Shown: in pieces, positions 1 to 64,000 of the stretch
Position numbering within the stretch: the stretch's first letter is position 1
How the letters are laid out: every line of letters starts with the position of its first letter
Assembly (NCBI GenBank): GCA_951812525.1
Contig: OX638316.1
Span: 1,500,506-1,564,505, forward strand
Direction of reading: 5' to 3'
Length of the DNA: 64,000 nt
From: an uncultured Poribacteria bacterium
Lineage (GTDB): Bacteria > Poribacteria > WGA-4E > WGA-3G
Made by a program: the position numbers and the translations under genes
The notes under the pieces: model-generated
Databases searched by the model: none
What the model was told of the DNA's origin: nothing
The model's input: the letters and a program-made list of their open reading frames with translations, nothing else

Positions 1-1
1 C

Positions 2-865
2 GACCGACGCGAGGATATTCCACTCTTCGTTTCGGCATTCGTCTCCGAATTGAGTGCAGAGCACGAGAAAACAATTACCGGCATAACACCCGAAGCACTC
101 AATTACCTCCAAAGTGCGACTTGGCATGGTAACGTTCGACAACTCAGGAATGCTGTCGAGTCTGCTATCATCGTCGCCACAACCGATGAACTCCAACTTA
201 GAGATTTCCCAATAGATACAGAATCTGAACAAATTGCAGCACTCCCCGTTCAAGTTCCAGGGACCCAACTCGCACCTACACAAATTGTGGGCACAGAAGT
301 CCCTGACGAGACCGATCTTCTTAATCGAGTAGGCACCTCTTTACAGGTTGTAGATACAGTTTCCAACCCAATCACAACAGAAAATATAGCAATTTACAAG
401 ACAATTCTGGGGCTGATCTTCTCTGCAATCCGATCGCTTAATCCGACTGCCGCTTCGGGTGATGATACCCCATTCCTAATTCCTGATGAAGATACCAGTT
501 GGATGCAGATTGATGAGACTGATGACGCAGCCGCTATCCTCAGGAAAACACTGGAGGTGCTTTCAACCATTGCTCAGGTACTTGAGGGGCGTGGTCAAGG
601 CGGGATTTTACCGATCACTGCATCGATAGAGTCGCAAGAAGGAGACAAATCGCAGGTGCTTGATGAGGAGGTCATCGGCAGGGTCGGCATGACGATGGCA
701 GAAATTGAGCGGGCAGCTATCCAGAAAACCCTCTCGGAGACAGGTGGAAATAAAACAGAGGCGGCAAAAATCCTTGACATAGGTGTCCGAACACTACACC
801 GCAAATTGGACGTTTATAGGCAGGACACAGAAGACAATTCGGACGATAACCTCAGTCAGGAATAG
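2..865 (+). CDS. Sigma-54-dependent transcriptional activator, C-terminal part (5' truncated by window edge)
   Basis: The frame is open from the first bases of the window, so the true start lies upstream. The first visible residues (DRREDIPLFVSAFVSEL) match the end of an AAA+ sigma-54 interaction domain. They are followed by the sensor-2 region WHGNVRQLRNAVE, which is diagnostic of NtrC-family enhancer-binding proteins. The last 50 residues form a Fis-type helix-turn-helix (AEIERAAIQKTL, GNKTEAAKILDI) that would bind an enhancer. Such proteins remodel sigma-54 RNA polymerase with ATP. Between the AAA+ part and the HTH lies an unusually long, acidic linker of about 150 residues with no motif I recognise. 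The sensing domain is outside the window, so the signal is unknown. Confidence 0.88.
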   Translation, partial: DRREDIPLFVSAFVSELSAEHEKTITGITPEALNYLQSATWHGNVRQLRNAVESAIIVATTDELQLRDFPIDTESEQIAALPVQVPGTQLAPTQIVGTEVPDETDLLNRVGTSLQVVDTVSNPITTENIAIYKTILGLIFSAIRSLNPTAASGDDTPFLIPDEDTSWMQIDETDDAAAILRKTLEVLSTIAQVLEGRGQGGILPITASIESQEGDKSQVLDEEVIGRVGMTMAEIERAAIQKTLSETGGNKTEAAKILDIGVRTLHRKLDVYRQDTEDNSDDNLSQE

Positions 866-892
866 CATTTGCCAAGATGCCTGAATGATTCT

Positions 893-3610
893 TTACCGAC
901 TGCTGACTGCTGATTGCTGACTGCTATAATAAATCGCATTGAAAAGCAACTTAAAAGTCCCATGAGACTGCCCACGGTGCTGCGGTTTGAAACCAAAAAG
1001 AATCACGCGTCCTTCTCCGAGCGGTGTCTCCAACAGGGCAGTCTTCTGACGAATCCGTTTCTCACCTTCAAGCCACCCACTCATCAACGGATTGAATTCT
1101 GGATACGTCGCTACGGCTTTTACATCCCCACGCACACCGTCAAAAACAGGTCCCGATTTAAAGAAAATCGCCATATCTCGATCCAGTCCATATCCTATCG
1201 GGTGTTTCGGATCTATCCGGACGCGCAGTAATGAACCCGGACAGAAAAACACCCCATCCTTCGGTAGGTTGTCTTTCTCGACCACATTGACAATCCCCTT
1301 TTCACCAAGTCCAAAGTATTTCAGAGGAAGTTCTGTCGCACGATTCAGACAGATAAGCGTGCCGCCATCCTCTACAAACGCCCGTAAATTCGCTAACCCT
1401 TCTGTACCGATCCCGCCGATGTATTCCGCCGGTAATTTTCCAGCTGCATGTCCATTAAGAATCCCAGAAGCACCCAGATCTGGCAAAATAATCGCGTCGT
1501 ATCGTTCCACCAAGTTTCCTGCCTGAATTTCCGCGTTCGTGAGGCTGTTGTAGGTAAATCCGTGCGTATCTAAGACCCAGCGCGTCCACCCTTCGTCCAT
1601 GTTAGCTGTCCACGGCTTATAGAGACCCAAGCGCGGGGCAACCACTTTTGAGAACGTCCGATCCAACGTTTGTTGGTCAATAGATGCGTCGGCATAGATG
1701 CGGATACCGAATTCCGACGCAAGTGCTGCCATCTCCTCAATCGCTTGTAGCGGTGGTACTGTCGTTCTAATCAGGATGCTCCCTGGCGAGAACGTTTTCC
1801 CTCCACTATTTATATCTCGATGTGCTCGGTGGAGGGTGTATTTTGGGCTGTTATCCGCTAATTTCGCATTAAACAGATGGTTCAGAACAATTGCTTCCGC
1901 ATTCGTTCGATTCTCAAACAGATAACCCTTCGGTTCAGAGACACGCTCCAAACTACCTTGTGCTTGTGTCAACACAGGAACCTGACTTAGGTCCGCGTCA
2001 AACGGATGCACGACCGTGACCGTTCTGACCCCCATTTGCAAGGGCAAAGTCCAACCTGCGATGTCATAAGGGCGTTCGGGAGGCGATTCCGGCGATGGAC
2101 GGCGTTCCGGGTAGCGTTGGACTTCAAGCAGATCCTTCGCGTGCGCCCGAAACGGTTGGGACATCAAAACAACATAAGTTTCCGCAGGGTATTCTACACC
2201 ATCGGCAGTAAACGGTGCGTTTGCCTGGTGAATCTCTACACCGCCGCGCTGCAAAATGTCTAACATCTTAAGGGTTGTGTGAAGATCACGTTGTTGCCGC
2301 GGAATGAGGAACGCCCGAGGCGGTTCGGCTTCACCTTTTTCTATTGCACTAAGCCCCATCTTGTAGAAGTTGGTCTTCAACATCACCCGATGTTCAGAGA
2401 CGAAAGACAGGATTGACAATGCCGCCGCCTTTTCATATTCTATGATGTTTCGCAGTCGCCACCAGCCACCGGGCCACGGTTCAGGAAAGTTCGTGCGAAG
2501 CGCGTATGCGTCAAGCCCGCGCCGATATCCCTTTAAAGTATGGTGCGGTTGAAAAATTGGAGTCGCTATCTCCACGCGTGCAGCCTCCGTCAAAATGCCT
2601 ATCATATTGTGACGATACGGGACTGTCCGAAATCCGCCGTGCCACCATGTATCATAGACAGCACTCGAAAGCACTCCTGTAAACCCGGCACTCGTCAAAT
2701 CAAAGGCAAGCTGCGCACCAATTAGCGAAAGTGTTCGTTGTAGAAGGGGCGGAATATTCGGGTTAACAGGTTCAAAATAAGGTGGAATTACAAACCGAGG
2801 ACCGCGGTAACTCATCTCGTGTACATCATAAACGACTTCAGGAAACCACGCCTCGTAAAGCACGCGCGTGAGAAGCTGCGTCTCTATCTGCGTTAGCATA
2901 AACCAATCTCGGTTGTTGTCGTGTCCCGTATATTTCTGGTACAGCCACGGGATTTCTGAACCTTCGTAAGGTGTACCGACCGTGCGATTATACCAGTCCA
3001 CTACAATGTTCAAGCCGTCAGGATTAGCAGAAGGGATAAGCAAAATTATCACATTCTCAAGAATTTCTCGAATCTGTGCCGTCTCAGCAGTCGCAAATTC
3101 GTATACGAATTCCATTGACATCTGCGAAGAGGCAATCTCCGTGGAGTGTAAATTGCAGTTGATTAGCACCACCGCTTTACCCTCTTGCGCGAGGGCATCT
3201 AATTCAGCCATGCCGTTTTCGGTTGTAAGCGCACTCGGCATCGCAAGTTGTTTTTGAGTTCGTTGATGGCGTGCTAGATCCTCAAGATTTTCTGGCGCAG
3301 AAATCAGCATCATCAAAAAATCGTTGCCTTCCGTTGTTTTTCCAAGTTCTTCCAACAAAATCCGATCCGAGTTCTCAGCAACATGCCGCATGTAATCAGA
3401 AACCGTCTGCCATCCTGCCACCTTATAATCTGCACCGACCTGAAATCCCAGTACCTCTTCCGGCGGCGTCAGCTCGGCGTATGCCGTCCGCTGTATCAGT
3501 GCCGCACAGATTAGCAACATAATGACTGTAAACCACCGTTTTATATTTTCGATCTCCTGTAGATGTTTTTTCATAATAGATTTTTTTTCCAGCAGAAATC
3601 GGTCTGCCAT
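893..3610 (-). CDS. M14-family zinc carboxypeptidase, secreted
   Basis: This is a large exported peptidase. Using the ATG at 3610 (AAGGAG just upstream), the zinc ligands are His155 and Glu158 in NLHSTE and His264 in DVHEM, with a DNNRDW substrate-binding segment before the last ligand. That is the M14 carboxypeptidase pattern. A hydrophobic stretch (FTVIMLLICAALI) near residues 27-40 looks like a signal peptide. An ATG at 3574 (MKKHLQ) would place it nearer the N-terminus, so the start is uncertain. The roughly 500 C-terminal residues after the catalytic domain are probably accessory beta-rich and glutamine-amidotransferase-like regions, which I cannot assign firmly. The family cleaves C-terminal residues of peptides or peptidoglycan stems. 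The substrate is unknown here. The gene is transcribed towards the sigma-54 activator gene. Confidence 0.85.
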   Translation of the reverse strand: MADRFLLEKKSIMKKHLQEIENIKRWFTVIMLLICAALIQRTAYAELTPPEEVLGFQVGADYKVAGWQTVSDYMRHVAENSDRILLEELGKTTEGNDFLMMLISAPENLEDLARHQRTQKQLAMPSALTTENGMAELDALAQEGKAVVLINCNLHSTEIASSQMSMEFVYEFATAETAQIREILENVIILLIPSANPDGLNIVVDWYNRTVGTPYEGSEIPWLYQKYTGHDNNRDWFMLTQIETQLLTRVLYEAWFPEVVYDVHEMSYRGPRFVIPPYFEPVNPNIPPLLQRTLSLIGAQLAFDLTSAGFTGVLSSAVYDTWWHGGFRTVPYRHNMIGILTEAARVEIATPIFQPHHTLKGYRRGLDAYALRTNFPEPWPGGWWRLRNIIEYEKAAALSILSFVSEHRVMLKTNFYKMGLSAIEKGEAEPPRAFLIPRQQRDLHTTLKMLDILQRGGVEIHQANAPFTADGVEYPAETYVVLMSQPFRAHAKDLLEVQRYPERRPSPESPPERPYDIAGWTLPLQMGVRTVTVVHPFDADLSQVPVLTQAQGSLERVSEPKGYLFENRTNAEAIVLNHLFNAKLADNSPKYTLHRAHRDINSGGKTFSPGSILIRTTVPPLQAIEEMAALASEFGIRIYADASIDQQTLDRTFSKVVAPRLGLYKPWTANMDEGWTRWVLDTHGFTYNSLTNAEIQAGNLVERYDAIILPDLGASGILNGHAAGKLPAEYIGGIGTEGLANLRAFVEDGGTLICLNRATELPLKYFGLGEKGIVNVVEKDNLPKDGVFFCPGSLLRVRIDPKHPIGYGLDRDMAIFFKSGPVFDGVRGDVKAVATYPEFNPLMSGWLEGEKRIRQKTALLETPLGEGRVILFGFKPQHRGQSHGTFKLLFNAIYYSSQQSAVSSR

Positions 3611-3729
3611 TAACTCCTTTTTACTTTTCTTGCTGAGTGCCGACAAGTATAACCCGAAGTTGATGACACGTCAACACGATTTTCCTTATTCAACCCGCCT
3701 ATATTGCTGGTGAGGTTCTCACTGTAGGG

Positions 3730-3745
3730 GCGACCTCCCGGTCGC
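3730..3745. repeat. Dispersed hairpin family member (GCGACC-TCCC-GGTCGC)
   Basis: This is the same family as GCGATC-TCCC-GATCGC (9359-9374), GCGATC-TCCT-GATCGC (12439-12454) and GGGATT-TCCG-AATCCC (within 53316-53340). In each copy, stem changes on one side are matched on the other, while the flanks GTAGG and GACT stay constant. Confidence 0.7.
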
Positions 3746-3793
3746 GACTTTTCTGACCCCTGACTGACAACTAATAACTGACAACTAAATGAC

Positions 3794-3822
3794 TTGACTT
3801 TTTTAGAATTTTATGGTATTGT
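3794..3822 (+). promoter_or_regulatory. Putative sigma-70 promoter for the first HEAT-repeat lipoprotein gene
   Basis: TTGACT (3794-3799) and TATTGT (3817-3822) are separated by 17 bp. This would give an untranslated leader of about 245 nt before the ATG at 4074. The match is reasonable but not perfect. Confidence 0.4.
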
Positions 3823-4073
3823 TATAGAGACTTTTTTAGGATTGGAAAACGCCTTTCGAGCAGTCCGACTCGTAAAACTTTCTTCATCAATTCTTCGGGC
3901 TGAAAACCCTATGCTTTAGCGTGTGGGTGCTATGACAAAACGGGCATTGCAATCCTATAAATCCTATAAAGTACTGTCCTGCACACCTTACAAGTTCATA
4001 TTGCAGTGCTCTGATCCGTAATATTGAGAGGATTGCTTCTACAAATAACATTTTCAGGAGGAAAACAGACGTA

Positions 4074-5270
4074 ATGAAAAAAGTAGTAATTATTCCACTG
4101 GTTATTTTATTGCTCGCCAGTGTTGGCTGTGAAACGAAACAGAAAGGTCCGAGCAATCTATCTGTAGGCAGAAGTAAATTGATTGATAGCGGAAACGCCT
4201 TGGAAGCCGTTGAACTTCTTGAAAAAGCAGAACAGGAAGAAGTAAATAAGCTGGAACCCCGCGCCCTACTCCTTATCGCTTATTCTCACGGGCTTGCAAC
4301 CGGAGATGCCACCACTCTCGGCGTTGAAGCCAAGTTCAAAAATCAACGCCAGCAGCGAATACAACAACTGACTGAGGCTGAAATGCGGCAACTCCTGCAA
4401 ATCCTCAGCACACCCTCGCGAGTACAGAAAGCTGGCTTGCAAGCACTTGTAGACAAGGGACCTGAAGCATCGACTATAATCTTGGACAGCCTCATCAAAG
4501 GCAGATACCCGGCACTTCACACAAATTTTGCGGAGATGCTTGTCCAGATGGGTTCTGACAGTCTTGACCTCATTTTAGCCAAACTCAACGATGAAACGAC
4601 ACCACCTGCTATCAAAACAAAATTGGTACAGACCCTTTCTGAAATCGGTGACACGGAAGCCATAGGAGCATTAAAAACGCTCCAAAGTGGAACAAGCGAC
4701 GCTGCCTTGGCAATGGAAATTAACACCACGCTCTATCAACTCGGTGAGGAATCCTATAAAAAGGACATCATTGACGGCTTAAATAATAGTGATGTTGCTG
4801 TCCGACGTACCGCCGCTAAAACCATGATAGATATCGAAGATATATCCCCCAAAGTCCTCATTGCGGGGTTGAAAGACGATGACTCTGAAGTCGTCGCATC
4901 ACTTGTAAAGGCACTCGCCATCCATCAGGACGCTGCCGCTGTTGATCCACTTATAAATATCCTCACAAGTGAATTAGGTAAAGACCCCAAACAAGCCGCA
5001 ATTGATACCCTTGATATTTATGGACAGGAGAAACTCACTGGGGGCTTGGCAAAGCGCATCACGACGCTGCTCATTGGTGGAACCGTTACCGATCCAGACA
5101 ACCGCTTCTATCTTGTACAACTGCTCAAGAGAGAGCCGTTTCTCAAACAGATTCGGGTGTTAGAGTCGATTGAAGGACTCACCTCTAAACTCTATCAGTA
5201 TCACCAAAATAAGGAGACCGAGGCACTCGTCAAGACGGCACTCAAACAACTCCTTGACGCACTTGAATAA
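4074..5270 (+). CDS. HEAT-repeat lipoprotein (paralogue 1)
   Basis: The N-terminus MKKVVIIPLVILLLASVGC is a lipoprotein signal ending in a cysteine, so the protein should be anchored to a membrane and face the envelope. The body is a series of alpha-helical HEAT/armadillo-like repeats of about 30-40 residues, for example AIGALKTLQS, VAVRRTAAKTMIDI and SEVVASLVKALAIH. Such solenoids serve as protein-binding scaffolds. No catalytic motif is visible. AGGAGG at 4056-4061 lies 12 nt before the ATG, a rather long spacing. The next gene is a clear tandem paralogue. Function is unknown; the name describes structure only. Confidence 0.82.
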   Translation: MKKVVIIPLVILLLASVGCETKQKGPSNLSVGRSKLIDSGNALEAVELLEKAEQEEVNKLEPRALLLIAYSHGLATGDATTLGVEAKFKNQRQQRIQQLTEAEMRQLLQILSTPSRVQKAGLQALVDKGPEASTIILDSLIKGRYPALHTNFAEMLVQMGSDSLDLILAKLNDETTPPAIKTKLVQTLSEIGDTEAIGALKTLQSGTSDAALAMEINTTLYQLGEESYKKDIIDGLNNSDVAVRRTAAKTMIDIEDISPKVLIAGLKDDDSEVVASLVKALAIHQDAAAVDPLINILTSELGKDPKQAAIDTLDIYGQEKLTGGLAKRITTLLIGGTVTDPDNRFYLVQLLKREPFLKQIRVLESIEGLTSKLYQYHQNKETEALVKTALKQLLDALE

Positions 5271-5345
5271 ATGACACGGAGTTAGCGCACTCACGGCTTA
5301 CATACCGACGCGCTTTTCAGTATCCTTAATTTTGTCTTAAATTTC

Positions 5346-5374
5346 TTGACAGAAAAGTGTATTTATTTTAAAAT
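5346..5374 (+). promoter_or_regulatory. Strong sigma-70 promoter upstream of the second HEAT-repeat gene
   Basis: TTGACA (5346-5351) and TAAAAT (5369-5374) are separated by exactly 17 bp. The leader to the ATG at 5648 would be about 265 nt. I found no convincing riboswitch fold in it. The paralogue therefore probably has its own promoter rather than depending on read-through. Confidence 0.55.
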
Positions 5375-5647
5375 ATCTTTTGCATCGTACTTATCCGAAT
5401 CGATAGCCTCTGTCCGGTGGGTGTGAAAAGTCTATAAACCAAAGACATTAATCATCGCGAACCTCACCTGACATCAGGATTCACAGGTCACAATCAGAAG
5501 TGCTAAGTTGTCTGTCCTTTTTCGGTTCACAAACTACGCACTACTGGACTACGCGCGACGCTCATTATCTACGCAAAGTAGGCACGCTACAAGGGGCACA
5601 AACGGATGAGTCTAATTGAGATTCTAGGAGGAAAAGATAAACGGAAC

Positions 5648-6835
5648 ATGAAAAAACTTTTGATGATATTACTGCTTATAGGGGTTGTAAGTTTCGGCTG
5701 CCAGCAGGAACAGGTCATCACCCAACTTGAAGTTGGAAGAGGTAAGTTGTTTGCAGGACTCTCGCTCGAGGCCGCCCAACACCTTGAACGTGCTGTACAG
5801 GAAGAGGTAAACAAAGTTGAACCTCGCGCACTCCTGATTCTTGCGTATAGCAACGCCATTTCAACAGGCGCCGCTAGAACCCATAATGTAGAGGCCAGAT
5901 ACCAAAGCGAACGTGACCGCCGCGTCAGTGAATTGGGCGAGTATGAGATGAAGAGAATCTTGCAAATTCTCGGTGAACGTCATAGAGTACAGAAGGATGC
6001 TATACAGGTCCTTATTGATAAAGGGGCACCGGCTGTGCCTTTCATTTTGGAGGACCTTGTTAAAAACCGGTATCACAATGTCCATGGCGACTTCATTCAA
6101 ATCTTGATAGGAATCGGCACCCCAGGTATTAACGAAATTCTGAAAGCAGCTGGCGACAGCAAAACACCACCTGCGGTGAAGATTCTGCTCGTACGGATCA
6201 TAGGGGATATAGGGGATGCATCCGCCACCACCGGTTTAGAAGCACTCCAAAATGCAACCACTGATGAAGGGTTGAAGATGGAAATTAACACTGCCCTCTA
6301 TCACCTCGGCGACGAAGGCTCCGAATCAAAAATCGTCGAGGGCTTGACCGATGGTAACCCAGTTGTACGGCGAGCCGCTGCAAAATCTATGATGTACCTC
6401 AAAGAGCACCCTACAGACATGCTGATTGCTGCACTTGACGACTCTGATGACACTGTACGTATGGACGTTGCTAAGGCACTCATGAAATATCCTGACGCAG
6501 GTGCTGTTAACGGTCTCCTCGCAATCCTAACAAACGGTTCAAGTCTCCACACGAAGCAGGCTGCTCTTGATACTTTGAACCATTACGCCGAAAATGGGTA
6601 CGCTGACGGATTAGCCGGAAATCTAATTGTATTGTTGACAAATCCTGAGGTCGTCAACCATGAAGACAGGCTCCGCATTGTTCAACTTCTCAAGAAACCT
6701 GCTTTGGTGAAGCAAATTGAAGAAGCTGACCAGTACGATAATCTGCCCCACAAACTTGACGTTTTCTTCAGGGAGACAGAAACCAACGATATGGTGAAAG
6801 ATGCACTCAATGAACTGCTTCTTGTAATTAATTAA
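5648..6835 (+). CDS. HEAT-repeat lipoprotein (paralogue 2)
   Basis: This is a tandem paralogue of the preceding gene. Both share a VGRGKL/VGRSKL motif just after the lipid-modified cysteine, an EEVNKVEPRALL segment near residue 60, and the same run of HEAT-like helices to the C-terminus. The start chosen is the ATG that opens MKKLLMILLLIGVVSFGC, a good lipoprotein signal. A longer frame begins at 5606 but would put 14 hydrophilic residues before the signal. AGGAGG sits at 5626-5631, 16 nt from this ATG, so initiation spacing is odd. The protein is probably a membrane-tethered scaffold; no enzymatic motif is visible. Confidence 0.82.
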   Translation: MKKLLMILLLIGVVSFGCQQEQVITQLEVGRGKLFAGLSLEAAQHLERAVQEEVNKVEPRALLILAYSNAISTGAARTHNVEARYQSERDRRVSELGEYEMKRILQILGERHRVQKDAIQVLIDKGAPAVPFILEDLVKNRYHNVHGDFIQILIGIGTPGINEILKAAGDSKTPPAVKILLVRIIGDIGDASATTGLEALQNATTDEGLKMEINTALYHLGDEGSESKIVEGLTDGNPVVRRAAAKSMMYLKEHPTDMLIAALDDSDDTVRMDVAKALMKYPDAGAVNGLLAILTNGSSLHTKQAALDTLNHYAENGYADGLAGNLIVLLTNPEVVNHEDRLRIVQLLKKPALVKQIEEADQYDNLPHKLDVFFRETETNDMVKDALNELLLVIN

Positions 6836-6951
6836 GCCGGAAGCAGAAAAGCTTGAGTCGGAAAATTGAGGAACGGTACATCTGATTTCCGATGGAATTC
6901 TGAGGCATTATCATATCTGATTTACCGGATAGCGGAAGGAGATTTCTAACT

Positions 6952-8118
6952 ATGCAGGACTATCCGACCGGTATCAAGATTACCAAAATTGAGCAGGTCA
7001 CGATCGAAATTGACCAACCCGCTATCGGGTGTAACTCTCAGGCACCGGAGATAAAACAACCCGACCCAAACGGGAAATGGAATGAACGTATCATCCGTAT
7101 TCACACCAACGACGGGACACTCGGTTGGGGCGTTGGCAGCTGGGCGACAACTACCGCTGAAGATGCCCACGGCGTACTCAACCAGAATCCGTTCGATCTC
7201 TTGAATCCTGAGGACGGTGTGGCTCCCGAATTCCGTGGACTTGAGAATGCACTCTGGGATACTATCGGCAAAATCCTCGATAAGCCAGCCTATCAACTTA
7301 TTGGTGGCGATGTTTTTTCAAACGGATTGCCCGCTTACGACAGCACTATCTATTTCAACGACCTCCTCTACGAGACGAAAGCCGAGGGGCTCAAGCGGAT
7401 TGAGGACGATGTTAAAAGCAGTCTCGCCAACGGGTTTACCGCATGTAAAATGAAAATGGGGCGCGGAAACCATCTCATGGAACGCAAAGCCGGTCTACAG
7501 CGGGACATAGAACTCGTCCAACTTGCGCGTAGCACCGCAGGCGAAGGTTTCAACATCCTCGTCGATGCCAATAATGGATACACCTACGACGAGGTCATCA
7601 CCTTCCTTAATGAAACAAGCAATTGCAATGTCTTTTGGATTGAGGAGATGTTTGAGGAAGAGGTTGAATTGTATCGCAACCTAAAGGCTTTCATCCAAGA
7701 AAAGGGCTTAAAAACGTTCATTGCCGACGGTGAAACTCGAACACGTGACCCGCTTGAATTTTACGATCCATTCTTTGAAGCCGGTGTGATTGATGTGATT
7801 CAGCACGACATGAAGGGGCTTGGTGTTACCGGTTGGCGACGACTCGCCGATATGGCTGCTGCACACAATGTCCAATGCGCTCCGCATAACTGGGGATCTC
7901 TGCTCGGTTTTTATCTCAGTCTCCAATTCGGCAAAACCATTCCGCATTTCCTCTATGGTGAAGTCGCAACGCTCACGAGCGATGTCATTGATACCTCTGG
8001 CTACGGTTTCACAGGTGGAACGTTCACAGTGCCCGATACCCCCGGACTCGGACTGAAACTCAATGAAGATGTGTACGATGCTCGCTACGCCGGAAATGAG
8101 GATTGGCAGATCTCCTGA
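6952..8118 (+). CDS. Mandelate racemase/muconate-lactonizing-type enzyme (enolase superfamily)
   Basis: This is a 388-residue enolase-superfamily protein with all expected catalytic elements. The base motif is K166-x-K168 in CKMKMG. The metal ligands are Asp205 (LVDANNGY), Glu231/232 (WIEEMFEE) and Glu261 (IADGE), and a second base is His312 (APHNWGS). Such enzymes abstract the alpha proton of a carboxylate (acid sugar, mandelate-like or dipeptide substrates) with Mg2+. The KxK plus His arrangement points to the mandelate racemase subgroup, where acid-sugar dehydratases are common. The exact substrate cannot be read from sequence. GGAAGGAG at 6934-6941 supports the start. Downstream lies another small-molecule enzyme, a TauD-type dioxygenase, but the two are separated by a hairpin. 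Confidence 0.9.
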   Translation: MQDYPTGIKITKIEQVTIEIDQPAIGCNSQAPEIKQPDPNGKWNERIIRIHTNDGTLGWGVGSWATTTAEDAHGVLNQNPFDLLNPEDGVAPEFRGLENALWDTIGKILDKPAYQLIGGDVFSNGLPAYDSTIYFNDLLYETKAEGLKRIEDDVKSSLANGFTACKMKMGRGNHLMERKAGLQRDIELVQLARSTAGEGFNILVDANNGYTYDEVITFLNETSNCNVFWIEEMFEEEVELYRNLKAFIQEKGLKTFIADGETRTRDPLEFYDPFFEAGVIDVIQHDMKGLGVTGWRRLADMAAAHNVQCAPHNWGSLLGFYLSLQFGKTIPHFLYGEVATLTSDVIDTSGYGFTGGTFTVPDTPGLGLKLNEDVYDARYAGNEDWQIS

Positions 8119-8194
8119 TTCTTTCCCGTTTGTTCAATCCTGCGTGGGAGGGCTTTGTAAACCAAACACATCACAAAGACGCACCACTATCGCT

Positions 8195-8216
8195 GGCGAG
8201 GTTTCCTAACCTCGCC
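8195..8216. terminator. Perfect 9-bp hairpin followed by T-rich tract
   Basis: GGCGAGGTT, a TCCT loop and AACCTCGCC form a perfect inverted repeat, followed by GGTTTTTCC. It sits about 75 bp after the enolase-superfamily gene and could end its transcript. A near-identical hairpin occurs at 12754-12775, so it also belongs to a dispersed repeat family. Confidence 0.5.
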
Positions 8217-8287
8217 GGTTTTTCCTTAAGATAAGTCGGTTTCTAACCTGGTTCCCTCCCGCTACTGGGAAGGGCGTCGGTTCAAGT

Positions 8288-9121
8288 GTGCAGAAATTTT
8301 CCATGGACTTTCAAACCAAACCCCTATCAAAAAACTTCGGTGTTGAAGTCTTGGACGTGGACCTAACACAGATCGATGCAGATATGGCAGAAGCTATTTT
8401 GTCAACTGTCCAAAAACACGCACTTCTCCTCTTCTGCCGACAATCCCTTCACGATGACGACATCTACCGACTCAGCAAAGCACTCGGACCCGTTGAAGAA
8501 CCGCCAGCCGCCAAAGACAACCACAGTCCCAGTTTCAAATCAGTCATCTACCTCGCCAATATCAATAGTCTTGACGGAACACTCATCAGAGGAAACTTTG
8601 TTGACAAAACAGATGGTGGGTGGCACTCCGATCAAGCATATCGACAAAACCCAGCCACCCTCTCTACACTCTTCTGCGTGATTTCCGCTGAATCCGGTGG
8701 GAGCACGAGTTTCAGTGGCACTCGAATGGGATATGAATCCTTACCGCCGGCTCTCAAAGACCGTGTTAACAACATAAAAGTTCTCTACAGTCCCGGTAAA
8801 AAACACGGTGTCCCGGATATCCAAGTTACCCATCCCGCTGTCCTCGTAAATCCTGAGACCGGTATCAAAACCCTCTATGTCGGTCCGGGTGCCCGCGGGT
8901 TTGAGGGTCTTGAAGATGCCGAAGGCAAGGCACTTAAAGAAGAATTGCTCACATATCAATTCCGTCCAGAGCACATCTACCAGCACAAATGGCGTATGGG
9001 CGATATGCTCATTTATGATAACGCCCAGCTCCTCCACAAACGAGATACCTATGAAGGAATTCGATTTCTAAAAGCGACCCGTCTCTTCCTCTCTCCTGAC
9101 CGCTTTGCTATCCCCGACTAA
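8288..9121 (+). CDS. TauD/TfdA-family 2-oxoglutarate/Fe(II) dioxygenase
   Basis: This is a non-heme iron dioxygenase of 277 residues. Counting from the GTG at 8288, the facial triad is His113-x-Asp115 (GGWHSDQ) and His250 (AQLLHKRD), with the 2-oxoglutarate-binding Arg265 (KATR). The family segment THPAVLVNPETGIKTLYV is also typical. Members hydroxylate taurine, alkyl sulfates, aryloxy acids or similar compounds; the substrate is not predictable here. An ATG at 8303 (MDFQTKPLSKNFGVEV) fits the usual family start better. GGGAAGGG about 11 nt before the GTG is the only Shine-Dalgarno candidate, so the start is unsettled. Confidence 0.88.
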   Translation: MQKFSMDFQTKPLSKNFGVEVLDVDLTQIDADMAEAILSTVQKHALLLFCRQSLHDDDIYRLSKALGPVEEPPAAKDNHSPSFKSVIYLANINSLDGTLIRGNFVDKTDGGWHSDQAYRQNPATLSTLFCVISAESGGSTSFSGTRMGYESLPPALKDRVNNIKVLYSPGKKHGVPDIQVTHPAVLVNPETGIKTLYVGPGARGFEGLEDAEGKALKEELLTYQFRPEHIYQHKWRMGDMLIYDNAQLLHKRDTYEGIRFLKATRLFLSPDRFAIPD

Positions 9122-9586
9122 TCAAACCTCTGTTCTCCCAATAAATAGTAACCGGGGTGTCCAACTTCGCCTAAAATGGGTAGGTTCGGTTTTCAAACGC
9201 ACCGGTTTGACGCTAGCACTCCTGCTGTATCTTGCTGAGATGTTCTCTTACCTCGCCGGTTCTCCCTTCAAGATCTCTTTACTGTAGGATCACGCACGGT
9301 GACCGTGATTGTGCCGCTCCAGTATCGTCCTCCCAATCGCGACTCTTCACTGTAGGAGCGATCTCCCGATCGCGACTCTTATTGACTAAAGCACAATTTG
9401 TCTTAGCTTTACATTTCTCGTCGTATTCTTATCGGGTAACCAATGTTCTCGCACTCCAGAGGAGTGGTATGTCTATAGAAATAGTATATTTTGAACACCT
9501 GCACTCCAGCGGAGTGGTATGTCTGTCCCTCGATGGAACAGAGTATCCGCCAACCCGCAACTAATATCCCTACAACCCAATTTTTC
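9122..9586. repeat. Intergenic block of dispersed hairpin repeats
   Basis: No gene is seen. The block holds two adjacent copies of the GCGATC-TCCC-GATCGC hairpin family (the first degenerate around 9317-9343, the second perfect at 9359-9374), a degenerate GCGAGG half site, and two copies of a REP-like unit. In the REP-like unit a CACTCC-AG(A/C)-GGAGTG stem (9452-9466 and 9502-9516) is followed by the tail GTATGTCT, with ATAGA in the first copy. Confidence 0.65.
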
Positions 9587-9615
9587 CTGACAAACCCATT
9601 TTTATGTGGTATAAT
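9587..9615 (+). promoter_or_regulatory. Sigma-70 promoter of mnmA
   Basis: CTGACA (9587-9592), a 17-bp spacer ending in TGG, and TATAAT (9610-9615) make an extended -10 promoter. It lies 145 bp before mnmA, with a GGTTGGGTT inverted repeat between them. Confidence 0.6.
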
Positions 9616-9631
9616 TAACTGCATAAACATA

Positions 9632-9732
9632 GGTTGGGTTGAGCGGAAAATGGAAAACCAAACGCTTAGACACAGGAGATTTCGCATTCCAACGGACTTG
9701 GACCCTCCGAAATCCCCGCGAAACCCAACACT
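9632..9732. repeat. GGTTGGGTTGAGC ... GCGAAACCCAACACT inverted repeat in the mnmA leader
   Basis: Two arms, 9632-9644 and 9718-9732, are complementary around TTGGGTT/AACCCAA and about 73 bp apart. The same arms recur at 12640-12735 around another unique sequence. This resembles the widespread dispersed GTTGGGTTTCGC repeat. Both arms would be transcribed in the mnmA leader and could pair. Confidence 0.5.
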
Positions 9733-9759
9733 TCAACTTTACCTTAACCGAGTAGTTCC

Positions 9760-10857
9760 ATGAAAAAAATTCTCGTCGCAATGAGTGGAGGCGTAGACAG
9801 TTCCGTCACCGCTGCCATGATGGTTGACGTAGGCTATGATGTCACCGGCATCACCATGCGCCTCGGCGCGCCCGATACAATCGAAGTTGAACCCGAGCGT
9901 CCCAACTGCTGTTCACTTGAAGGCATTGAGGATGCACGTCGCGTCGCCACACAACTCGGCATTCCTTTCTACGGCGTGAACTACGAGGACGCTTTTCGCG
10001 AACAGATTATTGACTATTTCGTAGATGAGTACCTCATCGGCAGAACCCCCAGCCCATGTATGGTATGTAATCGGGAACTGAAGTTTGGCAAACTCCTCGA
10101 TCTCGCCAAAACATTGGAATGCGATGCCATTGCCACCGGACACTATGCCCGTATTGAGCAACACCCAGAGACAGGACGCTATCTCTTACGCAAAGCACTT
10201 GATGTCAGCAAAGACCAATCCTATTTCCTCGCCGCACTTACACAAGACCAACTACGCTGCGCCATGATGCCCCTTGGTGAATACACGAAAACCGAAGTCC
10301 GCGATCTTGCCCGCAAGTATCAATTGCGCACCGCTGAAAAAATTGAGAGCCAAGAACTCTGTTTCGTTGCCGACACCAACTACAGGCGTTTCCTCAAAGA
10401 CAGAGTCCCAGAAAAAATTGAAGCGGGCGATATTGTGGATGAAGAGGGCAAGGTCCTTGGTAAGCATGACGGTGTCCCGTTTTATACCGTCGGACAGCGC
10501 CGCGGGTTAGGCATCGCAGTCGGCAAACCGCTCTATGTGACGCAGCTTGACGCAACAAAGAATACAGTTGTTGTTGGCGAATCCAATGACCTCTTTGAGG
10601 ACACAATGTACGTCGAACGCCTCAACCTCATTGCCATTGAGAAGTTGACAGAACCGATCCGTGCGCACGTCAAAATCAGATCCCGTGATGACGGCGGTCC
10701 GGCGACAATTACTCCAATCAGCGATACAGAAGCGGTGGTGAAGTTTGACGAGCCGCGCCGAGCCATTACCCCCGGACAAGCCACCGTCTTTTACGACGGC
10801 GAATACGTCCTCGGCGGCGGTTGGATTACCATGGGTGGGGTTTGTAACCCCGACTGA
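9760..10857 (+). CDS. mnmA: tRNA-specific 2-thiouridylase MnmA
   Basis: MnmA transfers sulfur to C2 of the wobble uridine (U34) of tRNA for Lys, Glu and Gln, using ATP to adenylate the base. The P-loop SGGVDSS is at residues 9-15. The catalytic cysteine is Cys103 in PCMVCNRELKFG, and its disulfide partner is Cys201 in SQELCFV. The ATP-pyrophosphatase core is followed by the central and C-terminal beta domains; the total length of 365 residues is normal. The sequence TVGQRRGLGI is also diagnostic. The last residues, GGVCNPD and the stop codon, are encoded by a copy of a dispersed hairpin repeat. Downstream, after an unrelated membrane protein gene, lies miaA, a second tRNA anticodon-loop modification gene. 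Confidence 0.97.
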   Translation: MKKILVAMSGGVDSSVTAAMMVDVGYDVTGITMRLGAPDTIEVEPERPNCCSLEGIEDARRVATQLGIPFYGVNYEDAFREQIIDYFVDEYLIGRTPSPCMVCNRELKFGKLLDLAKTLECDAIATGHYARIEQHPETGRYLLRKALDVSKDQSYFLAALTQDQLRCAMMPLGEYTKTEVRDLARKYQLRTAEKIESQELCFVADTNYRRFLKDRVPEKIEAGDIVDEEGKVLGKHDGVPFYTVGQRRGLGIAVGKPLYVTQLDATKNTVVVGESNDLFEDTMYVERLNLIAIEKLTEPIRAHVKIRSRDDGGPATITPISDTEAVVKFDEPRRAITPGQATVFYDGEYVLGGGWITMGGVCNPD

Positions 10858-10906
10858 GGATTCCCTACTATCATTGCAGGAGGGGTTTATAACCCCGACC
10901 GAGGAA
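10832..10906 (+). repeat. Two tandem hairpin repeats overlapping the mnmA stop codon
   Basis: GGGGTT-TGT-AACCCC followed by GACTGAGGA (about 10835-10861) and GGGGTT-TAT-AACCCC followed by GACCGAGGA (about 10881-10907) are two copies of one unit in tandem. The first overlaps the 3' end of mnmA and provides its TGA stop. They belong to the same structural family as the GCGATC-type hairpins elsewhere. Confidence 0.6.
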
Positions 10907-10914
10907 TCTCCCAA

Positions 10915-11421
10915 ATGCAAACCACCTTCACTCCCCAAGATTTCAGAGAGACATTCAAACCCGTTCTGATGAAATGGACCTGCACTTACGCCATCTTCGT
11001 AGGTGCCGTTATCCTTTTTATTTTTTCACTACATCACATGCTACCTTATGCCATATCAGCATTGGGCGTAGACATCCTTAGAATTATCGAGTATGGGAGA
11101 AAAAATGTAGTAGGTGGAATTGTTATCTGCGTAAATGGGCTGGGGATTTTTGCTATCGGTTGTAATGTCTGCGGGGTTGTTGCTATCGGTATAAACGCCG
11201 GTGGTATCATCGCTATCGGTGGTAATGCGTTTGGTATTATTTCTATCGGCACAAGCACAATGGGTATCTATACTCTTGGTGGCCATGCGATTGGTGTTTA
11301 TGCCATCGGTTGGCGTGCCCATGGTAACTATGTTTTCTCCTATTCGGCGAAGGGGAGTGGTAGATACTTATTCTCACCGTATCGTCAAGATCCGAAGGCA
11401 GTCGCCTTTTTCATGCGTTAG
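10915..11421 (+). CDS. Membrane protein with decapeptide GIxAIGxNAx repeats
   Basis: This 168-residue protein is of unknown function. Residues about 20-45 form a hydrophobic segment (YAIFVGAVILFIFSL). From about residue 70 there is a regular ten-residue repeat: GVVAIGINAG, GIIAIGGNAF, GIISIGTSTM, GIYTLGGHAI, GVYAIGWRAH. The period and the small/hydrophobic alternation suggest a short beta-solenoid or a membrane-associated ribbon. The tail is polar (YLFSPYRQDPKAVAFFMR). It ends 9 bp before miaA and starts 57 bp after mnmA, so it is probably co-transcribed with both, but nothing in it suggests a tRNA-related role. Confidence 0.7.
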   Translation: MQTTFTPQDFRETFKPVLMKWTCTYAIFVGAVILFIFSLHHMLPYAISALGVDILRIIEYGRKNVVGGIVICVNGLGIFAIGCNVCGVVAIGINAGGIIAIGGNAFGIISIGTSTMGIYTLGGHAIGVYAIGWRAHGNYVFSYSAKGSGRYLFSPYRQDPKAVAFFMR

Positions 11422-11430
11422 TTTCAGAAG

Positions 11431-12351
11431 ATGACCTCTAAACTCCTCTGCCTCCTCGGTCCCACAGCAGTTGGCAAAACAGAGATAGCCATTCAATTGG
11501 CGCAACATCTCAACGCCGAAATTATCTCCGTCGATTCCCGACAAATCTATCGGCAGATGAACATCGGTACCGCCAAGCCTACCTCTGAAGAACAGCAAGC
11601 AGCACGACATCACCTCATAGACTGCGTAGACATTTCGCAACCCTTCTCCGTCGCTGACTATCAAGCCCTCGTAGACGCAGCGATCACCGACATCCAATCC
11701 AGAGGGAAGCAAGTCCTACTCGTAGGTGGTGCTGGTCTCTACTTCCGGGCTGTTGTTGACGGCTTGTTTGAAGGACCCGGAGCGGATCCTGCCCTCCGTG
11801 CGCAGCTTAAGCAAGAAGCAGCGGAACACGGTGTCAATGCTCTTCACGATCGACTCCGTGCCTGCGATTCAGAATCTGCTGACCGAATCCATCCCAACAA
11901 CAAAGTCCGCGTCATCCGTGCCTTAGAAGTCTATGAGTTAACAGGCACTCCTATGTCCGAACTCCAGCAGCAATGGCATCCGGAAAAACAGCGTTATCCG
12001 TTTATTGCCTTCTGCCTGACGATGCCGCGTGCTTTGCTCTACCATCGTATTGAGCAGCGTGTGGATGTAATGCTTGCGAACGGGTTGATCGACGAAGTTG
12101 AATCGTTGTTAGCAGCTGGCTACTCCCTTGACACCATTGCGCTCCAAAGCTTCGGTTACAAAGAGTTGATAGCGTATCTGGATGGAGAATGTACATATAT
12201 AGAAGCCATCTCGCAACTGAAGCAGAACACCCGCCGCTTCGCCAAACGCCAACTAACGTGGTTCCGCAAAGACACCCGCATTGAATGGATAGACCGAGAA
12301 TCAACACCAGACACCGTCCCCTACCTTTTAGAAAAAATCGGAGATATTTAA
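11431..12351 (+). CDS. miaA: tRNA dimethylallyltransferase MiaA
   Basis: MiaA adds a dimethylallyl group from DMAPP to N6 of A37 in tRNAs that read UNN codons. The ATP-like P-loop GPTAVGKT is at residues 10-17, followed by SVDSRQIYRQMNIGTAKPT, the standard tRNA/DMAPP-binding motif, and later GGAGLYFRA. Length (306 residues) and motif order are typical. It follows the decapeptide-repeat gene by 9 bp and probably belongs to the same transcript as mnmA, making a small tRNA-modification cluster. A terminator-like hairpin lies just after the stop. Confidence 0.97.
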   Translation: MTSKLLCLLGPTAVGKTEIAIQLAQHLNAEIISVDSRQIYRQMNIGTAKPTSEEQQAARHHLIDCVDISQPFSVADYQALVDAAITDIQSRGKQVLLVGGAGLYFRAVVDGLFEGPGADPALRAQLKQEAAEHGVNALHDRLRACDSESADRIHPNNKVRVIRALEVYELTGTPMSELQQQWHPEKQRYPFIAFCLTMPRALLYHRIEQRVDVMLANGLIDEVESLLAAGYSLDTIALQSFGYKELIAYLDGECTYIEAISQLKQNTRRFAKRQLTWFRKDTRIEWIDRESTPDTVPYLLEKIGDI

Positions 12352-12375
12352 TAGACTCATGCCGCCAAACCCTGT

Positions 12376-12406
12376 AAGGCAAGGTATTCGTGTCTTGCCT
12401 TCTTTC
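12376..12406 (+). terminator. Rho-independent terminator after miaA
   Basis: AAGGCAAG (12376-12383) and CTTGCCTT (12394-12401) form an 8-bp stem with a 10-nt loop, followed by CTTTCC. The position, 25 bp after the miaA stop, fits a transcript end, though the T-tract is weak. Confidence 0.5.
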
Positions 12407-13030
12407 CGTCTCAACCGGCTTCTCTGTCCGCTGTAGGAGCGATCTCCTGATCGCGACTTTCCCTTTGCTTTCTGCTTCTCCGTCTGCTGTGGGAGCGGTC
12501 TCCTGATCGCGACTTCCCCTTTGCCTTCGGTAGGAGCGGTTTCTAACCCCGACTTTTCTTATGCCTCAACTCCATACCCCTTCGTGTACGGATAGATCTT
12601 GTGCCTACCCCATAGGGAATAAACGTTTATAGCATCGTAGGTTGGGTTGAGCCTTATGTAAGACACCGAAGGATGGGAATATCCCTGACGCGTTCATTTC
12701 GCTTGGATACTTAGCATTGCTGCGAACCCCAACGCATCTCTTCCTAAAATCCCGCTGGCGAGGTTTCTCAACCTCGCCGATGCACCCTCAAATCCCGGAC
12801 ACCCTTTAGCCCTATAGGGGCGACATTGGTGTAGAAAGACATTCTCGGTGAATTGCCCAAGATGTAAAGCCAAATCACCTTGAAAAGTTGAAGGAAATTG
12901 AGTTATCATATTAAATAGATTCGTCTGTTTAGCCAACCTGAATATTAAACAACTTAAAAGGAACCGGTGAGCATTTTTCTTACTAGTCCATAGTTAGATA
13001 AGTGGAACATAACGGGCTCTGGATTAAAAA
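12407..13030. repeat. Repeat-rich intergenic region before the Argonaute locus
   Basis: No gene is seen. Three tandem copies of the GTAGGAGCGGTCTCC-type hairpin occur at about 12432-12460 (GCGATC-TCCT-GATCGC), 12489-12515 and 12530-12555. A GGTTGGGTTGAGC/GCGAACCCCAACGC arm pair lies at 12640-12735, a GGCGAGGTT-TCTC-AACCTCGCC hairpin at 12754-12775, and a REP-like GCCCTATAGGGGC unit with tail at 12809-12837. The last 100 bp before 13031 are AT-rich and must hold the promoter of the defence genes, but I cannot define a clean -35/-10 pair. Confidence 0.6.
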
Positions 13031-14854
13031 ATGGCAGCAAATCTCACAGCTTATTGCCTTGGAGAAGTTACAGATTATATTGACTTTGAACGACTTTGCC
13101 ATCATTTAATGTCTCTAGCGGGTTACAATCTTATTGAGCCTCTTGGTCGCTTCAATGATAAAGGGCGGGATGCTGTTCATGTCAACGCGTCTAATAAGAC
13201 TACGATATTTGCCTATAGCGTCCGTGAAGATTGGAGAGCTAAACTTGCCGAAGATGCAAAAAAGATTGATGAACACGGTCATGCTTGCCACCAATTTATT
13301 TTCATCACTACTGCTAGATTCACTGCACATCAGCGAGACGCGGCAATCGCATCTATTAAAGAAGAATTTGGTTGGCGATTGGAACTCTTTGGTATTGAAC
13401 GTCTGCAAGTTCTTCTTGACGCGATGCATCCACAAATTAAGGAACTGCATCCGAGTATTTTTCCGCCAGAATTCCTTGCGATTCAAGATCATATTGATAC
13501 TTCAACGAAGCGAAATCATCTTTTCATTAGTTCTGTTGATGAGGATGGAGTGTTTGCAGATTGGTTAACTGGAAAATTGACTACAGAGGGGTATCTCGTT
13601 TGGTCTGAGCGGTTCAAGTTCCTAGGTGGTGAAACTTATCCCGATGATGTTGACGATGCGATTAAAAATCAAACTTTCAAGTTTATCAGTCTGTATTCGC
13701 GAGCGTCCCAGAGAGATCTTGAGGTCATACGGCAAAGGGGACTTGCCCTAAATGTCCAGAGTGAGCGGGATCAAGATTTCCTTATACCTTTAAATGTGGA
13801 TGGTGTAGATCAGACCCAGTTAGATCAGGTTACGAGAACTTTAAAGTTTATCCCATTTCAGTACAATTGGGCCGAGGGACTGAGACAGTTACTGAAAAAA
13901 CTGGAACTTATTGATTGTCCGCGATCATTACCTAACGGAAAACGTATTGCTGCAGAAGCCTTTTTGAGAAACGATGTTCGGTCAAACGAAAAAGAGACCG
14001 TTTTCTCAAACTGTTTTCGAGTTCACCAAATCCCAAAGGTAATTTACCGCTTCAAATCACGCGAAGCAATTCCAAAAGAAAAATTGAGTGCACTCAGGTT
14101 GGAGTGGAGTTACAGAGAAATTGATCCGTATACTTTTCTGAGTTTTTATAGCCCTCCTGCTTCAATCCTCAAAGAATACGGTGTAACTGAAAAGGGAGGA
14201 GGTCTATGGCCGGAAGTTGAGAAAATAGATGGAATTAGGTCGTTTAACTTAGTATCAGAACTTATTCAAAAAGCACTGATTGTGAAATGTCATCAAAAAG
14301 GATTGAAGTACTGCCCCGAAACGAAACAACTCTACTTTCCTCGGGATCTCGACAAGAGCAATCGGATCAGTTTTACTCAACCTGACGGTAAAAAGACTAA
14401 TATAGCCGCCAGCGGAAAAAGAAAACACTTATCTGGAAGCAAATACCTATATTCTCTTGCTCCGAACTTTTTTGTCCGCCAAGATCTCTTTGGTGATTTT
14501 ACCGTCCTTCTTTGGATACGAGTCCGTCTTTCAGGCACAGAAGGAAAACCTTTTTCGGATAAACGTATGATTGTTTCACGCCGAAAACACTTGTGTAAAG
14601 ATTGGTGGAATAAAAAATGGTTTAACTGTACTTTAGCAGTCAGTCAATTTCTCGCGGATGGAGATAAAATAACAATTAACGAGTCAGGGGAAGCGCAAAT
14701 TATTATTGATGCTACCCCATTTTGTATGAATGCTCCAGTTGGCATTAACGAAGAAGTACTTGACGAACTTAGTCGAGAACGATCAGAAGTGATCAGAAAC
14801 TACGATGAATTTTCAGATGGAGATATTGGCGATGAGGAAATCGGAGATAACTGA
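13031..14854 (+). CDS. Nuclease-like/TIR/APAZ protein, effector subunit of a SPARTA-type short Argonaute system
   Basis: This is a 607-residue protein with three regions. Residues about 15-145 resemble an Mrr-type restriction-endonuclease fold (FERLCHHLMSLAGY, then GRFNDKGRDAVHV), but the usual (D/E)xK position reads FAYSVRED, so nuclease activity may be lost. Residues about 161-245 are a TIR domain (NHLFISSVDEDGVFADWL, VWSERFKFLGGETYPDDV, FKFISLYS). The candidate catalytic acid is Glu193 in WSER, one position off the common WxDE pattern. Residues about 330-590 look like an APAZ domain: GLKYCPETKQLYFPRD, a GKRKHLSGSKYLYSLAP core, and late RVRLSG and RMIVSRRKH strands. In known SPARTA systems APAZ holds the short Argonaute, and the TIR domain hydrolyses NAD when guide and target bind. 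The gene overlaps the pAgo gene by 23 bp. The domain calls are by eye. Confidence 0.82.
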   Translation: MAANLTAYCLGEVTDYIDFERLCHHLMSLAGYNLIEPLGRFNDKGRDAVHVNASNKTTIFAYSVREDWRAKLAEDAKKIDEHGHACHQFIFITTARFTAHQRDAAIASIKEEFGWRLELFGIERLQVLLDAMHPQIKELHPSIFPPEFLAIQDHIDTSTKRNHLFISSVDEDGVFADWLTGKLTTEGYLVWSERFKFLGGETYPDDVDDAIKNQTFKFISLYSRASQRDLEVIRQRGLALNVQSERDQDFLIPLNVDGVDQTQLDQVTRTLKFIPFQYNWAEGLRQLLKKLELIDCPRSLPNGKRIAAEAFLRNDVRSNEKETVFSNCFRVHQIPKVIYRFKSREAIPKEKLSALRLEWSYREIDPYTFLSFYSPPASILKEYGVTEKGGGLWPEVEKIDGIRSFNLVSELIQKALIVKCHQKGLKYCPETKQLYFPRDLDKSNRISFTQPDGKKTNIAASGKRKHLSGSKYLYSLAPNFFVRQDLFGDFTVLLWIRVRLSGTEGKPFSDKRMIVSRRKHLCKDWWNKKWFNCTLAVSQFLADGDKITINESGEAQIIIDATPFCMNAPVGINEEVLDELSRERSEVIRNYDEFSDGDIGDEEIGDN

Positions 14855-16346
14855 TTCAGTCATAGCATTTGATGAACCAGAGTTAGAATTCCGATATGGG
14901 CAGCGTATGGCTGATCCACGTGATGGGCTTGCGCTTTTCGGGCCTTACGATGCCGATTTGCCCTCCTGCCCTGGAAGGCTGTCTTACATTCTTATTGGAA
15001 CGGACACAGGAATCACCGCCTTTAAAAAATGGGCGGATGCTATGGATCGTCCTGCTATTTTTGCCCCAAATGGGAATCAAAGGCTTTGGCCTCCATTTCC
15101 GGGATTTGAAGCCGCTTTTTGTTCGCAATGGTCTAGCAAACCAGTTAGGTCTTATCAGATTGATGGAGACCAACTCACTGAAAACTCTCGTCGTCAAGAT
15201 GAGTACGAGCGAGCGTTTGAAGTTGTCAATTGTTACCTTGAACAGTTTGAAAAGGCATCCAAACTTGATGAAAATATTGGCGCGGCTATTTGTGTGGTGC
15301 CAGATGAAATTTGGAAGAATTGTCGTCCAGAGTCCCGAGTTAAGAATCCTACGGGTCAAAATGTTTCTTCTAAAACAAAGAGGTCGAGGAAGGCAGGCCA
15401 AACTGAGATGTTTGCTGACTACGATCCACAACAGTATCAGTTGTCAACTGATTTCCGGCGACAACTCAAAGCGCGTTCAATGCGATATGAAATTCCTTTG
15501 CAAATTCTGCGCGAGTCCACATTGCGGTTGACAGACCATAATGTATTTGGAGAACGCGTGCTCACTCCACTATCAGATCGTATGTGGAACATTAGCACTA
15601 CACTCTATTATAAATGCGGTGGAAAACCTTGGAGGCTTGTGACTGCGCGCGACGGTGTTTGTTACATCGGTATCGCCTTTCGTCGAGCTGAAGAAAAAGA
15701 AAATACTGCTTGTTGTGCTGCCCAAATGTTTCTTGATACCGGAGATGGTATAGTCTTCCTTGGTGAATATGGACCGTGGTATTCATCGGGAGCAAGACAA
15801 CTTCATTTAAAAAGAACTGATGCATGCAACCTTTTACGTAGTGTTTTAGAAACTTACAAAAAACTTGAAGGTAAGCAACTTAAAGAGATTTTCTTGCATT
15901 CGCGATCTGATATTAGTAAGCATGAGTTTTCTGGTTATCAGGCAGCGTGCCCAAAGGGGGCTAAGCTCGTTGGTATAAGGGTTCGTGTAGATCGCCGACG
16001 CACGCCGAGATTATTCCGGATGGGCGACATGCCAGTCCTTAGAGGTACATTCTGGAAGATTAACAACAAGGCAGGGCTATTATGGGGAAGCGGGTTCAAG
16101 CCCCGAATTGCAACCTATGACGGATCGGAAGTTCCCGTTCCGTTACGAATTGATATTCAACATGGAGATGCTCCTATAGAAAGAGTAGCACAGGATATTT
16201 TTGGCTTAACGAAATTAAATTATAATGCTTGTCATCTTGGAGAATCTCAGCCTGTTACTGTAAGCCTTTCTGACGCTGTGGGAGAAATCCTAATCTCAAA
16301 TCCTACCGTTTCCGATCGTAAACCACAACTTAAATTCTACATATAA
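14832..16346 (+). CDS. Short prokaryotic Argonaute (MID-PIWI), catalytically inactive type
   Basis: I chose the ATG at 14832 (MRKSEITDSV), which has GGAG 9 nt upstream inside the preceding gene; a frame from 14805 is also open. The N-terminus (EPELEFRYGQ, DPRDGLALFGPYDADLP) is the usual opening of short pAgos. The C-terminal half is PIWI: YIGIAFRRAE, IFLHSRSDISKHEF, and the late LTKLNYNACH and PVTVSLSDAVGEIL motifs that contact nucleic acid. The first catalytic aspartate (GID in active enzymes) is Ala in GIAF, and the second motif is also altered, so slicing is not expected. That fits short pAgos, which only recognise the target with a guide and activate the partner effector. The length of about 504 residues is normal for MID-PIWI without PAZ. 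A HicB-like gene follows after 20 bp. Confidence 0.88.
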   Translation: MRKSEITDSVIAFDEPELEFRYGQRMADPRDGLALFGPYDADLPSCPGRLSYILIGTDTGITAFKKWADAMDRPAIFAPNGNQRLWPPFPGFEAAFCSQWSSKPVRSYQIDGDQLTENSRRQDEYERAFEVVNCYLEQFEKASKLDENIGAAICVVPDEIWKNCRPESRVKNPTGQNVSSKTKRSRKAGQTEMFADYDPQQYQLSTDFRRQLKARSMRYEIPLQILRESTLRLTDHNVFGERVLTPLSDRMWNISTTLYYKCGGKPWRLVTARDGVCYIGIAFRRAEEKENTACCAAQMFLDTGDGIVFLGEYGPWYSSGARQLHLKRTDACNLLRSVLETYKKLEGKQLKEIFLHSRSDISKHEFSGYQAACPKGAKLVGIRVRVDRRRTPRLFRMGDMPVLRGTFWKINNKAGLLWGSGFKPRIATYDGSEVPVPLRIDIQHGDAPIERVAQDIFGLTKLNYNACHLGESQPVTVSLSDAVGEILISNPTVSDRKPQLKFYI

Positions 16347-16366
16347 GACTGTTTGAGGAAATACAG

Positions 16367-16582
16367 ATGCAACGGAGTTACACTGCTATCATTCAGCAAC
16401 AAGACGGTTGGTGGATTGGGTGGATACAGGACATTCCTGGTGTCAATTGCCAAGAACGGACCAGAGATGAATTGCTGGATACGCTAGAAATCACACTTCG
16501 CGAAACGATAGCATACAATTCGGAAGAAGCACACCGCGCAACAGTGGGAAACCAATATCAGGAAGTCGCCATCCAAATTTAA
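16367..16582 (+). CDS. HicB-family antitoxin-like protein, without an adjacent hicA
   Basis: This 71-residue protein has the HicB RNase-H-like fold signature: YTAIIQQQDGWWIGWIQDIPGV followed by ERTRDELLDTLEITLRETI. HicB normally neutralises the RNase toxin HicA. I found no HicA-like reading frame on either side, so it is an orphan, or it serves a new partner. GAGGAAATACAG upstream provides a ribosome-binding site. It begins 20 bp after the pAgo stop, so it is probably on the same transcript as the TIR-APAZ/pAgo pair. Whether it belongs functionally to that system is not shown. Confidence 0.75.
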   Translation: MQRSYTAIIQQQDGWWIGWIQDIPGVNCQERTRDELLDTLEITLRETIAYNSEEAHRATVGNQYQEVAIQI

Positions 16583-17226
16583 TCTGTTAGAGAAAACAGA
16601 GTTTCAGTCCCTGTGAGCAATCTGCCAATAAATTACATTACCGACGTCAACACATTTTTTCAGAGCCATCCTATTTTACGAGGAATAAGCTTCGCGACTG
16701 AGCAGGCGCGTCCGAGGACGAAGGACGGTATGCTGCACTAACGGTAAGGCACCAATATCGTCGGTAGAAGTTGCTCAATGTTTCAAATGTCCAGTACTGT
16801 CACCCTCACATACAACACTTCCCGCTGCGACTACATCACTTGGCGTTATCGGTTCTGTGTTTGTCTCGCCACCAAACGCCGCTACAAACGCATCGACCGC
16901 TAAAGCAAAGGCATCAACAGCGATCGCAAATACTCTAATCAGTTCCGCAAGCGTTGTTGCTGAAGGCGCAAAAGTCCTTGCTGTGTGCACAAAGCCCTGT
17001 TTTTCTCAAGAGTTTCATCCCGTATGTCCTAGTCGGCTTTGACATCGATTTGCGCATTGCGTGTGATCTTTAAATCCACAATCTACTGTCGGAGATTCAG
17101 GATATTCCGTCGCGCTATGTGGGGTTCAGCCACAAATTCTATGCTAACATCAGCGATAATAAAATCCTATGTGGTAAATTAGGAAAAGTGATATAATGAG
17201 CGAAAAAAGTATAATGGGGTATACAA
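16583..17226. other. Intergenic region after the Argonaute locus, no gene recognised
   Basis: Short low-complexity frames (alanine/threonine-rich, around 16775-17040) exist on both strands but lack ribosome-binding sites and recognisable motifs. Two TATAAT boxes (17192-17197 and 17210-17215) sit just before the lipoprotein gene at 17227. The nearer one would leave a leader of only about 5 nt. Confidence 0.45.
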
Positions 17227-17706
17227 ATGAATTTATTTCAATTTACTATATTTGCTTTAATATTACTTATTTTTCCGGGTTGTGCGTTAACACCTGTTTT
17301 TCACAATACAGCAGATTCTGAAATAAAAGTGCTATCTGAATCACTAATCAACACACGACTTGAGGATTTATTTCGTCAATATCCTACACTTAGGCTTGTT
17401 AAATCAACCAGTATTGGCAATGGCAATATGCGTCACGAGTTTTCTTATGCGGCTGTAGAAAAAGAAGATGATTCACAACGCCCAAGTTATGCAAATGTTG
17501 TATATCTCTATGAGAGACAATTAACCTATTCTATTAATATATTTGTTGATGGCTCTGGCGTTATTTATGAAGTATTACAACCTGGACTCACCGAAAACAA
17601 GATTATCCTGAGCAATGAACCTTATGACAGATTCAAATCAAAAGGCAATCCAAACCGCGAAGTACACCCAACAGGAGGCAAAACTCGAAGTTTGCCATAC
17701 CCATAG
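17227..17706 (+). CDS. Small lipoprotein of unknown function
   Basis: The 159-residue product begins with a hydrophobic signal and a lipobox (LLIFPGC), so it should be a lipoprotein. The mature part contains LEDLFRQYPTLRLVKS and VVYLYERQLTYSINIFVDGSGVIYEVLQPG. This pattern resembles small outer-membrane-assembly or SmpA/OmlA-like lipoproteins, but I cannot assign the family. There is no clear Shine-Dalgarno. A TATAAT box lies 11 bp before the start, hinting at a near-leaderless transcript. Two further small lipoprotein genes, one broken, follow on the same strand. Confidence 0.65.
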   Translation: MNLFQFTIFALILLIFPGCALTPVFHNTADSEIKVLSESLINTRLEDLFRQYPTLRLVKSTSIGNGNMRHEFSYAAVEKEDDSQRPSYANVVYLYERQLTYSINIFVDGSGVIYEVLQPGLTENKIILSNEPYDRFKSKGNPNREVHPTGGKTRSLPYP

Positions 17707-17727
17707 TTAACCTATAAAGGAGTATCA

Positions 17728-17876
17728 ATGAAATCACTATTTATCTTCACATTATGCCTCTCATTGCTTTCTCAGTAATTCTCAGCGATTGTCAAGCCGA
17801 GAATCCCATCTGCCCCAAAAACTTTTGCGCTGTTGGCGAGGTGTTCCCACGTTCTGAATTTAATGCTGCTGAATGA
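17728..17876 (+). pseudogene. Frameshifted small lipoprotein gene
   Basis: AAAGGAG at 17716-17722 precedes the ATG at 17728, which encodes MKSLFIFTLCLSLLSQ and then stops. The adjoining frame (from ATG 17754) reads through SVILSDCQAENPICPKNFCAVGEVFPRSEF and ends at 17876. Joined, the two frames give a signal peptide with a cysteine and a short cysteine-containing mature part, which suggests a single-base indel in a small exported protein gene. A real 40-residue gene starting at 17754 cannot be excluded. Confidence 0.45.
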
Positions 17877-17887
17877 AAAGGATTCTT

Positions 17888-18097
17888 ATGAAACGCTTGC
17901 TATATTTATCTTGTCTTTCAATTGTCGTTGCTCTTACAGGCTGCAGTTCTAGATATTATGAGGAAATACCTCTAATTGAGAAACCTGATTTAGAACCGGG
18001 TCTATATCGCATGCGCGTCATTGAATATTCTCGTAGTGGTGGTAAGCTTTATCATGCAAGTACATATCTTTCTGCTGTATGGTTCCTGACTGTATAA
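17888..18097 (+). CDS. Very small lipoprotein
   Basis: The ATG at 17888 has AAAAGGA 5-6 nt upstream and opens MKRLLYLSCLSIVVALTGC, a textbook lipoprotein signal with an LTGC lipobox. A start at 17873 would add five residues and has no ribosome-binding site. The mature peptide is about 50 residues (SSRYYEEIPLIEKPDLEPGLYRMRVIEYSRSG) with no catalytic motif. It may be a truncated relative of a larger lipoprotein. Function is unknown. Confidence 0.55.
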   Translation: MKRLLYLSCLSIVVALTGCSSRYYEEIPLIEKPDLEPGLYRMRVIEYSRSGGKLYHASTYLSAVWFLTV

Positions 18098-18179
18098 AAA
18101 TTATGGAATATAAACGCACGATACTTTGTACATCACATGTGGTTCGTGTAATATTCAATCCCAGACAATGAGGGTATGC

Positions 18180-20849
18180 ATGAGAAACGTTATATTTTTT
18201 TTGAGTGTAGGTTTTTTGCTCACTGTTATTACGCATACACATGCTGAACCTTTTACTTACCATTGGGAAATAGACGAGACCCCATCAGGGGAAGAAGTGG
18301 TGTCTGTCATCAAGCCTATAGAAGTTAAAATCCTTGACACGCCGATGCAAATAAGCAACAGCACTGCTTCCGTCCAGTTGGCACGACGCTATTCAATTTA
18401 CTTGTCGGAACAATGGGATGCCAATCTTGCCCAACTACTCCTTCAAACACTCGAGTCTATTCCTCACTATAAGTGGAGAGAGCAGAAAAAAAGTTTCTGG
18501 AGTTTAACAGATCTTCACATCCATAACGACATTAGATTTATCGATATTGGTGATGACAGATTTGTCGTCATGTCTTTGCAAGCTATGAATTATTCAGAAC
18601 AACGGTTAGCAGAAATTGATGGCATAAGAGGCAGGTTCTTCTCGAAAAGACTACATAGTGCGCTTGTTCGCTACATCACCGACAACGGATCCGATAGGTA
18701 TGCTGTTGAACGCATACTCAATGAACGATATGCTGTTAGTGTAAATATCTCTGATTATGATGAGCTTACCAGATACACAACGGGAGAGCATGCTGGACGG
18801 TTTATGCAGTTCAAAGATGATGAACTTATAGAGATCCTCTCAATGCTCGAAGAATATCCTACAGGTATGCTTAAAACCCCGGGTCTAAAATATCTTGTCC
18901 GCCGATTAGATGGACTCCCGCACCCTATTTATCCGCAAGCTGCCGCTGTTGCTTGGCCGAGTGCTGGCTATATTGAGTTTATGGAAAGTGCATTTAAGGG
19001 AGGGGATTCTGATTATATCCATAGATTAATTCTCCACGAAAAAGCACATTTTCTCTGGCATTACCTCTTTGACGAACAGCTCAAACAGGATTGGATCGAA
19101 CTTGGTGGTTGGAAAAAAGATAAGGACGAGTGGTATACCACCAAACAGACCGAATTCGTCTCCGCCTACGGGCACGATCATACTCCAAATGAAGATATGG
19201 CGGAGAGTATCAGTTATTACATCGTCAGACCTGATAAGCTCCGTTCTCGTTCTCCTGATAAATATGAGTTTATTCAGAACCGGATTATGCACGGCACGCG
19301 CTATATCTCACGCATCCGCGAAGATTTAACGTTTGAAGTCTATAACCTCTATCCAGATTACGTCTACCCAGGACAAATTATACGCGTTGATATTCGCGTA
19401 GACGGTGAACCTGAAGAGGACAAATTGGTCACTGTCGAGATTGAAATACACGGGGAAAGTGAATTTGATACAGCGCGGAGTCTGTATGTTAGGATTTTTA
19501 GTGGTATAGAAAACACTTTTTTTGATATTAGACTTCATGCAATAGATGAATACGGCAATCATTTACCTGAAGGTCATATCTTTCGAGGTCAAGAAACTGT
19601 CTCAAAATATGCTAAACAAGGATATTGGGCACCAGAAAACATCTCACTTGAAGACAGCAACAAGCAAGAAAGACATCAGAACAAGCGCACCTTTGGTTGG
19701 CAACTCTACATAGACAATCCGCTTGAGGATTTAGATCCACCTGAATACGTCAAGGATTCTATGCAACTTTCGTTGTCAGAAGATTTCACGGATGATGGTA
19801 AACGGTATCAAATTATTACAGCAACATGGGCTATCATTGAAAAGTCGGGTATAGCTCATGTTTGTGCCAACTTGAATGATGAGTTTCTTGAAACATATTC
19901 GCGCAATGGAAGTTTCGACTACGGCAGTTACAATCCTGAAACAGAAAAAGTAAGCGTCGATTTTATCATGCCGGACTACATGCCAAGCGGTAGGTATGCA
20001 TTAAATCGTATCTGCATGAGAGACATAGCCTATAATGGTATCAATATTTTTTTTACTCATGAACCTGATCATAACCCATCAGACAATTATAGACATTTAG
20101 ATGAAACCCCTAAGTCAATTGTTATCAAAACCGATAATCCTGATTTACAAGCCCCAGTTCTTGGTCTTAACGGAATAACTATCAAGGCAGAACCTACTAT
20201 ACCTCAAGCACCGAATGGCGAAACAATTGTCGATATTACATTTTTTATAAAGGATAATATCAGCGGTTATGATATAGGTGGCATGTATTTGCGAGATCCT
20301 CACGGCACTATGCATCACTTTTGGCATTATCCACCGGGACGAGGGGATATGTATTTTACTGGTGATCCTACCGTTTACAGGCAGTATCATCAACAAATTA
20401 TTCTGCCAGTAGGCAGTATTCCCGGTACATGGGGACTTGCTGAGATGACGCTCAATGACAAAGCGAGAAATTTCTCTAAATACGACTTCACAGAGATCGT
20501 TAGATTTGAAATAGGGGACGAACCTGCTGCACCGGTGCTAACTGCTGAATTACCACAAATCACGCAATTGTTACCCAACTATCCGAACCCCTTCAACCCT
20601 GAGACATGGATACCCTATCAACTAGCGAAGACTACGGAGGTCAGCATATCGATTTATGCTGCCGATGGACGGTTGGTTCGGAGTTTGAACTTAGGGCATC
20701 AACCTACTGGTATTTATAATTCTCGGAGTCGTGCGGCATATTGGGATGGTAGAAATGAACTCGGTGAACCTGTCGCAAGTGGTGTTTATTTCTATACATT
20801 CACTGCCAGGGAGTTCACGGACACCCGCAAGATGCTAATTCTGAAGTGA
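18180..20849 (+). CDS. Secreted HExxH (gluzincin-like) protein with FlgD/Ig-like C-terminal domain
   Basis: The ATG at 18180 is preceded by GAGGG and opens a signal peptide (MRNVIFFLSVGFLLTVITHTHA). Near residue 287 of the 889-residue product is LHEKAHFLWH, an HExxH zinc motif. PNEDMAESISYY lies about 60 residues later and can supply the third ligand (EDxAE), as in gluzincin-type metallopeptidases. The middle is beta-rich and likely Ig-like. The last 90 residues carry NYPNPFNPETWIPYQL, AYWDGRNELGEPVASGVYFY and a final TDTRKMLILK. This C-terminal module is shared with two other secreted proteins in the window and probably acts in secretion or surface attachment. The peptidase call is moderate; the C-terminal domain is clear. 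Confidence 0.75.
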   Translation: MRNVIFFLSVGFLLTVITHTHAEPFTYHWEIDETPSGEEVVSVIKPIEVKILDTPMQISNSTASVQLARRYSIYLSEQWDANLAQLLLQTLESIPHYKWREQKKSFWSLTDLHIHNDIRFIDIGDDRFVVMSLQAMNYSEQRLAEIDGIRGRFFSKRLHSALVRYITDNGSDRYAVERILNERYAVSVNISDYDELTRYTTGEHAGRFMQFKDDELIEILSMLEEYPTGMLKTPGLKYLVRRLDGLPHPIYPQAAAVAWPSAGYIEFMESAFKGGDSDYIHRLILHEKAHFLWHYLFDEQLKQDWIELGGWKKDKDEWYTTKQTEFVSAYGHDHTPNEDMAESISYYIVRPDKLRSRSPDKYEFIQNRIMHGTRYISRIREDLTFEVYNLYPDYVYPGQIIRVDIRVDGEPEEDKLVTVEIEIHGESEFDTARSLYVRIFSGIENTFFDIRLHAIDEYGNHLPEGHIFRGQETVSKYAKQGYWAPENISLEDSNKQERHQNKRTFGWQLYIDNPLEDLDPPEYVKDSMQLSLSEDFTDDGKRYQIITATWAIIEKSGIAHVCANLNDEFLETYSRNGSFDYGSYNPETEKVSVDFIMPDYMPSGRYALNRICMRDIAYNGINIFFTHEPDHNPSDNYRHLDETPKSIVIKTDNPDLQAPVLGLNGITIKAEPTIPQAPNGETIVDITFFIKDNISGYDIGGMYLRDPHGTMHHFWHYPPGRGDMYFTGDPTVYRQYHQQIILPVGSIPGTWGLAEMTLNDKARNFSKYDFTEIVRFEIGDEPAAPVLTAELPQITQLLPNYPNPFNPETWIPYQLAKTTEVSISIYAADGRLVRSLNLGHQPTGIYNSRSRAAYWDGRNELGEPVASGVYFYTFTAREFTDTRKMLILK

Positions 20850-21375
20850 TTGAAAACAAATTCCCTTTCGCCGCGGTGGGCATGGAACCCCATCTATCGC
20901 AATGGTACCCACGGAAGTTGGCAAAAAATACATCCCATCACTCAAGGCATTTGGGTCGGATCGACCATGGCATCTTCAGCAGTTCCTAGGGAGCGATTGG
21001 GAGGTCACCATCTTTGCTGTTGCAAAGAATAACCTCAATTCTGCGGATCCGGCGATGCTGTCAATAGAGTATGCGGCGGCATTATCGCCGCAATGTGGCA
21101 GAAAGCGCAACCTAACTGGATCGGCACCGACCCACGAGGAATCGGTGTCACTGAATTCGTCGCCAATTGGCTAACCGAACATGGAAGTATCACAACTCCA
21201 GTAAATACCGAGGGCAACCCTGCAACAACTTGCGACAAAATTAAACCCACCAACGGTGACAGTGATGGTATAAACACCGTTCAAGGTGCAAAAAAGGTTA
21301 TATCTCTGAGAAACTCTCTGAGATCTTGAAAACTCAAGGCTACTTATTGGCTAAAGATAGCAGAAGTGAGAAACT
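20850..21375 (+). pseudogene. Decayed gene of unknown family, split over two frames
   Basis: From an ATG at 20902 one frame reads VPTEVGKKYIPSLKAFGSD ... DWEVTIFAVAKNN ... PAMLSIEYA. The adjoining frame then continues GGIIAAMWQKAQPNWIG ... VTEFVANWLTEHGSI to a stop near 21328. The composition and the clean hand-over between frames suggest a one-base deletion in a formerly single gene. I do not recognise the family. A further short open stretch (GYISEKLSEILKTQGYLLA) follows up to the next gene. Confidence 0.4.
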
Positions 21376-21990
21376 ATGTTTAATTTTCGTAGAATGCCTA
21401 TAAACCGCGTAGTAGAAAAAATTGCTGAATTAGGAATCTCATCGCTTGTGTTGCTTGTGGCAATGGGGAAGATAGAGCCCTTTTTTCAATCCAGATTACT
21501 GAATAGGTTTGCATCTCTTTCTGGACCTTTGGGGCCATTCGCTGCATTCGCACTATCGGCAATCTATAGATTTGGATCTGAGGTACTCTTCAATAGGGTG
21601 TTTGAGGAATTAAAAAAACAAGGCAAGACCGAAGAGGAGATCTTGGAGGAAATAGATAGTTACCCAATTCCCGAATGGCTAAAGTTGAGGGTTAAGGGTT
21701 TTGTAGAAAATGTGGACTTTGAAACAATAGAGTCTGCGGATCTATCTAATCGGAATGAAGAGATTTTTAGTATAATACAGCAGTCGATTGGGGAGGATTT
21801 TGAACATCTTGAAAAAAACATCAACGAGAAAATTGAAAATCTTGAGAGCCAGGTCGTGCAGCTTGAATCACGTCTTAACGATAGAATAGAGCGGTCAGAA
21901 GCCGAGTTAAAGCGGTTTATAGGTAGAACTGTAGCTGTTGGGGCTGTTGGCACAACTGGTATTGTAGCTTTGTTGGTATTTATATTTTAG
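21376..21990 (+). CDS. Coiled-coil membrane protein, unknown function
   Basis: This 204-residue protein has an N-terminal hydrophobic segment (LGISSLVLLVAMG) and a second at residues 50-65 (GPFAAFALSAIY). A charged stretch is followed by a coiled coil at about residues 130-175 (heptads in EHLEKNINEKIENLESQVVQ), and it ends in a C-terminal transmembrane helix (VAVGAVGTTGIVALLVFIF). It is probably anchored in the inner membrane and oligomeric. No enzymatic motif is visible, and no neighbour suggests a role. Confidence 0.6.
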   Translation: MFNFRRMPINRVVEKIAELGISSLVLLVAMGKIEPFFQSRLLNRFASLSGPLGPFAAFALSAIYRFGSEVLFNRVFEELKKQGKTEEEILEEIDSYPIPEWLKLRVKGFVENVDFETIESADLSNRNEEIFSIIQQSIGEDFEHLEKNINEKIENLESQVVQLESRLNDRIERSEAELKRFIGRTVAVGAVGTTGIVALLVFIF

Positions 21991-22206
21991 CAGTCCTCAC
22001 CGCTCTCAGATCTCTTGACACCGCAACGGCACTATTAAAATTAGTAGGAAAAGGGCTTCCGTCCTGTAGTAACGTGGGTTGATACCCCTTTAGTCTCTGA
22101 GCGTAGGTGTGGCAAGGATTTGTGAACTTGACACAAACCCCAAATTTTACCTTTCTAATGTGGTTTTGTGGTATATACATCAAAAGCGCATTAAGTCGTC
22201 AGTCCA

Positions 22207-22980
22207 TCAAAAAGTGGTATATTTGGGATCTATTTTCAGTGCTGCCCAAGTGATAGCAAGTTTTCCGGCACTTTCGACAGCTACCCCGATGGTTGCTAGC
22301 TTTTTGATTTCATCGGCGTTGAGTGTGAGATTATAAATCATTACTTCGTCGATTAACCCCTGGAAGTATCTCGCACCACAGCATTCATCCCAACCGAATT
22401 TTAGGTTCATGACTGTCTGTTGAATATGATCAATCTCATTCTCACCAGTTTCGAGTGTGTCTGTGGCTGCGTGATAAACGTAACTTGTTGCTTTCTCGGG
22501 TTGAATGGCTATCGCGACAAAAGCCCATTCGTCTTGCGGAATGTGCGGCGCGCCTTGCCAACCAAAGGTTTCTGCTGAATCGTTGTTCCATACATACACC
22601 AAGGTATCATTCTCGGCGACGCCCATCCAGAACGGGGTTTGGCTTCGGCCGACAACGATACCTGACCAGTCCTCGGTTTTCCAACCGTTGATCCAAGCAC
22701 CTACCGTAATCGTGTCCGTAAGGAGATAAAACGCATCGCTAACGACGACATGTCCGTCAAATCCGTTAACTTCAACGGCACCACCCACTTTACCGTTGGC
22801 AGTCCACTTTGCACCGTTCTTCAATTCAGCATGATTTGCATTGCCGGATCTATCTTCCCCATTACCATCCAGTGGCCAGTAGCCGACAAGTCCCTCCATG
22901 AGTTCTGCCGTTGGGTCGTTAGCATACCAAAGACTCATAGCGAATGTGAGCACTGTAATAATGCGCAACTTATCTACCAC
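22207..22980 (-). CDS. LamG/concanavalin-A-like exported protein
   Basis: The GTG at 22980 is preceded by AGGAG with 7-nt spacing and opens VVDKLRIITVLTFAMSLWYA, a signal peptide; an upstream ATG frame (23013) would bury it. The mature protein (about 257 residues in total) is a LamG/pentraxin-like jelly roll: LVGYWPLDGNGEDRSGNANH, then VNGFDGHVVVSD, TITVGAWING, DEWAFVAIA and FQGLIDEVMIYNLTLNADEI. These domains bind carbohydrates or surface ligands. The C-terminal IGVAVESAGKLAITWAALK resembles the short tail seen on similar exported proteins. A decayed integrase gene lies immediately upstream. Confidence 0.8.
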   Translation of the reverse strand: MVDKLRIITVLTFAMSLWYANDPTAELMEGLVGYWPLDGNGEDRSGNANHAELKNGAKWTANGKVGGAVEVNGFDGHVVVSDAFYLLTDTITVGAWINGWKTEDWSGIVVGRSQTPFWMGVAENDTLVYVWNNDSAETFGWQGAPHIPQDEWAFVAIAIQPEKATSYVYHAATDTLETGENEIDHIQQTVMNLKFGWDECCGARYFQGLIDEVMIYNLTLNADEIKKLATIGVAVESAGKLAITWAALKIDPKYTTF

Positions 22981-23046
22981 TTCAAGTCTCCTCACACTTA
23001 TTTTTCGTATCACCAGTGTCTTCTCACACCTTGCCTATCCTGCTTA

Positions 23047-23960
23047 TCATTTTCCGTCTTTGAATCGTCCGATGGCGCCGCGTTCGGCGAGTTCGGCTTT
23101 TGCGTAGTGTGCGGGCATCTGCGACGACTTCCAGCGTCCCGCGACTTGCATATCCACAACAGTCGCACCGGCTTGCGCGAGCGAAACGGCAGACCCAACC
23201 CGCAACGAATGCCCAGAGATAAAACCCTCAACACCCGCAGCGTGCGCCCGTTTCTGGATGATACGCCGTGCCGAAACGGTTGTAAGCCGATCCGACTGGA
23301 CGTGCCCGCCGCGACGGATATGACGGAACACCGCACCGCGCCCGATCTCTGCCTGTTCTCTGTACTGCTTTAGGAGCTCACGCGTATTCTCACAAACATA
23401 CAGCGTTTCGCCTGTACCCTCCTGATCGGTTTTCGAGGATCGAAGTGTGAGCGTACTACCTTTCAAATCGCCCACATTCACAGCCACAACCTCAGAGATC
23501 CGCAGCAGACAATCGCTCATAAGTCGGATCATCGCCGAATCCCGCAATCCGATAAGCGTACCTTCCGTTTCCGCGTAGATACACACCCTCTCGACATCCT
23601 GCCAAATCAGCCCGTCTACCTGCCCGCGTCCTCTGTCTCTCCCTTCCCTACGGATACCCGCCAATGTTGCCTGTGTGATCGGGAAGTTGACAGATTCCTG
23701 TGATTGATGTTTGAGTTGCCACTTCACCGCGGCGATGAGTTGCCCGATGGTTGCCGGGGATTTGCCGTTCTCGTGTAGAGTGTGATGTAATTCGCTAACA
23801 GGGCATCGGAGAGCGTTCGACCGGATAGCCACGTTGTTAGGTTCTGGAGTGCGCGTTGATAGGCCTTTAGCGTGTTCTCTGCAATGGAGGCTTTGATGAG
23901 GGATTCGGTTTCTTCTGGAAGTTGTAAGACTCTTGAGTTGGGTTCGATGATAGCGTTCAT
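23047..23960 (-). pseudogene. Tyrosine recombinase (integrase), frameshifted copy A
   Basis: The N-terminal SAM-like part reads from the ATG at 23960 (MNAIIEPNSR, SIAENTLKAYQRALQNL, LLANYITL) and then leaves frame near 23770-23790. The catalytic domain continues in another frame (LHENGKSPATIGQLIAAVKW). Catalytic residues are present: Arg in DCLLRISEV, the HxxR of GHSLRVG and the Tyr of AHYAKAEL. Compared with the intact copy at 39064-40044, the two pieces align end to end, so one indel is the simplest explanation. The enzyme would catalyse site-specific strand exchange. Confidence 0.8.
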
Positions 23961-24210
23961 AGTGACCTCTGAAAGTGGATAGCGTTGTATAATTCCCAAA
24001 GTGGTTAAATTGTGGATTGAGTCGCTGCCGTATGTTTCAGATAATCGCATACAGTTAATGATTATTTTTTTTACGCTGCCCTCCCGATCAAGCGCGAAGT
24101 TGGTGTGCCTTATCAATATCTTCACGCCCCGAAAAAGTTTCACCTGATTTAAGTTTCCCAAGTTTTGGTAATGCGCGATATGTCAAATGTCCTGTTTTCA
24201 ACGGTAAGCT

Positions 24211-24429
24211 TCATATTTTCAATGCAGCTCGGAAGCGATTTCTCCAGTACTTCGGCACTATGATCAGGTGTATGAGCAGCCCCAAGGCAACTCCGAGGCA
24301 TACAATCGTGAGAGGACTGCTGGCATTCGTATAAAAGTATCCTGTGAACCCCCCTGTAGCCATACCAGCAATTACATTCGCCATCATCATTCGCCTTTTG
24401 CTATAGATTTTCTGACGTAGTTCTGCCAT
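24211..24429 (-). CDS. Small two-helix membrane protein
   Basis: The ATG at 24429 has GAGGTG about 5 nt upstream, giving 72 residues; a longer frame to 24465 lacks a ribosome-binding site. A basic N-terminus (AELRQKIYSKRRMM) is followed by two hydrophobic segments (NVIAGMATGGFTGYFY and SPLTIVCLGVALGLLIHLIIV). It lies 93 bp after the STAS gene on the same strand, so it may be the last gene of the sigma factor/STAS set, but no function can be given. Confidence 0.6.
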   Translation of the reverse strand: MAELRQKIYSKRRMMMANVIAGMATGGFTGYFYTNASSPLTIVCLGVALGLLIHLIIVPKYWRNRFRAALKI

Positions 24430-24522
24430 GATCACACCTCTGTTCATGGGTTGCGAAATACGCAACTATTTCCCTATAAAGGACGCTTCGAGTCAACGGC
24501 GTCCCTTTTGAATGTAAGGTCT

Positions 24523-24879
24523 TTATACGGTTTGTGGATCTGTCGAGAGCGCATAAACGGCATCCGCCTCGTTATCGAAGTGCTCAAAGAGAGACGTCAG
24601 CCGACTCAAAACCAGGAGGTTTTTGATGTGTCTGCCGACATGGATGATACCTATACGACCATCCTTACGTTTGGTAATGGCGAAGGCTTGCATGAGGACG
24701 CCGAGTCCTGAAGAACTCATCCCACGGGCATGCTCAAGGTTGATGAGGATGCGGGGTTGATCGAACGCCTTGACTTCCGGTAAAATGGCTGTCTGCAATT
24801 CACTGACGCTGTTTCCGACGATCTTGCCATAGGGTTCGACGATGACGACCCCGTTTTGATAACGAATTTCAGTTGCCAT
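24523..24879 (-). CDS. STAS-domain anti-sigma factor antagonist (SpoIIAA-like)
   Basis: This is a 118-residue single STAS domain: an N-terminal strand VVIVEPYGKIVGNS and the phosphorylation loop MSSSGLGVLMQAF, in which Ser57 aligns with the regulatory serine of SpoIIAA (DSSGLGV). The usual preceding Asp is Ser here. In partner switching, the unphosphorylated STAS protein captures an anti-sigma kinase and so frees a sigma factor. The gene follows a sigma-70-type factor gene by 62 bp on the same strand, which fits. No RsbW/SpoIIAB-like kinase is in the window. AGGAGC 7 nt before the ATG supports the start. Confidence 0.88.
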   Translation of the reverse strand: MATEIRYQNGVVIVEPYGKIVGNSVSELQTAILPEVKAFDQPRILINLEHARGMSSSGLGVLMQAFAITKRKDGRIGIIHVGRHIKNLLVLSRLTSLFEHFDNEADAVYALSTDPQTV

Positions 24880-24941
24880 AATGCTGCTCCTTATCTCTGT
24901 GATCCATTTCAGACGTAAATCGCTGATGTGCGTCGGAAACC

Positions 24942-25592
24942 TCAGATGGGCATCCGGTCTTGCTGATGTAGGTATACGTTTTTGAGTTTCGAGAGTGCTG
25001 TTTTCATCAATTGGCTGACTCTGCCTTTAGAAACACCGAGGGCTTCGGCGATGTGAGCCCCGGTGTAATCATGAAAGTATTTCAGCCGCACGGCTTTCCG
25101 CTCCTGATCGCTGAGACGCTTGAGCATCACCGGCAGGCGTTCACGGAATTGCTGAATGTGAATCTCCTCGATGACTGAATCTTCCATGGACTCGGTATCA
25201 CAGGCTGCGTTGTAGAGAGCAGCGGTGAGAGAGTTCAAGCCGGTGGGTGTAGCGTCAAGGGCGTTATGAGACACCTGAACTTCTACCAACGGAAAGGTGA
25301 GATATTTCAACTCCTTGCGGCGTTGCGACCAGAGTGTGCTACAGACCCGAGATTTTATGAACGTGATGAAACTTGCTTGACTCGGATGTGCGGGATCGTA
25401 CTTCGGGGTCTCTTCGAGAATGGTGAGATATGCGAGTTGGCGAAAATCATCGCGACGGGCTTGAAGACAGGCGTCTCCCCGCGTCGCACACGCCACGCAT
25501 TGATAGATTGAGGCATCGGCGGTGAGTGGATCGAGTGCATCGACATAAAATGGACATTGCCCTCGGTTGCCTGGATGGCGGCCTTCTCTCAT
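24942..25592 (-). CDS. Sigma-70-family RNA polymerase sigma factor with N-terminal cysteine cluster
   Basis: This is a 216-residue alternative sigma factor. Region 4 at the C-terminus is clear (RLSDQERKAVRLKYFHDYTG, AHIAEALGVSKGRVSQLMKTALSKLK). The middle (FRQLAYLTILEETPKYDP, FITFIKSRVCSTLWSQRRKE) fits region 2. Before it lies an unusual cysteine set, Cys13, Cys32, Cys35 and Cys42, that could bind zinc or an iron-sulfur cluster. GGAGGTG just before the ATG is a strong ribosome-binding site. The gene heads an array with a STAS protein and a small membrane protein. An insertion sequence has landed about 70 bp upstream, inside a TATAATT-containing stretch, so its present expression may be altered. 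Confidence 0.85.
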   Translation of the reverse strand: MREGRHPGNRGQCPFYVDALDPLTADASIYQCVACATRGDACLQARRDDFRQLAYLTILEETPKYDPAHPSQASFITFIKSRVCSTLWSQRRKELKYLTFPLVEVQVSHNALDATPTGLNSLTAALYNAACDTESMEDSVIEEIHIQQFRERLPVMLKRLSDQERKAVRLKYFHDYTGAHIAEALGVSKGRVSQLMKTALSKLKNVYLHQQDRMPI

Positions 25593-25653
25593 GAGTCACC
25601 TCCTTGGGATGCTTTTGTTTCTTTTAGAAGTTGACAGAAAAAGACGTTATAGT

Positions 25654-25661
25654 AATTATAT
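25654..25661. repeat. Target-site duplication, left copy
   Basis: AATTATAT directly abuts the left inverted repeat of the insertion sequence. The identical octamer follows the right inverted repeat at 26764-26771. On the minus strand it reads ATATAATT and so contains a TATAAT box upstream of the sigma factor gene. Confidence 0.85.
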
Positions 25662-26763
25662 GAGGGTGGTGCATAAATAAAGTTGTGAAGTATCAGGATA
25701 ATGGGTATGCTTAAATGAAATCACCCATATAAGGCATACCCAATGTATTATCCTGACGCAAAAGAGTATATCACATTTGTGTTTTCTTTGCTTGATGAGT
25801 TTGCTGAAAAAAGACGAACTCCTATCAGTAGAGGGAGACCGAAGAGGTATTCAGATGCTGCCTTGATCGTCTTTTATGCGATGATGACGCTCAAGGAGAT
25901 AAATACCATTCGCGGACAACACCGTTGGTTATACACGCATCCGCTGATGCTTGAGACGCTGGGCTTGCGGTTTTGTCCATCGCGTTCGACCCTTGGGCGG
26001 CGATATAAAGTCCTGCTTCCGGTTCTCAGTGAGTTTTCTGAGTTCATTGCGGATTGGGCAGTTTCACACGGATATGGTTTTTCGTATACACTCGTTTATG
26101 AAGATAAGAGTTTGTTCAAAGCACGCGGACCCGTTTGGCACAAGAAGGATCGTGCGAAAAACCATATCCCCAAAGGACTTCGCAATGTCGATAAGACCGC
26201 AAACTGGTCGAAAAGTGCCTATCACGGATGGGTCTATGGATATGGACTTCATCTCACCACAACACGACACGGATTTCCTGTGATGTTTGATGTCTTGCCT
26301 GCCAACGTCAATGAACGTAAGGTTCTTGATAAAAAACAGCAGCGCATTATCGAAAAACAGATCCGGTGTTTGATCGCAGATGCCGGATACAGAGATAAAA
26401 AACGTGCCACCGACCTGGCTGCGGCGAAAATCATGCTCATAACACCCGACATCTGTGTCAAACACGCAGAGACGCTCTGGGGTTCCATGGACGCTATGGC
26501 AGTCGCAGTTTTCAACGAGGCGAAAGCGGCGCGGAAAATAACTATTGAACCGATTTTCGATTTACTCAGCAAACTTCTGGGAACCCAAGGTCCGCAAAAA
26601 CCTTTGCCCGTCAGCGGGTTGGCATCCGTAGCCACCTTTTTGGGACTTGGAGTGATACTTTTACAACTCGCAATGTTGATGAATCTCCGCTGGGAACTTC
26701 CCACTCGGAATGTCACACATATCAAAACTGTTTTTCAATAAAAATGATTTATGAACCACCCTC
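25662..26763 (+). mobile_element. Intact insertion sequence (DDE type), 1102 bp, 8-bp target duplication
   Basis: The ends are inverted repeats: GAGGGTGGTGCATAAAT at the left (25662-25678) and its near-perfect complement at 26747-26763, with one mismatch. Both are flanked by the octamer AATTATAT. A single complete transposase gene fills the element. Perfect duplications and an intact gene indicate recent insertion. Confidence 0.92.
25743..26741 (+). CDS. DDE transposase of the insertion sequence
   Basis: This 332-residue transposase covers nearly the whole element. Likely catalytic acids are the Asp in LVYEDKSLFKARGP, the Asp in CLIADAGYRDKK, and the Glu in ITIEPIFDLLSKLLG. The spacing and the YRD-type motif resemble IS4/IS5-group DDE enzymes, but I cannot name the exact family. 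An N-terminal helical region (GRPKRYSDAALIVFYAMMTL) probably binds the terminal repeats. The frame is complete with no stop or shift, so it may be active. Confidence 0.88.
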   Translation: MYYPDAKEYITFVFSLLDEFAEKRRTPISRGRPKRYSDAALIVFYAMMTLKEINTIRGQHRWLYTHPLMLETLGLRFCPSRSTLGRRYKVLLPVLSEFSEFIADWAVSHGYGFSYTLVYEDKSLFKARGPVWHKKDRAKNHIPKGLRNVDKTANWSKSAYHGWVYGYGLHLTTTRHGFPVMFDVLPANVNERKVLDKKQQRIIEKQIRCLIADAGYRDKKRATDLAAAKIMLITPDICVKHAETLWGSMDAMAVAVFNEAKAARKITIEPIFDLLSKLLGTQGPQKPLPVSGLASVATFLGLGVILLQLAMLMNLRWELPTRNVTHIKTVFQ

Positions 26764-26771
26764 AATTATAT
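26764..26771. repeat. Target-site duplication, right copy
   Basis: AATTATAT directly follows the right inverted repeat and matches the left copy exactly. Confidence 0.85.
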
Positions 26772-26953
26772 ACCGTCGGGGGCAAAAAGTTTAGTTTATT
26801 TTTTCAATCTGCCAGTCTAAAATTTTAGACTGGAGACCACTACAGCGTATTTGTTCAAGGGTTTCTGGTGTTATTGCGGACGAAAATAGGGGGTTGAAAA
26901 GTTGTACTTTGGGAAAAATTGCGTTTTTGTAAATAACACACATTGGTTATGTG

Positions 26954-28708
26954 TTATTTCGTTGGGTGCGGCCTATACTTGAGGATTCCGTCTGCATCTG
27001 CGAATCGTAAAAAGAATCCCCAGTACCCACCATTCCGGCTCGTTTTGGATAAAACCGCATTCCACCCCGCATTTAGTTGGCAAGAGATGATATGTTGATC
27101 TGGAAGCGTAGGACGAATGACATCATTTCGATGAATTTCTATACCGTTTAACCAGAGTGTGATTACATCGTCACTGCCGAGCAGGAGCACTGATTCGGTC
27201 GCTTTTGGAGCATAGACATGGGTAAGTGTATACCCAAAGGCTATGTCACCAGCACCGATATTTTTGTTCAAATCCAAGAAGCCGTCTGGATCGATTGTTG
27301 CCTCCTGCCAATGAATAGTTTCGCCATCAATTCCGTGAAATGTTCTCTCAAGATCAAGTTCAATTTCAGGTTGAAGAGGTTCATCAATAGCGTTAATATC
27401 CGTCTTCGGAAATGGACCCAGAACAAGGTAGTTGTTGATATAGGGTGAAACATGTCGTATTTGATAGGAGTCAATCCCGATTTTGTAGCCGGTGGCTTCG
27501 GGTGCTTTCCCGGCGACGCTGAGCACAACTTGATTGTTTTTGACTTTCAGTGCGGTTGTGCCGAATGTGACCAGTGTTCCAGGTATCGGTTCTGGATTAT
27601 AGCAATCATACGGTGAACCTAACACTGTTCCGTTAACGCTTAATTCTACTTGTCCATATTCCGGTCCACGCGTCAAGACAACACTGATTTCGTATAAACT
27701 TCTATAATCGGTATTGATCTGTTGGTTTAACGCTGCACCAGCGGCTTTTGCCTTCAAAGCGACATGTCCGCCATCAATTGCTATACCCGCTGCGCGGTAG
27801 CTTTGCACTTGAAATTCGTCTGCGTCTTCTAACAAATCAACTGCCGATTGTGTGTTTTTTGGAGGCAATTCCCACTCTTTTTCATACCAAAATTGTGGCA
27901 GATGGTAGAGGTCGCGTGCCTCGTTTGTTAAAACGAGGTCGTAGCCGTCAAAACAGACTGCCTCTCCGAAAAAATTGTGTGGGAGATGCCACGGTGTGTC
28001 TTGGATTATCTGTGCAAGATCATTCGCTGGACCGTGATAGACCCAGAGGGCATCGTAGGTGCAAACAGCGAGTCGTGTTCCATCCACCGACAGTCCCGCA
28101 CCTGTAACCCACTTTGCTCCGGTGAACTCGCCAACACGTTCTAAGACCTGTTGTGTATCCGCTTCCAATGCTGGAAAGCGGTATAGCACTGCGCGCTCCT
28201 GCTCTTTGGATACAATGTAGGGCACACCGTTAGCAATAAATAATCCTTCGGCATCTACATTTTCGTTCGGGTATTGGTAGGGATAACTTGCGATAACCTC
28301 TGCCGTTGTGTCTTCAAAAGGGTTTGGTTCAGCAACAACGACCACCTTCAGATCCGTTCGTAGCCGGCTATTATTGCCAATCTCCCCGATCCAGAGTTGG
28401 TTCTGATCGTCAATGCCGATTGCCTCCCAATCAAAGTTTTGGGAACCTTGTACTGAAATCTCTTGGATGAATTCACCGTTGAGTTTTGTTGCATAGAGTG
28501 CCGCAGGATTTCCGGAGTCGTTGAGTGTCCAATAGACGTCTTCAAATTGGCGGCTTGGGACGACTCCAGAACTTTCTCGGATAGCGTCATGTGTGTATCG
28601 TCCTATAGGTTGCCACGGTGGGATGCCAAGCCCGTCGGACACTTCAGCAGTGGATGTGTAATTTCCAATGACAATAGCGAAAATGAATAGAAAACACAAT
28701 GATTTCAT
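26954..28708 (-). CDS. Secreted beta-propeller-like protein with C-terminal jelly-roll domain
   Basis: An N-terminal signal peptide (MKSLCFLFIFAIVIGNYTSTA) marks export. Residues about 35-300 look like a propeller: RESSGVVPSRQFEDVYWTLN, DWEAIGIDDQNQLWIGEIGN, AEGLFIANGVPYIVSKE and VTGAGLSVDGTRLAVCTYDA. This layout is shared with SdiA-regulated/phytase-like propellers, but no phosphatase residues are evident. The last 180 residues carry LVLGPFP and HVYAPKATESVLLLGSDDVI, then TLWLNGIEIHRN, a PA14/glycoside-accessory-type jelly roll. The ATG at 28708 has GGAG nearby. It is probably an envelope or secreted binding protein; substrate unknown. Confidence 0.72.
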   Translation of the reverse strand: MKSLCFLFIFAIVIGNYTSTAEVSDGLGIPPWQPIGRYTHDAIRESSGVVPSRQFEDVYWTLNDSGNPAALYATKLNGEFIQEISVQGSQNFDWEAIGIDDQNQLWIGEIGNNSRLRTDLKVVVVAEPNPFEDTTAEVIASYPYQYPNENVDAEGLFIANGVPYIVSKEQERAVLYRFPALEADTQQVLERVGEFTGAKWVTGAGLSVDGTRLAVCTYDALWVYHGPANDLAQIIQDTPWHLPHNFFGEAVCFDGYDLVLTNEARDLYHLPQFWYEKEWELPPKNTQSAVDLLEDADEFQVQSYRAAGIAIDGGHVALKAKAAGAALNQQINTDYRSLYEISVVLTRGPEYGQVELSVNGTVLGSPYDCYNPEPIPGTLVTFGTTALKVKNNQVVLSVAGKAPEATGYKIGIDSYQIRHVSPYINNYLVLGPFPKTDINAIDEPLQPEIELDLERTFHGIDGETIHWQEATIDPDGFLDLNKNIGAGDIAFGYTLTHVYAPKATESVLLLGSDDVITLWLNGIEIHRNDVIRPTLPDQHIISCQLNAGWNAVLSKTSRNGGYWGFFLRFADADGILKYRPHPTK

Positions 28709-29230
28709 GTAGAAATTCTCCTTTGATGGTATTTTTATCTTTTAAGGTAAAAGTCAACAGCGAATACAATGTCTACCTAGTGCCATCAGTATTAAATCCT
28801 GCTTTTGGGGGAAAAATCAGATTTTTTTGGCACTTTCCTTTATTTTGTGATGGGTATTTTCAGTATTGGTGAGTCAGCATAGGCTACGAATGGACCAAAA
28901 TGCCAAACGCTGCCTCATCGCCGGATAAAGTTCTCTGAATCAATTGAACATCATTTTTTTTATCAGGTGTACTCCTGATGAACAGTTGGAGTCGTGTCTG
29001 TATTCAGCAAAAGATGCAATCAAAAATTATGGCTTGTAACAATTAACAAGACGGTACCGTTTACACGCTTTATAATTAAAGACGCAGCGGTGGACGCAAA
29101 CCTTACATAATTTGAAAAAATAGAATTCATCGGGATCAATTGGGCGTATGGGAAAGATCTGCACTTTGGGGTGTTGGAGGGATGCCCAAACTGTGGACGA
29201 TGGCGGAGTGAAACGGAGCTGGAGAAGTGA
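28709..29230. other. Intergenic region, one short inverted repeat, no gene
   Basis: The sequence is AT-rich after the upstream start. ATCAGG (28962-28967) and CCTGAT (28974-28979) form a 6-bp inverted repeat next to a T-run, orientated wrongly for a terminator of the minus-strand neighbours. I see no coding signal. Confidence 0.4.
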
Positions 29231-29387
29231 TTATCGTTTTCCGTCTTTGAATCGAGCAATAGCACCGCGTTCAGCGAGTTCTGCTTTTGCGTAATGTGCG
29301 GGCATTTGTGAGGATTTCCAGCGTCCTGCGACTTGCATATCGACGACGGTTGCGCTGGCTTGTGCGAGTAAACGACAGAGCGACTAA
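29231..29387 (-). pseudogene. Tyrosine recombinase 3'-end fragment (copy B)
   Basis: Only the last 50 or so codons remain: LAQASATVVDMQVAGRWKSS, PAHYAKAELAERGAIARF, KDGKR and stop. This is nearly identical to the C-termini of the other integrase copies in the window and includes the nucleophile Tyr. Upstream of it the homology degrades with small deletions and then ends. Confidence 0.8.
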
Positions 29388-29512
29388 TTGTTGTGTTGCT
29401 GAATGTAACGAAAATAGACAAATGTAGCCTTGCAGATATTAGGTGCAAACTAAGAAGCGAAACTCAATGTCCGTTTCTGATGCTTTTACGCGACTATCAT
29501 TTCTATTGGATC

Positions 29513-30015
29513 CTAATTGGCAATGGCGTTGTTCTCCGGTGAGCACTTGCATCTGCAGGTGTGTGCGAGAGATCTTATCAAAACTGGGAAGAAACCAGTA
29601 TTCCAACTGATATGCATTAACTGCGTTTGAATGCCAGTGTTCACGTTGACTTTGAAGATTTGGAAGTGCCCGTTAATTTTACGTGTATAAAGGACTGCAT
29701 TTCCACTTGGAGATAGCACGGGATACTGCACATAGAACCGACTTCATTAACAAGCTGCTGGAGATCCGTTCGGTTGCGATTGACGATGTAGATCGTCTGA
29801 TTGTCCATCCATTCCCGAGGCATACGATCTATACTCAACCTGAAACTCGGCGGAAACGACTTGTCTACCCAAGCAAAGGCAAGTTTATCACCCATAGCTG
29901 ACCAAATTGGAGCGCGTTGCCAAAACTGGGCTTCCTTCGGTGGAAGAATTTCTTGTTTGCGTGTGCGGAGATTGATAAATGTAACCCGACCCGCTACAAT
30001 ACAGACGATTTCCAT
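29513..30015 (-). pseudogene. TolB/WD40-like beta-propeller fragment, frameshifted
   Basis: One frame reads FINLRTRKQEILPPKEAQ, APIWSAMGDKLAFAWVDK and QTIYIVNRNRTDLQQLVNEV. The next frame continues YPVLSPSGNAVLYTRKINGH, FQIFKVNVNTG. These are typical WD40-like/TolB propeller blades. The change of frame near 29730 and the lack of a start or end show a gene remnant. It lies between two integrase fragments in opposite orientation. Confidence 0.6.
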
Positions 30016-30031
30016 TCGATCAGGTGACCAT

Positions 30032-30155
30032 CACATTCGCCGCGGCGACCGCATCCAGCCAACGAGACTCAACTCCACTTCGCGCGGCGCATTATGCCAA
30101 AGCAGAACTCGCTGAACGTGGAGCAACCGCACGATTCAACGACGGGAAGCGATAA
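30032..30155 (+). pseudogene. Tyrosine recombinase fragment with internal deletion (copy C)
   Basis: HIRRGDRIQPTRLNSTSRGA is joined, out of frame, to HYAKAELAERGATARFNDGK and a stop. In intact copies these segments are separated by roughly 60 residues that include the HxxR motif, so an internal deletion has removed it. The orientation is opposite to copy B. Confidence 0.75.
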
Positions 30156-30307
30156 TTTGGATATACACTACAGACAACAACATTCTCTGTAACAAATTGA
30201 CAGCAACTATAACAAGGCATTGCAAATTTTTTTTTCAGGCGCGGTCGTGCACTTCATCAAGAGCGATGGGATACCATCCTCTATGAAAAGAAAACTCGTT
30301 ATTACTA

Positions 30308-30322
30308 GGTAGTGTTTACATT
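30308..30322 (+). repeat. Inverted repeat, left arm of a 3.6-kb pair
   Basis: GGTAGTGTTTACATT here is the exact reverse complement of 33911-33925. It is the terminal repeat of the broken IS5-type element whose transposase begins at 30368. Confidence 0.8.
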
Positions 30323-30332
30323 TGAAAAGATA

Positions 30333-30361
30333 TTGACATTTCATAGAGATTTTAGTATATT
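30333..30361 (+). promoter_or_regulatory. Consensus promoter of the broken IS5-type transposase
   Basis: TTGACA (30333-30338), a 17-bp spacer and TATATT (30356-30361) lie 7 bp before the transposase ATG at 30368. A matching promoter, TTGACA-17-TAGACT, sits at the mirror-image position inside the other arm (33872-33900, minus strand). Confidence 0.65.
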
Positions 30362-30367
30362 CTCTGT

Positions 30368-31007
30368 ATGGAAACTCAAAACACAGTTGATTCTCAAGAC
30401 CTGCCAAAGCAGCTCAGTGATGCCGCTTGGAATAGCATCTTACCCTTCCCCAAAGACTACCGAAACGTTTATGTCGGAAACCCAGAAAAGTGCCGGCACT
30501 TTCTCTCTGCTGTGCTTTAGATCGCTAAAGAAGGCGCGACGTGGCGTGCTTTACCGAAAATCTATGGCAATTGGAATGCGATCTACCGTCGCTTCAGTCG
30601 ATGGTGCGATGCGGGTGTTTTTCAAGCACTCCATGAACATTTTCATGATGCTGGCGACATCTCAGGTATCCTCATTGATTCCACGATTGTGCGCGCACAT
30701 GCCTCGGCAGCAGGGGCTGCGAAAAAAAAGAGGACAAGAGGCACAAGCACTCGGACGAACTCGAGGCGGATTTACGACGAAACTGAATCTGTCTCTTAGC
30801 GATGCGTGTATCCCGTTGCGTTTTATTTTGATAGCGGGACACCGCAATGATATTACACAAGCTCCTGCGCTAATTGAAGGTTATTCCTATGAATATGTCA
30901 TAGGCGATAAAGCTTACGACTCGGATGCGTTTATAGCAGAGATCACGTCCGATTGGGTTAACATAAACAAAAAATCCCTTATTCCTAAAAACTATAACCG
31001 ACTTTAG
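30368..31007 (+). pseudogene. IS5-family (IS427-like) transposase, multiply broken
   Basis: The reading frame METQNTVDSQDLPKQLSDAA ... FLSAVL meets a TAG at 30518, in a position where relatives have Trp. It then continues IAKEGATWRALPKIYGNWNA, YRRFSRWCDAGVFQ, DSTIVRAHASAAGAAKKK. At a run of eight A (30722-30729) the homology moves to the +1 frame (GQEAQALGRTRGGFTTK, IGDKAYDSDAF). Seven A would restore one frame, so an inserted A is the likely lesion. Homology stops near 30980-31003, where the TonB receptor gene ends in the opposite direction, so the 3' end of the element is missing. Confidence 0.85.
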
Positions 31008-33678
31008 TATACCAGAACGCGCCGCCAAACCCATAGGGACTATATTCACCGAAGGGTCTACCAACGATTGCTCCTGTAAAGTTCTCAATATCCGGATCTG
31101 CCCAAGTAACGTTGTCCGGTTCAACATTGAGAACATTATTGACGCCAACCGTGATTCCCAAGTTTTCGATGAGCGCGTAACTGACTTCAAGGTCCACCAA
31201 AAACGCGCCATCGTAAGTTTGTTTGCCAACAGCGTTCTCATACCAAGGACCATAATAATTAATCCGTCCCAATACACCCAAACCGTCTGCAATGCCTTGT
31301 GTGAGTGTCACATTCGCACGCTGGCGGGGAACACCCTCCTCCAGCAGTCTCACACGGACTTCATTGAGAATAGCAGGATTGTATTTGGTTACCCCTGTAG
31401 CCGTCCAGTTGTAAGAAACGCTCAGTGCACCATTCAGCACGGGTGCCGTGAGAATCACGTCAATTCCTTGAGTACTCGTTTCAAATTCATTGGTAAAGAA
31501 CCGGAATTCCTGTAGGTTCCCGGCACTTGTGATACCTTCAGCGACGAGCTGCTGAATCTGTGCTTCCGTAATGTCTTCACCGCGATTGAAATCCCTCGAG
31601 GGTGCCAATCGATCCTCTACTTTGATATTGAAATAGTCAACAGTGATGCTGGCAATCGCGTGATCAATAACTGTTCCAACTGTTAAGTTCGTTGACTTTT
31701 CGGGTTCAAGTTGCTTACCACCCACCAAACTTGCGGCAGCATGTGTAGAAGGAATCGTCCCCTTATTGACTAACGTATTGTTTTCACCAAATTCTGTTGT
31801 GACGTTAAAGGCGTTTTGCTGCCCTGGCGTTGGTGCCCGGAAACCAGTGCTGTAACCGCCGCGTACTCTTAAATCAATAATCGGATCGACCGCGAGCAGT
31901 TCTTTAAGCGTGTCAGCAATACCGTAGTTCATTGCAACTTTGTAGTTGATCGTACTACCAAAATCATCAAAATATTCACCACGGATAGCAGCACTAATCG
32001 TCCAAAAATCTAAGGGATTTAATTGGCTTTCCAAATAGCCAGCAAAGTTCGACCGAGTCCAACTCCCTTCGGCAATATCGCTGAAACCCGGAAAACCGTT
32101 TGAACCTGAACTAAATCCTTGACTCGCCAACGGTCCGATTTCCCAAGACTCAACCTGTCCTTGCACAATCTCAAAGGTCTCCGTCCGATATTCCAAACCT
32201 GAGGCAAGAAAGACCATATCGTGCAGTGGATAGGTTAAGTCGAAGTTAATGTTGGTATCTGCTTGGATATAATTGCCTGGGTCAAATTCAGTGGGTGTGT
32301 CTGGTCCAAGCGAGGCATTGACAGTATTTCTGATAAAGAAATCAGAGACGTGGCGTCCGTAGGAAGCACTCAAATCCCATCCCAAATCCTCGACAACTGT
32401 GCCTTTAAACCCAACAAGGAAGGAGGCATCCTGTGTGTCTGCGCCGAAGCGCGGGGTGAACCCACCGGGAAATAACTCTTGGAATGTGAATAGATTTGGG
32501 TCACTCTTGACTGCTTGCAACCGTGCGGGATCAGGAACGTTATTGGTTATCGGGATATCATCATCAGCGTAAGGTGACAGTTCGGTAAACTCCTGTCCGG
32601 CAGCCTCTGCTGCCTGCTTTCGCGCCTCCCAATCTGCCATTTCAGCCGTCAAACCCCGTAAATTTCCGACGAGCAAGGTCTCTCCACCATCATTGCTAAA
32701 GACAGCTCCCCGGGTATTGGGATTACGGAAATAGAAACCGCCTTCTACCTCTTTCTGCGCGTAGTTTGCATGACCGTAGAAGTTAATGCCTTCAGTAATG
32801 CTTGCGCCATAGTTCGCAAAAAGTTTAATGTCGTTTCTAACAATAGGGTGTCCCCAAGGCTGAGCGGGGTCAGCGACATCCGTATTTCCAGCACCAATGA
32901 GTGTAGCAGCATCATCCCGTTGTATGGAGCGATCCGTCTCATTCATTCCGCCGTATTCTATACTGAGATTCGTCCAGAGATCTTCGCGTCCCAAACCGAT
33001 ATTCCCAGCGATGGCGTATGTAAGACCATCGCCAGCTTGATAAATCCCGGGTTTGATTTCAAAAGAACCACCCTCGTAATTGTCTTTAAGCTGTAGGTTC
33101 ATGACGCCAGCAATAGCATCGGAGCCGTATTGCGCTGACGCACCATCACGCAGCACTTCTACCTGTTTCAGTGCGATAGACGGAATAGGCGAGAGATCCG
33201 CACCTTGTGCGCCATCAGACAGACCGTTGCCGAGCCAAGCAATTACCGAAGCGCGGTGCCGACGTTTCCCGTTAACGAGCAGCAATGTGTGATCAGGTGC
33301 CAATCCTCGCAGATTCGCGGGACGGACAACAGTCGCCGCATCAGCGATAGGCTGCGCATTGACATTGTAAGAAGGGACGAGGTTTCTCAACAGGTCGGGT
33401 AAATCTGTCCCTCCCTGCTTGACCAAGTCATCACTCGGCAAAACATCAATCGGTACGGCAGATTCAAGAACCGAACGTGGTTTCGCACGTGTTCCAACCA
33501 CAACTACATCTTCAAGCGTTACAATCTCTTGATCAGATGTCGTTTCGCTTGATTCCATTTGAACTTCTGATTCTTTCTCACTCTCCTGCGCTATTGCTAT
33601 AAGCGTTAAACCCATAAATATCCCAAAACTAATTTGTATTAGAATGAGGACCTTCTGAAAATTAAGTATTGTTTTCAC
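30985..33678 (-). CDS. TonB-dependent outer-membrane receptor
   Basis: This 897-residue receptor imports iron chelates, cobalamin, glycans or similar ligands across the outer membrane with TonB energy. The GTG at 33678 has a GGAGGTT ribosome-binding site 7 nt upstream and opens a signal sequence (VKTILNFQKVLILIQISFGIF). A TonB-box-like EDVVVVGTRA precedes the plug domain (DLPDLLRNLVPSYNV, RGLAPDHTLLLVNGKRRH, QVEVLRDGASAQYGSDAIAG). The rest is a 22-strand barrel ending in the expected aromatic residue (KVGYSF). The barrel has the large extracellular loops of the RagA/FecA type; ligand unknown. The gene is bracketed by inverted IS-end sequences, and its 3' end overlaps the truncated transposase. 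Confidence 0.93.
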   Translation of the reverse strand: MKTILNFQKVLILIQISFGIFMGLTLIAIAQESEKESEVQMESSETTSDQEIVTLEDVVVVGTRAKPRSVLESAVPIDVLPSDDLVKQGGTDLPDLLRNLVPSYNVNAQPIADAATVVRPANLRGLAPDHTLLLVNGKRRHRASVIAWLGNGLSDGAQGADLSPIPSIALKQVEVLRDGASAQYGSDAIAGVMNLQLKDNYEGGSFEIKPGIYQAGDGLTYAIAGNIGLGREDLWTNLSIEYGGMNETDRSIQRDDAATLIGAGNTDVADPAQPWGHPIVRNDIKLFANYGASITEGINFYGHANYAQKEVEGGFYFRNPNTRGAVFSNDGGETLLVGNLRGLTAEMADWEARKQAAEAAGQEFTELSPYADDDIPITNNVPDPARLQAVKSDPNLFTFQELFPGGFTPRFGADTQDASFLVGFKGTVVEDLGWDLSASYGRHVSDFFIRNTVNASLGPDTPTEFDPGNYIQADTNINFDLTYPLHDMVFLASGLEYRTETFEIVQGQVESWEIGPLASQGFSSGSNGFPGFSDIAEGSWTRSNFAGYLESQLNPLDFWTISAAIRGEYFDDFGSTINYKVAMNYGIADTLKELLAVDPIIDLRVRGGYSTGFRAPTPGQQNAFNVTTEFGENNTLVNKGTIPSTHAAASLVGGKQLEPEKSTNLTVGTVIDHAIASITVDYFNIKVEDRLAPSRDFNRGEDITEAQIQQLVAEGITSAGNLQEFRFFTNEFETSTQGIDVILTAPVLNGALSVSYNWTATGVTKYNPAILNEVRVRLLEEGVPRQRANVTLTQGIADGLGVLGRINYYGPWYENAVGKQTYDGAFLVDLEVSYALIENLGITVGVNNVLNVEPDNVTWADPDIENFTGAIVGRPFGEYSPYGFGGAFWYTKVGYSF

Positions 33679-33726
33679 GAAATAACCTCCTATTTTTTGT
33701 TCACCGACATTCTGTCTTGATACACT

Positions 33727-33746
33727 CCCCACGCTTTAGCGTGGAG
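33727..33746. repeat. IS200/IS605-type end hairpin
   Basis: CCACGC-TTTA-GCGTGG (33729-33744) is the classic right-end hairpin of IS605-group elements. It lies 30 bp beyond the TnpB remnant stop codon, in the expected position for such an end. Confidence 0.65.
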
Positions 33747-33774
33747 ATTCTGGGATCGTCAAAGGTTGCTGACA

Positions 33775-33864
33775 TTACCAGTCTGATACCTTCTTCTCCA
33801 AAGGTCGATGCCCAATCTTAAGAATATTAATAGCAGCGTTTATATCTCTATTTGAGGTTTTCAT
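33775..33864 (-). pseudogene. TnpB (IS605 OrfB) C-terminal fragment
   Basis: The minus strand encodes NRDINAAINILKIGHRPLEK and KVSDW before a TAA stop. DxNAAxNI is the conserved last RuvC motif of TnpB. Only about 29 residues remain. The upstream boundary coincides with the promoter end of an IS5-type inverted repeat (33872-33925), so the two elements have been fused by deletion or insertion. Confidence 0.75.
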
Positions 33865-33871
33865 GGAAAAT

Positions 33872-33925
33872 AGTCTACAAAAACCTAAGCAATATGTCAA
33901 TAACTTACACAATGTAAACACTACC
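33872..33925 (-). mobile_element. Second IS5-type left end with promoter (orphan)
   Basis: Read on the minus strand, GGTAGTGTTTACATT is followed by TTGACA, a 17-bp spacer and TAGACT, the same layout as the element starting at 30308 but diverged in the spacer. The transposase that should follow has been replaced by the TnpB fragment. It points towards the TonB receptor gene and could drive transcription into it. Confidence 0.6.
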
Positions 33926-33961
33926 CTGATATTGACAGTTTTTCATTGTTCAGCATGGAAG

Positions 33962-35416
33962 TTATATATCTGCGCGTAAGAAGACAAGGAACGCTCCTGA
34001 CAGGGACACGCTAAGCAGTAAAATGAGCAGTATCATATCCATCATTGCGGAATTGAGTGTGTCTTGAAAAGTTAATTTATCCTCAAATATGGGTATAGCC
34101 TCTGGTGAGATAGGCTTTTTCGACATGCCATCCGAAACGCCAATGATATGGAGACTCTCCGGATCGTCGCGATCCATTTCGACGATGAAGTCTCGGAACT
34201 GTCGGACATAAAAATTGACGTGTTCCAAGAATTGTAAGTGGCGATTAAAACCTCTGCCTGCCATGGATTCAAGCGCGTATTGGACAATCGCTGCAGGAGA
34301 ACACCGAGTTATTTGTCTTGCCCTTAGCACTTGTGCACTTTGTTCGGCGAGATACTGACGATTAAAGCGTTCCTGAATTTCCACATCTTTGTTGACGAAG
34401 TCCTGCCAAATCTCTAATTCTGAAATGTCTATCCTTTCAGCGTTATCAGGCGAAGTGTCTGCTGATTTTAACTGTCGTGCTTTTAGCGTTTCTTGTTGAT
34501 TCCGAATACTGCTCTTAAGTTGGTCAATGGCTGCATCTTTTGCTGTCTTAAACTGATAGTGGCTTTGAACGGGGGACATCCATTTTGATGAGAGAGTGCC
34601 GAGTGTTGAAGGCATAAACACGACAAAGGTCACCCAGATTAACAGGAGCATAACAAGGCTTAACCGACTTTCTCGTGTCATTGCGGAGACGATAAGTCCG
34701 ACTGCAGTGAAGATACCGGTGTAGCATGAAGCAATTAGGACAATGAGTCCCAAACGCCCCCAGTCTGCCGCACCAAGCTGCGTCCAACTCTCGGTAGAAA
34801 TGATGGTAAGATTGAATAACACTGCGAAATAGAAGGTGATGAGAACAGTGATGAGGGACCCAAGGAATTTACCTACTAGCAGTGTGCTGCGCGAAATTGA
34901 ATTCGCAAGACACAACAGCAGGGTTCCTCGTTCCCGTTCCCCTGAGATTGCGTCAAAGGTAAAGAGAAAAGGAATGAAAGAGAGCAGATAGGTAATGATA
35001 AAAACCCAATCTATTGCCATAGCGTTTGGACGGAGTGTGCTGATGGTGTTCATATTCAGACGTGGATAACCTAGAGACCAAAGGCTGGTGGTTCCATATA
35101 AGGTCCAGGCGTATCCACTCACACTTTCATTGGGTAGGAATGCCTCGCCTCCATCAGCAATGAAGGCGAGGGATGCGGGACGTTTGTAAAGTTTACCGGG
35201 TCCATTTCGCAGCAGCGTGTATAACTGGGTTCGAGACTTCAATTCGTTCTGGGATGCGATAACTTTCTCGGAATACTTCCGAACCTGTTCTGGATGTGTC
35301 TGAAGATGCACAACGGCGTTGGTTACCATGAGTGCCACGAGGATGAACGTCGTTAATGCAAAGCGTAGACTCGTGAGGTGATCATAAAGTTCGCGTGTGA
35401 CAATATGCCAAATCAT
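33962..35416 (-). CDS. ABC-2-type transporter permease (second of a pair)
   Basis: This 484-residue membrane protein has an N-terminal TM helix (LRFALTTFILVALMVTNAVV), a long extracytoplasmic stretch, a helix cluster at residues 150-280 (WVFIITYLLSFIPFLFTFDA, then the cytoplasmic FDAISGERERGTLLL motif typical of NosY/ABC-2 permeases), a second long loop, and a final helix (MDMILLILLLSVSLSGAFLV). It is paralogous to the upstream permease, with an 11-bp gap, so the two probably form a heterodimer. No ATP-binding subunit gene is adjacent, so the transported substrate and the motor are unknown. Confidence 0.82.
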   Translation of the reverse strand: MIWHIVTRELYDHLTSLRFALTTFILVALMVTNAVVHLQTHPEQVRKYSEKVIASQNELKSRTQLYTLLRNGPGKLYKRPASLAFIADGGEAFLPNESVSGYAWTLYGTTSLWSLGYPRLNMNTISTLRPNAMAIDWVFIITYLLSFIPFLFTFDAISGERERGTLLLCLANSISRSTLLVGKFLGSLITVLITFYFAVLFNLTIISTESWTQLGAADWGRLGLIVLIASCYTGIFTAVGLIVSAMTRESRLSLVMLLLIWVTFVVFMPSTLGTLSSKWMSPVQSHYQFKTAKDAAIDQLKSSIRNQQETLKARQLKSADTSPDNAERIDISELEIWQDFVNKDVEIQERFNRQYLAEQSAQVLRARQITRCSPAAIVQYALESMAGRGFNRHLQFLEHVNFYVRQFRDFIVEMDRDDPESLHIIGVSDGMSKKPISPEAIPIFEDKLTFQDTLNSAMMDMILLILLLSVSLSGAFLVFLRADI

Positions 35417-35427
35417 ATCTATTTCTA

Positions 35428-36990
35428 CTATATTTCAACTTTGATAAATATCATAAATGTTGCCATGAATAGGACGATGTTGGTACCTAAGAGTAAAAAC
35501 ATATCAGTTAGGGCGCGCTGCGCACTGAGACTGACCTCGGCACGCTGAAAATGAAAACGAGGTAAGATTGACCAGTCTATTGTGCCTTGATTCGTCGCAA
35601 ACCACTGTAGGCTCGCGAAGGCATTTCTCTCATGAAAAGCGTTAATCAAGGCAGTCCGGTATGTTTGAGCGGCACGAATATAATCAATCATACTGTCCAA
35701 ATCGGTCCCCGCCCAAGCGGATGTAGCGAACATATAGAGGCTGGTAGGACTGAGTTTCATGAGCCGTTCATCCCAGCGTGCTTGCCGGAAGGATGTCTGT
35801 GAAACCAAGTGCTGACCGACAGTACCTATTTTTTCCGCGGTCTGGATTTGTAGTGTTGCGGCGAAATCATAATAACGGCGTAAATCGAGCACCAAAGGGT
35901 CTACTGTATTTTTCAATTCGACGTGTAACCGAGGAAAGTTTCCGCGAAGGAATCCCCCTGATTGATAGAATTTGTCTAGTGGGAGTGTCTCTGTGAATAG
36001 TGGTGGCTCTCCCTTAAGTGGAGTACTGGCTAAGAAGCTATCTCGTTGTCGATTTGCCTCTTCCCGAATTTGTGCTATCTGCCGATTCGCTGATATTTTT
36101 TCTGCGCGCATCTCGCCCACTGGGTTCAGAGCGAACCGGCTCCAGTTCGGATAGACAAGCACCAAAACCACCCATAGGAACATGCAGAGCATCAGGGATG
36201 TAGCGGTGAGACGTGTTATTGTAGAAATCAGCAAACCGATGAGGTAAAAAACCGATAGGTAGACGATTGTCGTCAAAACAATACCGCCAATTCGCAGATA
36301 GTCACTTGTGCTGAATTGCAGTAAGGGTGCAAAGGAACACTGAATCAGTGTGAGCAGTAGGCTCATCAACGCTGGGAGTAGCAAGCAGATCATCGCTGCG
36401 AAATATTTGGCAAGTAGGATGTTCCCACGTCCGACGGGGTGCGAGAGCACCAAACGCAAGGTGCCGGTTTCCCTATCTCCCGCAATTGCATCATAAGCGA
36501 ACAGCAGCGCGAGTAGGCTCAACACAACTTGAAAAATAAAAACAAGATCTATCTGTGAAAAAAGGCGCAGATATGGATTCTTTAGACCGAGGGGTGCCGT
36601 AGGGCTTGAGAGGGTATATTCTTTGGCAAACAACCAATGGTATTCTTCATCGGGTTTAACTTCAGCCAAGGGGTTTGAAAGCGATGGCATGCTGTCAAAC
36701 AATATATCAATCTCACTTCCAAAATGAGTCTCTAATCCCGCACTAAAGAGACTCAAAGGGTTAGGTGAGCGTTGAATCTTTAACTTTAAGTATGAGTAGG
36801 TGGGGGTTCGATTAACATTCTCGCGATTCTCGGCTTCTCTCTGACTATAATCGGAGAGTCGCTCTTCATGGGCACCAATTAAGACATACGTATTGGCAAC
36901 GACAAGTACAAGTGTAATGACGACCGCAGCAAAAAAACGCGCGCTCATTAGATGAATCAAGAGTTCTTGGCGTATCAGCGTCCAGAACAT
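35428..36990 (-). CDS. ABC-2-type transporter permease (first of a pair)
   Basis: This 520-residue permease has the same plan as its neighbour: N-terminal helix (FFAAVVITLVLVVANTYVLI), a periplasmic domain, a TM bundle containing FAYDAIAGDRETGTLRLVLS, several helices to residue 280, another soluble segment, and a C-terminal helix (FLLLGTNIVLFMATFMIFI). AGGAG 5 nt before the ATG supports the start. The region immediately upstream (36991-37177) has no gene and leads into an integrase remnant. An ATPase gene may therefore have been lost to rearrangement, or may lie elsewhere in the genome. Confidence 0.82.
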   Translation of the reverse strand: MFWTLIRQELLIHLMSARFFAAVVITLVLVVANTYVLIGAHEERLSDYSQREAENRENVNRTPTYSYLKLKIQRSPNPLSLFSAGLETHFGSEIDILFDSMPSLSNPLAEVKPDEEYHWLFAKEYTLSSPTAPLGLKNPYLRLFSQIDLVFIFQVVLSLLALLFAYDAIAGDRETGTLRLVLSHPVGRGNILLAKYFAAMICLLLPALMSLLLTLIQCSFAPLLQFSTSDYLRIGGIVLTTIVYLSVFYLIGLLISTITRLTATSLMLCMFLWVVLVLVYPNWSRFALNPVGEMRAEKISANRQIAQIREEANRQRDSFLASTPLKGEPPLFTETLPLDKFYQSGGFLRGNFPRLHVELKNTVDPLVLDLRRYYDFAATLQIQTAEKIGTVGQHLVSQTSFRQARWDERLMKLSPTSLYMFATSAWAGTDLDSMIDYIRAAQTYRTALINAFHERNAFASLQWFATNQGTIDWSILPRFHFQRAEVSLSAQRALTDMFLLLGTNIVLFMATFMIFIKVEI

Positions 36991-37177
36991 ACTTTCTCCT
37001 AAAAAAGCGTCAAATCCCGTTTCATGGAGACTTCAGAGGCACTGTCAAGCTTAACAGAAACTGTGTATTGATTCAACATCAGAAAGATCGCTTTGTGCTC
37101 CACGCAGTGTTTCAGAAGATCGGGGACTACAGTTGTTATCGCTTTCGTTGGGGATTCTTATCTGCGGTGTGTTCTTA

Positions 37178-37690
37178 TTATCGCGACTTTCCATCTTTGA
37201 ACCTTGCGATTGCGCCGCGTTCGGCGAACTGGGCGCGTGCGTAGTGTGCTGGCATTTGTGAGGATTTCCATCGTCCTGCGACTTGCATATCGACGACGGT
37301 TGCACCGGCTTGTGCGAGTGAGACGGCAGAACCGACGCGCAAAGAATGACCGGAGATGAAACCTTCTACGCCGGTATCAGCTGCTCGTTTTTTGATAATG
37401 CGTCGAGCGGAGTGGGGGTGAAGTCGCGTCGGCTGGATGTTGTCGCCGCGTCGGATGTGTCGGAAGAGGGCATCGCGTGTGATGTCTGCTTGCTCCGTGT
37501 ATTGTTTTAGGAGTTGACGGGTCTTGTCGCAGACGTATAGGGTTTCGCCTGCCCCTCTTGATCGGTTTTCGACGATCGGACGGTAAGGGTGTTTTCCTTC
37601 AGGTCGCCGACGTTGACCGCGACGACTTCTGATATACGCAGTAAACAATCGCTCATAAGCCGGATCATTGCAGCGTCGCGTAAGCCAAAA
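37178..37690 (-). pseudogene. Tyrosine recombinase, truncated and frameshifted (copy D)
   Basis: Homology begins abruptly at about 37690 (RDAAMIRLMSDCLLRISEVV, then AVNVGDLKENTLTVRSSKTD). It loses one base near 37555 and continues GAGETLYVCDKTRQLLKQYT ... FISGHSLRVGSAVSLAQAGA ... PAHYARAQFAERGAIARF, with stop at 37178. The N-terminal DNA-binding half is missing. The break at 37690 adjoins the promoter of the 37753 gene cassette. Confidence 0.82.
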
Positions 37691-37708
37691 TTATGGACGG
37701 GAATGTGG

Positions 37709-37714
37709 TATAAT
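37709..37714 (+). promoter_or_regulatory. Extended -10 promoter of the 37753-40044 gene set
   Basis: TGGTATAAT provides a TGn extended -10 (TATAAT at 37709-37714) with no clear -35. It is followed by AGGAGG at 37733-37738, 14 nt before the first ATG at 37753. Confidence 0.5.
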
Positions 37715-37752
37715 AGAATTATACGAAAACAAAGGAGGTCGGTATAGGCGCA

Positions 37753-38472
37753 ATGCCACTACCTGACGGGGTATACACCCCAGTAATTATTATGCAAATC
37801 ACATACGAACTTCTCAAAAGTCTATCAGAATCCAAAGCACCCTTGAATTACGTTGAAATACAACATTATATGAATCAAGTCAACGAAGCGTCTGAACTTG
37901 TCATAAATTCCCTTAATGGTGAACCAGATATTTTTTTTCATATATTCGCAACTTCTCATGCCTATTTAAATGATATGCTGGAATTATTGCCCGAAAGTCC
38001 GCAATCGTTTAGGTTTTCCCCCTCTTTTATGGCGGGATTAAGAGAATTGTATATTAACTTTGTAGATTATCATTATCTCAAATTAAATCCTGACGATATT
38101 CCAATGAAAGAAAAGCATGTAAAAGAAAGCACCCAAAATCCAAGAAAAAGTAGGTCTTCTCAATGGCACAAAACAAAAAATACGCAAGCTATGTATGATT
38201 CTATTGCTGAATCAGAAAATATAAGCATACCACATAAGGCTTCTGAATTTAATTCTATGGTATCTAAATATGTCCATAATGACAATTTTGATATACACAA
38301 AATGAATACTTCTAAAAATAAGGAGTTACTTTTTATAGTTTTTCGTTCTTACTATTTTACGGCTATGACGGAATATAATCCAATGCTACTGGAAGAATAT
38401 CGTAAAAGGTATAATAAAATACCTCCAATTTGTAAAGATATAGACTATCTTTCAAGAAAAACATTTATGTAA
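37753..38472 (+). CDS. Protein of unknown function, integrase-linked cassette, gene 1
   Basis: This is a 239-residue, mostly helical soluble protein with no family I recognise. It has VEIQHYMNQVNEASELVINS near the start, a lysine/serine-rich middle (KESTQNPRKSRSSQWHKTKN), and an acidic/aromatic C-terminal half (ELLFIVFRSYYFTAMTEYNP). The sequence is markedly AT-rich and lysine/asparagine-rich compared with neighbouring genes, which suggests horizontal acquisition. AGGAGG lies 14 nt before this ATG; a second ATG at 37792 (MQITYELL) is possible. It is followed after 45 bp by another unknown gene and then an intact integrase gene on the same strand. Confidence 0.6.
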   Translation: MPLPDGVYTPVIIMQITYELLKSLSESKAPLNYVEIQHYMNQVNEASELVINSLNGEPDIFFHIFATSHAYLNDMLELLPESPQSFRFSPSFMAGLRELYINFVDYHYLKLNPDDIPMKEKHVKESTQNPRKSRSSQWHKTKNTQAMYDSIAESENISIPHKASEFNSMVSKYVHNDNFDIHKMNTSKNKELLFIVFRSYYFTAMTEYNPMLLEEYRKRYNKIPPICKDIDYLSRKTFM

Positions 38473-38517
38473 GGCATTACAGCCTGAAATCACTTGTTTG
38501 GAATTAGGAAAAATTAA

Positions 38518-39051
38518 ATGCTGTTTAGCGTTTGGACAAGTATTACTGAATTTTTAGACGATCCTATAGTTCTGTTTACAGCCCTCACAGCCATTGGTGC
38601 TGTTGTAGCTGCTATTGCTGCTATGAACGCAAATAAGCCAAACAGTAGGGAAAAAACAGATATTCTTAAATGTGAGATATTGAATTACCTACAAAATCCA
38701 ATAGGTCTCCAAGTATGGGTTAAACTTGCAGCATTAAATCAATCCACCCCTGCCGAAATGTCCAAACTATTGGATATAGAACGAAGTAAACAGATATTTC
38801 CTAACATTCTTAGAAAAGGGGTATTAGGAAAGATTTTTAAAAGTCGTAAGTATGGAAAATATAAATGGCGAGTCTATATCATTGGTGCTATGAGTGAACT
38901 ACAACGAGAAGGTTATGAGAATGTTAGCATAGGAACAGCCAATATCACCCAAGATGCGGTTACCCAGTGGAGTTATGAACAAACTAAATCAATACTCATT
39001 GATTTAGGCATACCCGAAGACGAAGTAGATAAATACATGAAGATAAAGTGA
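38518..39051 (+). CDS. Membrane-anchored protein of unknown function, cassette gene 2
   Basis: This 177-residue protein has one N-terminal transmembrane segment (LFTALTAIGAVVAAIAAMNA) and a soluble basic domain (EILNYLQNPIGLQVWVKLAA, KQIFPNILRKGVLGKIFKSR). It ends in helices reminiscent of a winged-helix or DNA-binding fold, but I cannot assign it. Its base composition is AT-rich like gene 1. The stop codon overlaps the ribosome-binding site (AAAGGAG) of the integrase gene, so the two are translationally linked. The pair could be cargo or accessory proteins of the recombinase module. Confidence 0.6.
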   Translation: MLFSVWTSITEFLDDPIVLFTALTAIGAVVAAIAAMNANKPNSREKTDILKCEILNYLQNPIGLQVWVKLAALNQSTPAEMSKLLDIERSKQIFPNILRKGVLGKIFKSRKYGKYKWRVYIIGAMSELQREGYENVSIGTANITQDAVTQWSYEQTKSILIDLGIPEDEVDKYMKIK

Positions 39052-39063
39052 AAGGAGATTGGC

Positions 39064-40044
39064 ATGAAAAACAAAAAACAGGAAAACACTCCGGCAACCG
39101 CTATCGTCCCTACCACCGAATCAACTGCGGAACTAATCCCACATCCAACAGCCGAGCTCATAGAAAAATCCTTCGCCGAAAACACACTCCGCAATCGCAG
39201 GCAGGCACTACAACAGTTTCAAGATTGGCTACAAGGACGACCCATCACAGACGGACTACTCGCACAGTATATCACGCACCTGTTTGACGACGGCAAAGCA
39301 CCAGGGACAATCAGCATTGCCGTTGCAGCGGTAAAGTGGCTGCTCAAGCACCGCAATAACGGGAACCCAGTTGAAACACCTATCACGTCAGCAACACTAT
39401 CCGGTATCCGCAGGGAAGGCAAAGATCGAGGACGCGGACAAAGACGCGGCCTAACGTGGCGTGAAGTTGAGAAAATCTGTGCTGTTCAGGAGGCAGACGA
39501 CACGCGCCGCGGGCTACGCAATTCCGCTATCCTACGTGTTATGTCCGACGGGCTGCTCCGTATCTCTGAAGTGACAGAGCTCCGTATATCCGACCTTGAG
39601 AATAACACACTACGGCTCCAGTTCTCCAAGACAGACCAAGATGGACAGGGCGAATACCTATACCTCTGCGAGGACACCCGCGAGATTGTACAATGCTGGC
39701 TCAAGCGTGCTGAACTCACAGAAGGTTATCTGTTTCGGCGGATGACGGCACGTGGGGATAACCTCTACAGAGACAAAGACACCGGTGAACCGCACAAACT
39801 CACTGACGACGGCGTGCGAAAGATAATCAAGCAAAGTGCTGCGAGGGTAGGACTTACAGATAAGGTATCAGGGCATTCACTGCGGATAGGAACAACTGTA
39901 TCTCTCGCCCAGTCAGGTGCTTCGCTTGTCGATATTCAAGTCGCAGGACGCTGGAAAGACCCAGGTATGCCAGCACACTATGCGCGCGCCCAGTTCGCCG
40001 AACGCGGCGCAATCGCACGATTCAAAGACGGAAAGACGCAGTAA
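39064..40044 (+). CDS. Tyrosine recombinase/integrase, intact copy (E)
   Basis: This is a complete 326-residue phage-type integrase. The N-terminal SAM-like core-binding domain spans about residues 33-115 (SFAENTLRNRRQALQQFQDW). The catalytic domain has Arg166 (GLLRISEV), Lys189, His271 and Arg274 (GHSLRIG), Trp297 and nucleophile Tyr306 (AHYARAQ). All required residues are present, so it may be active. The Shine-Dalgarno overlaps the previous stop codon. Four decayed relatives lie at 23047-23960, 29231-29387, 30032-30155 and 37178-37690. The protein probably moves a DNA module by site-specific recombination; I could not define its att sites. Confidence 0.92.
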   Translation: MKNKKQENTPATAIVPTTESTAELIPHPTAELIEKSFAENTLRNRRQALQQFQDWLQGRPITDGLLAQYITHLFDDGKAPGTISIAVAAVKWLLKHRNNGNPVETPITSATLSGIRREGKDRGRGQRRGLTWREVEKICAVQEADDTRRGLRNSAILRVMSDGLLRISEVTELRISDLENNTLRLQFSKTDQDGQGEYLYLCEDTREIVQCWLKRAELTEGYLFRRMTARGDNLYRDKDTGEPHKLTDDGVRKIIKQSAARVGLTDKVSGHSLRIGTTVSLAQSGASLVDIQVAGRWKDPGMPAHYARAQFAERGAIARFKDGKTQ

Positions 40045-40119
40045 TATTTATAAGCTCGTACAGGCAGAATCAATAGATGCGAGAGGAAAGAATTTGTGAT
40101 AGATAAAAGTTTCATCTTT

Positions 40120-42450
40120 TCATTTTCGGATCAGCATTTTCCGAGTTGCGGAGAAGTCGCCAGCATTGATCGTGTAGAGATAGATATCACTGCTCACGGG
40201 TTCTCCTGTTTGGTTACGTCCGTCCCAGTAGATAGCTTTCGCTTGTGAGGAATAGTCGCCTGCTGTGATTGTTCCGAGCGATAAGCGGCGTACTAATTGA
40301 CCTGTCGAACTATAGATGTGTATCGTAACGTGGGTTTCATTTGCGAGCCGAAACGGGATCCACGTTTCGGGGTTGAAGGGATTGGGAAAGTTTTGTAGGA
40401 GTTGGTTTTGCTTTACCGCCCCGAGTTGGGTGATCCCTTTACCTTGGGGATAAACGGCCCCGAGTTGTGAGGGTAGGAGTGCTTTTGCGTCCCAAATATT
40501 AAGTTGTCCTGTATCAGTATGCGACAGCAGCACCGAGCCGTCGCGAGAGACATCCAAATAGTCGTAAATCGCCGGATAGAGCATTGGCGTTTGCGTCTGT
40601 CGATCGAAGATTTGAAGAGACGCCTCTCGATTAGCAAACAGGAACCGACCGTCAGCTATAAAGCGAATGGGTGCCCCGGTATCGAGCGTCTTGAGCAGCT
40701 CTGATGAATCGTTAAGGAGTTTGAATATCTGGGTTTGATTGCCTATGGAGACTGCTAAGAGTGGCGAACCGTCTGGTTCCTGTGCCATAGTCGGTCTTGA
40801 AACGTTATCGCCTTCTGGGAGTTGCCATGCGTATTGGAAGTTGAAGGTGTCTTTGTGGCGTTTGAATAAGATGACGGAATTCAGCCGTTTATTATTTATC
40901 CGTGTTTGCGTGGTGGCGGCAAGATATTCATCGTTATCGCTGAAACTAAACTTGGTACTATAGTTAATATCGCGACCGGCTTCTAAAGCGAGCATCTGAC
41001 CCTTTTCTGGATTTTCGAGATCCAGAAGGTCAATCTTCTTGTATCTCCGCGTTGCGACCCATCTCCCCGTTGAACTGAAAGCGATGTCACCATCGCCATA
41101 ATAATGCTGAAATCGGTGTTCAATAGTCCCTGTTTGGAGGTTGTGGACTTCAATCCAAGGCACCTGACCGATAGCGATTTTCTCTCCATCGGGTGAGACA
41201 GCAAACTCGTCAAAAAGTCTACCTTCGGCGGATGCGATGAATCGGAGTTTTTGCGAGGCAACATCCCAAGCTTTTATGCAGTACCAAGAGAGGGCAACAA
41301 AGGTTTTGCCGTTTGCTGACATGGCATGTTGCCAACCAGTGATAAAATCCGCCCATACCTTCAGCGGTTGCCTTTTATCAATATCCCAAAGCAGAACGGC
41401 ATCCCAATATGCCAAGAGCATTTTTCTGCCATTTGCCGAGAGTCGGATTGTCTCCAATTTGTCAAAATCGCCTCCTGAAAACAAATCCACCTGTTTGCCG
41501 GTTTCAACCTGCCAGACACGGACCTGATCATCAAAACCCTCTACAGGTTCTGCACCCGACCGGCTCAACCATGTCGCCTGCGTCCCGACATAAAGGTGTT
41601 GGCTATCGGGAGAGAACACTACACCAGAAATGCTGCCAATGCCGCTTTTTTCTTTCCATAAAAGCTGCTGGGTCTCAACGTCCCAGACGTAAATATCGTT
41701 CCAGCCATCTTCAAACGTTGCCAGCCGTCTGCCGTCAGGGCTGATAACCGCATCCGCAACCCAGTTGCCTGTGTGTCCCTCAAAATGTGCTTCTAAGCGA
41801 TGGGTTTCAACGTTCCACAACTCAACGTCTGGACGTTCTGAGGCGACAATGAGATAACGATTGTCTGGTGTGAAAACCAGAGCGTGATCGTTTCTACGCG
41901 ACGAACAGCCCCTGCTACCATCCCTATCAGTATGGCACTGCTCCCAAGGACGACGATCGCCCCGCATCTTTGCTATAAACGTTCCAGTCTGATAGTTATG
42001 GAGGGTGATCTCATCAGCAAAAGAGACGGCGAACAGCGAACCAGTTCGACTGAATGCTGCGAGTCTGACGGGACCTGCCATCTCCCATTGCGATGTCTGC
42101 TGCCGAGCATGGGTGTCCCAAATGTCTACGGTCGTTGTCTTTAAATCACTAGAATAATTGAGAATCGCCAGATGCGAGGCAGTCGGACTCAAGATCACCT
42201 CGCTGACATAGTTTCGATCGCCGAAGGTATCTATAACCACACCTGTATCCGCATCAACGACTTCAATGTGGCTGTAAAGCACGCGTAAGATCGTTTCATT
42301 GGAAAGGAAAGCATGCTGATCGACAAGCGGTTCTCCGAGCTTGCCGATAGGTTTAAGCGCAAACGCAACACCAGAAAAATAGAAAACGCTGATAAGGATC
42401 ATATACGAAACCCGCAAACTTCGACCTAAAAGATTCATATCCGCTTTCAT
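40120..42450 (-). CDS. Secreted WD40-like beta-propeller protein with FlgD/Ig-like C-terminal domain
   Basis: The ATG at 42450 has GGAAGG 6 nt upstream and opens a hydrophobic signal (SLRVSYMILISVFYFSGVAF); a longer frame upstream has no support. The 776-residue product holds many WD40-type blades, for example YLIVASERPDVELWNVETHR, RLATFEDGWNDIYVWDVETQ and KIAIGQVPWIEVHNLQTG, so a double propeller is likely. The C-terminal 90 residues carry NFPNPFNPETWIPFRL, YWDGRNQTGEPVSS and SATRKMLIRK, the module shared with two other exported proteins here. It is probably a surface protein mediating binding. No enzymatic residues are visible. Confidence 0.82.
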   Translation of the reverse strand: MKADMNLLGRSLRVSYMILISVFYFSGVAFALKPIGKLGEPLVDQHAFLSNETILRVLYSHIEVVDADTGVVIDTFGDRNYVSEVILSPTASHLAILNYSSDLKTTTVDIWDTHARQQTSQWEMAGPVRLAAFSRTGSLFAVSFADEITLHNYQTGTFIAKMRGDRRPWEQCHTDRDGSRGCSSRRNDHALVFTPDNRYLIVASERPDVELWNVETHRLEAHFEGHTGNWVADAVISPDGRRLATFEDGWNDIYVWDVETQQLLWKEKSGIGSISGVVFSPDSQHLYVGTQATWLSRSGAEPVEGFDDQVRVWQVETGKQVDLFSGGDFDKLETIRLSANGRKMLLAYWDAVLLWDIDKRQPLKVWADFITGWQHAMSANGKTFVALSWYCIKAWDVASQKLRFIASAEGRLFDEFAVSPDGEKIAIGQVPWIEVHNLQTGTIEHRFQHYYGDGDIAFSSTGRWVATRRYKKIDLLDLENPEKGQMLALEAGRDINYSTKFSFSDNDEYLAATTQTRINNKRLNSVILFKRHKDTFNFQYAWQLPEGDNVSRPTMAQEPDGSPLLAVSIGNQTQIFKLLNDSSELLKTLDTGAPIRFIADGRFLFANREASLQIFDRQTQTPMLYPAIYDYLDVSRDGSVLLSHTDTGQLNIWDAKALLPSQLGAVYPQGKGITQLGAVKQNQLLQNFPNPFNPETWIPFRLANETHVTIHIYSSTGQLVRRLSLGTITAGDYSSQAKAIYWDGRNQTGEPVSSDIYLYTINAGDFSATRKMLIRK

Positions 42451-42890
42451 GAGATACCTTCCATATTTATGTTCAGATATAACAAACAACGTTAGAGGAC
42501 TCTCTCCTAATGGGTTTGGCAGCATATTGAATATATTGCAATTTTCATGCCAATAGCAAATCACCTTCTATCTGCCGATAAAAAGCGGTTTTACACCCAT
42601 ATTGCCCGAATATGTCATTCTTCAGTGTTCAATTACTGAACAGTTCTGGGCAGAAGGTGTTAGCGTTTACAGGAAAAAAGTGGCATTTTTCTCGAAAAAT
42701 CGGTATACTCAGAGTATCGGATGGCAGACTTTTCCTATGGCGACTTTCCTCGCAGTAGTCCTTTCGCAACACAACGCCTGCCACTTATTGGCATGGCAGA
42801 CGGCTTATTCATATGATACCCTGATGTATATCGGCTCGCCCCTGTCTTGGGACACATCGTTCTAAAATGGGGCGTTTTTGGGAGGGAAAC
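42451..42890. other. Intergenic region, no gene recognised
   Basis: The region contains the leader of the minus-strand propeller gene and, at about 42779-42810, a CTGCCA ... TGGCAG inverted repeat. Open frames here are short and lack ribosome-binding sites. Confidence 0.4.
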
Positions 42891-43202
42891 ATGGAAGACT
42901 TGACACTTGAGGACATCAGCATCGGGATGCACTTCAAATCCCTAAATCCAATCAAACGAGACGACGGCATCGAGTTCCCAAAGGGTTCGTATTTTCGTGT
43001 CACAGAAGTCGTCTATAATGGTGCCTACGAGGATGAGCAACGCTATCAGGTTACACTCCACTGCTCACAGGAAGGACCGCAGAGGATGGCGTTTCCTGTT
43101 CAGACGCCAGAGCATCGAATGCAATCAGGGTATATGAGAGAGCTCGGAGTTACACTCGCACGTCTCAATGAGCAATTTGAAAAACTTGACGACGTTGAAT
43201 AG
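42891..43202 (+). CDS. Small soluble protein of unknown function
   Basis: The ATG at 42891 follows GGAGGG with 5-nt spacing and gives 103 residues (MEDLTLEDISIGMHFKSLNP). The pattern GMHFKSL ... FPKGSYFRVTEVVYN ... YQVTLHCSQEG suggests a small beta-barrel, possibly SH3-like. It ends in a helix (LGVTLARLNEQFEKLD). I do not recognise the family, and no neighbour points to a role. Confidence 0.65.
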   Translation: MEDLTLEDISIGMHFKSLNPIKRDDGIEFPKGSYFRVTEVVYNGAYEDEQRYQVTLHCSQEGPQRMAFPVQTPEHRMQSGYMRELGVTLARLNEQFEKLDDVE

Positions 43203-43250
43203 ACACAGTAAAAAAGAAGGCAATAAATAGTTTAGGACTTGAAAAAATGC

Positions 43251-43256
43251 TATAAT
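43251..43256 (+). promoter_or_regulatory. Extended -10 promoter of the small membrane protein gene
   Basis: TGCTATAAT is an extended -10 element without a clear -35. It lies 45 bp before the GTG start at 43301. Confidence 0.4.
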
Positions 43257-43300
43257 GTAGGTAAGAAAACAAAGCAACTCCGAAATTATAGGAACTTCAA

Positions 43301-43528
43301 GTGTTCATTTCGAGTCTTAAACGTCAATATTCGGGATATGTGTTATTTGTTCTGTCCATAACACTATACGATATAGTCACTAAAGGATTCTCCGATCCTA
43401 TTGTTTTGGATATTTTGGTGAATGTGTTTTTAGTATTATCTATTTCATTCGTTCTGTTTTGCATAGTGTTCTGTCTGACTTATCTCGGCAAACAGATTCT
43501 GAAAATCTTTACGAAGTTCACGAGTTGA
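43301..43528 (+). CDS. Small membrane protein (75 residues)
   Basis: The GTG at 43301 follows AGGAACTTCAA and an extended -10 promoter. The product has two hydrophobic segments (YVLFVLSITLYDIV and LDILVNVFLVLSISFVLFCIVF) and a basic tail (LGKQILKIFTKFTS). Function is unknown. An antisense zinc-ribbon remnant overlaps its 3' half, so one of the two readings may not be a real gene. Confidence 0.45.
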   Translation: MFISSLKRQYSGYVLFVLSITLYDIVTKGFSDPIVLDILVNVFLVLSISFVLFCIVFCLTYLGKQILKIFTKFTS

Positions 43529-43679
43529 AGGTTCTCTATCCGTAAAGTTTTCAATCTCACTGGCACATTCCCTACAGATAAAAGGATCCCTAGACGCCTC
43601 CCACTAGCGGTGATAGGGTGATAGCATCTAATACCTCAAACATCTCGCCGCATTTACCACATTCAAGCCGTTTACGCAT
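43445..43679 (-). pseudogene. Zinc-ribbon protein gene split by a frameshift
   Basis: From the ATG at 43679 the frame reads MRKRLECGKCGEMFEVLDA, ITLSPLVGGV and stops. The -1 frame then continues ASRDPFICRECASEIENFTD, REPSTRELRKDFQNLF to a stop at 43445. The two CxxC pairs (CGKC, CREC) fall one in each frame, as expected for one broken zinc ribbon. It overlaps the small membrane gene on the other strand. Confidence 0.45.
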
Positions 43680-43982
43680 CGGTTAGTCGTCCAATTCCAC
43701 TGCATAGCACGAATTGAGGGTATATGAGTGAATGCTAACGTGAATCCCAAGACGATATTTACTGGTGACAATTTATCGAAGAAAGAGTCCTGCAGTAAGG
43801 GCAACAGAGATTCTATGCTCGGTACTTTCTTTAGGAACGTCTCAAATCGTGCTTTCAGGCGGTTGGGCGGTAACATTGGCGGGCTTGATTCCAAGTTCAA
43901 GCGGTTAGAGAATGTTGCTCACTCCAGTTATGATATGATGCGAGCGGATACAAATAGGGCAGTAGATGCGACGGAGATTGCA

Positions 43983-44339
43983 CTATAGTTTGAAGCCAGG
44001 ATCATCAATAGGTACTTCTGGAAAGTCAATGGTTTCTACAGGTTGCCACATAAAGTGCAATAAGACATATAACATTGTCATAAAGACCCCCAGTGCGACT
44101 ATATACCGATTATATTTTTTCTGATAGATACTAATAATCATCCAAATGTGGTACGGTATATGGATACCTGCAAAAAGCAACATTAATATCTTCCGATTTT
44201 CCCGCAGGAAAATGCCAAAATCATCTGGCGAAATCTGAAAGCCAAAAAGAGATCGGATGAAATCTGCAGCCACTATCGTGGTGGATATGAATGATGTGAT
44301 GAGAATCAGAATTGTTATACGATCCTGCTTTGGGTCCAT
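43983..44339 (-). CDS. Small three-helix membrane protein
   Basis: This 118-residue product has three hydrophobic segments (ITILILITSFISTTIVAADF, ILMLLFAGIHIPYHIWMIIS, YIVALGVFMTMLYVLLHFMW) and a short acidic tail (DFPEVPIDDPGF). AGGAGGGG just before the ATG is a strong ribosome-binding site. There is no family match I can name; it is probably an inner-membrane protein. Confidence 0.65.
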   Translation of the reverse strand: MDPKQDRITILILITSFISTTIVAADFIRSLFGFQISPDDFGIFLRENRKILMLLFAGIHIPYHIWMIISIYQKKYNRYIVALGVFMTMLYVLLHFMWQPVETIDFPEVPIDDPGFKL

Positions 44340-44817
44340 TAACCCCTCCTAAAACAAGAATAGGCACTTCATATCATTACAACGCGTTATGTCAGGCGAA
44401 AGGTTGCATTAAGTTAGACATTTGACATTCGTTTCCTTGTGTGTCTGATAGCCTTTTGTTTAAGTTCCGGCCCCGCAGTGCCAATTTCAAAATTGACATT
44501 TATTTTCTGATTATGATAGAATTAAGAATAGGCTGACAGTATTGACACCCGGTTACGAAACGATGTGATTTTGAACGAAAATCTTGCGTATCAAAAACGC
44601 GAATGGCTCGCCTTGCTGTATTATATTTATCTTGAATATAAGATGATGTTCCCTAGATGCTTTTTTCCAACACCGTGAATGTAGCTAAACAGACGATCTT
44701 TTCACAGCACAACCTCCCTCCTATGAGGCATTGACACAGATATGATCGCCCTTCAAAGGTGTCATGTAAGGCAAAAACCGCAATTTCTGTGCGAGCCCGA
44801 AACCCGAAAAAGTACGA
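44340..44817. other. Intergenic region with a consensus-like promoter, no gene
   Basis: TTGACA (44493-44498) and TAGAAT (44517-44522), 18 bp apart, would start a transcript running into the lipoprotein gene at 44818, with a leader of about 290 nt. No coding frame with support is seen. Confidence 0.4.
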
Positions 44818-45513
44818 ATGAGAACATTGTTGAGAATCTTAGTATTGTTACTGACGAACTTGCTTGCTGCTTCCCTGCTCGTTGGTTGTGGTGGTGACGA
44901 TAACGACAGTGAAAAAAAAGTGCTACCAGCCAATTTCGTCAGCGCGAATCCGCCAAGTGGTTCAAGGATTGCCGCTAATGGAAGTATTACCCTTACCTTT
45001 GACAACCCACCCGCTGATGTCACGGTAACTCCCAGTATCGCTATGCCCTTTGATCTCAGGGTAACCCTTGATGCCTCCTCTATCCGTTTTGGCACAACGG
45101 TGACCCTCCATGGTCCGTTCATCCCGGGTCCGCTCACGCTCGTAGTTAATTGGACTGAGGGCACCACGACGCTGACCTATACCGTTACCACGCCTGACTG
45201 TTGCGCAGCCCGGGTCACGGGTGGAACCGTCAAAGATGGGGACACGGATGTCGATTACGAAGCTGTTAACAGCGACGGGAAGATCGAGATTGAATTCAGT
45301 GAAGAAGTAACAGGGAACATCGCTCTACAAACCGAAGCTGGCGAAGATGTTGGTTGGATCGGAAAAGTTGATGGCTACAGAGGCATCCTCGAACTCATCA
45401 AAGGCAAAGAACTCAAAAACGAAACAACCTACACTATCGTCGGTAAAATCTCTGATGCTTTAGGCGATGAATATGAGGTTAGAGTTACATTCGTCACTAG
45501 GGCTAAAGCGTAA
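44818..45513 (+). CDS. Lipoprotein with two Ig-like (SbsA/Big_5-type) domains
   Basis: The N-terminus MRTLLRILVLLLTNLLAASL followed by LVGC is a clear lipoprotein signal, then a GGDDNDSE linker. The mature 210 residues contain two bacterial Ig-like folds: FVSANPPSGSRIAANGSITL and ITLTFDNPPADVTVTP in the first; VNSDGKIEIEFSEEV and NETTYTIVGKISDALG in the second, the latter typical of SbsA-type Ig domains. Such proteins sit on the cell surface and mediate adhesion or assembly. There is no clear Shine-Dalgarno. A remnant of unrelated coding-like sequence follows the stop (45530-45650). Confidence 0.75.
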   Translation: MRTLLRILVLLLTNLLAASLLVGCGGDDNDSEKKVLPANFVSANPPSGSRIAANGSITLTFDNPPADVTVTPSIAMPFDLRVTLDASSIRFGTTVTLHGPFIPGPLTLVVNWTEGTTTLTYTVTTPDCCAARVTGGTVKDGDTDVDYEAVNSDGKIEIEFSEEVTGNIALQTEAGEDVGWIGKVDGYRGILELIKGKELKNETTYTIVGKISDALGDEYEVRVTFVTRAKA

Positions 45514-45837
45514 ATTTAAGGTTATTTCGACAGTGCGGATACAGCGGATCGGGACCGCACATCTGGCTTTGGTGCTTTGCTTGAAGACACCGGCGACGAG
45601 GAAACAGCACTTCCCAAGCCAGACGGCAGACTGGGAGATCGAAGAAAATGAGATTATCCGGTGACTTCAGATGCAGACGTGATATCAACAATCAAAGTTG
45701 AAAGTGACGTTTTGGAGAAAACGTATATTTCGGCTTTTCCGCCCATCAATGATTAGGTAATCCTTTCACCGAAATCACCGCTTTTTAGACGGTTCTGCGT
45801 GGGCAGGCAGAACACTTACCCACAATCTCTCGGACCC
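45514..45837. other. Intergenic region with a short coding-like remnant
   Basis: Around 45530-45655 one plus-strand frame reads SADTADRDRTSGFGALLEDT and continues GDEETALPKPDGRLGDRRK before a stop. It has no start or ribosome-binding site. It may be the end of a lost gene. Confidence 0.3.
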
Positions 45838-48666
45838 TTACTTCCTTATTAACATCTTGCGTGTTGCGGTGAAATCGCCTGTTGTGAGCGTGTAGAAATA
45901 CACACCACTCGCCACGGGTTCACTGAGTGCATTTCTGCCGTCCCAATACGCAGCACGACTGCGACTCTGATACATACCCGCAGCCTGATACCCAAGTGCC
46001 AATGTCCGCACCAATGTGCCATTCACTGCATAGATATGCAGCGTAACATTCGCATCCTTCACCAAGTGGTAGGGAATCCATGTCTCTGGATTGAACGGGT
46101 TTGGATAATTTGGCAAAAGTGCTGTCTCTTTCGGTGTTAACGTTATGAGGAGTTGTTGTAAGAACAAGATACCGCGTTGTGACGTTATATCCTTGAGATC
46201 CAATTGCTGTGCTTCGGATAACCACTTTTTGACATCTGCCGCAGTGAGGGTATCAAGTGATTGGAGATGTAGAGACGGTGCGGCGGCACTATTACCTAAC
46301 GCCCCCGCAACGAGGACAAGATCCTGGATATTGACAATCCTATCTCCGTTGACATCTGCAGTGTTCTGTCCTGTCTTTCCCAGATTAGAAGCAACTAACA
46401 CTAAATCCTGAATGTTTACCATTCCATCACCGTTGGTATCTCCTTTGGATTGAATTGATTCAGTTATCTCAGCATTTTCAACCGTCGGCACAAAAGCCTC
46501 TCCGGCAGTGTCGGTTAGCAGCACATCAGATAAAGTTAAAGTAGATCTTTTTACGGCAATAACCTGAAAGGTGATCGTAGCAAGGGTGCCGTTACCGGTA
46601 CTGTCTCCAGCGAGAGATGCAGCGTTCAATTTTACAAGGTTTCCCTCCACAGTTGGTTCGACAAAGAACGCACTAGGAGGCAGATAATCACCATTGGCAC
46701 TTGAGACATAGCGGAGAAGAGTTCTATCAAACTGCACAGTTGCCTGATAACCTGCGACTGCTTCTCCATTTGTGATTTTCAGACTGAGTTGTAACTGTTG
46801 CCCGACAGCAGGAGATGCGATTGAAGCGGGTGAGATGCTGACAGCGGCATCTGTGATTGCTGCCGTCGGTGTTGCCTGAATGTTTACCGTACCATCGTGG
46901 AGACCAATAGCTGTCGGACTGGACACCCCGATGGCTACAACGTGAGCATTTGTTCCATCAAGGTTCGCCCGCCAAACTCCATTATTGGAATAGTCTGTCC
47001 AGTATATCTTACTGCTCGCAATATCTAAGGTGATACCACGCGGAGCACCATCCAAATCGTGGACAATAACATGGGCATCTGAGCCATCAAGGTTCGCTCG
47101 TTGAATCCGACGATCACCCCCTTCTGCCCAGTATATCTTACCAACTGATACGTCTATAGCGATATATTCGGGTTCATCCAACCCGGTAACGACATCCTGA
47201 ACATTTGTTCCATCAAGGCTCGCTCGCCGAATCCGGTGATCGCCTTCTTCCATCCAGTATATTTTACCACCTGATATATCTATGGCAATACCATAGGGGC
47301 GATACAACCCGGTAACGACATCTTGGACGTTTGTTCCATCAAGGTTCGCTCGCTGAATCCGATCACCGTACTCTATCGTCCAGTATATTTTACCACCTGA
47401 TACATCTATGGCGATATATTCGGGCTCATCTAACCCGGTAACGACATCTTGGACGTTTGTTCCATCAAAGTTTGCTCGCTGGATATCATCCCGAGTCGCC
47501 CAGTATATCTTGCTATTTATGCTATCTATGGCGATATCATAGGTTCTTAACGATTGGGGACTGATTTTTTCGACGTTTAATTCGTTAAGGTTTAACTGAA
47601 GGATAGAACCATCGGCAATTACGTATAAGTCTGGTTCACCGCCAGGATTCGTACGGATGACTGGTATATCAATGGATATACGCAAATTCGGGTTCTCACG
47701 CTTGAGTTCCCGAACCGGAGAAACATCCGCAATCGGATTTCCGCTCAGTAATAGAGTCCGTAGACTTTCAAGCGATGCAAAAGTTGTGAGTGGGGTAACA
47801 TCACGGATTTGATTGGACGTGAGAGATAACCACCTGAGACTGGACAACCCGACAAGCGGCGCGATATCGCTGATTTGATTATCCCAGAGTGTTAAACTTG
47901 TTAGTTGTGTTAGTTGTGCCAAGGGGGTAGTGTCGCTGATTTGGTTATCCGAGAGATCTAAATAAATCAGTTGGGTGAGGTGTGCAAGCGGAGTAACATC
48001 GCTGATTTGATTATACGAGAGGTCCAAGTCTGCCAATTGAGTTGCATGTTCCAAACCCGTAAGGTCAGTTATATTTTGGTCACTTGACTCCAACTCTGTC
48101 AATTTTGGAAGACTCGCTTGAGGGATTTTGAGAAGGTCAATATGTTCACCTGAAGTGCTAAGCCCCAACGCCCTACGTACTCCATACGCTAAATTAGCAT
48201 CAACAAATTCAACGCGAGGGGGTGGCACCAAGTGGGTTGTTCCTTCGCCAATTGCTGACCAAAGAGCTGGATTAGGTGGATTCTGCGGACATTCAGACAG
48301 GTTCGTATCCCGGTAACGTGCTTCGTATGTAACGCCAGGTTCAAGATTGGTGAAGATCACCTGTCCCTTACGACAGTCACCCCCGACCCAAAAAATAAAT
48401 ATAAGGGAACTCTCCGTCTTAGAAACAGTAGTGCATCTTGTGGTCCACTCTCCTTGCGGCAATTTTCGACGCAACTGAACCTGATAGGCGTTTTCATCCT
48501 CGTCACAAACACCCGAAAAACTAACGACAAGGGATGTGTTGTTCTCGCCCGGTATGACGGTAGGGGCTTCGTTCTGTCCATAACTAATACCTTGCACGCC
48601 ATAGATTGACAATATAACTACGAAAATTGAAACGATTATATTCTGTTTAATACGTAACTTATTCAC
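45838..48666 (-). CDS. Large secreted LRR / YWTD-propeller / cohesin / dockerin protein with FlgD/Ig-like C-terminal domain
   Basis: Two GTG codons (48669, 48666) follow AAGGAG; the second has the better spacing. After a signal peptide (IKQNIIVSIFVVILSIYGVQ) come a fibronectin-like domain, then at about residues 185-330 internalin-type 22-residue leucine-rich repeats (LTQLIYLDLSDNQISDTTPL). Next are five YWTD-type propeller blades (GKIYWTIEYG, RIQRANLDGTNVQDVVTGL), a cohesin-like domain (AVSISPASIASPAVGQQLQL), a dockerin with two EF-hand-like loops (GDTNGDGMVNIQDLVLVASN, DVNGDRIVNIQDLVLVAGAL) and the shared C-terminal module (PNYPNPFNPETWIPYHLV, TATRKMLIRK). It is a modular surface protein for binding or adhesion, possibly through cohesin-dockerin pairing. 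No catalytic domain is visible. Confidence 0.9.
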   Translation of the reverse strand: MNKLRIKQNIIVSIFVVILSIYGVQGISYGQNEAPTVIPGENNTSLVVSFSGVCDEDENAYQVQLRRKLPQGEWTTRCTTVSKTESSLIFIFWVGGDCRKGQVIFTNLEPGVTYEARYRDTNLSECPQNPPNPALWSAIGEGTTHLVPPPRVEFVDANLAYGVRRALGLSTSGEHIDLLKIPQASLPKLTELESSDQNITDLTGLEHATQLADLDLSYNQISDVTPLAHLTQLIYLDLSDNQISDTTPLAQLTQLTSLTLWDNQISDIAPLVGLSSLRWLSLTSNQIRDVTPLTTFASLESLRTLLLSGNPIADVSPVRELKRENPNLRISIDIPVIRTNPGGEPDLYVIADGSILQLNLNELNVEKISPQSLRTYDIAIDSINSKIYWATRDDIQRANFDGTNVQDVVTGLDEPEYIAIDVSGGKIYWTIEYGDRIQRANLDGTNVQDVVTGLYRPYGIAIDISGGKIYWMEEGDHRIRRASLDGTNVQDVVTGLDEPEYIAIDVSVGKIYWAEGGDRRIQRANLDGSDAHVIVHDLDGAPRGITLDIASSKIYWTDYSNNGVWRANLDGTNAHVVAIGVSSPTAIGLHDGTVNIQATPTAAITDAAVSISPASIASPAVGQQLQLSLKITNGEAVAGYQATVQFDRTLLRYVSSANGDYLPPSAFFVEPTVEGNLVKLNAASLAGDSTGNGTLATITFQVIAVKRSTLTLSDVLLTDTAGEAFVPTVENAEITESIQSKGDTNGDGMVNIQDLVLVASNLGKTGQNTADVNGDRIVNIQDLVLVAGALGNSAAAPSLHLQSLDTLTAADVKKWLSEAQQLDLKDITSQRGILFLQQLLITLTPKETALLPNYPNPFNPETWIPYHLVKDANVTLHIYAVNGTLVRTLALGYQAAGMYQSRSRAAYWDGRNALSEPVASGVYFYTLTTGDFTATRKMLIRK

Positions 48667-49175
48667 CACAAACTCCTTTTATTGATATTCAATTGCGATG
48701 TATTATCGAGAGTTATTAGATGTAGAATCAGAAGTATGTTATCTTCTACCTTCTGGGTTTTTGCTGTCCCACGAATAAAACACCACCCCGTGCAGATACA
48801 CAGTGTCACATCTGCAGGTGTTGCGAGTTGATACAACATTGACGTCTCTAGGATAATTATACAATATTAAGGCAAAAAAAAGTAAGTATATATTTTTATT
48901 ATAATAATGTCTTAATATGTAAAACAATGAAACAAACGGACAGGAAGAATTACATACATGCCTACCGCCTTATTTTCAAATTCCACAGAAAATACCCGAC
49001 TAAAAACCTGTATCCACCGCGTTTTAATAGCGTTATATAATTTTGGAAGTATAGAATGAAAAATAACAGTGATAACATAACGCTATCGGTGGGAGTTGGA
49101 TACCAGGTTTTTCAGGGCAGTCTATTTCTGATGCATTTTTCTGACACGTAATAGGTTCACTTTCAACTGGATAGC
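48667..49175. repeat. Intergenic region with dispersed repeat (copy 1) and a long imperfect inverted repeat
   Basis: At 48984-49025 lies CACAGAAAATACCCG followed by CTAAAAACCTGTATCCACCG and CGTTTT. The same sequence, diverged but ungapped, occurs at 53485-53526. From about 49006 to 49121 an imperfect inverted repeat (ACCTGTATCCACCG/ATAGCGTTAT against the complement of ATAACGCTAT/CGGTGGGAGTTGGATACCAG) encloses about 40 bp of AT-rich sequence. No gene is seen. Confidence 0.55.
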
Positions 49176-49400
49176 CTAGCCTGCCTGAACGATCTGTAGG
49201 AAGCCGGTGAGTTGCCGGGTGCGCCAGTCGGCTTGGTTGTATGCCTCGTTTTCGGCGACGGTGGCAAAGTAGTATTTTGCGGCGGGATCGGGTCGCCAGT
49301 AGTCCCAGCGGAAGTCGACGGTGACGTGCCCTGTGTCGGAACTGCTCCCGCCTTGCCCTGTTGCGAAGTCAACGATAATATCATCGGTATCGGTTAGTAG
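49176..49400 (-). pseudogene. C-terminal fragment of an unidentified gene
   Basis: The minus strand is open without a start: TDTDDIIVDFATGQGGSSSD, TGHVTVDFRWDYWRPDPAAK, YYFATVAENEAYNQADWRTR, QLTGFLQIVQAG and stop at 49176. A stop codon lies directly upstream in frame. Composition is clearly coding-like. I do not recognise the family; it may be the end of a structural or host-interaction protein. Confidence 0.45.
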
Positions 49401-49498
49401 CAGTTAGCAATTAGTGGCTGTGCGCGTGTCAAATGGGTTTTCCCAGTACAACCATCCTCTTAACCCAGTCCCTCTCAGCATTTGACGCAGTTTTGCCT

Positions 49499-52072
49499 TT
49501 AGTACGGGAGCCTCTCAAAAAGTTCCACAGCGTATTCATTCGATTCATGAAAGGTTGTCTCAAGAAGATTCAGTGCTTCATTTTCGTTTTCTGCCGCATA
49601 AGTGCCGTGTTTCTTGAAGTATTCACGGATAATAGGCAAAAATACCTCAGCATATTTCTCAGATCTCGCCCGTCCCACGCCGGGCATCAATCTGAACGAT
49701 TCTTCAGATGTAGGAAAATAGGCAGCCATTGCTTGTAGTGCTTTATCGTGCAAAACTTCGTAAGACAATACACCGTCTGCTGCAGCGATTCTGTCTCGTT
49801 CAATCCGAAGTAATTCAAAAAGTTCGGAAGAGTAGTCAGGTGACGCTTTAGGTGTAACACGGTTTATCGACTTCACTGGAAATCCCCAAAACTGATTGCC
49901 TCTGTTGAGCACACCCCACCCCTTCTGAGTCACACGGAGACTCCCGTGTCGAGCATCTCGTTCAAGGAGTTCGTGTTGAAGGAATTGGAGAGACAAATGT
50001 CGCCATTGTGCTTTGCTATAATCCGTGCCAATTCCGTGCGTGGAAAGCCTGTCATGCCCATTATCAAGAATTTTTTTTCTGCGTGAACCTCGCAATACAT
50101 CAATAATATGTGCTTCGCCGAACATCTGACCTGTCCGAAGAACACAGGAAAGGTATTTTTGTGCCGGAATTGTCAAATCAATCCGTTCCATCTCAGCGTT
50201 GCAGCAATTGTCACACATTCCACAATTCTGTTGCTCATACTGTTCTCCAAAATAGGCTAACAACCCTTTACGGCGGCACTCCATTGATGTTGCCCATGAA
50301 ACAAGCGTCTGTGATCGTTCCTGCCGTCCCTGTCTTTCAGATCGTGCCCCCTGTTCAATAAAATAGTTAATTGTGTCCACATCACTATAGCTAAATAGCA
50401 AGAGACAGTCGGCTGGAAGCCCATCTCGTCCACTGCGCCCAATTTCCTGATAGTAAGATTCCGGTTCCTTCGGCAAACCAGTATGTAACACAAAACGAAC
50501 ATCTGCCTTATCAATACCCATGCCGAAAGCGACCGTGGCGATGATCACCCGAATGTCGCCGTTGATGAAGGCATCCTGATTATGTTTGCGGGTTTCATTA
50601 TCCAAATCTGCATGATACGGAAGGACAGAAATCCGTCTGGCAGTTAAATCACGGCACAGTGAGGCAACCTGTTTTTTCGTTTGACAATAAATAATACCAG
50701 ATTCTTGGCGATGCTTATCGAGAAACGCAAGGGTCTGATCTAACAATTCAACCTTCGGGTCAACGGCAATAAAGAGATTTTTACGGTCAAAACTACCAAT
50801 GAACGCATTTCCCGCATCAAACTTGAGTAATTTTTTAATGTCTTTTTGAACTCGCGGGGTCGCAGTGGCTGTGAGAGCAACACAGACAGCGTTTTGGAAT
50901 CGCTCGCGAATTGAAACCAGTTGTCGATATTCCGGGCGGAAATCGTGACCCCACTCCGAAATACAATGCGCTTCATCAATCGCGAGGCATGCAACATCTG
51001 CTTCGTCGAGCATTACGAGTATTTCAGGTCGGACAAGCGTTTCAGGAGCGAGATAAAGAAGCTTAATTTTCCCCTGTTTCACATCCTGCATCGTAGTAGC
51101 GTATTCTGAATGCTTGACGGTACTATTGAGAAACGCGGCACGGATACCTCTGCTTTTCAGTTGCATCACCTGATCCTGCATGAGCGAAATTAACGGCGAA
51201 ACAACAACAGTCACACCTTCAAAGATTAATGCCGGTAATTGATAACACAGCGACTTTCCACCGCCCGTCGGTAGTACAATCAGAGCATCTTGGTGTTTCA
51301 GTACATGGTTGATGATCTCTTTCTGGAATGAACGAAATTCTTCGTACCCGAAAACGTTTTTGAGAATCTCCAAAGGAATTTGCGTTGATGTTTGAGGTAG
51401 AGGCGGTTTCTTTACAGGTAAAGGTTTCGGTTCTTCCTGTTTTATCTCCGCAAGAAACCATCCAGAAAGCTGCGCATAGTGGCGTTCTTCAATGGAAGGG
51501 TCATTCTCTGGTCGCCACCGGTGTGCCAATGACACGCGAAGGAGCGTTCCAGCAGGGATTGTCTCAACCGGTTCCTCAAAACCAGCGAAGGTGAGCGTGC
51601 AACCCGCATTTTCCGTAGGATAACGGTACCGTATCCGTTTTCCTTCTGTATCGCGGATAAGAGGCTGATCCGGTCTCCAAAACGTGGTGCTGTAGGGTGG
51701 AACATCATCTCCAGCTGGAACATAGAGAGAACCGTTCTCAGTGGTTTTCAATAAGCCTTCATAAAGCTTTAGTGGATCTCCTATCTTCGGTGGCATCAAA
51801 AGTTCAATAGCACTTACTAAATCCTTTGGGTCTTTTGTAGTATGCAGGCGATGCTTTTTATGGACGACAAAGTTTTCGTTATGTGGTGGAATCAACGAAG
51901 TTTCGGGCGTACCCGTAATTTCCCAAATATCGCCAACATTATATTCTTGATTCGCACCATCATGCGGATCAGCGTTAAACGGAATGAGCCGAACGCTCTC
52001 TCCTGTCTCTGTAATGGCTCCGATACACGCACCTCCACCCATTCGGGTTTTCGCAACAATAAGTACTCTCAC
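49499..52072 (-). CDS. RecQ-family DNA helicase with N-terminal OB-like domain
   Basis: The GTG at 52072 overlaps the stop codon of the upstream DUF488 gene (GTGA), giving 857 residues; a longer frame to 52141 is unlikely. Residues 1-215 (VRVLIVAKTRMGGGACIGAI, SVRLIPFN, VGDIWEITGTP) look like a dual OB-fold nucleic-acid-binding domain. From about residue 234 comes a full RecQ core: FRSFQKEII, Walker A PTGGGKSLCYQLP, the box IDEAHCISEWGHDFRPEY, TATATPRVQKD, QEIGRSGRDG, then the zinc motif (CRRKGLLAYF, CGMCDNC), a winged helix and a C-terminal HRDC domain (LMPGVGRARSEKY). It unwinds DNA 3'-5'. The link with two DUF488 genes suggests a dedicated pathway rather than housekeeping RecQ. Confidence 0.92.
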   Translation of the reverse strand: MRVLIVAKTRMGGGACIGAITETGESVRLIPFNADPHDGANQEYNVGDIWEITGTPETSLIPPHNENFVVHKKHRLHTTKDPKDLVSAIELLMPPKIGDPLKLYEGLLKTTENGSLYVPAGDDVPPYSTTFWRPDQPLIRDTEGKRIRYRYPTENAGCTLTFAGFEEPVETIPAGTLLRVSLAHRWRPENDPSIEERHYAQLSGWFLAEIKQEEPKPLPVKKPPLPQTSTQIPLEILKNVFGYEEFRSFQKEIINHVLKHQDALIVLPTGGGKSLCYQLPALIFEGVTVVVSPLISLMQDQVMQLKSRGIRAAFLNSTVKHSEYATTMQDVKQGKIKLLYLAPETLVRPEILVMLDEADVACLAIDEAHCISEWGHDFRPEYRQLVSIRERFQNAVCVALTATATPRVQKDIKKLLKFDAGNAFIGSFDRKNLFIAVDPKVELLDQTLAFLDKHRQESGIIYCQTKKQVASLCRDLTARRISVLPYHADLDNETRKHNQDAFINGDIRVIIATVAFGMGIDKADVRFVLHTGLPKEPESYYQEIGRSGRDGLPADCLLLFSYSDVDTINYFIEQGARSERQGRQERSQTLVSWATSMECRRKGLLAYFGEQYEQQNCGMCDNCCNAEMERIDLTIPAQKYLSCVLRTGQMFGEAHIIDVLRGSRRKKILDNGHDRLSTHGIGTDYSKAQWRHLSLQFLQHELLERDARHGSLRVTQKGWGVLNRGNQFWGFPVKSINRVTPKASPDYSSELFELLRIERDRIAAADGVLSYEVLHDKALQAMAAYFPTSEESFRLMPGVGRARSEKYAEVFLPIIREYFKKHGTYAAENENEALNLLETTFHESNEYAVELFERLPY

Positions 52073-52557
52073 GGTAAAATATCTTCGACCTCCAGGTTGA
52101 ATGTTTTTGCCAGTTTGTTCGCTACCAATGAGCGGTGACATGCCTCAGGTGCAGTTTCCACGCAAAAGAGGGCAACAACTTTAGCATCCGATTCCAGTGC
52201 ATCCAGCAGGCTTTTGGGTTCAAACTCGGCAAGACATTCGGTACGATAAGCCTCAATAAACGCTTCACCCAAAACAGTGCGTTTGCGTTTAGCGGTTTTC
52301 GTCGCTTTATCCGCCGCTGCCTGTTTTTCTCGAACAACTTTTGTCGGTCCCAAGTCTTTGCGATGGATGTATCGGATGCCGAGTTCCGCAAGTCGTGCTT
52401 GCAATCGCATGCTATTGGCGAATGCGTAAGTTGACCCGCGGACACCTCGTCTACTACGGATGTCACAGAACGTATCAACCTCTGCCTTGCGCAATGCCTC
52501 AAAAAAGTTGGCTTCGTCAAAGCCGTATACACCAATAGTAACAATTTTTATTTTCAT
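52069..52557 (-). CDS. DUF488 family protein (second of pair)
   Basis: This 162-residue DUF488 protein has the start motif IVTIGVYGFDEANFFEAL, then the conserved DIRSRRGVRGSTYAFANSMR and GIRYIHRKDLGPTK, and a terminal VVALFCVETAPEACHRSLVA with the family Cys-x(n)-CHR signature. A basic insert (ADKATKTAKRKR) is unusual. DUF488 proteins have no established biochemical role and are often found near nucleic-acid-processing genes. The last codons overlap the start of the RecQ gene, and the gene begins 11 bp after the first DUF488 stop, so all three are co-translated. Confidence 0.88.
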   Translation of the reverse strand: MKIKIVTIGVYGFDEANFFEALRKAEVDTFCDIRSRRGVRGSTYAFANSMRLQARLAELGIRYIHRKDLGPTKVVREKQAAADKATKTAKRKRTVLGEAFIEAYRTECLAEFEPKSLLDALESDAKVVALFCVETAPEACHRSLVANKLAKTFNLEVEDILP

Positions 52558-52568
52558 GGTGGATTAGA

Positions 52569-53123
52569 TTACGGGTATTTTTTCCGGGAATGGAACGTCC
52601 GCTCACCAAACATCGACAGTTGCCCGCCTGTCAGCCGTTCAATAACTTGCGCCTGCGTCAGTTGCTCATCATTCTCATCGATATGAACAACCGGTATATC
52701 CTCATTCGTGAGGGTCGCACCGATAAGTTTGCATCTATGGCACTCCTCCGGTTTTCCCTCACTACACATCAGGGCAACGCTTTGTTGTTGTGAGAAGGCG
52801 GTGTGAAGGCGTTGGATACCACGCTGGTAGGATGCTGTGGCTTTGACCCTTTCGTAGTCAACTTTCCCATTGACATAGCACGTTTCGTCGTCAGGTCTGC
52901 CACCGAGCGAATCTCCCATGAACACGTAGCGGATGCCGTGCTGTTCCATTTCATTCGCCAGCGGTGCTTTAGAGAATTCCGGTTTATAGCGGGAATACGG
53001 TGCCGAGCGGACGTCAATAAGATAGGCAATCTCATGTGCGTGTAGCACTTCAATGAGATCCTCGATTGAACGGCTTCCGTAGCCTATGGTGTAGATTGGA
53101 ATATGGACAGATAGTTTTTCCAT
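52569..53123 (-). CDS. DUF488 family protein (first of pair)
   Basis: This is a 184-residue DUF488 protein: IYTIGYGSRSIEDLIEVLHA, LIDVRSAPYSRYKPEFSKAP, GIRYVFMGDSLGGRPDD, ALMCSEGKPEECHRCKLIGA. It carries all family landmarks, including the CxE...CHR segment, and a C-terminal VIERLTGGQLSMFGER. It heads the DUF488-DUF488-RecQ transcript. The ATG lies only a few bases after the predicted transcription start and has no Shine-Dalgarno, so the mRNA may be leaderless. Confidence 0.9.
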   Translation of the reverse strand: MEKLSVHIPIYTIGYGSRSIEDLIEVLHAHEIAYLIDVRSAPYSRYKPEFSKAPLANEMEQHGIRYVFMGDSLGGRPDDETCYVNGKVDYERVKATASYQRGIQRLHTAFSQQQSVALMCSEGKPEECHRCKLIGATLTNEDIPVVHIDENDEQLTQAQVIERLTGGQLSMFGERTFHSRKKYP

Positions 53124-53132
53124 GATGCGTAT

Positions 53133-53161
53133 ATAGTATCACACGATCCCCGAAATGACAA
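53133..53161 (-). promoter_or_regulatory. Promoter of the DUF488-DUF488-RecQ operon, apparently leaderless
   Basis: On the minus strand TTGTCA (53156-53161), a 17-bp spacer and TACTAT (53133-53138) precede the ATG at 53123. Transcription would start about 3 nt upstream of the ATG. Confidence 0.45.
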
Positions 53162-53722
53162 TCAGATGTATATGTTCCTATATTTTTACTTGACATTCAT
53201 TAATAAAAATAGTATAATATATTATCGCTTTTTTCGCAAGAAGATTAATTGCTAAACCAATCTACCAAAAACTATGATGAATTATGAAAGTACATATACA
53301 TTTCAGGATTCTTCTGTAGGAGGGATTTCCGAATCCCGACGTATTCTCGCAGATGCCTAATGTATACGTAATTCTAAAATTTGCCATAAATATGTTCGTA
53401 GGGGAACTTATCACTTCTCAGAAAAAGGAATTCAGAGTGAAAGAAAACCTTACACCGTCCACCAAATTTTTCTTCGGCGAAAATCACAGAAAAAACGCCC
53501 CTAAACCCACGTATCCACTGGGTTTTCAAGTAGTTTTTGAAAGTTACCAAAAGTTACCATTTGGTAACTTTTTGGGACGGAACCGCTCAAAAAATAAAAA
53601 GGAGAAGGTGTAAAATTAGGTTCCCAAAAAATCATTTGAATTTCACCGAAATATCTTGTATAATTTCCTTAATCTGATGAATATCTAAGACCAAAATAAA
53701 AACAAGATTTGGAGGTGTCAAT
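53162..53722. repeat. Intergenic region with dispersed hairpins and repeat copy 2
   Basis: No gene is seen. There is a GGGATT-TCCG-AATCCC member of the dispersed hairpin family (within 53316-53340), the second copy of the CACAGAAAA...GTATCCAC repeat (53485-53526), and a perfect 11-bp inverted repeat AAAAGTTACCA-TT-TGGTAACTTTT at 53549-53572. The AT-rich end must contain the promoter of the YugP-like gene; GGAGGTG lies 8-9 nt before its ATG. Confidence 0.6.
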
Positions 53723-54418
53723 ATGTTTTTGGGTTTCTTTGATCCACTGTATTTCGTATTTCTCGCGCCAGGACTCGCACTGTCCCTATACGCAACGTTT
53801 CGCACAAAAAGAACTTTCTCAAAATACTCACAAGTCGGTTCACGGAGCGGGTTAACAGGCGCACAAGCCGCGCAACTTATGCTGCAAAAACACGGGATAA
53901 GTGGCGTGCGGATTGAGCGCGCAAGTGGATGGTTAAGCGACCATTACGATCCAGGGCAAAAGGCACTGCGGCTTTCTGACGATGTCTATTCAAGCCAGTC
54001 CCTCTCCGCAATAGGCGTCGCTTGCCATGAAGCTGGGCATGCGATGCAGGACGCAAATGGCTATGCAATGCTAAACCTGCGCACCGCTCTTGTACCTGCG
54101 ACCAATTTTAGCTCAATGTTCTCGTATATTCTGATAATGGTAGGTTTCTTTATTCAACCCTTCCTGCTGCTCGGTGTCGGACTTTTCGCAGTAAGTGTTG
54201 TCTTTTCGCTCGTCACGCTTCCCGTTGAATGGGATGCAAGCAAACGTGCCAAAGTCGCAATGGACGAAGCCGGAATGCTATCGCCAGAAGAAAATCGACA
54301 TGCAAGCAAAGTGCTTAATGCAGCGTTTTTGACGTATCTTGCTGCAGCGGTGACAAGTCTCCTGACCCTACTCTATTACCTATTTCGGTTAGGGTTGTTG
54401 GGTGGTGGTGATGAGTAA
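53723..54418 (+). CDS. YugP-family neutral zinc metallopeptidase, integral membrane
   Basis: This 231-residue protein has an N-terminal membrane helix (LYFVFLAPGLALSLYA). The zinc motif is His102-Glu103-x-x-His106 in ACHEAGHAMQD, followed by two further helices (SSMFSYILIMVGFFIQPFLL, LGVGLFAVSVVFSLV). The family segment LPVEWDASKRAKVAM supplies the third ligand, and a last helix follows (AAVTSLLTLLYYLF). This is the plan of YugP-type peptidases, whose substrates are not established. GGAGGTG upstream sets the start. It stands alone on its strand and converges with a VOC gene, with a hairpin between. Confidence 0.92.
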   Translation: MFLGFFDPLYFVFLAPGLALSLYATFRTKRTFSKYSQVGSRSGLTGAQAAQLMLQKHGISGVRIERASGWLSDHYDPGQKALRLSDDVYSSQSLSAIGVACHEAGHAMQDANGYAMLNLRTALVPATNFSSMFSYILIMVGFFIQPFLLLGVGLFAVSVVFSLVTLPVEWDASKRAKVAMDEAGMLSPEENRHASKVLNAAFLTYLAAAVTSLLTLLYYLFRLGLLGGGDE

Positions 54419-54430
54419 AATTAGGGAAGT

Positions 54431-54451
54431 GGCGCGGTATAAAACCGCGCC
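54431..54451. terminator. Hairpin between convergent genes, possible bidirectional terminator
   Basis: GGCGCGGT-ATAAA-ACCGCGCC is a perfect 8-bp GC-rich stem, 12 bp after the YugP-like stop and 20 bp from the stop of the opposing gene. It lacks a T-tract, so it may act as a REP-like element rather than a classical terminator. Confidence 0.45.
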
Positions 54452-54470
54452 TATCGAGATGAATGCGTAA

Positions 54471-54899
54471 TTAAGGCTTGCTTGCGATGTCAACTCCGGG
54501 CCACTGATCGTCCTGTTCCGTAATATCAACGACGATTCCGTCTGGGTCTTCCACCTTAAAAGCTACCGAGGGGAGTTCGTCCGAATTCGGATCATACGGT
54601 TTACTACCGTCTAAACCCTCCCAAGTAATCTCAAAACCGAGGTCCTCACACCGCTCTGCTGCTTCTCGCAAATTCGGAACGCGGACACCAATATGGAGAT
54701 AGTCCAACATTCCACCGACGTGTTGCGGACGTTCAGGACCGCCGTGTTGAAAGACACGGAAGTTATGATAACCATCAGTTAGGTCGTAGCAACCGTTCAT
54801 AGTTGAAGAGACACGCAAGCCGAGAGCATCGCGCCAAAAACGGATGCTCTTTTCCAAGTCCGTCGTGCGGACACCAATGTGTACAAGTGTTGTTGACAT
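54471..54899 (-). CDS. VOC (glyoxalase/dioxygenase superfamily) protein
   Basis: This is a 142-residue two-module VOC fold: LVHIGVRTTDLEKSIRFWRD and ALGLRVSS in the first half; LDYLHIGVRVPNLREAAERC, LGFEITWEG, and VAFKVEDPDGIVVDITEQ in the second. Likely metal ligands are His7, the His in YLHIGVRV and the Glu of DITEQ. VOC enzymes include glyoxalase I, extradiol dioxygenases and epimerases; the reaction here is not determinable. It lies 47 bp after a PhyH-type gene on the same strand, suggesting a shared small-molecule pathway. Confidence 0.87.
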   Translation of the reverse strand: MSTTLVHIGVRTTDLEKSIRFWRDALGLRVSSTMNGCYDLTDGYHNFRVFQHGGPERPQHVGGMLDYLHIGVRVPNLREAAERCEDLGFEITWEGLDGSKPYDPNSDELPSVAFKVEDPDGIVVDITEQDDQWPGVDIASKP

Positions 54900-54946
54900 A
54901 AGGAATCATCCTTTTTTGTTCCGGCATACAGTGTATACCTACGACT

Positions 54947-55735
54947 TTAGATCCAGACAGTCGGTTCACGGTTTTCGGCACGGTGCTCATAGAGTAACTT
55001 GACATCATCCGGTAGTTGGTCGAAGGTTTCACTTGGAATCGTTGCCGTATTCACGCCGAAAAGTTCCAAATTGAGCCACCACGGTGCGTATCTGACGACA
55101 ACTGCAGTCCGCTTACCCGCACTCGGATTTTCTGCGTTAGAATGCCAAATCCGGCTATCCATAATGAGTACGCTGCCCGCACTCCCAGTCGCTTGCATTT
55201 CGCCGTCAAGGGGATTCCGATCACCAATACCGTCTTCTTTGCCTCTCGGATTCCGCAGATCCACATGCGTCTTCGGAACAATCCATGTACCGCCGTTTTC
55301 TGTCGTAAACTCCGAGAGCATCCAGAGAGTGGTAATACCAATAACAGCACTCGGAAAGGGTTGTGGAATGTGCCATTTCTGGTTCAGATCATACGGGAAA
55401 TCCGAGTGATAGGCGCGCACCAATTCATAATGCGGTGGACGAATCTTATACTCCGTCTGAGAGATCCGCACCTGTGGTCCTAACAACTGTTGGATGACAG
55501 TGAGGAGTCGCTCATTCGCGAGATGTTCGGCAAATTTCGGCATGAAGCTGATAACATTACGCTCCCATCTGCCGCTCTCTTTGCTGAATGCATTATAGTC
55601 AGCTTCCGATGTTTCGACCTCTTTACGAACCGCGCCAACGACATCGGCGGGAATAACGTTATCTAAAACACACCAACCTTCTTCCCGCATTTGCGTAACG
55701 TCAGGTTCAAGTGCTTCTAATAGGTTGTCTGCCAT
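54947..55735 (-). CDS. Phytanoyl-CoA dioxygenase (PhyH) family protein
   Basis: This is a 262-residue Fe(II)/2-oxoglutarate oxygenase. Counting from the ATG at 55735 (AAGGAG upstream), the iron triad is His110-x-Asp112 (RAYHSDFPYD) and His198 (SRIWHSNAENPS), with Arg209 (GKRTAVVVRY) binding 2-oxoglutarate. TENGGTWIVPKTH is also characteristic of PhyH. Ten residues further upstream could be translated but have no ribosome-binding site. The family hydroxylates many lipids and natural products, and this lineage appears rich in such enzymes. It is flanked by an SCP2-like gene 17 bp upstream and a VOC gene downstream. Confidence 0.92.
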   Translation of the reverse strand: MADNLLEALEPDVTQMREEGWCVLDNVIPADVVGAVRKEVETSEADYNAFSKESGRWERNVISFMPKFAEHLANERLLTVIQQLLGPQVRISQTEYKIRPPHYELVRAYHSDFPYDLNQKWHIPQPFPSAVIGITTLWMLSEFTTENGGTWIVPKTHVDLRNPRGKEDGIGDRNPLDGEMQATGSAGSVLIMDSRIWHSNAENPSAGKRTAVVVRYAPWWLNLELFGVNTATIPSETFDQLPDDVKLLYEHRAENREPTVWI

Positions 55736-55752
55736 TGAAGTCTCCTTGCATG

Positions 55753-56151
55753 TTATGGTTGGCAACCGGTTTCTCGCTCACGGTTGTAGCGGACCGCTGT
55801 CTTGATCAGTGGGGCGAGCCGCATCACCTTGCCGAGTGAACCGATGACCCCGATTTCACGGGTCGTTATAGCACCCATGACGTTGAGTTCGCCTGTCCAA
55901 AACTTGTAGGCAACATCGCCTGTCATTGTAAGTTCAACATCCGGGTCAACATTTTCACAGGTGCCGCGAGCGATAGTATATCCGCCATTCGCTGCCGTTA
56001 GCGTCATCGTACAATCTGGTTGAGTGTAATTAAACCGAACGCTCAGGGTCAACGATTTCAGTGCCTCTTGCGCTTCTGGTAGCGTGGCGATTGCTTCAAA
56101 AAGTTCGCTGATATAACTATAAAGCTGATCCGGTGCTTCAAATATAGCCAT
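55753..56151 (-). CDS. SCP2 sterol-binding domain protein
   Basis: The ATG at 56151 (MAIFEAPDQLYSYISELFEA) gives a 132-residue single-domain protein; a seven-residue longer frame exists. The pattern LTLSVRFNYTQPDCTMTLTA, NVDPDVELTMTGDVAYKFWT, GELNVMGAITTREIGVIGSL matches the SCP2/DUF-type lipid-binding fold, in which a beta sheet and helices enclose a hydrophobic pocket. It precedes the PhyH gene by 17 bp, so it may deliver or hold the lipid substrate of that enzyme. That is inference from context. Confidence 0.8.
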   Translation of the reverse strand: MAIFEAPDQLYSYISELFEAIATLPEAQEALKSLTLSVRFNYTQPDCTMTLTAANGGYTIARGTCENVDPDVELTMTGDVAYKFWTGELNVMGAITTREIGVIGSLGKVMRLAPLIKTAVRYNRERETGCQP

Positions 56152-56201
56152 AATTACTATACAGCATACCATATAATAGAGCGGAGGTCAAAAAAATAAA
56201 A

Positions 56202-56777
56202 GTGAATTTATTTCAAACGTTTCCTGAATGTATCCGAAAGACTGTCCCTATCAACGTGAAATCTGACGAAAGTCTGCGGGATTACTTCAATCACCGGGTG
56301 ATCTCCTATGAATCTCCAATCGGGTGTATCGGTATAGTTGCAGCCGATCGGGATAACATTTCGCATCTCTTCTTTACCCAGAACTTTACGTTCGATCAAC
56401 TGCCAGACCTTCAAGTCCAATACCCAGTGCTAACTCATGTGCGAAAGCTCCTTGACCGGTATTTTGCCGGTGGATCGTTTGATACCGCCGAAGTTCCGAT
56501 CAGGGTAGACTGTGGAACGCACTTCCAAAACGAAGTCTGGAACGCTATCCGCCAGATTCCGCGCGGAGAGGTACGCAGCTACAAATGCATCGCAGAGCAG
56601 ATAGGGAAACCTAAGGCTGTGCGGGCTGTAGGCAGTGCCGTTGGCGCAAATTTGGTTTCTATTTTCATCCCGTGTCATCGGGTCATTAGAAGCGACGGGA
56701 CGCTCGGAGGCTACGGCGGCGGTATAGAGCGAAAACGCCAATTATTGACACTTGAAGGTTATCAAATAGTAAAATAA
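56202..56777 (+). CDS. ogt: Methylated-DNA-[protein]-cysteine S-methyltransferase
   Basis: This suicide repair protein moves an alkyl group from O6-alkylguanine to its own cysteine. The acceptor is Cys158 in the invariant PCHRV box (IPCHRVIRSDGTLGGYGGG). The DNA-binding helix-turn-helix with the arginine finger is at AVRAVGSAVG (Arg141), preceded by FQNEVWNAIRQIPRGEV. The N-terminal ribonuclease-like domain is present, so this is the two-domain Ogt/MGMT form of 191 residues without an AraC-type Ada domain. The start is a GTG with an A-rich upstream and no good Shine-Dalgarno. Confidence 0.95.
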   Translation: MNLFQTFPECIRKTVPINVKSDESLRDYFNHRVISYESPIGCIGIVAADRDNISHLFFTQNFTFDQLPDLQVQYPVLTHVRKLLDRYFAGGSFDTAEVPIRVDCGTHFQNEVWNAIRQIPRGEVRSYKCIAEQIGKPKAVRAVGSAVGANLVSIFIPCHRVIRSDGTLGGYGGGIERKRQLLTLEGYQIVK

Positions 56778-56820
56778 ACGTCCTCTTGCTAATAGAACAG
56801 ACTTCCAGGAGTTTTCTTAC

Positions 56821-58026
56821 ATGACATCAGAAAAAAAATTAGGTAAAACAACCCAAGCCATACATGCCGGTGAGATGGAAGTATCCACTACTGAAAAAAG
56901 TGGAACCCCTTTATTACCACCCATCTATCAAAATAGCACGTTCCGGTTCACAACAGCCGCTGAGTGCGCTGAAGCATTTCGAGATGAAGAGAGTGGTTAC
57001 GTCTACACCCGCTGGGGCAATCCAACGCAGGAGATATTGGAGAAGAAGCTCGCTGTCCTCGAAGCCGGAGAAGCCGCACTCGCAACAGCATCGGGCATGG
57101 GGGCGGTCAGCGTAGCACTGCTCACTGCTTTAGCTGACGGTGGGCATGTGGTCGCTATGGAAAACCTCTATTCCGCTACGTTCCAAATCCTCAATGAAGA
57201 TCTTCGGAGGTTCGGGATTGAAACAACGTTTGTTGATGCCACAGACCCAGCGCAAATTGAAGACGCTATTAGAACGGATACAAAGGTCCTCTACCTTGAA
57301 AGCCCAACGAATCCACTCTTAAAACTGGTTGACTTGCGAAAAGCTGGCGAGATCGCGAAAATGAACGGAATAATCTCAATGATCGACAACACATTTTCAA
57401 CGCCGTGTGGACAGCAACCGATTCCGCTTGGCATCGATGTTGTCGTTCATAGTATGACGAAGTATCTCAGTGGCAATGGGGCAGTCATCGCTGGAGCGAT
57501 TATCGGGGAAAAGGCATTCATTACACGCGCGAAAGAAGGGGTGTTGCGCAACTTCGGGGCAGTCATCAGCCCATTCAACGCGTGGCTAACACTGCATGGG
57601 CTAACGACCCTGCCCTTGCGTTTTACACAACACTGTGAAAACGCCGCACACGTTGCAGCGTTTCTTGAGGCACACCCAGCAGTGGAGTGGGTACGTTATC
57701 CCGGCTTGCTCAGCCATCCGCAGCATGAACTCGCCAAACATCAGATGAGTGCTTTCGGTGGTATGATAACGCTGGAACTGAAGGGTGGACGCGATGCCGG
57801 TGAAGACCTTGTAGATCGGCTTCAACTCTGTTCACTCGCAGTCAGTTTAGGGGATGTCCGTACCCTTATTTGCCATCCGGCTTCAACGACGCATTCACAT
57901 GTACCAGCAGAAATCCGTCGCCGCACCGGCGTTACAGATGGCTTAGTCAGAATTTCGGTCGGATTAGAAGATGTTGAGGATATTCTCGCAGACTTAAAAC
58001 AAGCCTTAGAGTCCGGTACCCCTTAA
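56821..58026 (+). CDS. Cys/Met metabolism PLP-dependent enzyme (cystathionine gamma-synthase / methionine gamma-lyase type)
   Basis: This is a 401-residue fold-type I PLP enzyme. The Schiff-base lysine is Lys214 in VVHSMTKYLSG. Asp189 in SMIDNTF holds the pyridine nitrogen, and Tyr62/Arg64 in YVYTRWGNPT bind the phosphate of the partner subunit; ALATASGMGAVSVAL is the usual N-terminal motif. Activities in this family include cystathionine gamma-synthase and lyase, methionine gamma-lyase and O-acetylhomoserine sulfhydrylase; sequence alone does not separate them. AGGAG upstream supports the start. Its 3' end overlaps the convergent TPR gene by 21 bp. Confidence 0.93.
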   Translation: MTSEKKLGKTTQAIHAGEMEVSTTEKSGTPLLPPIYQNSTFRFTTAAECAEAFRDEESGYVYTRWGNPTQEILEKKLAVLEAGEAALATASGMGAVSVALLTALADGGHVVAMENLYSATFQILNEDLRRFGIETTFVDATDPAQIEDAIRTDTKVLYLESPTNPLLKLVDLRKAGEIAKMNGIISMIDNTFSTPCGQQPIPLGIDVVVHSMTKYLSGNGAVIAGAIIGEKAFITRAKEGVLRNFGAVISPFNAWLTLHGLTTLPLRFTQHCENAAHVAAFLEAHPAVEWVRYPGLLSHPQHELAKHQMSAFGGMITLELKGGRDAGEDLVDRLQLCSLAVSLGDVRTLICHPASTTHSHVPAEIRRRTGVTDGLVRISVGLEDVEDILADLKQALESGTP

Positions 58027-59247
58027 ATTCTGAATATAGTTCTCGCTGATACTATTTGAAGGGTGCGCGCCCTCTTTATGCGGTTCCGAAAATTCTGTAA
58101 GTAGTTTCCGATACGCCTCTATCGCTAACTCCGTATCGCCGTTATCCTCATAGATTTTGCCAACCCAATATTGCGCTTGCCGGCGGTTGTCGTAGTCGTA
58201 TGTGCTGTTATCCGCGACCTTCTGATACGCCTCAATGGCACTCGGCATATCCTTGTTGGCATAAGCAATTTGCCCGACATAAATTTGCGAATTAGCGGCA
58301 TTTTCGTTGCGCGGATACATATCAATCGCTGCCTCAAGTTTGGCGATAGCTTCGTCATACTTTCCGAGCCTTTCGTATGCCCAACCCATGTAAAAGTGAG
58401 CATCTTGCCCGACTTTCGCGTCTGGATAAAGGTCGATAACCTTCTGATATTCTGCTACCGCCTCCTCATATTTGCCCTCCGCAAGATAGGTCTGCCCGAT
58501 ACCGAAACTCGCAAGCGGTCCCAAGGTAGGATCTCCTGAATCAACGACATTTGTGAATTCCACGCGGGCATTTTCATAGTCTTGCTTCCTGAGATAAATT
58601 TCGCCGCTAACGTACAGAATCTGGTAGAGCAATGGGCTATCGCTGAACGGCTCTCGGAGTGCGTCTAATTGTGCCAGCGCGATATTCAATTCACCCTTAC
58701 CATAATAACACATCGCTGTATTAAACTGCGCCTGTTCCGACAGTTCGCTACCCGGGTATGACGTAATTAATTGATTGTAAAGCGCAAGGGCTCGATCATA
58801 GTATGCCGCAAGGGATTCAAGCGTGCCAGTCCGTTTTAGCTCCTCCGCAATCTGGTAAGAGGCGAAGGCGATCGCGTACATTGAGTCATCCGCCCATTCG
58901 CTGTCCGGGTAATTGTTGATGAGCCGGCGGAATAGGGCAAAAGCTTCTTCGTCAGTGCGTGGAATACGGGAGGCAAGTTGATAGATCGCATCATCTGCCC
59001 ACAGGCTGTCGGGGTATTTCTCAAAAACTTCACGATATGCAGCGCGAACTTTCCGCAAACGTTTCTTATCCGGTTCGTCCAGTGTTATCGGTGGGTTGTC
59101 AATTTCTTGTGCCGCTGTCCATGCTTTATCGGCGTTATCGTAATAGTGGGCGTAACTCTCGCTATTATTCGTGACGCGTCCCAGCCAAAATCCGCCAGCA
59201 AGCGCGACAATAATGCAAATCTCTGCGATTATAAACTGCTTCATCAT
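58006..59247 (-). CDS. Membrane-anchored TPR protein (YbgF/BamD-like)
   Basis: The ATG at 59247 (followed by a second ATG) has AGGAG close upstream and opens an N-terminal anchor (FIIAEICIIVALAGGFWL). The remainder, about 390 residues, is a series of tetratricopeptide repeats: AYREVFEKYPDSLWADDAIY, ALFRRLINNYPDSEWADDSM, EEAVAEYQKVIDLYPDAKVG, DEAIAKLEAAIDMYPRNENA, ELAIEAYRKLLTEF. The YPDSxWADDA phase is typical of outer-membrane-lipoprotein/Tol-Pal-type TPR proteins. It probably acts as a scaffold at the envelope. Convergent overlap with the PLP-enzyme gene is unusual but small. Confidence 0.85.
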   Translation of the reverse strand: MMKQFIIAEICIIVALAGGFWLGRVTNNSESYAHYYDNADKAWTAAQEIDNPPITLDEPDKKRLRKVRAAYREVFEKYPDSLWADDAIYQLASRIPRTDEEAFALFRRLINNYPDSEWADDSMYAIAFASYQIAEELKRTGTLESLAAYYDRALALYNQLITSYPGSELSEQAQFNTAMCYYGKGELNIALAQLDALREPFSDSPLLYQILYVSGEIYLRKQDYENARVEFTNVVDSGDPTLGPLASFGIGQTYLAEGKYEEAVAEYQKVIDLYPDAKVGQDAHFYMGWAYERLGKYDEAIAKLEAAIDMYPRNENAANSQIYVGQIAYANKDMPSAIEAYQKVADNSTYDYDNRRQAQYWVGKIYEDNGDTELAIEAYRKLLTEFSEPHKEGAHPSNSISENYIQNLRGTGL

Positions 59248-59262
59248 TCTTCTCCTCGACAA

Positions 59263-60215
59263 GTATTTATTTTAACGTGGATTCGACTTCAGCGTGTTGA
59301 TTTGCTGTCTCCAGATTCTTCCTTATATTGAACTCACGTTATTTTAAGTATATTAACCTAAGTTGCCACCTTGTAGCATAACCTGTTAGGTTGTGCATCT
59401 TTGTGCCGAAAATGACAAGGAGCACGCCAAATTTTTCGCAAAAATGAACGCTTCTCGCTGAAAAATAGGGTTCGTGACCTAAAATCATATACGTAGCAAG
59501 TTGGGTTATATTAGCAAGGTTCTCGAAATATGTCAAGTACAGTTTAGTATAGCAAATTTTGTGCCTAACGACAATACTGGACTCGCAGCGACTTTACAGC
59601 ATGATCCAGAAAGCACTACACAAAATCGCACATTCCTTATACCCAATTGCCCAAAATAGGGCAGACATCACAACCTGAGTTCCAGAGGCGAGACGAGGAG
59701 CAGCCCATCACTAGATACAAGCATTACAACCTGAGTCTGTGAGTGGCGGTAGGTGTATAGAGGTACTCGCGAGAGACGCATGATTTGTGTAGTTTTGAAA
59801 TAACAGTTTCCTGAGTCCGTGAGTGGCGGTAGGTGTATAGAGGTACTCGCGAGAGACGCATGATTTGTGTAGTTTTGAAATAACAGTTTCCTGAGTCCGT
59901 GAGTGGCGGTAGATGTATAGAAATGCAGTTCCAGCAAGATACAAAGCCCCAGCGGGGCGACAGGTGTATAAAAACTAAAATCGACTGCTGACAGCCAATT
60001 GCTAACAGCCAACCGCCGAATACTCCTATTAATTCCCTTGACAACATAAGGGCGGTTTGGTAAAATCTATAAAAGTATACCAGTCCCTTTTCTTTACTAA
60101 AGAAAAGACATACATCAGATTTTAATAAAATCGTCAACAATTATAACAGACCTTATCTAGGTACTTTGTTAAACGACCTTTACAATGGAGGTCACACCGA
60201 AAAGAGAGGATTTTT
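59263..60215. repeat. Long intergenic region with 80-bp tandem repeat and hairpins
   Basis: No gene is seen in about 950 bp. At 59730-59930 an 80-bp unit occurs 2.5 times nearly unchanged (units begin at 59730, 59810 and 59890). Each unit starts CCTGAGTC(T/C)GTGAGTGG and contains a GGTGTATAG tail. A REP-like GCCCC-AGC-GGGGC unit follows (59946-59958) with tail GACAGGTGTATAAAA, then TGACAGCCAATTGCTAACAG short repeats. AGAGAGG before the GTG at 60216 is the ribosome-binding site of aapJ. Confidence 0.65.
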
Positions 60216-61232
60216 GTGCGCAAATTTTTGTTTCGCATTTCTGCATTGATTTTAGCGATTTCATTGGTAACCCCGCTACTCGCGAGGGGTGAAGAGAGTG
60301 TTCTTGACAGAGTGAAAAACAGAGGTCGGCTGATATGTGGGGTACACGGCAATCTACCCGGTTTCGGTTTCCTCAGCGAAAATGGTGAATGGTCAGGCTT
60401 CGACGTGGATTACGGTAGAGCAATTGCTGCTGCTGTCTTGGGTGATCCCAGCAAGGTTGAATTCGTCCCGCTGAAAGCACCTGAGCGTTTTCCCGCCTTA
60501 CAAACAGGCGAAATAGATGTCTTAATCCGAAATACAACTTGGACGCTGACTCGTGACACGCAGGTGGGCGCAGACTTCACACCACCAACCTTTTACGACG
60601 GACAAGGATTTATGCTCCCAAAAGAACTCGGTATCACCTCGCTACAGGAATTAGCAGGCGCGAGTATCGGCGTGACAGCCGGTAGCACCACCGAGCTAAA
60701 CTTGGCGGACACGATGCGAGCTTTGGGCGTTGATTTTAACCCCGTCGTCTTTGAAGAAATCGACACACTCTACAACAGCTATGAACAGGGACGCTGTGAT
60801 GTTGTGACCTCTGATAAGTCGCAGTTAGTTGCGCGCCGCCAATCCCTCAAGGACCCAGAGGCACATATTATCCTTGAGGCTACAATTTCTAAGGAACCCC
60901 TGGGACCTGCTACTGTCCATGGTGATAACAAATGGAACGATGTCGTGAGTTGGGTGGTTTATGCCACTTTCTTTGCCGAAGAACACGGGATCACACAAGC
61001 CAATGTTAGCACTTTTGAAAGCAAGAATCCTGAAATACAGAGGTTCTTAGGGCAAACCGGTGATATGGGAGAAAAACTTGGGCTATCCAAAGAGTGGGCG
61101 GGTCAAATAATTGCCGCTGTCGGAAACTATGGCGAGATTTTTGAACGCAGCCTCACGCCGCTCGGTCTACCCCGTGGAGTCAATAAACCATGGACGCAAG
61201 GCGGACTTCTCTACGCAATGCCGTTCCGCTAA
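60216..61232 (+). CDS. aapJ: General L-amino acid ABC transporter, periplasmic binding protein
   Basis: This is a 338-residue type II periplasmic binding protein of the AapJ/BztA family. The GTG start has GAGGATTTTT upstream. A signal peptide (FLFRISALILAISLVTPLLA) is followed by VLDRVKNRGRLICGVHGNLP, the family opening, then GFDVDYGRAIAAAVLGDPSK, FVPLKAPERFPALQTGEIDV and LIRNTTWTLTRD, which are diagnostic of AapJ. It captures polar amino acids in the periplasm and hands them to the AapQ/AapM permeases encoded downstream. It is the first gene of the aap operon, which continues past the window edge. Confidence 0.95.
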   Translation: MRKFLFRISALILAISLVTPLLARGEESVLDRVKNRGRLICGVHGNLPGFGFLSENGEWSGFDVDYGRAIAAAVLGDPSKVEFVPLKAPERFPALQTGEIDVLIRNTTWTLTRDTQVGADFTPPTFYDGQGFMLPKELGITSLQELAGASIGVTAGSTTELNLADTMRALGVDFNPVVFEEIDTLYNSYEQGRCDVVTSDKSQLVARRQSLKDPEAHIILEATISKEPLGPATVHGDNKWNDVVSWVVYATFFAEEHGITQANVSTFESKNPEIQRFLGQTGDMGEKLGLSKEWAGQIIAAVGNYGEIFERSLTPLGLPRGVNKPWTQGGLLYAMPFR

Positions 61233-61371
61233 AGGCGACACCATCAAATAAATGCTTCAGTCCTCGGCTTTCGGTAAAGAGCTGCTTGTGGCAGGTAAGA
61301 AAATTGAAAATCACCACAGCCTCGCCGATTGCTGTCTACCGATTGTTGATTGCTGAGAGCGGTAAAAAAAA

Positions 61372-62541
61372 ATGGCACTGAATTCCACAACAATTCCTTT
61401 CTGGCGAGATGTTCGCGTGCTGCGCGTGCTGCTCCAAGTCCTTTTCCTTATTGGCGTGCTCTTGTTAGCGGGCATCCTCTACACAAATATGGTCAGAGGG
61501 TTGGAAAATCTTGGGCTAACGCTCAACCTCGATTTTCTGAAAAATGAAGCGGGATTTGATATCTCCGAAGGGATTGAATACGAACCTTCAGATACCTATC
61601 TCAAGGCGTTTTCAGTAGGAGTGGTGAACACCCTAAAGGTGAGTCTCATCGGAATTGTATGCGCAACAATTCTGGGGCTCATTGTCGGTATCGCTCGCCT
61701 TTCCAGGAACTGGTTAATCCGAACCATAGCTGCCGCCTATGTCGAATGTTTCCGAAACATTCCGCTTCTACTCCAGATACTGTTTTGGTACACCGCTGTA
61801 ATCCTTCAATTGCCTAGGGTTCGGGACAGTGTTTCGTTATTCGGAGGCGTTTTCATTAACCAACGAGGGGTTTACCTGCCCTCACCTGAGCCTACTTCCG
61901 GCTTGAAAGTGTGGGGTAGCTTTCTCCTCGCAGGTCTTATCTTAGCGATAATTCTCTATGTACTACGTGCAAGAAAACTGCGCCAACTGGAGCTTCCTGG
62001 ATTTCGTGCCAAGTGGGCACTACCTGCCTTCTTAATCGTCGCACTTCTCGGATGGTTTCTGACACCAGAAAAACCGTTTACACTGGATTTACCTGTCTTG
62101 ACAGGTTTTAACTTCGTTGGTGGACTAAGTTTTTCACCTGAATTCTCCGCCCTTTTAATCGGACTGACTGTTTATACTGGAGCATTCATCGCCGAAGTGG
62201 TGAGAAGTGGCATACAAGCCGTCGTAAAAGGGCAACGAGAGGCAGCAAGAGCTGTCGGCTTAAGCGAAGCACAAACCCTGCAGCTCATCGTGCTACCACA
62301 AGCTGTCCCGATCATCGTGCCGCCGCTCACGAGTCAGTACCTCAACCTCGCCAAGAACTCCAGTTTGGCTATTGCGATCGGTTTTCCTGATGTCTTCAGC
62401 ATTGGCAACACAATGATGCTCCAAACAGGACAATCCATACCTGTGTTCGCAATGATTATGGTAAGTTATCTGATTATGAGTTTAACGACATCGGCGGGTA
62501 TGAACTGGTACAACCGCTGGATTAACCGTATTGGACGATGA
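61372..62541 (+). CDS. aapQ: General L-amino acid ABC transporter, permease
   Basis: This is a 389-residue inner-membrane permease of the AapQ/BztB type. An N-terminal helix (VLLQVLFLIGVLLLAGILYT) is followed by a periplasmic segment (LDFLKNEAGFDISEGIEY) conserved in the family, then the HisM-type core with AYVECFRNIPLLLQILFWYT. A long insert lies before the EAA loop (EVVRSGIQAVVKGQREAARA, VGLSEAQTLQLIVLPQA), which docks the ATPase. It pairs with AapM to form the channel. The start codon follows an A-tract with no strong Shine-Dalgarno; a 140-bp gap of repeat-like sequence separates it from aapJ. Confidence 0.95.
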   Translation: MALNSTTIPFWRDVRVLRVLLQVLFLIGVLLLAGILYTNMVRGLENLGLTLNLDFLKNEAGFDISEGIEYEPSDTYLKAFSVGVVNTLKVSLIGIVCATILGLIVGIARLSRNWLIRTIAAAYVECFRNIPLLLQILFWYTAVILQLPRVRDSVSLFGGVFINQRGVYLPSPEPTSGLKVWGSFLLAGLILAIILYVLRARKLRQLELPGFRAKWALPAFLIVALLGWFLTPEKPFTLDLPVLTGFNFVGGLSFSPEFSALLIGLTVYTGAFIAEVVRSGIQAVVKGQREAARAVGLSEAQTLQLIVLPQAVPIIVPPLTSQYLNLAKNSSLAIAIGFPDVFSIGNTMMLQTGQSIPVFAMIMVSYLIMSLTTSAGMNWYNRWINRIGR

Positions 62542-62603
62542 TTAAGAAATTTAAAAAGGAGACAAGGGCAAACTGAATAGGGCATAACTATCCCTATTCT
62601 TTA

Positions 62604-62630
62604 GCCCTGTAAGGGCGAAATGTCTATAGA
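62604..62630 (+). repeat. REP-like element overlapping the aapM start
   Basis: GCCCT-GTA-AGGGC (62604-62616) followed by the tail GAAATGTCTATAGA is a member of the same family found at 9452-9480, 12809-12837 and 59946-59972. Its AAGGG arm can serve as a ribosome-binding site, and its ATG is the aapM start codon. Confidence 0.65.
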
Positions 62631-63867
62631 GACTGAATCAAAGCTTACAGAAGAAATTAGACCGCCTAAGAGTTCAACGAGTGTTTTGCCTTGGCTGAAA
62701 GAAAACCTCTTTAGCACATGGTACAATAGTCTCCTAACCCTCGTCGCCCTCGGCTTTGTGGTTTTTGTTTTAAAAGGCATTTTGACTTGGGCATTCACGG
62801 ACGCGAATTGGGGCGTTATCCCTGCCAATCTACAACTTTTTGCAATCGGTGCCTATCCGAAAGCCGAAGTATGGCGCGTGTGGATTGTCCTCTATACAGT
62901 GTGTGCGTTGGCAGGCTTAAGCGGCGGAATCTGGGGCGGATTGACGCTAAGATTTGCTGTCAGCATCGCAGGATTTGGGATCGTATGTACCGTGCTGCCG
63001 ATTAATCTGTCAACCTTGGGCTGGACAACACGAGGATGGATATTAGGTGGTGTAGCGTTGCTCGCAGCGCTACTCTTTCTCGGCACTCGTATGACGCGGT
63101 CCGCATCTGTTACTGGGAACGGAGATTTACTACCAAAAATACGCCGCTGGGTCCTCATAGGATGGGTCCTCTCTTTCCCGTGGACGCTGATAATGCTACG
63201 CGGTTTCGGTGAGAACGCTGTCCTCACAACAAATTGGGGTGGACTTCTGCTAACCCTGATTCTGGCAGCCACCGGTATCTGCTTCTGTTTTCCACTTGGT
63301 GTCTTGTTGGCATTGGGACGGCGGAGCACTTTACCGGCTGTCAAATGGGTCTCAACGGCTTATATTGAGACAGTCCGTGGCGTGCCGTTGGTCGCAATTC
63401 TGTTCATGGCACAGGTCGTAATCCCGATTTTCATGCCAGACAACATTCGGCTTGATAAAGTCTTGAGGGCTATGCTGGGAATAACACTTTTCTCTGCCGC
63501 TTACATGGCGGAGAACGTCCGAGGTGGGCTTCAATCAATTCCAAGAGGGCAGTATGAGGCAGCACAAGCAGTCGGGCTCAACTATCCACTGATGACGCTA
63601 TTTATCGTTTTGCCACAAGCACTCCGCTCTGTCATACCAGCGATTGTTGGGCAATTCATAGCACTCTTCAAGGATACATCTCTTGTTACCATCGTCGGAC
63701 TACTCGATCTTTTGGGTATAGCGAAAACTGTTATTGCAAACCCCGATTGGCTCGGACTGCAAGCCGAGGTATACATCTTCGTTGCAGTAATCTATTTTGT
63801 TTTTAGTTATTCAATGTCCTATGTAAGCCAGAAAATAGAAGAAGCACTCGGCGTCGGAATAACCTAA
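62620..63867 (+). CDS. aapM: General L-amino acid ABC transporter, permease
   Basis: This is a 415-residue partner permease of the AapM/BztC type. After a cytoplasmic N-terminus come helices (LLTLVALGFVVFVLKGILTW and others), the family motif ENLFSTWYNSLLTL, a TLILAATGICFCFPLGVLLA segment, the loop STAYIETVRGVPLVAILFMA, and the EAA loop (NVRGGLQSIPRGQYEAAQAV, GLNYPLMTLFIVLPQALR). Length and order match the family. The initiation codon and first residues (MSIETE) lie inside a dispersed REP-like hairpin element; no alternative start is obvious. The ATPase gene follows after 36 bp. Confidence 0.94.
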   Translation: MSIETESKLTEEIRPPKSSTSVLPWLKENLFSTWYNSLLTLVALGFVVFVLKGILTWAFTDANWGVIPANLQLFAIGAYPKAEVWRVWIVLYTVCALAGLSGGIWGGLTLRFAVSIAGFGIVCTVLPINLSTLGWTTRGWILGGVALLAALLFLGTRMTRSASVTGNGDLLPKIRRWVLIGWVLSFPWTLIMLRGFGENAVLTTNWGGLLLTLILAATGICFCFPLGVLLALGRRSTLPAVKWVSTAYIETVRGVPLVAILFMAQVVIPIFMPDNIRLDKVLRAMLGITLFSAAYMAENVRGGLQSIPRGQYEAAQAVGLNYPLMTLFIVLPQALRSVIPAIVGQFIALFKDTSLVTIVGLLDLLGIAKTVIANPDWLGLQAEVYIFVAVIYFVFSYSMSYVSQKIEEALGVGIT

Positions 63868-63903
63868 TGCTTTTTAACCGGAAATCGGATCAAGGAATAA
63901 AAT

Positions 63904-64000
63904 ATGGCTAATATTGAAAACGTGCTGAACGATCCAATTATTGTATGTGAGGATGTACACAAATGGTTTGACGATTTCCATGTCCTCAAAGGCGTTACAA
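63904..64000 (+). CDS. aapP: Amino acid ABC transporter ATP-binding protein, 5' end only
   Basis: Only the first 32 codons are inside the window. MANIENVLNDPIIVCEDVHK, then WFDDFHVLKGVT, matches the start of polar amino-acid ABC ATPases of the AapP/GlnQ type, with the A-loop position HKWF before the first strand. The Walker motifs lie beyond the window end. As the fourth gene in order after aapJ, aapQ and aapM, it would power the transporter. Confidence 0.85.
   Translation, partial: MANIENVLNDPIIVCEDVHKWFDDFHVLKGVT

Follow-up and report, generated by a model that had tools for sequence, protein, structure and literature searches.

The closest described counterpart of the locus studied here is PDC-M45, an unvalidated candidate in PADLOC-DB with components A, B and C, in which two DUF488 genes (B and C) stand with a gene that we take to encode a dual OB-fold (DuOB) protein (A). 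PDCs derive from guilt-by-embedding, and most of them are unvalidated (PMC12988326). Our literature search returned no paper naming PDC-M45 and none linking DUF488 with RecQ, and it found no established DUF488 biochemistry, although the family is widespread. Burroughs and Aravind reportedly grouped a DUF488 clade with the rhodanese-phosphatase enzymes in 2023 and predicted that it processes DNA ends in conflict systems.

The operon and its proteins

We analyzed a stretch of 64,000 nucleotides (the window) from a 5.06-Mb, single-contig genome of a sponge-associated Candidatus Poribacteria bacterium. On its minus strand, the genes for two DUF488 proteins, D1 and D2, are separated by an 11-bp gap and are followed, across a 4-bp GTGA overlap, by a gene for a DuOB-RecQ protein of 857 aa. 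The features discussed here are as follows.

11431-12351, plus strand: miaA (IPP transferase), the housekeeping anchor of the exchange site (PF01715, 315 bits; synteny)
13031-16346, plus strand: short pAgo system adjoining miaA, made up of an Mrr-like/TIR-APAZ protein (13031-14854) and a short pAgo (14805-16346) (PADLOC, 5.4e-79 and 1e-171; TIR_2, Mrr_cat)
52569-53123, minus strand: D1, DUF488 protein of 184 aa that opens the operon (Pfam PF04343, 5.8e-22; PADLOC PDC-M45B, 2.3e-54)
52734-52766, minus strand: D1 motif CSE-GKPEE-CHR (C120, E122, C128-H129-R130), from the sequence and conserved in 46 D1 rows
52558-52568, minus strand: D1/D2 intergenic gap of 11 bp (ORF coordinates)
52069-52557, minus strand: D2, DUF488 protein of 162 aa (Pfam PF04343, 5e-14; DUF488-N3a, 2.5e-6; AlphaFold2 pLDDT 93.8)
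52132-52164, minus strand: D2 motif CVE-TAPEA-CHR (C132, E134, C140-H141-R142) (sequence alignment, AlphaFold2 model)
52069-52072, minus strand: D2/DuOB-RecQ stop/start overlap, GTGA, 4 bp (sequence; conserved in relatives)
49499-52072, minus strand: DuOB-RecQ, 857 aa counted from GTG (Pfam; TIGR01389 recQ, 674 bits)
51458-52072, minus strand: DuOB, dual OB-fold domain, residues 1-205 (PF22557, 2.8e-25; model pLDDT 86.8; PDB matches to HIN tandem-OB domains)
49628-51331, minus strand: RecQ helicase core and C-terminal domains (Pfam: DEAD 248-410, Helicase_C 440-551, the Zn-binding RecQ_Zn_bind 562-624, RQC 628-725, HRDC 750-815)

The tight packing described in the earlier note, with its 11-bp gap and 4-bp overlap, is confirmed by the ORF coordinates. 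The mechanical ORF of the RecQ gene begins at ATG 52141, and the alternative GTG at 52072 creates the overlap with the D2 stop codon. Since a 4-bp NTGA overlap between an NTG start codon and the end of D2 recurs in 43 of 44 related loci, which were fetched separately yet come largely from the same genomes as the 46 neighborhoods described below and are not an independent sample, we prefer GTG 52072, as the earlier note did. The order and spacing of D1, D2 and RecQ are maintained in relatives at 41-86% identity, so the arrangement is not due to chance.

Both small proteins belong to DUF488 and carry the CxE...CHR motif that had been read from the sequence, and the CxE and CHR columns are invariant in a mixed D1/D2 alignment of 25 rows. 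D2 scores weakly above the cut-off of PF22751 (DUF488-N3a; 28.2 vs 27), while D1 falls below it. In the AlphaFold2 model of D2, C132 is the last residue of strand 127-132, and helix 142-153 follows on from the CHR motif. This topology fits a cysteine in the strand-helix loop of the rhodanese-phosphatase fold, where these enzymes place their cysteine; a Foldseek search of the PDB with the model gave nothing below 0.001. A viral library gave DUF488 phage proteins first and tyrosine phosphatases and RapZ-C only weakly, and sequence searches of D1, D2 and DuOB against solved structures returned no meaningful relative.

The N-terminal region of the RecQ protein, earlier called OB-like, is indeed so and more exactly a dual-OB domain: it scores above the PF22557 cut-off, and its model contains two OB barrels with tandem-OB matches. 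The top PDB matches of this model are the HIN domains of IFI16-type DNA sensors (Foldseek E 3e-5, probability 1.00), followed at weaker scores by telomere-end and BRCA2 OB proteins. DuOB shares tandem OB folds with the HIN domains of IFI16, p202, p204 and MNDA but differs from them in identity (10-12%), TM (0.3-0.4) and rmsd (about 8). A PDB sequence search gave no HIN chain, and the TM of about 0.4 lies below the >0.5 required for membership of HIN-200. Since the TM is near 0.4, we describe these as similar parts and claim no shared ancestry; judged from the model, the likeness to HIN is an analogy of build.

The RecQ part has intact helicase motifs, exceeds the cut-off of the TIGR01389 recQ equivalog (674.2 bits against 640.2), contains RQC and HRDC, and has a solved homolog in 4q47 (1.3e-130). 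It shares the helicase core, Zn, RQC and HRDC regions with bacterial housekeeping RecQ but differs in its additional DuOB head, its DUF488 operon partners, its separate clade and its HRDC number, which ranges from 1 to 3 copies among relatives; the Chloroflexota copies also have HTH_40. DuOB matches only once in the source genome, where a second RecQ is also present. Another RecQ is found elsewhere in nearly every Poribacteria genome, and genomes without the fusion retain it; the DuOB-fused RecQ is therefore accessory, and we rejected the idea that it replaces the housekeeping RecQ. In a RecQ tree, the fused RecQs from the different phyla group in a single clade (97/98), separate from the second RecQ and with one unfused member nested inside, which suggests that the fusion probably arose once and then moved between phyla.

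Among known systems, the operon resembles PDC-M45 in having the three genes adjacent and in the match of D1 to PDC-M45B, but differs in that the A component is fused to RecQ and the order is B-C-A (both orders in Chloroflexota). D2 matches PDC-M45C weakly (1.7e-12) and PDC-M19A slightly better (2.3e-14). The window DuOB gave no sequence match to the PDC-M45A models; it is still the Pfam DuOB domain, as is the matching protein of another locus (L083), whose trio matches all of PDC-M45A, B and C and has a separate RecQ next to it. Since the window protein fails the PDC-M45A models, we file the operon as a related, RecQ-fused variant that likely works in a similar way. The D1-D2-DuOB set is thus already cataloged, and the operon is not a new category. 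The top PADLOC match, DpdF, was rejected as an identity: NF041063 scored 191.3 bits against a cut-off of 550, and since this equivalog cut-off was missed, we attribute the DpdF matches to the shared helicase core only.

Linkage of D1, D2 and DuOB across genomes

DuOB was found in 47 of the 85 Poribacteria genomes examined, and all 46 fused neighborhoods read in this phylum, the window included, have D1, D2 and DuOB-RecQ in identical order (46/46). This count includes one locus whose D1 was missed by ORF calling and found by matching (L076) and another whose RecQ frame is split (L080). Every fused locus encountered in Chloroflexota, or in bins labeled Acidobacteria and Latescibacterota, likewise has D1 and D2 alongside. 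RecQ homologs that regularly occur without DUF488 would have counted against the earlier proposal of one nucleic-acid pathway in defense or repair, and not one fused locus in these groups lacked D1 or D2; the proposal is supported by this adjacency, both in Poribacteria and elsewhere.

In Chloroflexota, DuOB exceeded the cut-off in 42 of 400 genomes. Two adjacent DUF488 genes accompany it in 25 of the 40 loci fetched; one further locus has a single DUF488 gene and is cut at the contig end, and 14 have none, eight of these belonging to a different, weakly matching subfamily. The gene order in this phylum is either D-D-DuOB or DuOB-D-D, so the linkage goes beyond the inheritance of a single layout, and RecQ is mostly absent, as in L129, where D1-D2-DuOB stands without it. 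A Rhodothermus plasmid also carries D1-D2-DuOB without RecQ, adjoining Cas1, Cas2 and CARF genes. In G012, of the same class, an unfused TPR-RecQ of the other RecQ type comes after the trio; here a RecQ seems to have joined the set independently, on a second occasion, with the caveat that its long tree branch makes the placement unsure. D1-D2-DuOB is the core and RecQ an optional addition, and outside Poribacteria the set more often lacks the RecQ fusion than has it. Since the conserved order within Poribacteria is largely inheritance at a fixed site, it is the cross-phylum and both-order cases that carry the linkage claim.

DuOB had no match in phages, no confirmed occurrence in viral contigs and, among plasmids, occurred only in Rhodothermus. 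Carriage of the Poribacteria form by phages or plasmids was rejected on these grounds.

The miaA-adjacent exchange site

The operon occupies a fixed site near miaA in Poribacteria. A comparison of two genomes showed that the 3.9 kb missing from L220 relative to L078 is exactly the operon, with continuous flanks and 2 bp between the matched blocks. D1 is present in 61 of 83 genomes, and about 15 genomes have kept D1 and lost D2 and DuOB-RecQ together. Remnants of D2 persist in L200 (its first 56 residues) and L215 (about 20 residues); apart from these, D2 within Poribacteria occurs only alongside DuOB.

Other genes stand in place of D2-DuOB-RecQ in several relatives. A CBASS cyclase and 4TM effector do so in L203, where D1 is retained, and the same pair lies beside D1 in L210 and L217, both counted by proximity to D1 and not by position at the miaA site. 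The D1 of L217 is a second copy, the same genome also having the operon. A short pAgo with TIR-APAZ substitutes for D2-DuOB-RecQ in L206 and sits beside the operon in L075, and PDC-M19A/B takes this place in L201 and L221. D1 is fused to NERD-UvrD in L214, and a PDC-M48B-like gene fills the position in L208. PDC-M19A near D1 is weaker evidence than CBASS or pAgo, since PDC-M19A itself contains a DUF488 domain.

As a control, we counted these families across the genomes. The CBASS cyclase subfamily (>300 bits) is present in 4 of 83 genomes and lies about 5 kb or less from a D1 gene in three of the four. The closest pAgo type also occurs in four genomes; in two of them it lies no more than 5 kb from D1, and in one, the source genome of the window, it adjoins miaA. 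When all 18 pAgo places are counted, two are near D1. With a target of 10 kb and a genome of 5 Mb, about 0.2% per gene is expected by chance. Since we selected the families after they had turned up at the site, and from related genomes, we treat this proximity as support and not as a clean test. The site exchanges are few independent events, the Poribacteria genomes being related.

Possible functions of the module

Since relatives hold known anti-virus systems at the same chromosomal spot, the three genes probably form an immune module, and we somewhat favor the reading of the operon as a chromosomal candidate module for defense against phages or plasmids. We lean toward defense over repair because the operon is swapped in place for CBASS, short pAgo and other candidate defense genes and shows an exact presence/absence polymorphism. 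Against the defense reading, the operon is frequent in Poribacteria, where it passes on vertically (46/85 genomes), and D1 is more common still (61/83), which cellular maintenance would also fit, and most of the evidence is guilt by position. The misses of the window DuOB against the PDC-M45A models and of D2 against the PDB weigh on the same side.

Host DNA repair or genome maintenance is an unlikely alternative, in which DuOB would bind single-stranded DNA or stalled forks, RecQ would remodel them and D1 and D2 would clean damaged 3' or 5' ends, the defense neighbors being there by chance, through an insertion site that tolerates new genes. The RecQ, RQC and HRDC architecture is typical of repair, inheritance is mostly vertical at a fixed site in Poribacteria, substitutions relative to the nearest relative are mostly synonymous, and D1 is widespread. 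On the other hand, many relatives cleanly lack the whole operon or D2-DuOB-RecQ, with the separate RecQ staying in almost all; the replacements are CBASS, pAgo and PDC genes; the distribution in Chloroflexota is patchy (42/400); and the plasmid copy in Rhodothermus lies beside CRISPR genes.

It is quite improbable that the locus consists of two separable units, with D1 an independent resident DUF488 enzyme and D2-DuOB-RecQ a working module inserted beside it by happenstance. The loci with an intact D1 and neither D2 nor DuOB-RecQ would suit such a division, as would the restriction of D2, remnants aside, to DuOB loci in Poribacteria. However, D1-D2-DuOB is adjacent in Chloroflexota, Rhodothermus and G012, outside the miaA site, and since the trio recurs there in either order, we regard D1 as a regular partner. 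A DNA-modification or self-marking role, in which D1 and D2 would attach a group to DNA or take it off and DuOB-RecQ would read this mark by a logic like that of Dnd/Dpd-type systems, seems very improbable: PADLOC DpdF models pick up the helicase part, and paired putative enzymes with a reader and a helicase recall modification-dependent restriction, but the NCBIfam DpdF equivalog was missed (191 vs 550 bits) and the operon has neither nuclease nor synthesis genes.

Under the favored defense reading, we infer a pathway of DuOB recognition, RecQ unwinding and D1/D2 processing of ends or modifications. The tandem OB folds of DuOB would recognize foreign or abnormal DNA, for example by its single strands, its ends or its modified bases, and RecQ would translocate and unwind from the DuOB-bound site. 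D1 and D2, as putative rhodanese-phosphatase-type cysteine enzymes, would then remove or transfer a phosphate or sugar group at DNA ends or on a base modification, and would in this way keep the invading DNA from being replicated or repaired. Where RecQ is missing, as in most Chloroflexota and Rhodothermus, another helicase or passive binding may stand in. We put forward only tentatively the full combination: a HIN-like tandem-OB sensor, fused to a RecQ motor, would pass DNA to two rhodanese-phosphatase-type cysteine enzymes, which would inactivate this DNA through chemistry at its ends or modifications and not through nuclease cutting, and at a miaA-adjacent Poribacteria site the immune module would trade places with CBASS and short pAgo, one enzyme being kept.

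Altogether, D1-D2-DuOB with an optional helicase offers a concrete, testable pathway for the DUF488 family, and the finding that CBASS and short pAgo systems take its place in relatives lends weight to an unvalidated candidate defense set. The miaA-adjacent site is a chromosomal spot in sponge symbionts to mine for more systems.

Segment between miaA and the operon

The D1-D2-DuOB-RecQ operon is separated from miaA, the housekeeping anchor of the site, by a segment of ~37 kb (12352-49498) that is missing from the close relative L054. Within this segment lie the following features:

13031-16346: short pAgo (short prokaryotic Argonaute) system, directly past miaA, called by PADLOC
23047-24161: integrase-like ORF, judged by eye
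25743-26741: DDE transposase
37178-37648: integrase-like ORF, judged by eye
39064-40044: integrase-family gene

In the first of these, PADLOC matched a Mrr-like/TIR-APAZ protein (5.4e-79) and a short pAgo (1e-171), and their genes overlap.

Vacated site and D1 in other company

At locus L200, two ORFs (L200:4030-5324) occupy the place of the lost D2-DuOB-RecQ. The 206-aa ORF, the one of the two tested, had no match in PADLOC or Pfam, and both are candidate occupants of the site. At L217 (G034:C15), D1 is found in a row with PDC-M19A, PDC-M19B, and a CBASS cyclase/4TM pair, and a different contig of that genome holds the complete operon. L214 encodes a single 807-aa protein (L214:7215-9638) in which D1 is joined to a NERD-UvrD helicase, a further DUF488-helicase fusion, in surroundings that otherwise match those of operon locus L082.

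DuOB in other arrangements

Two tandem DuOB genes precede the DUF488 pair in the Chloroflexota loci L161, L163, and L164, and at L174 (6940-8523) an NHL-repeat propeller sequence is fused to DuOB, with the DUF488 pair upstream. L177 (7205-9950) has a DuOB with no DUF488, placed immediately behind the gene for a UvrD/GajB-like helicase; helicases other than RecQ may also be partners of DuOB.
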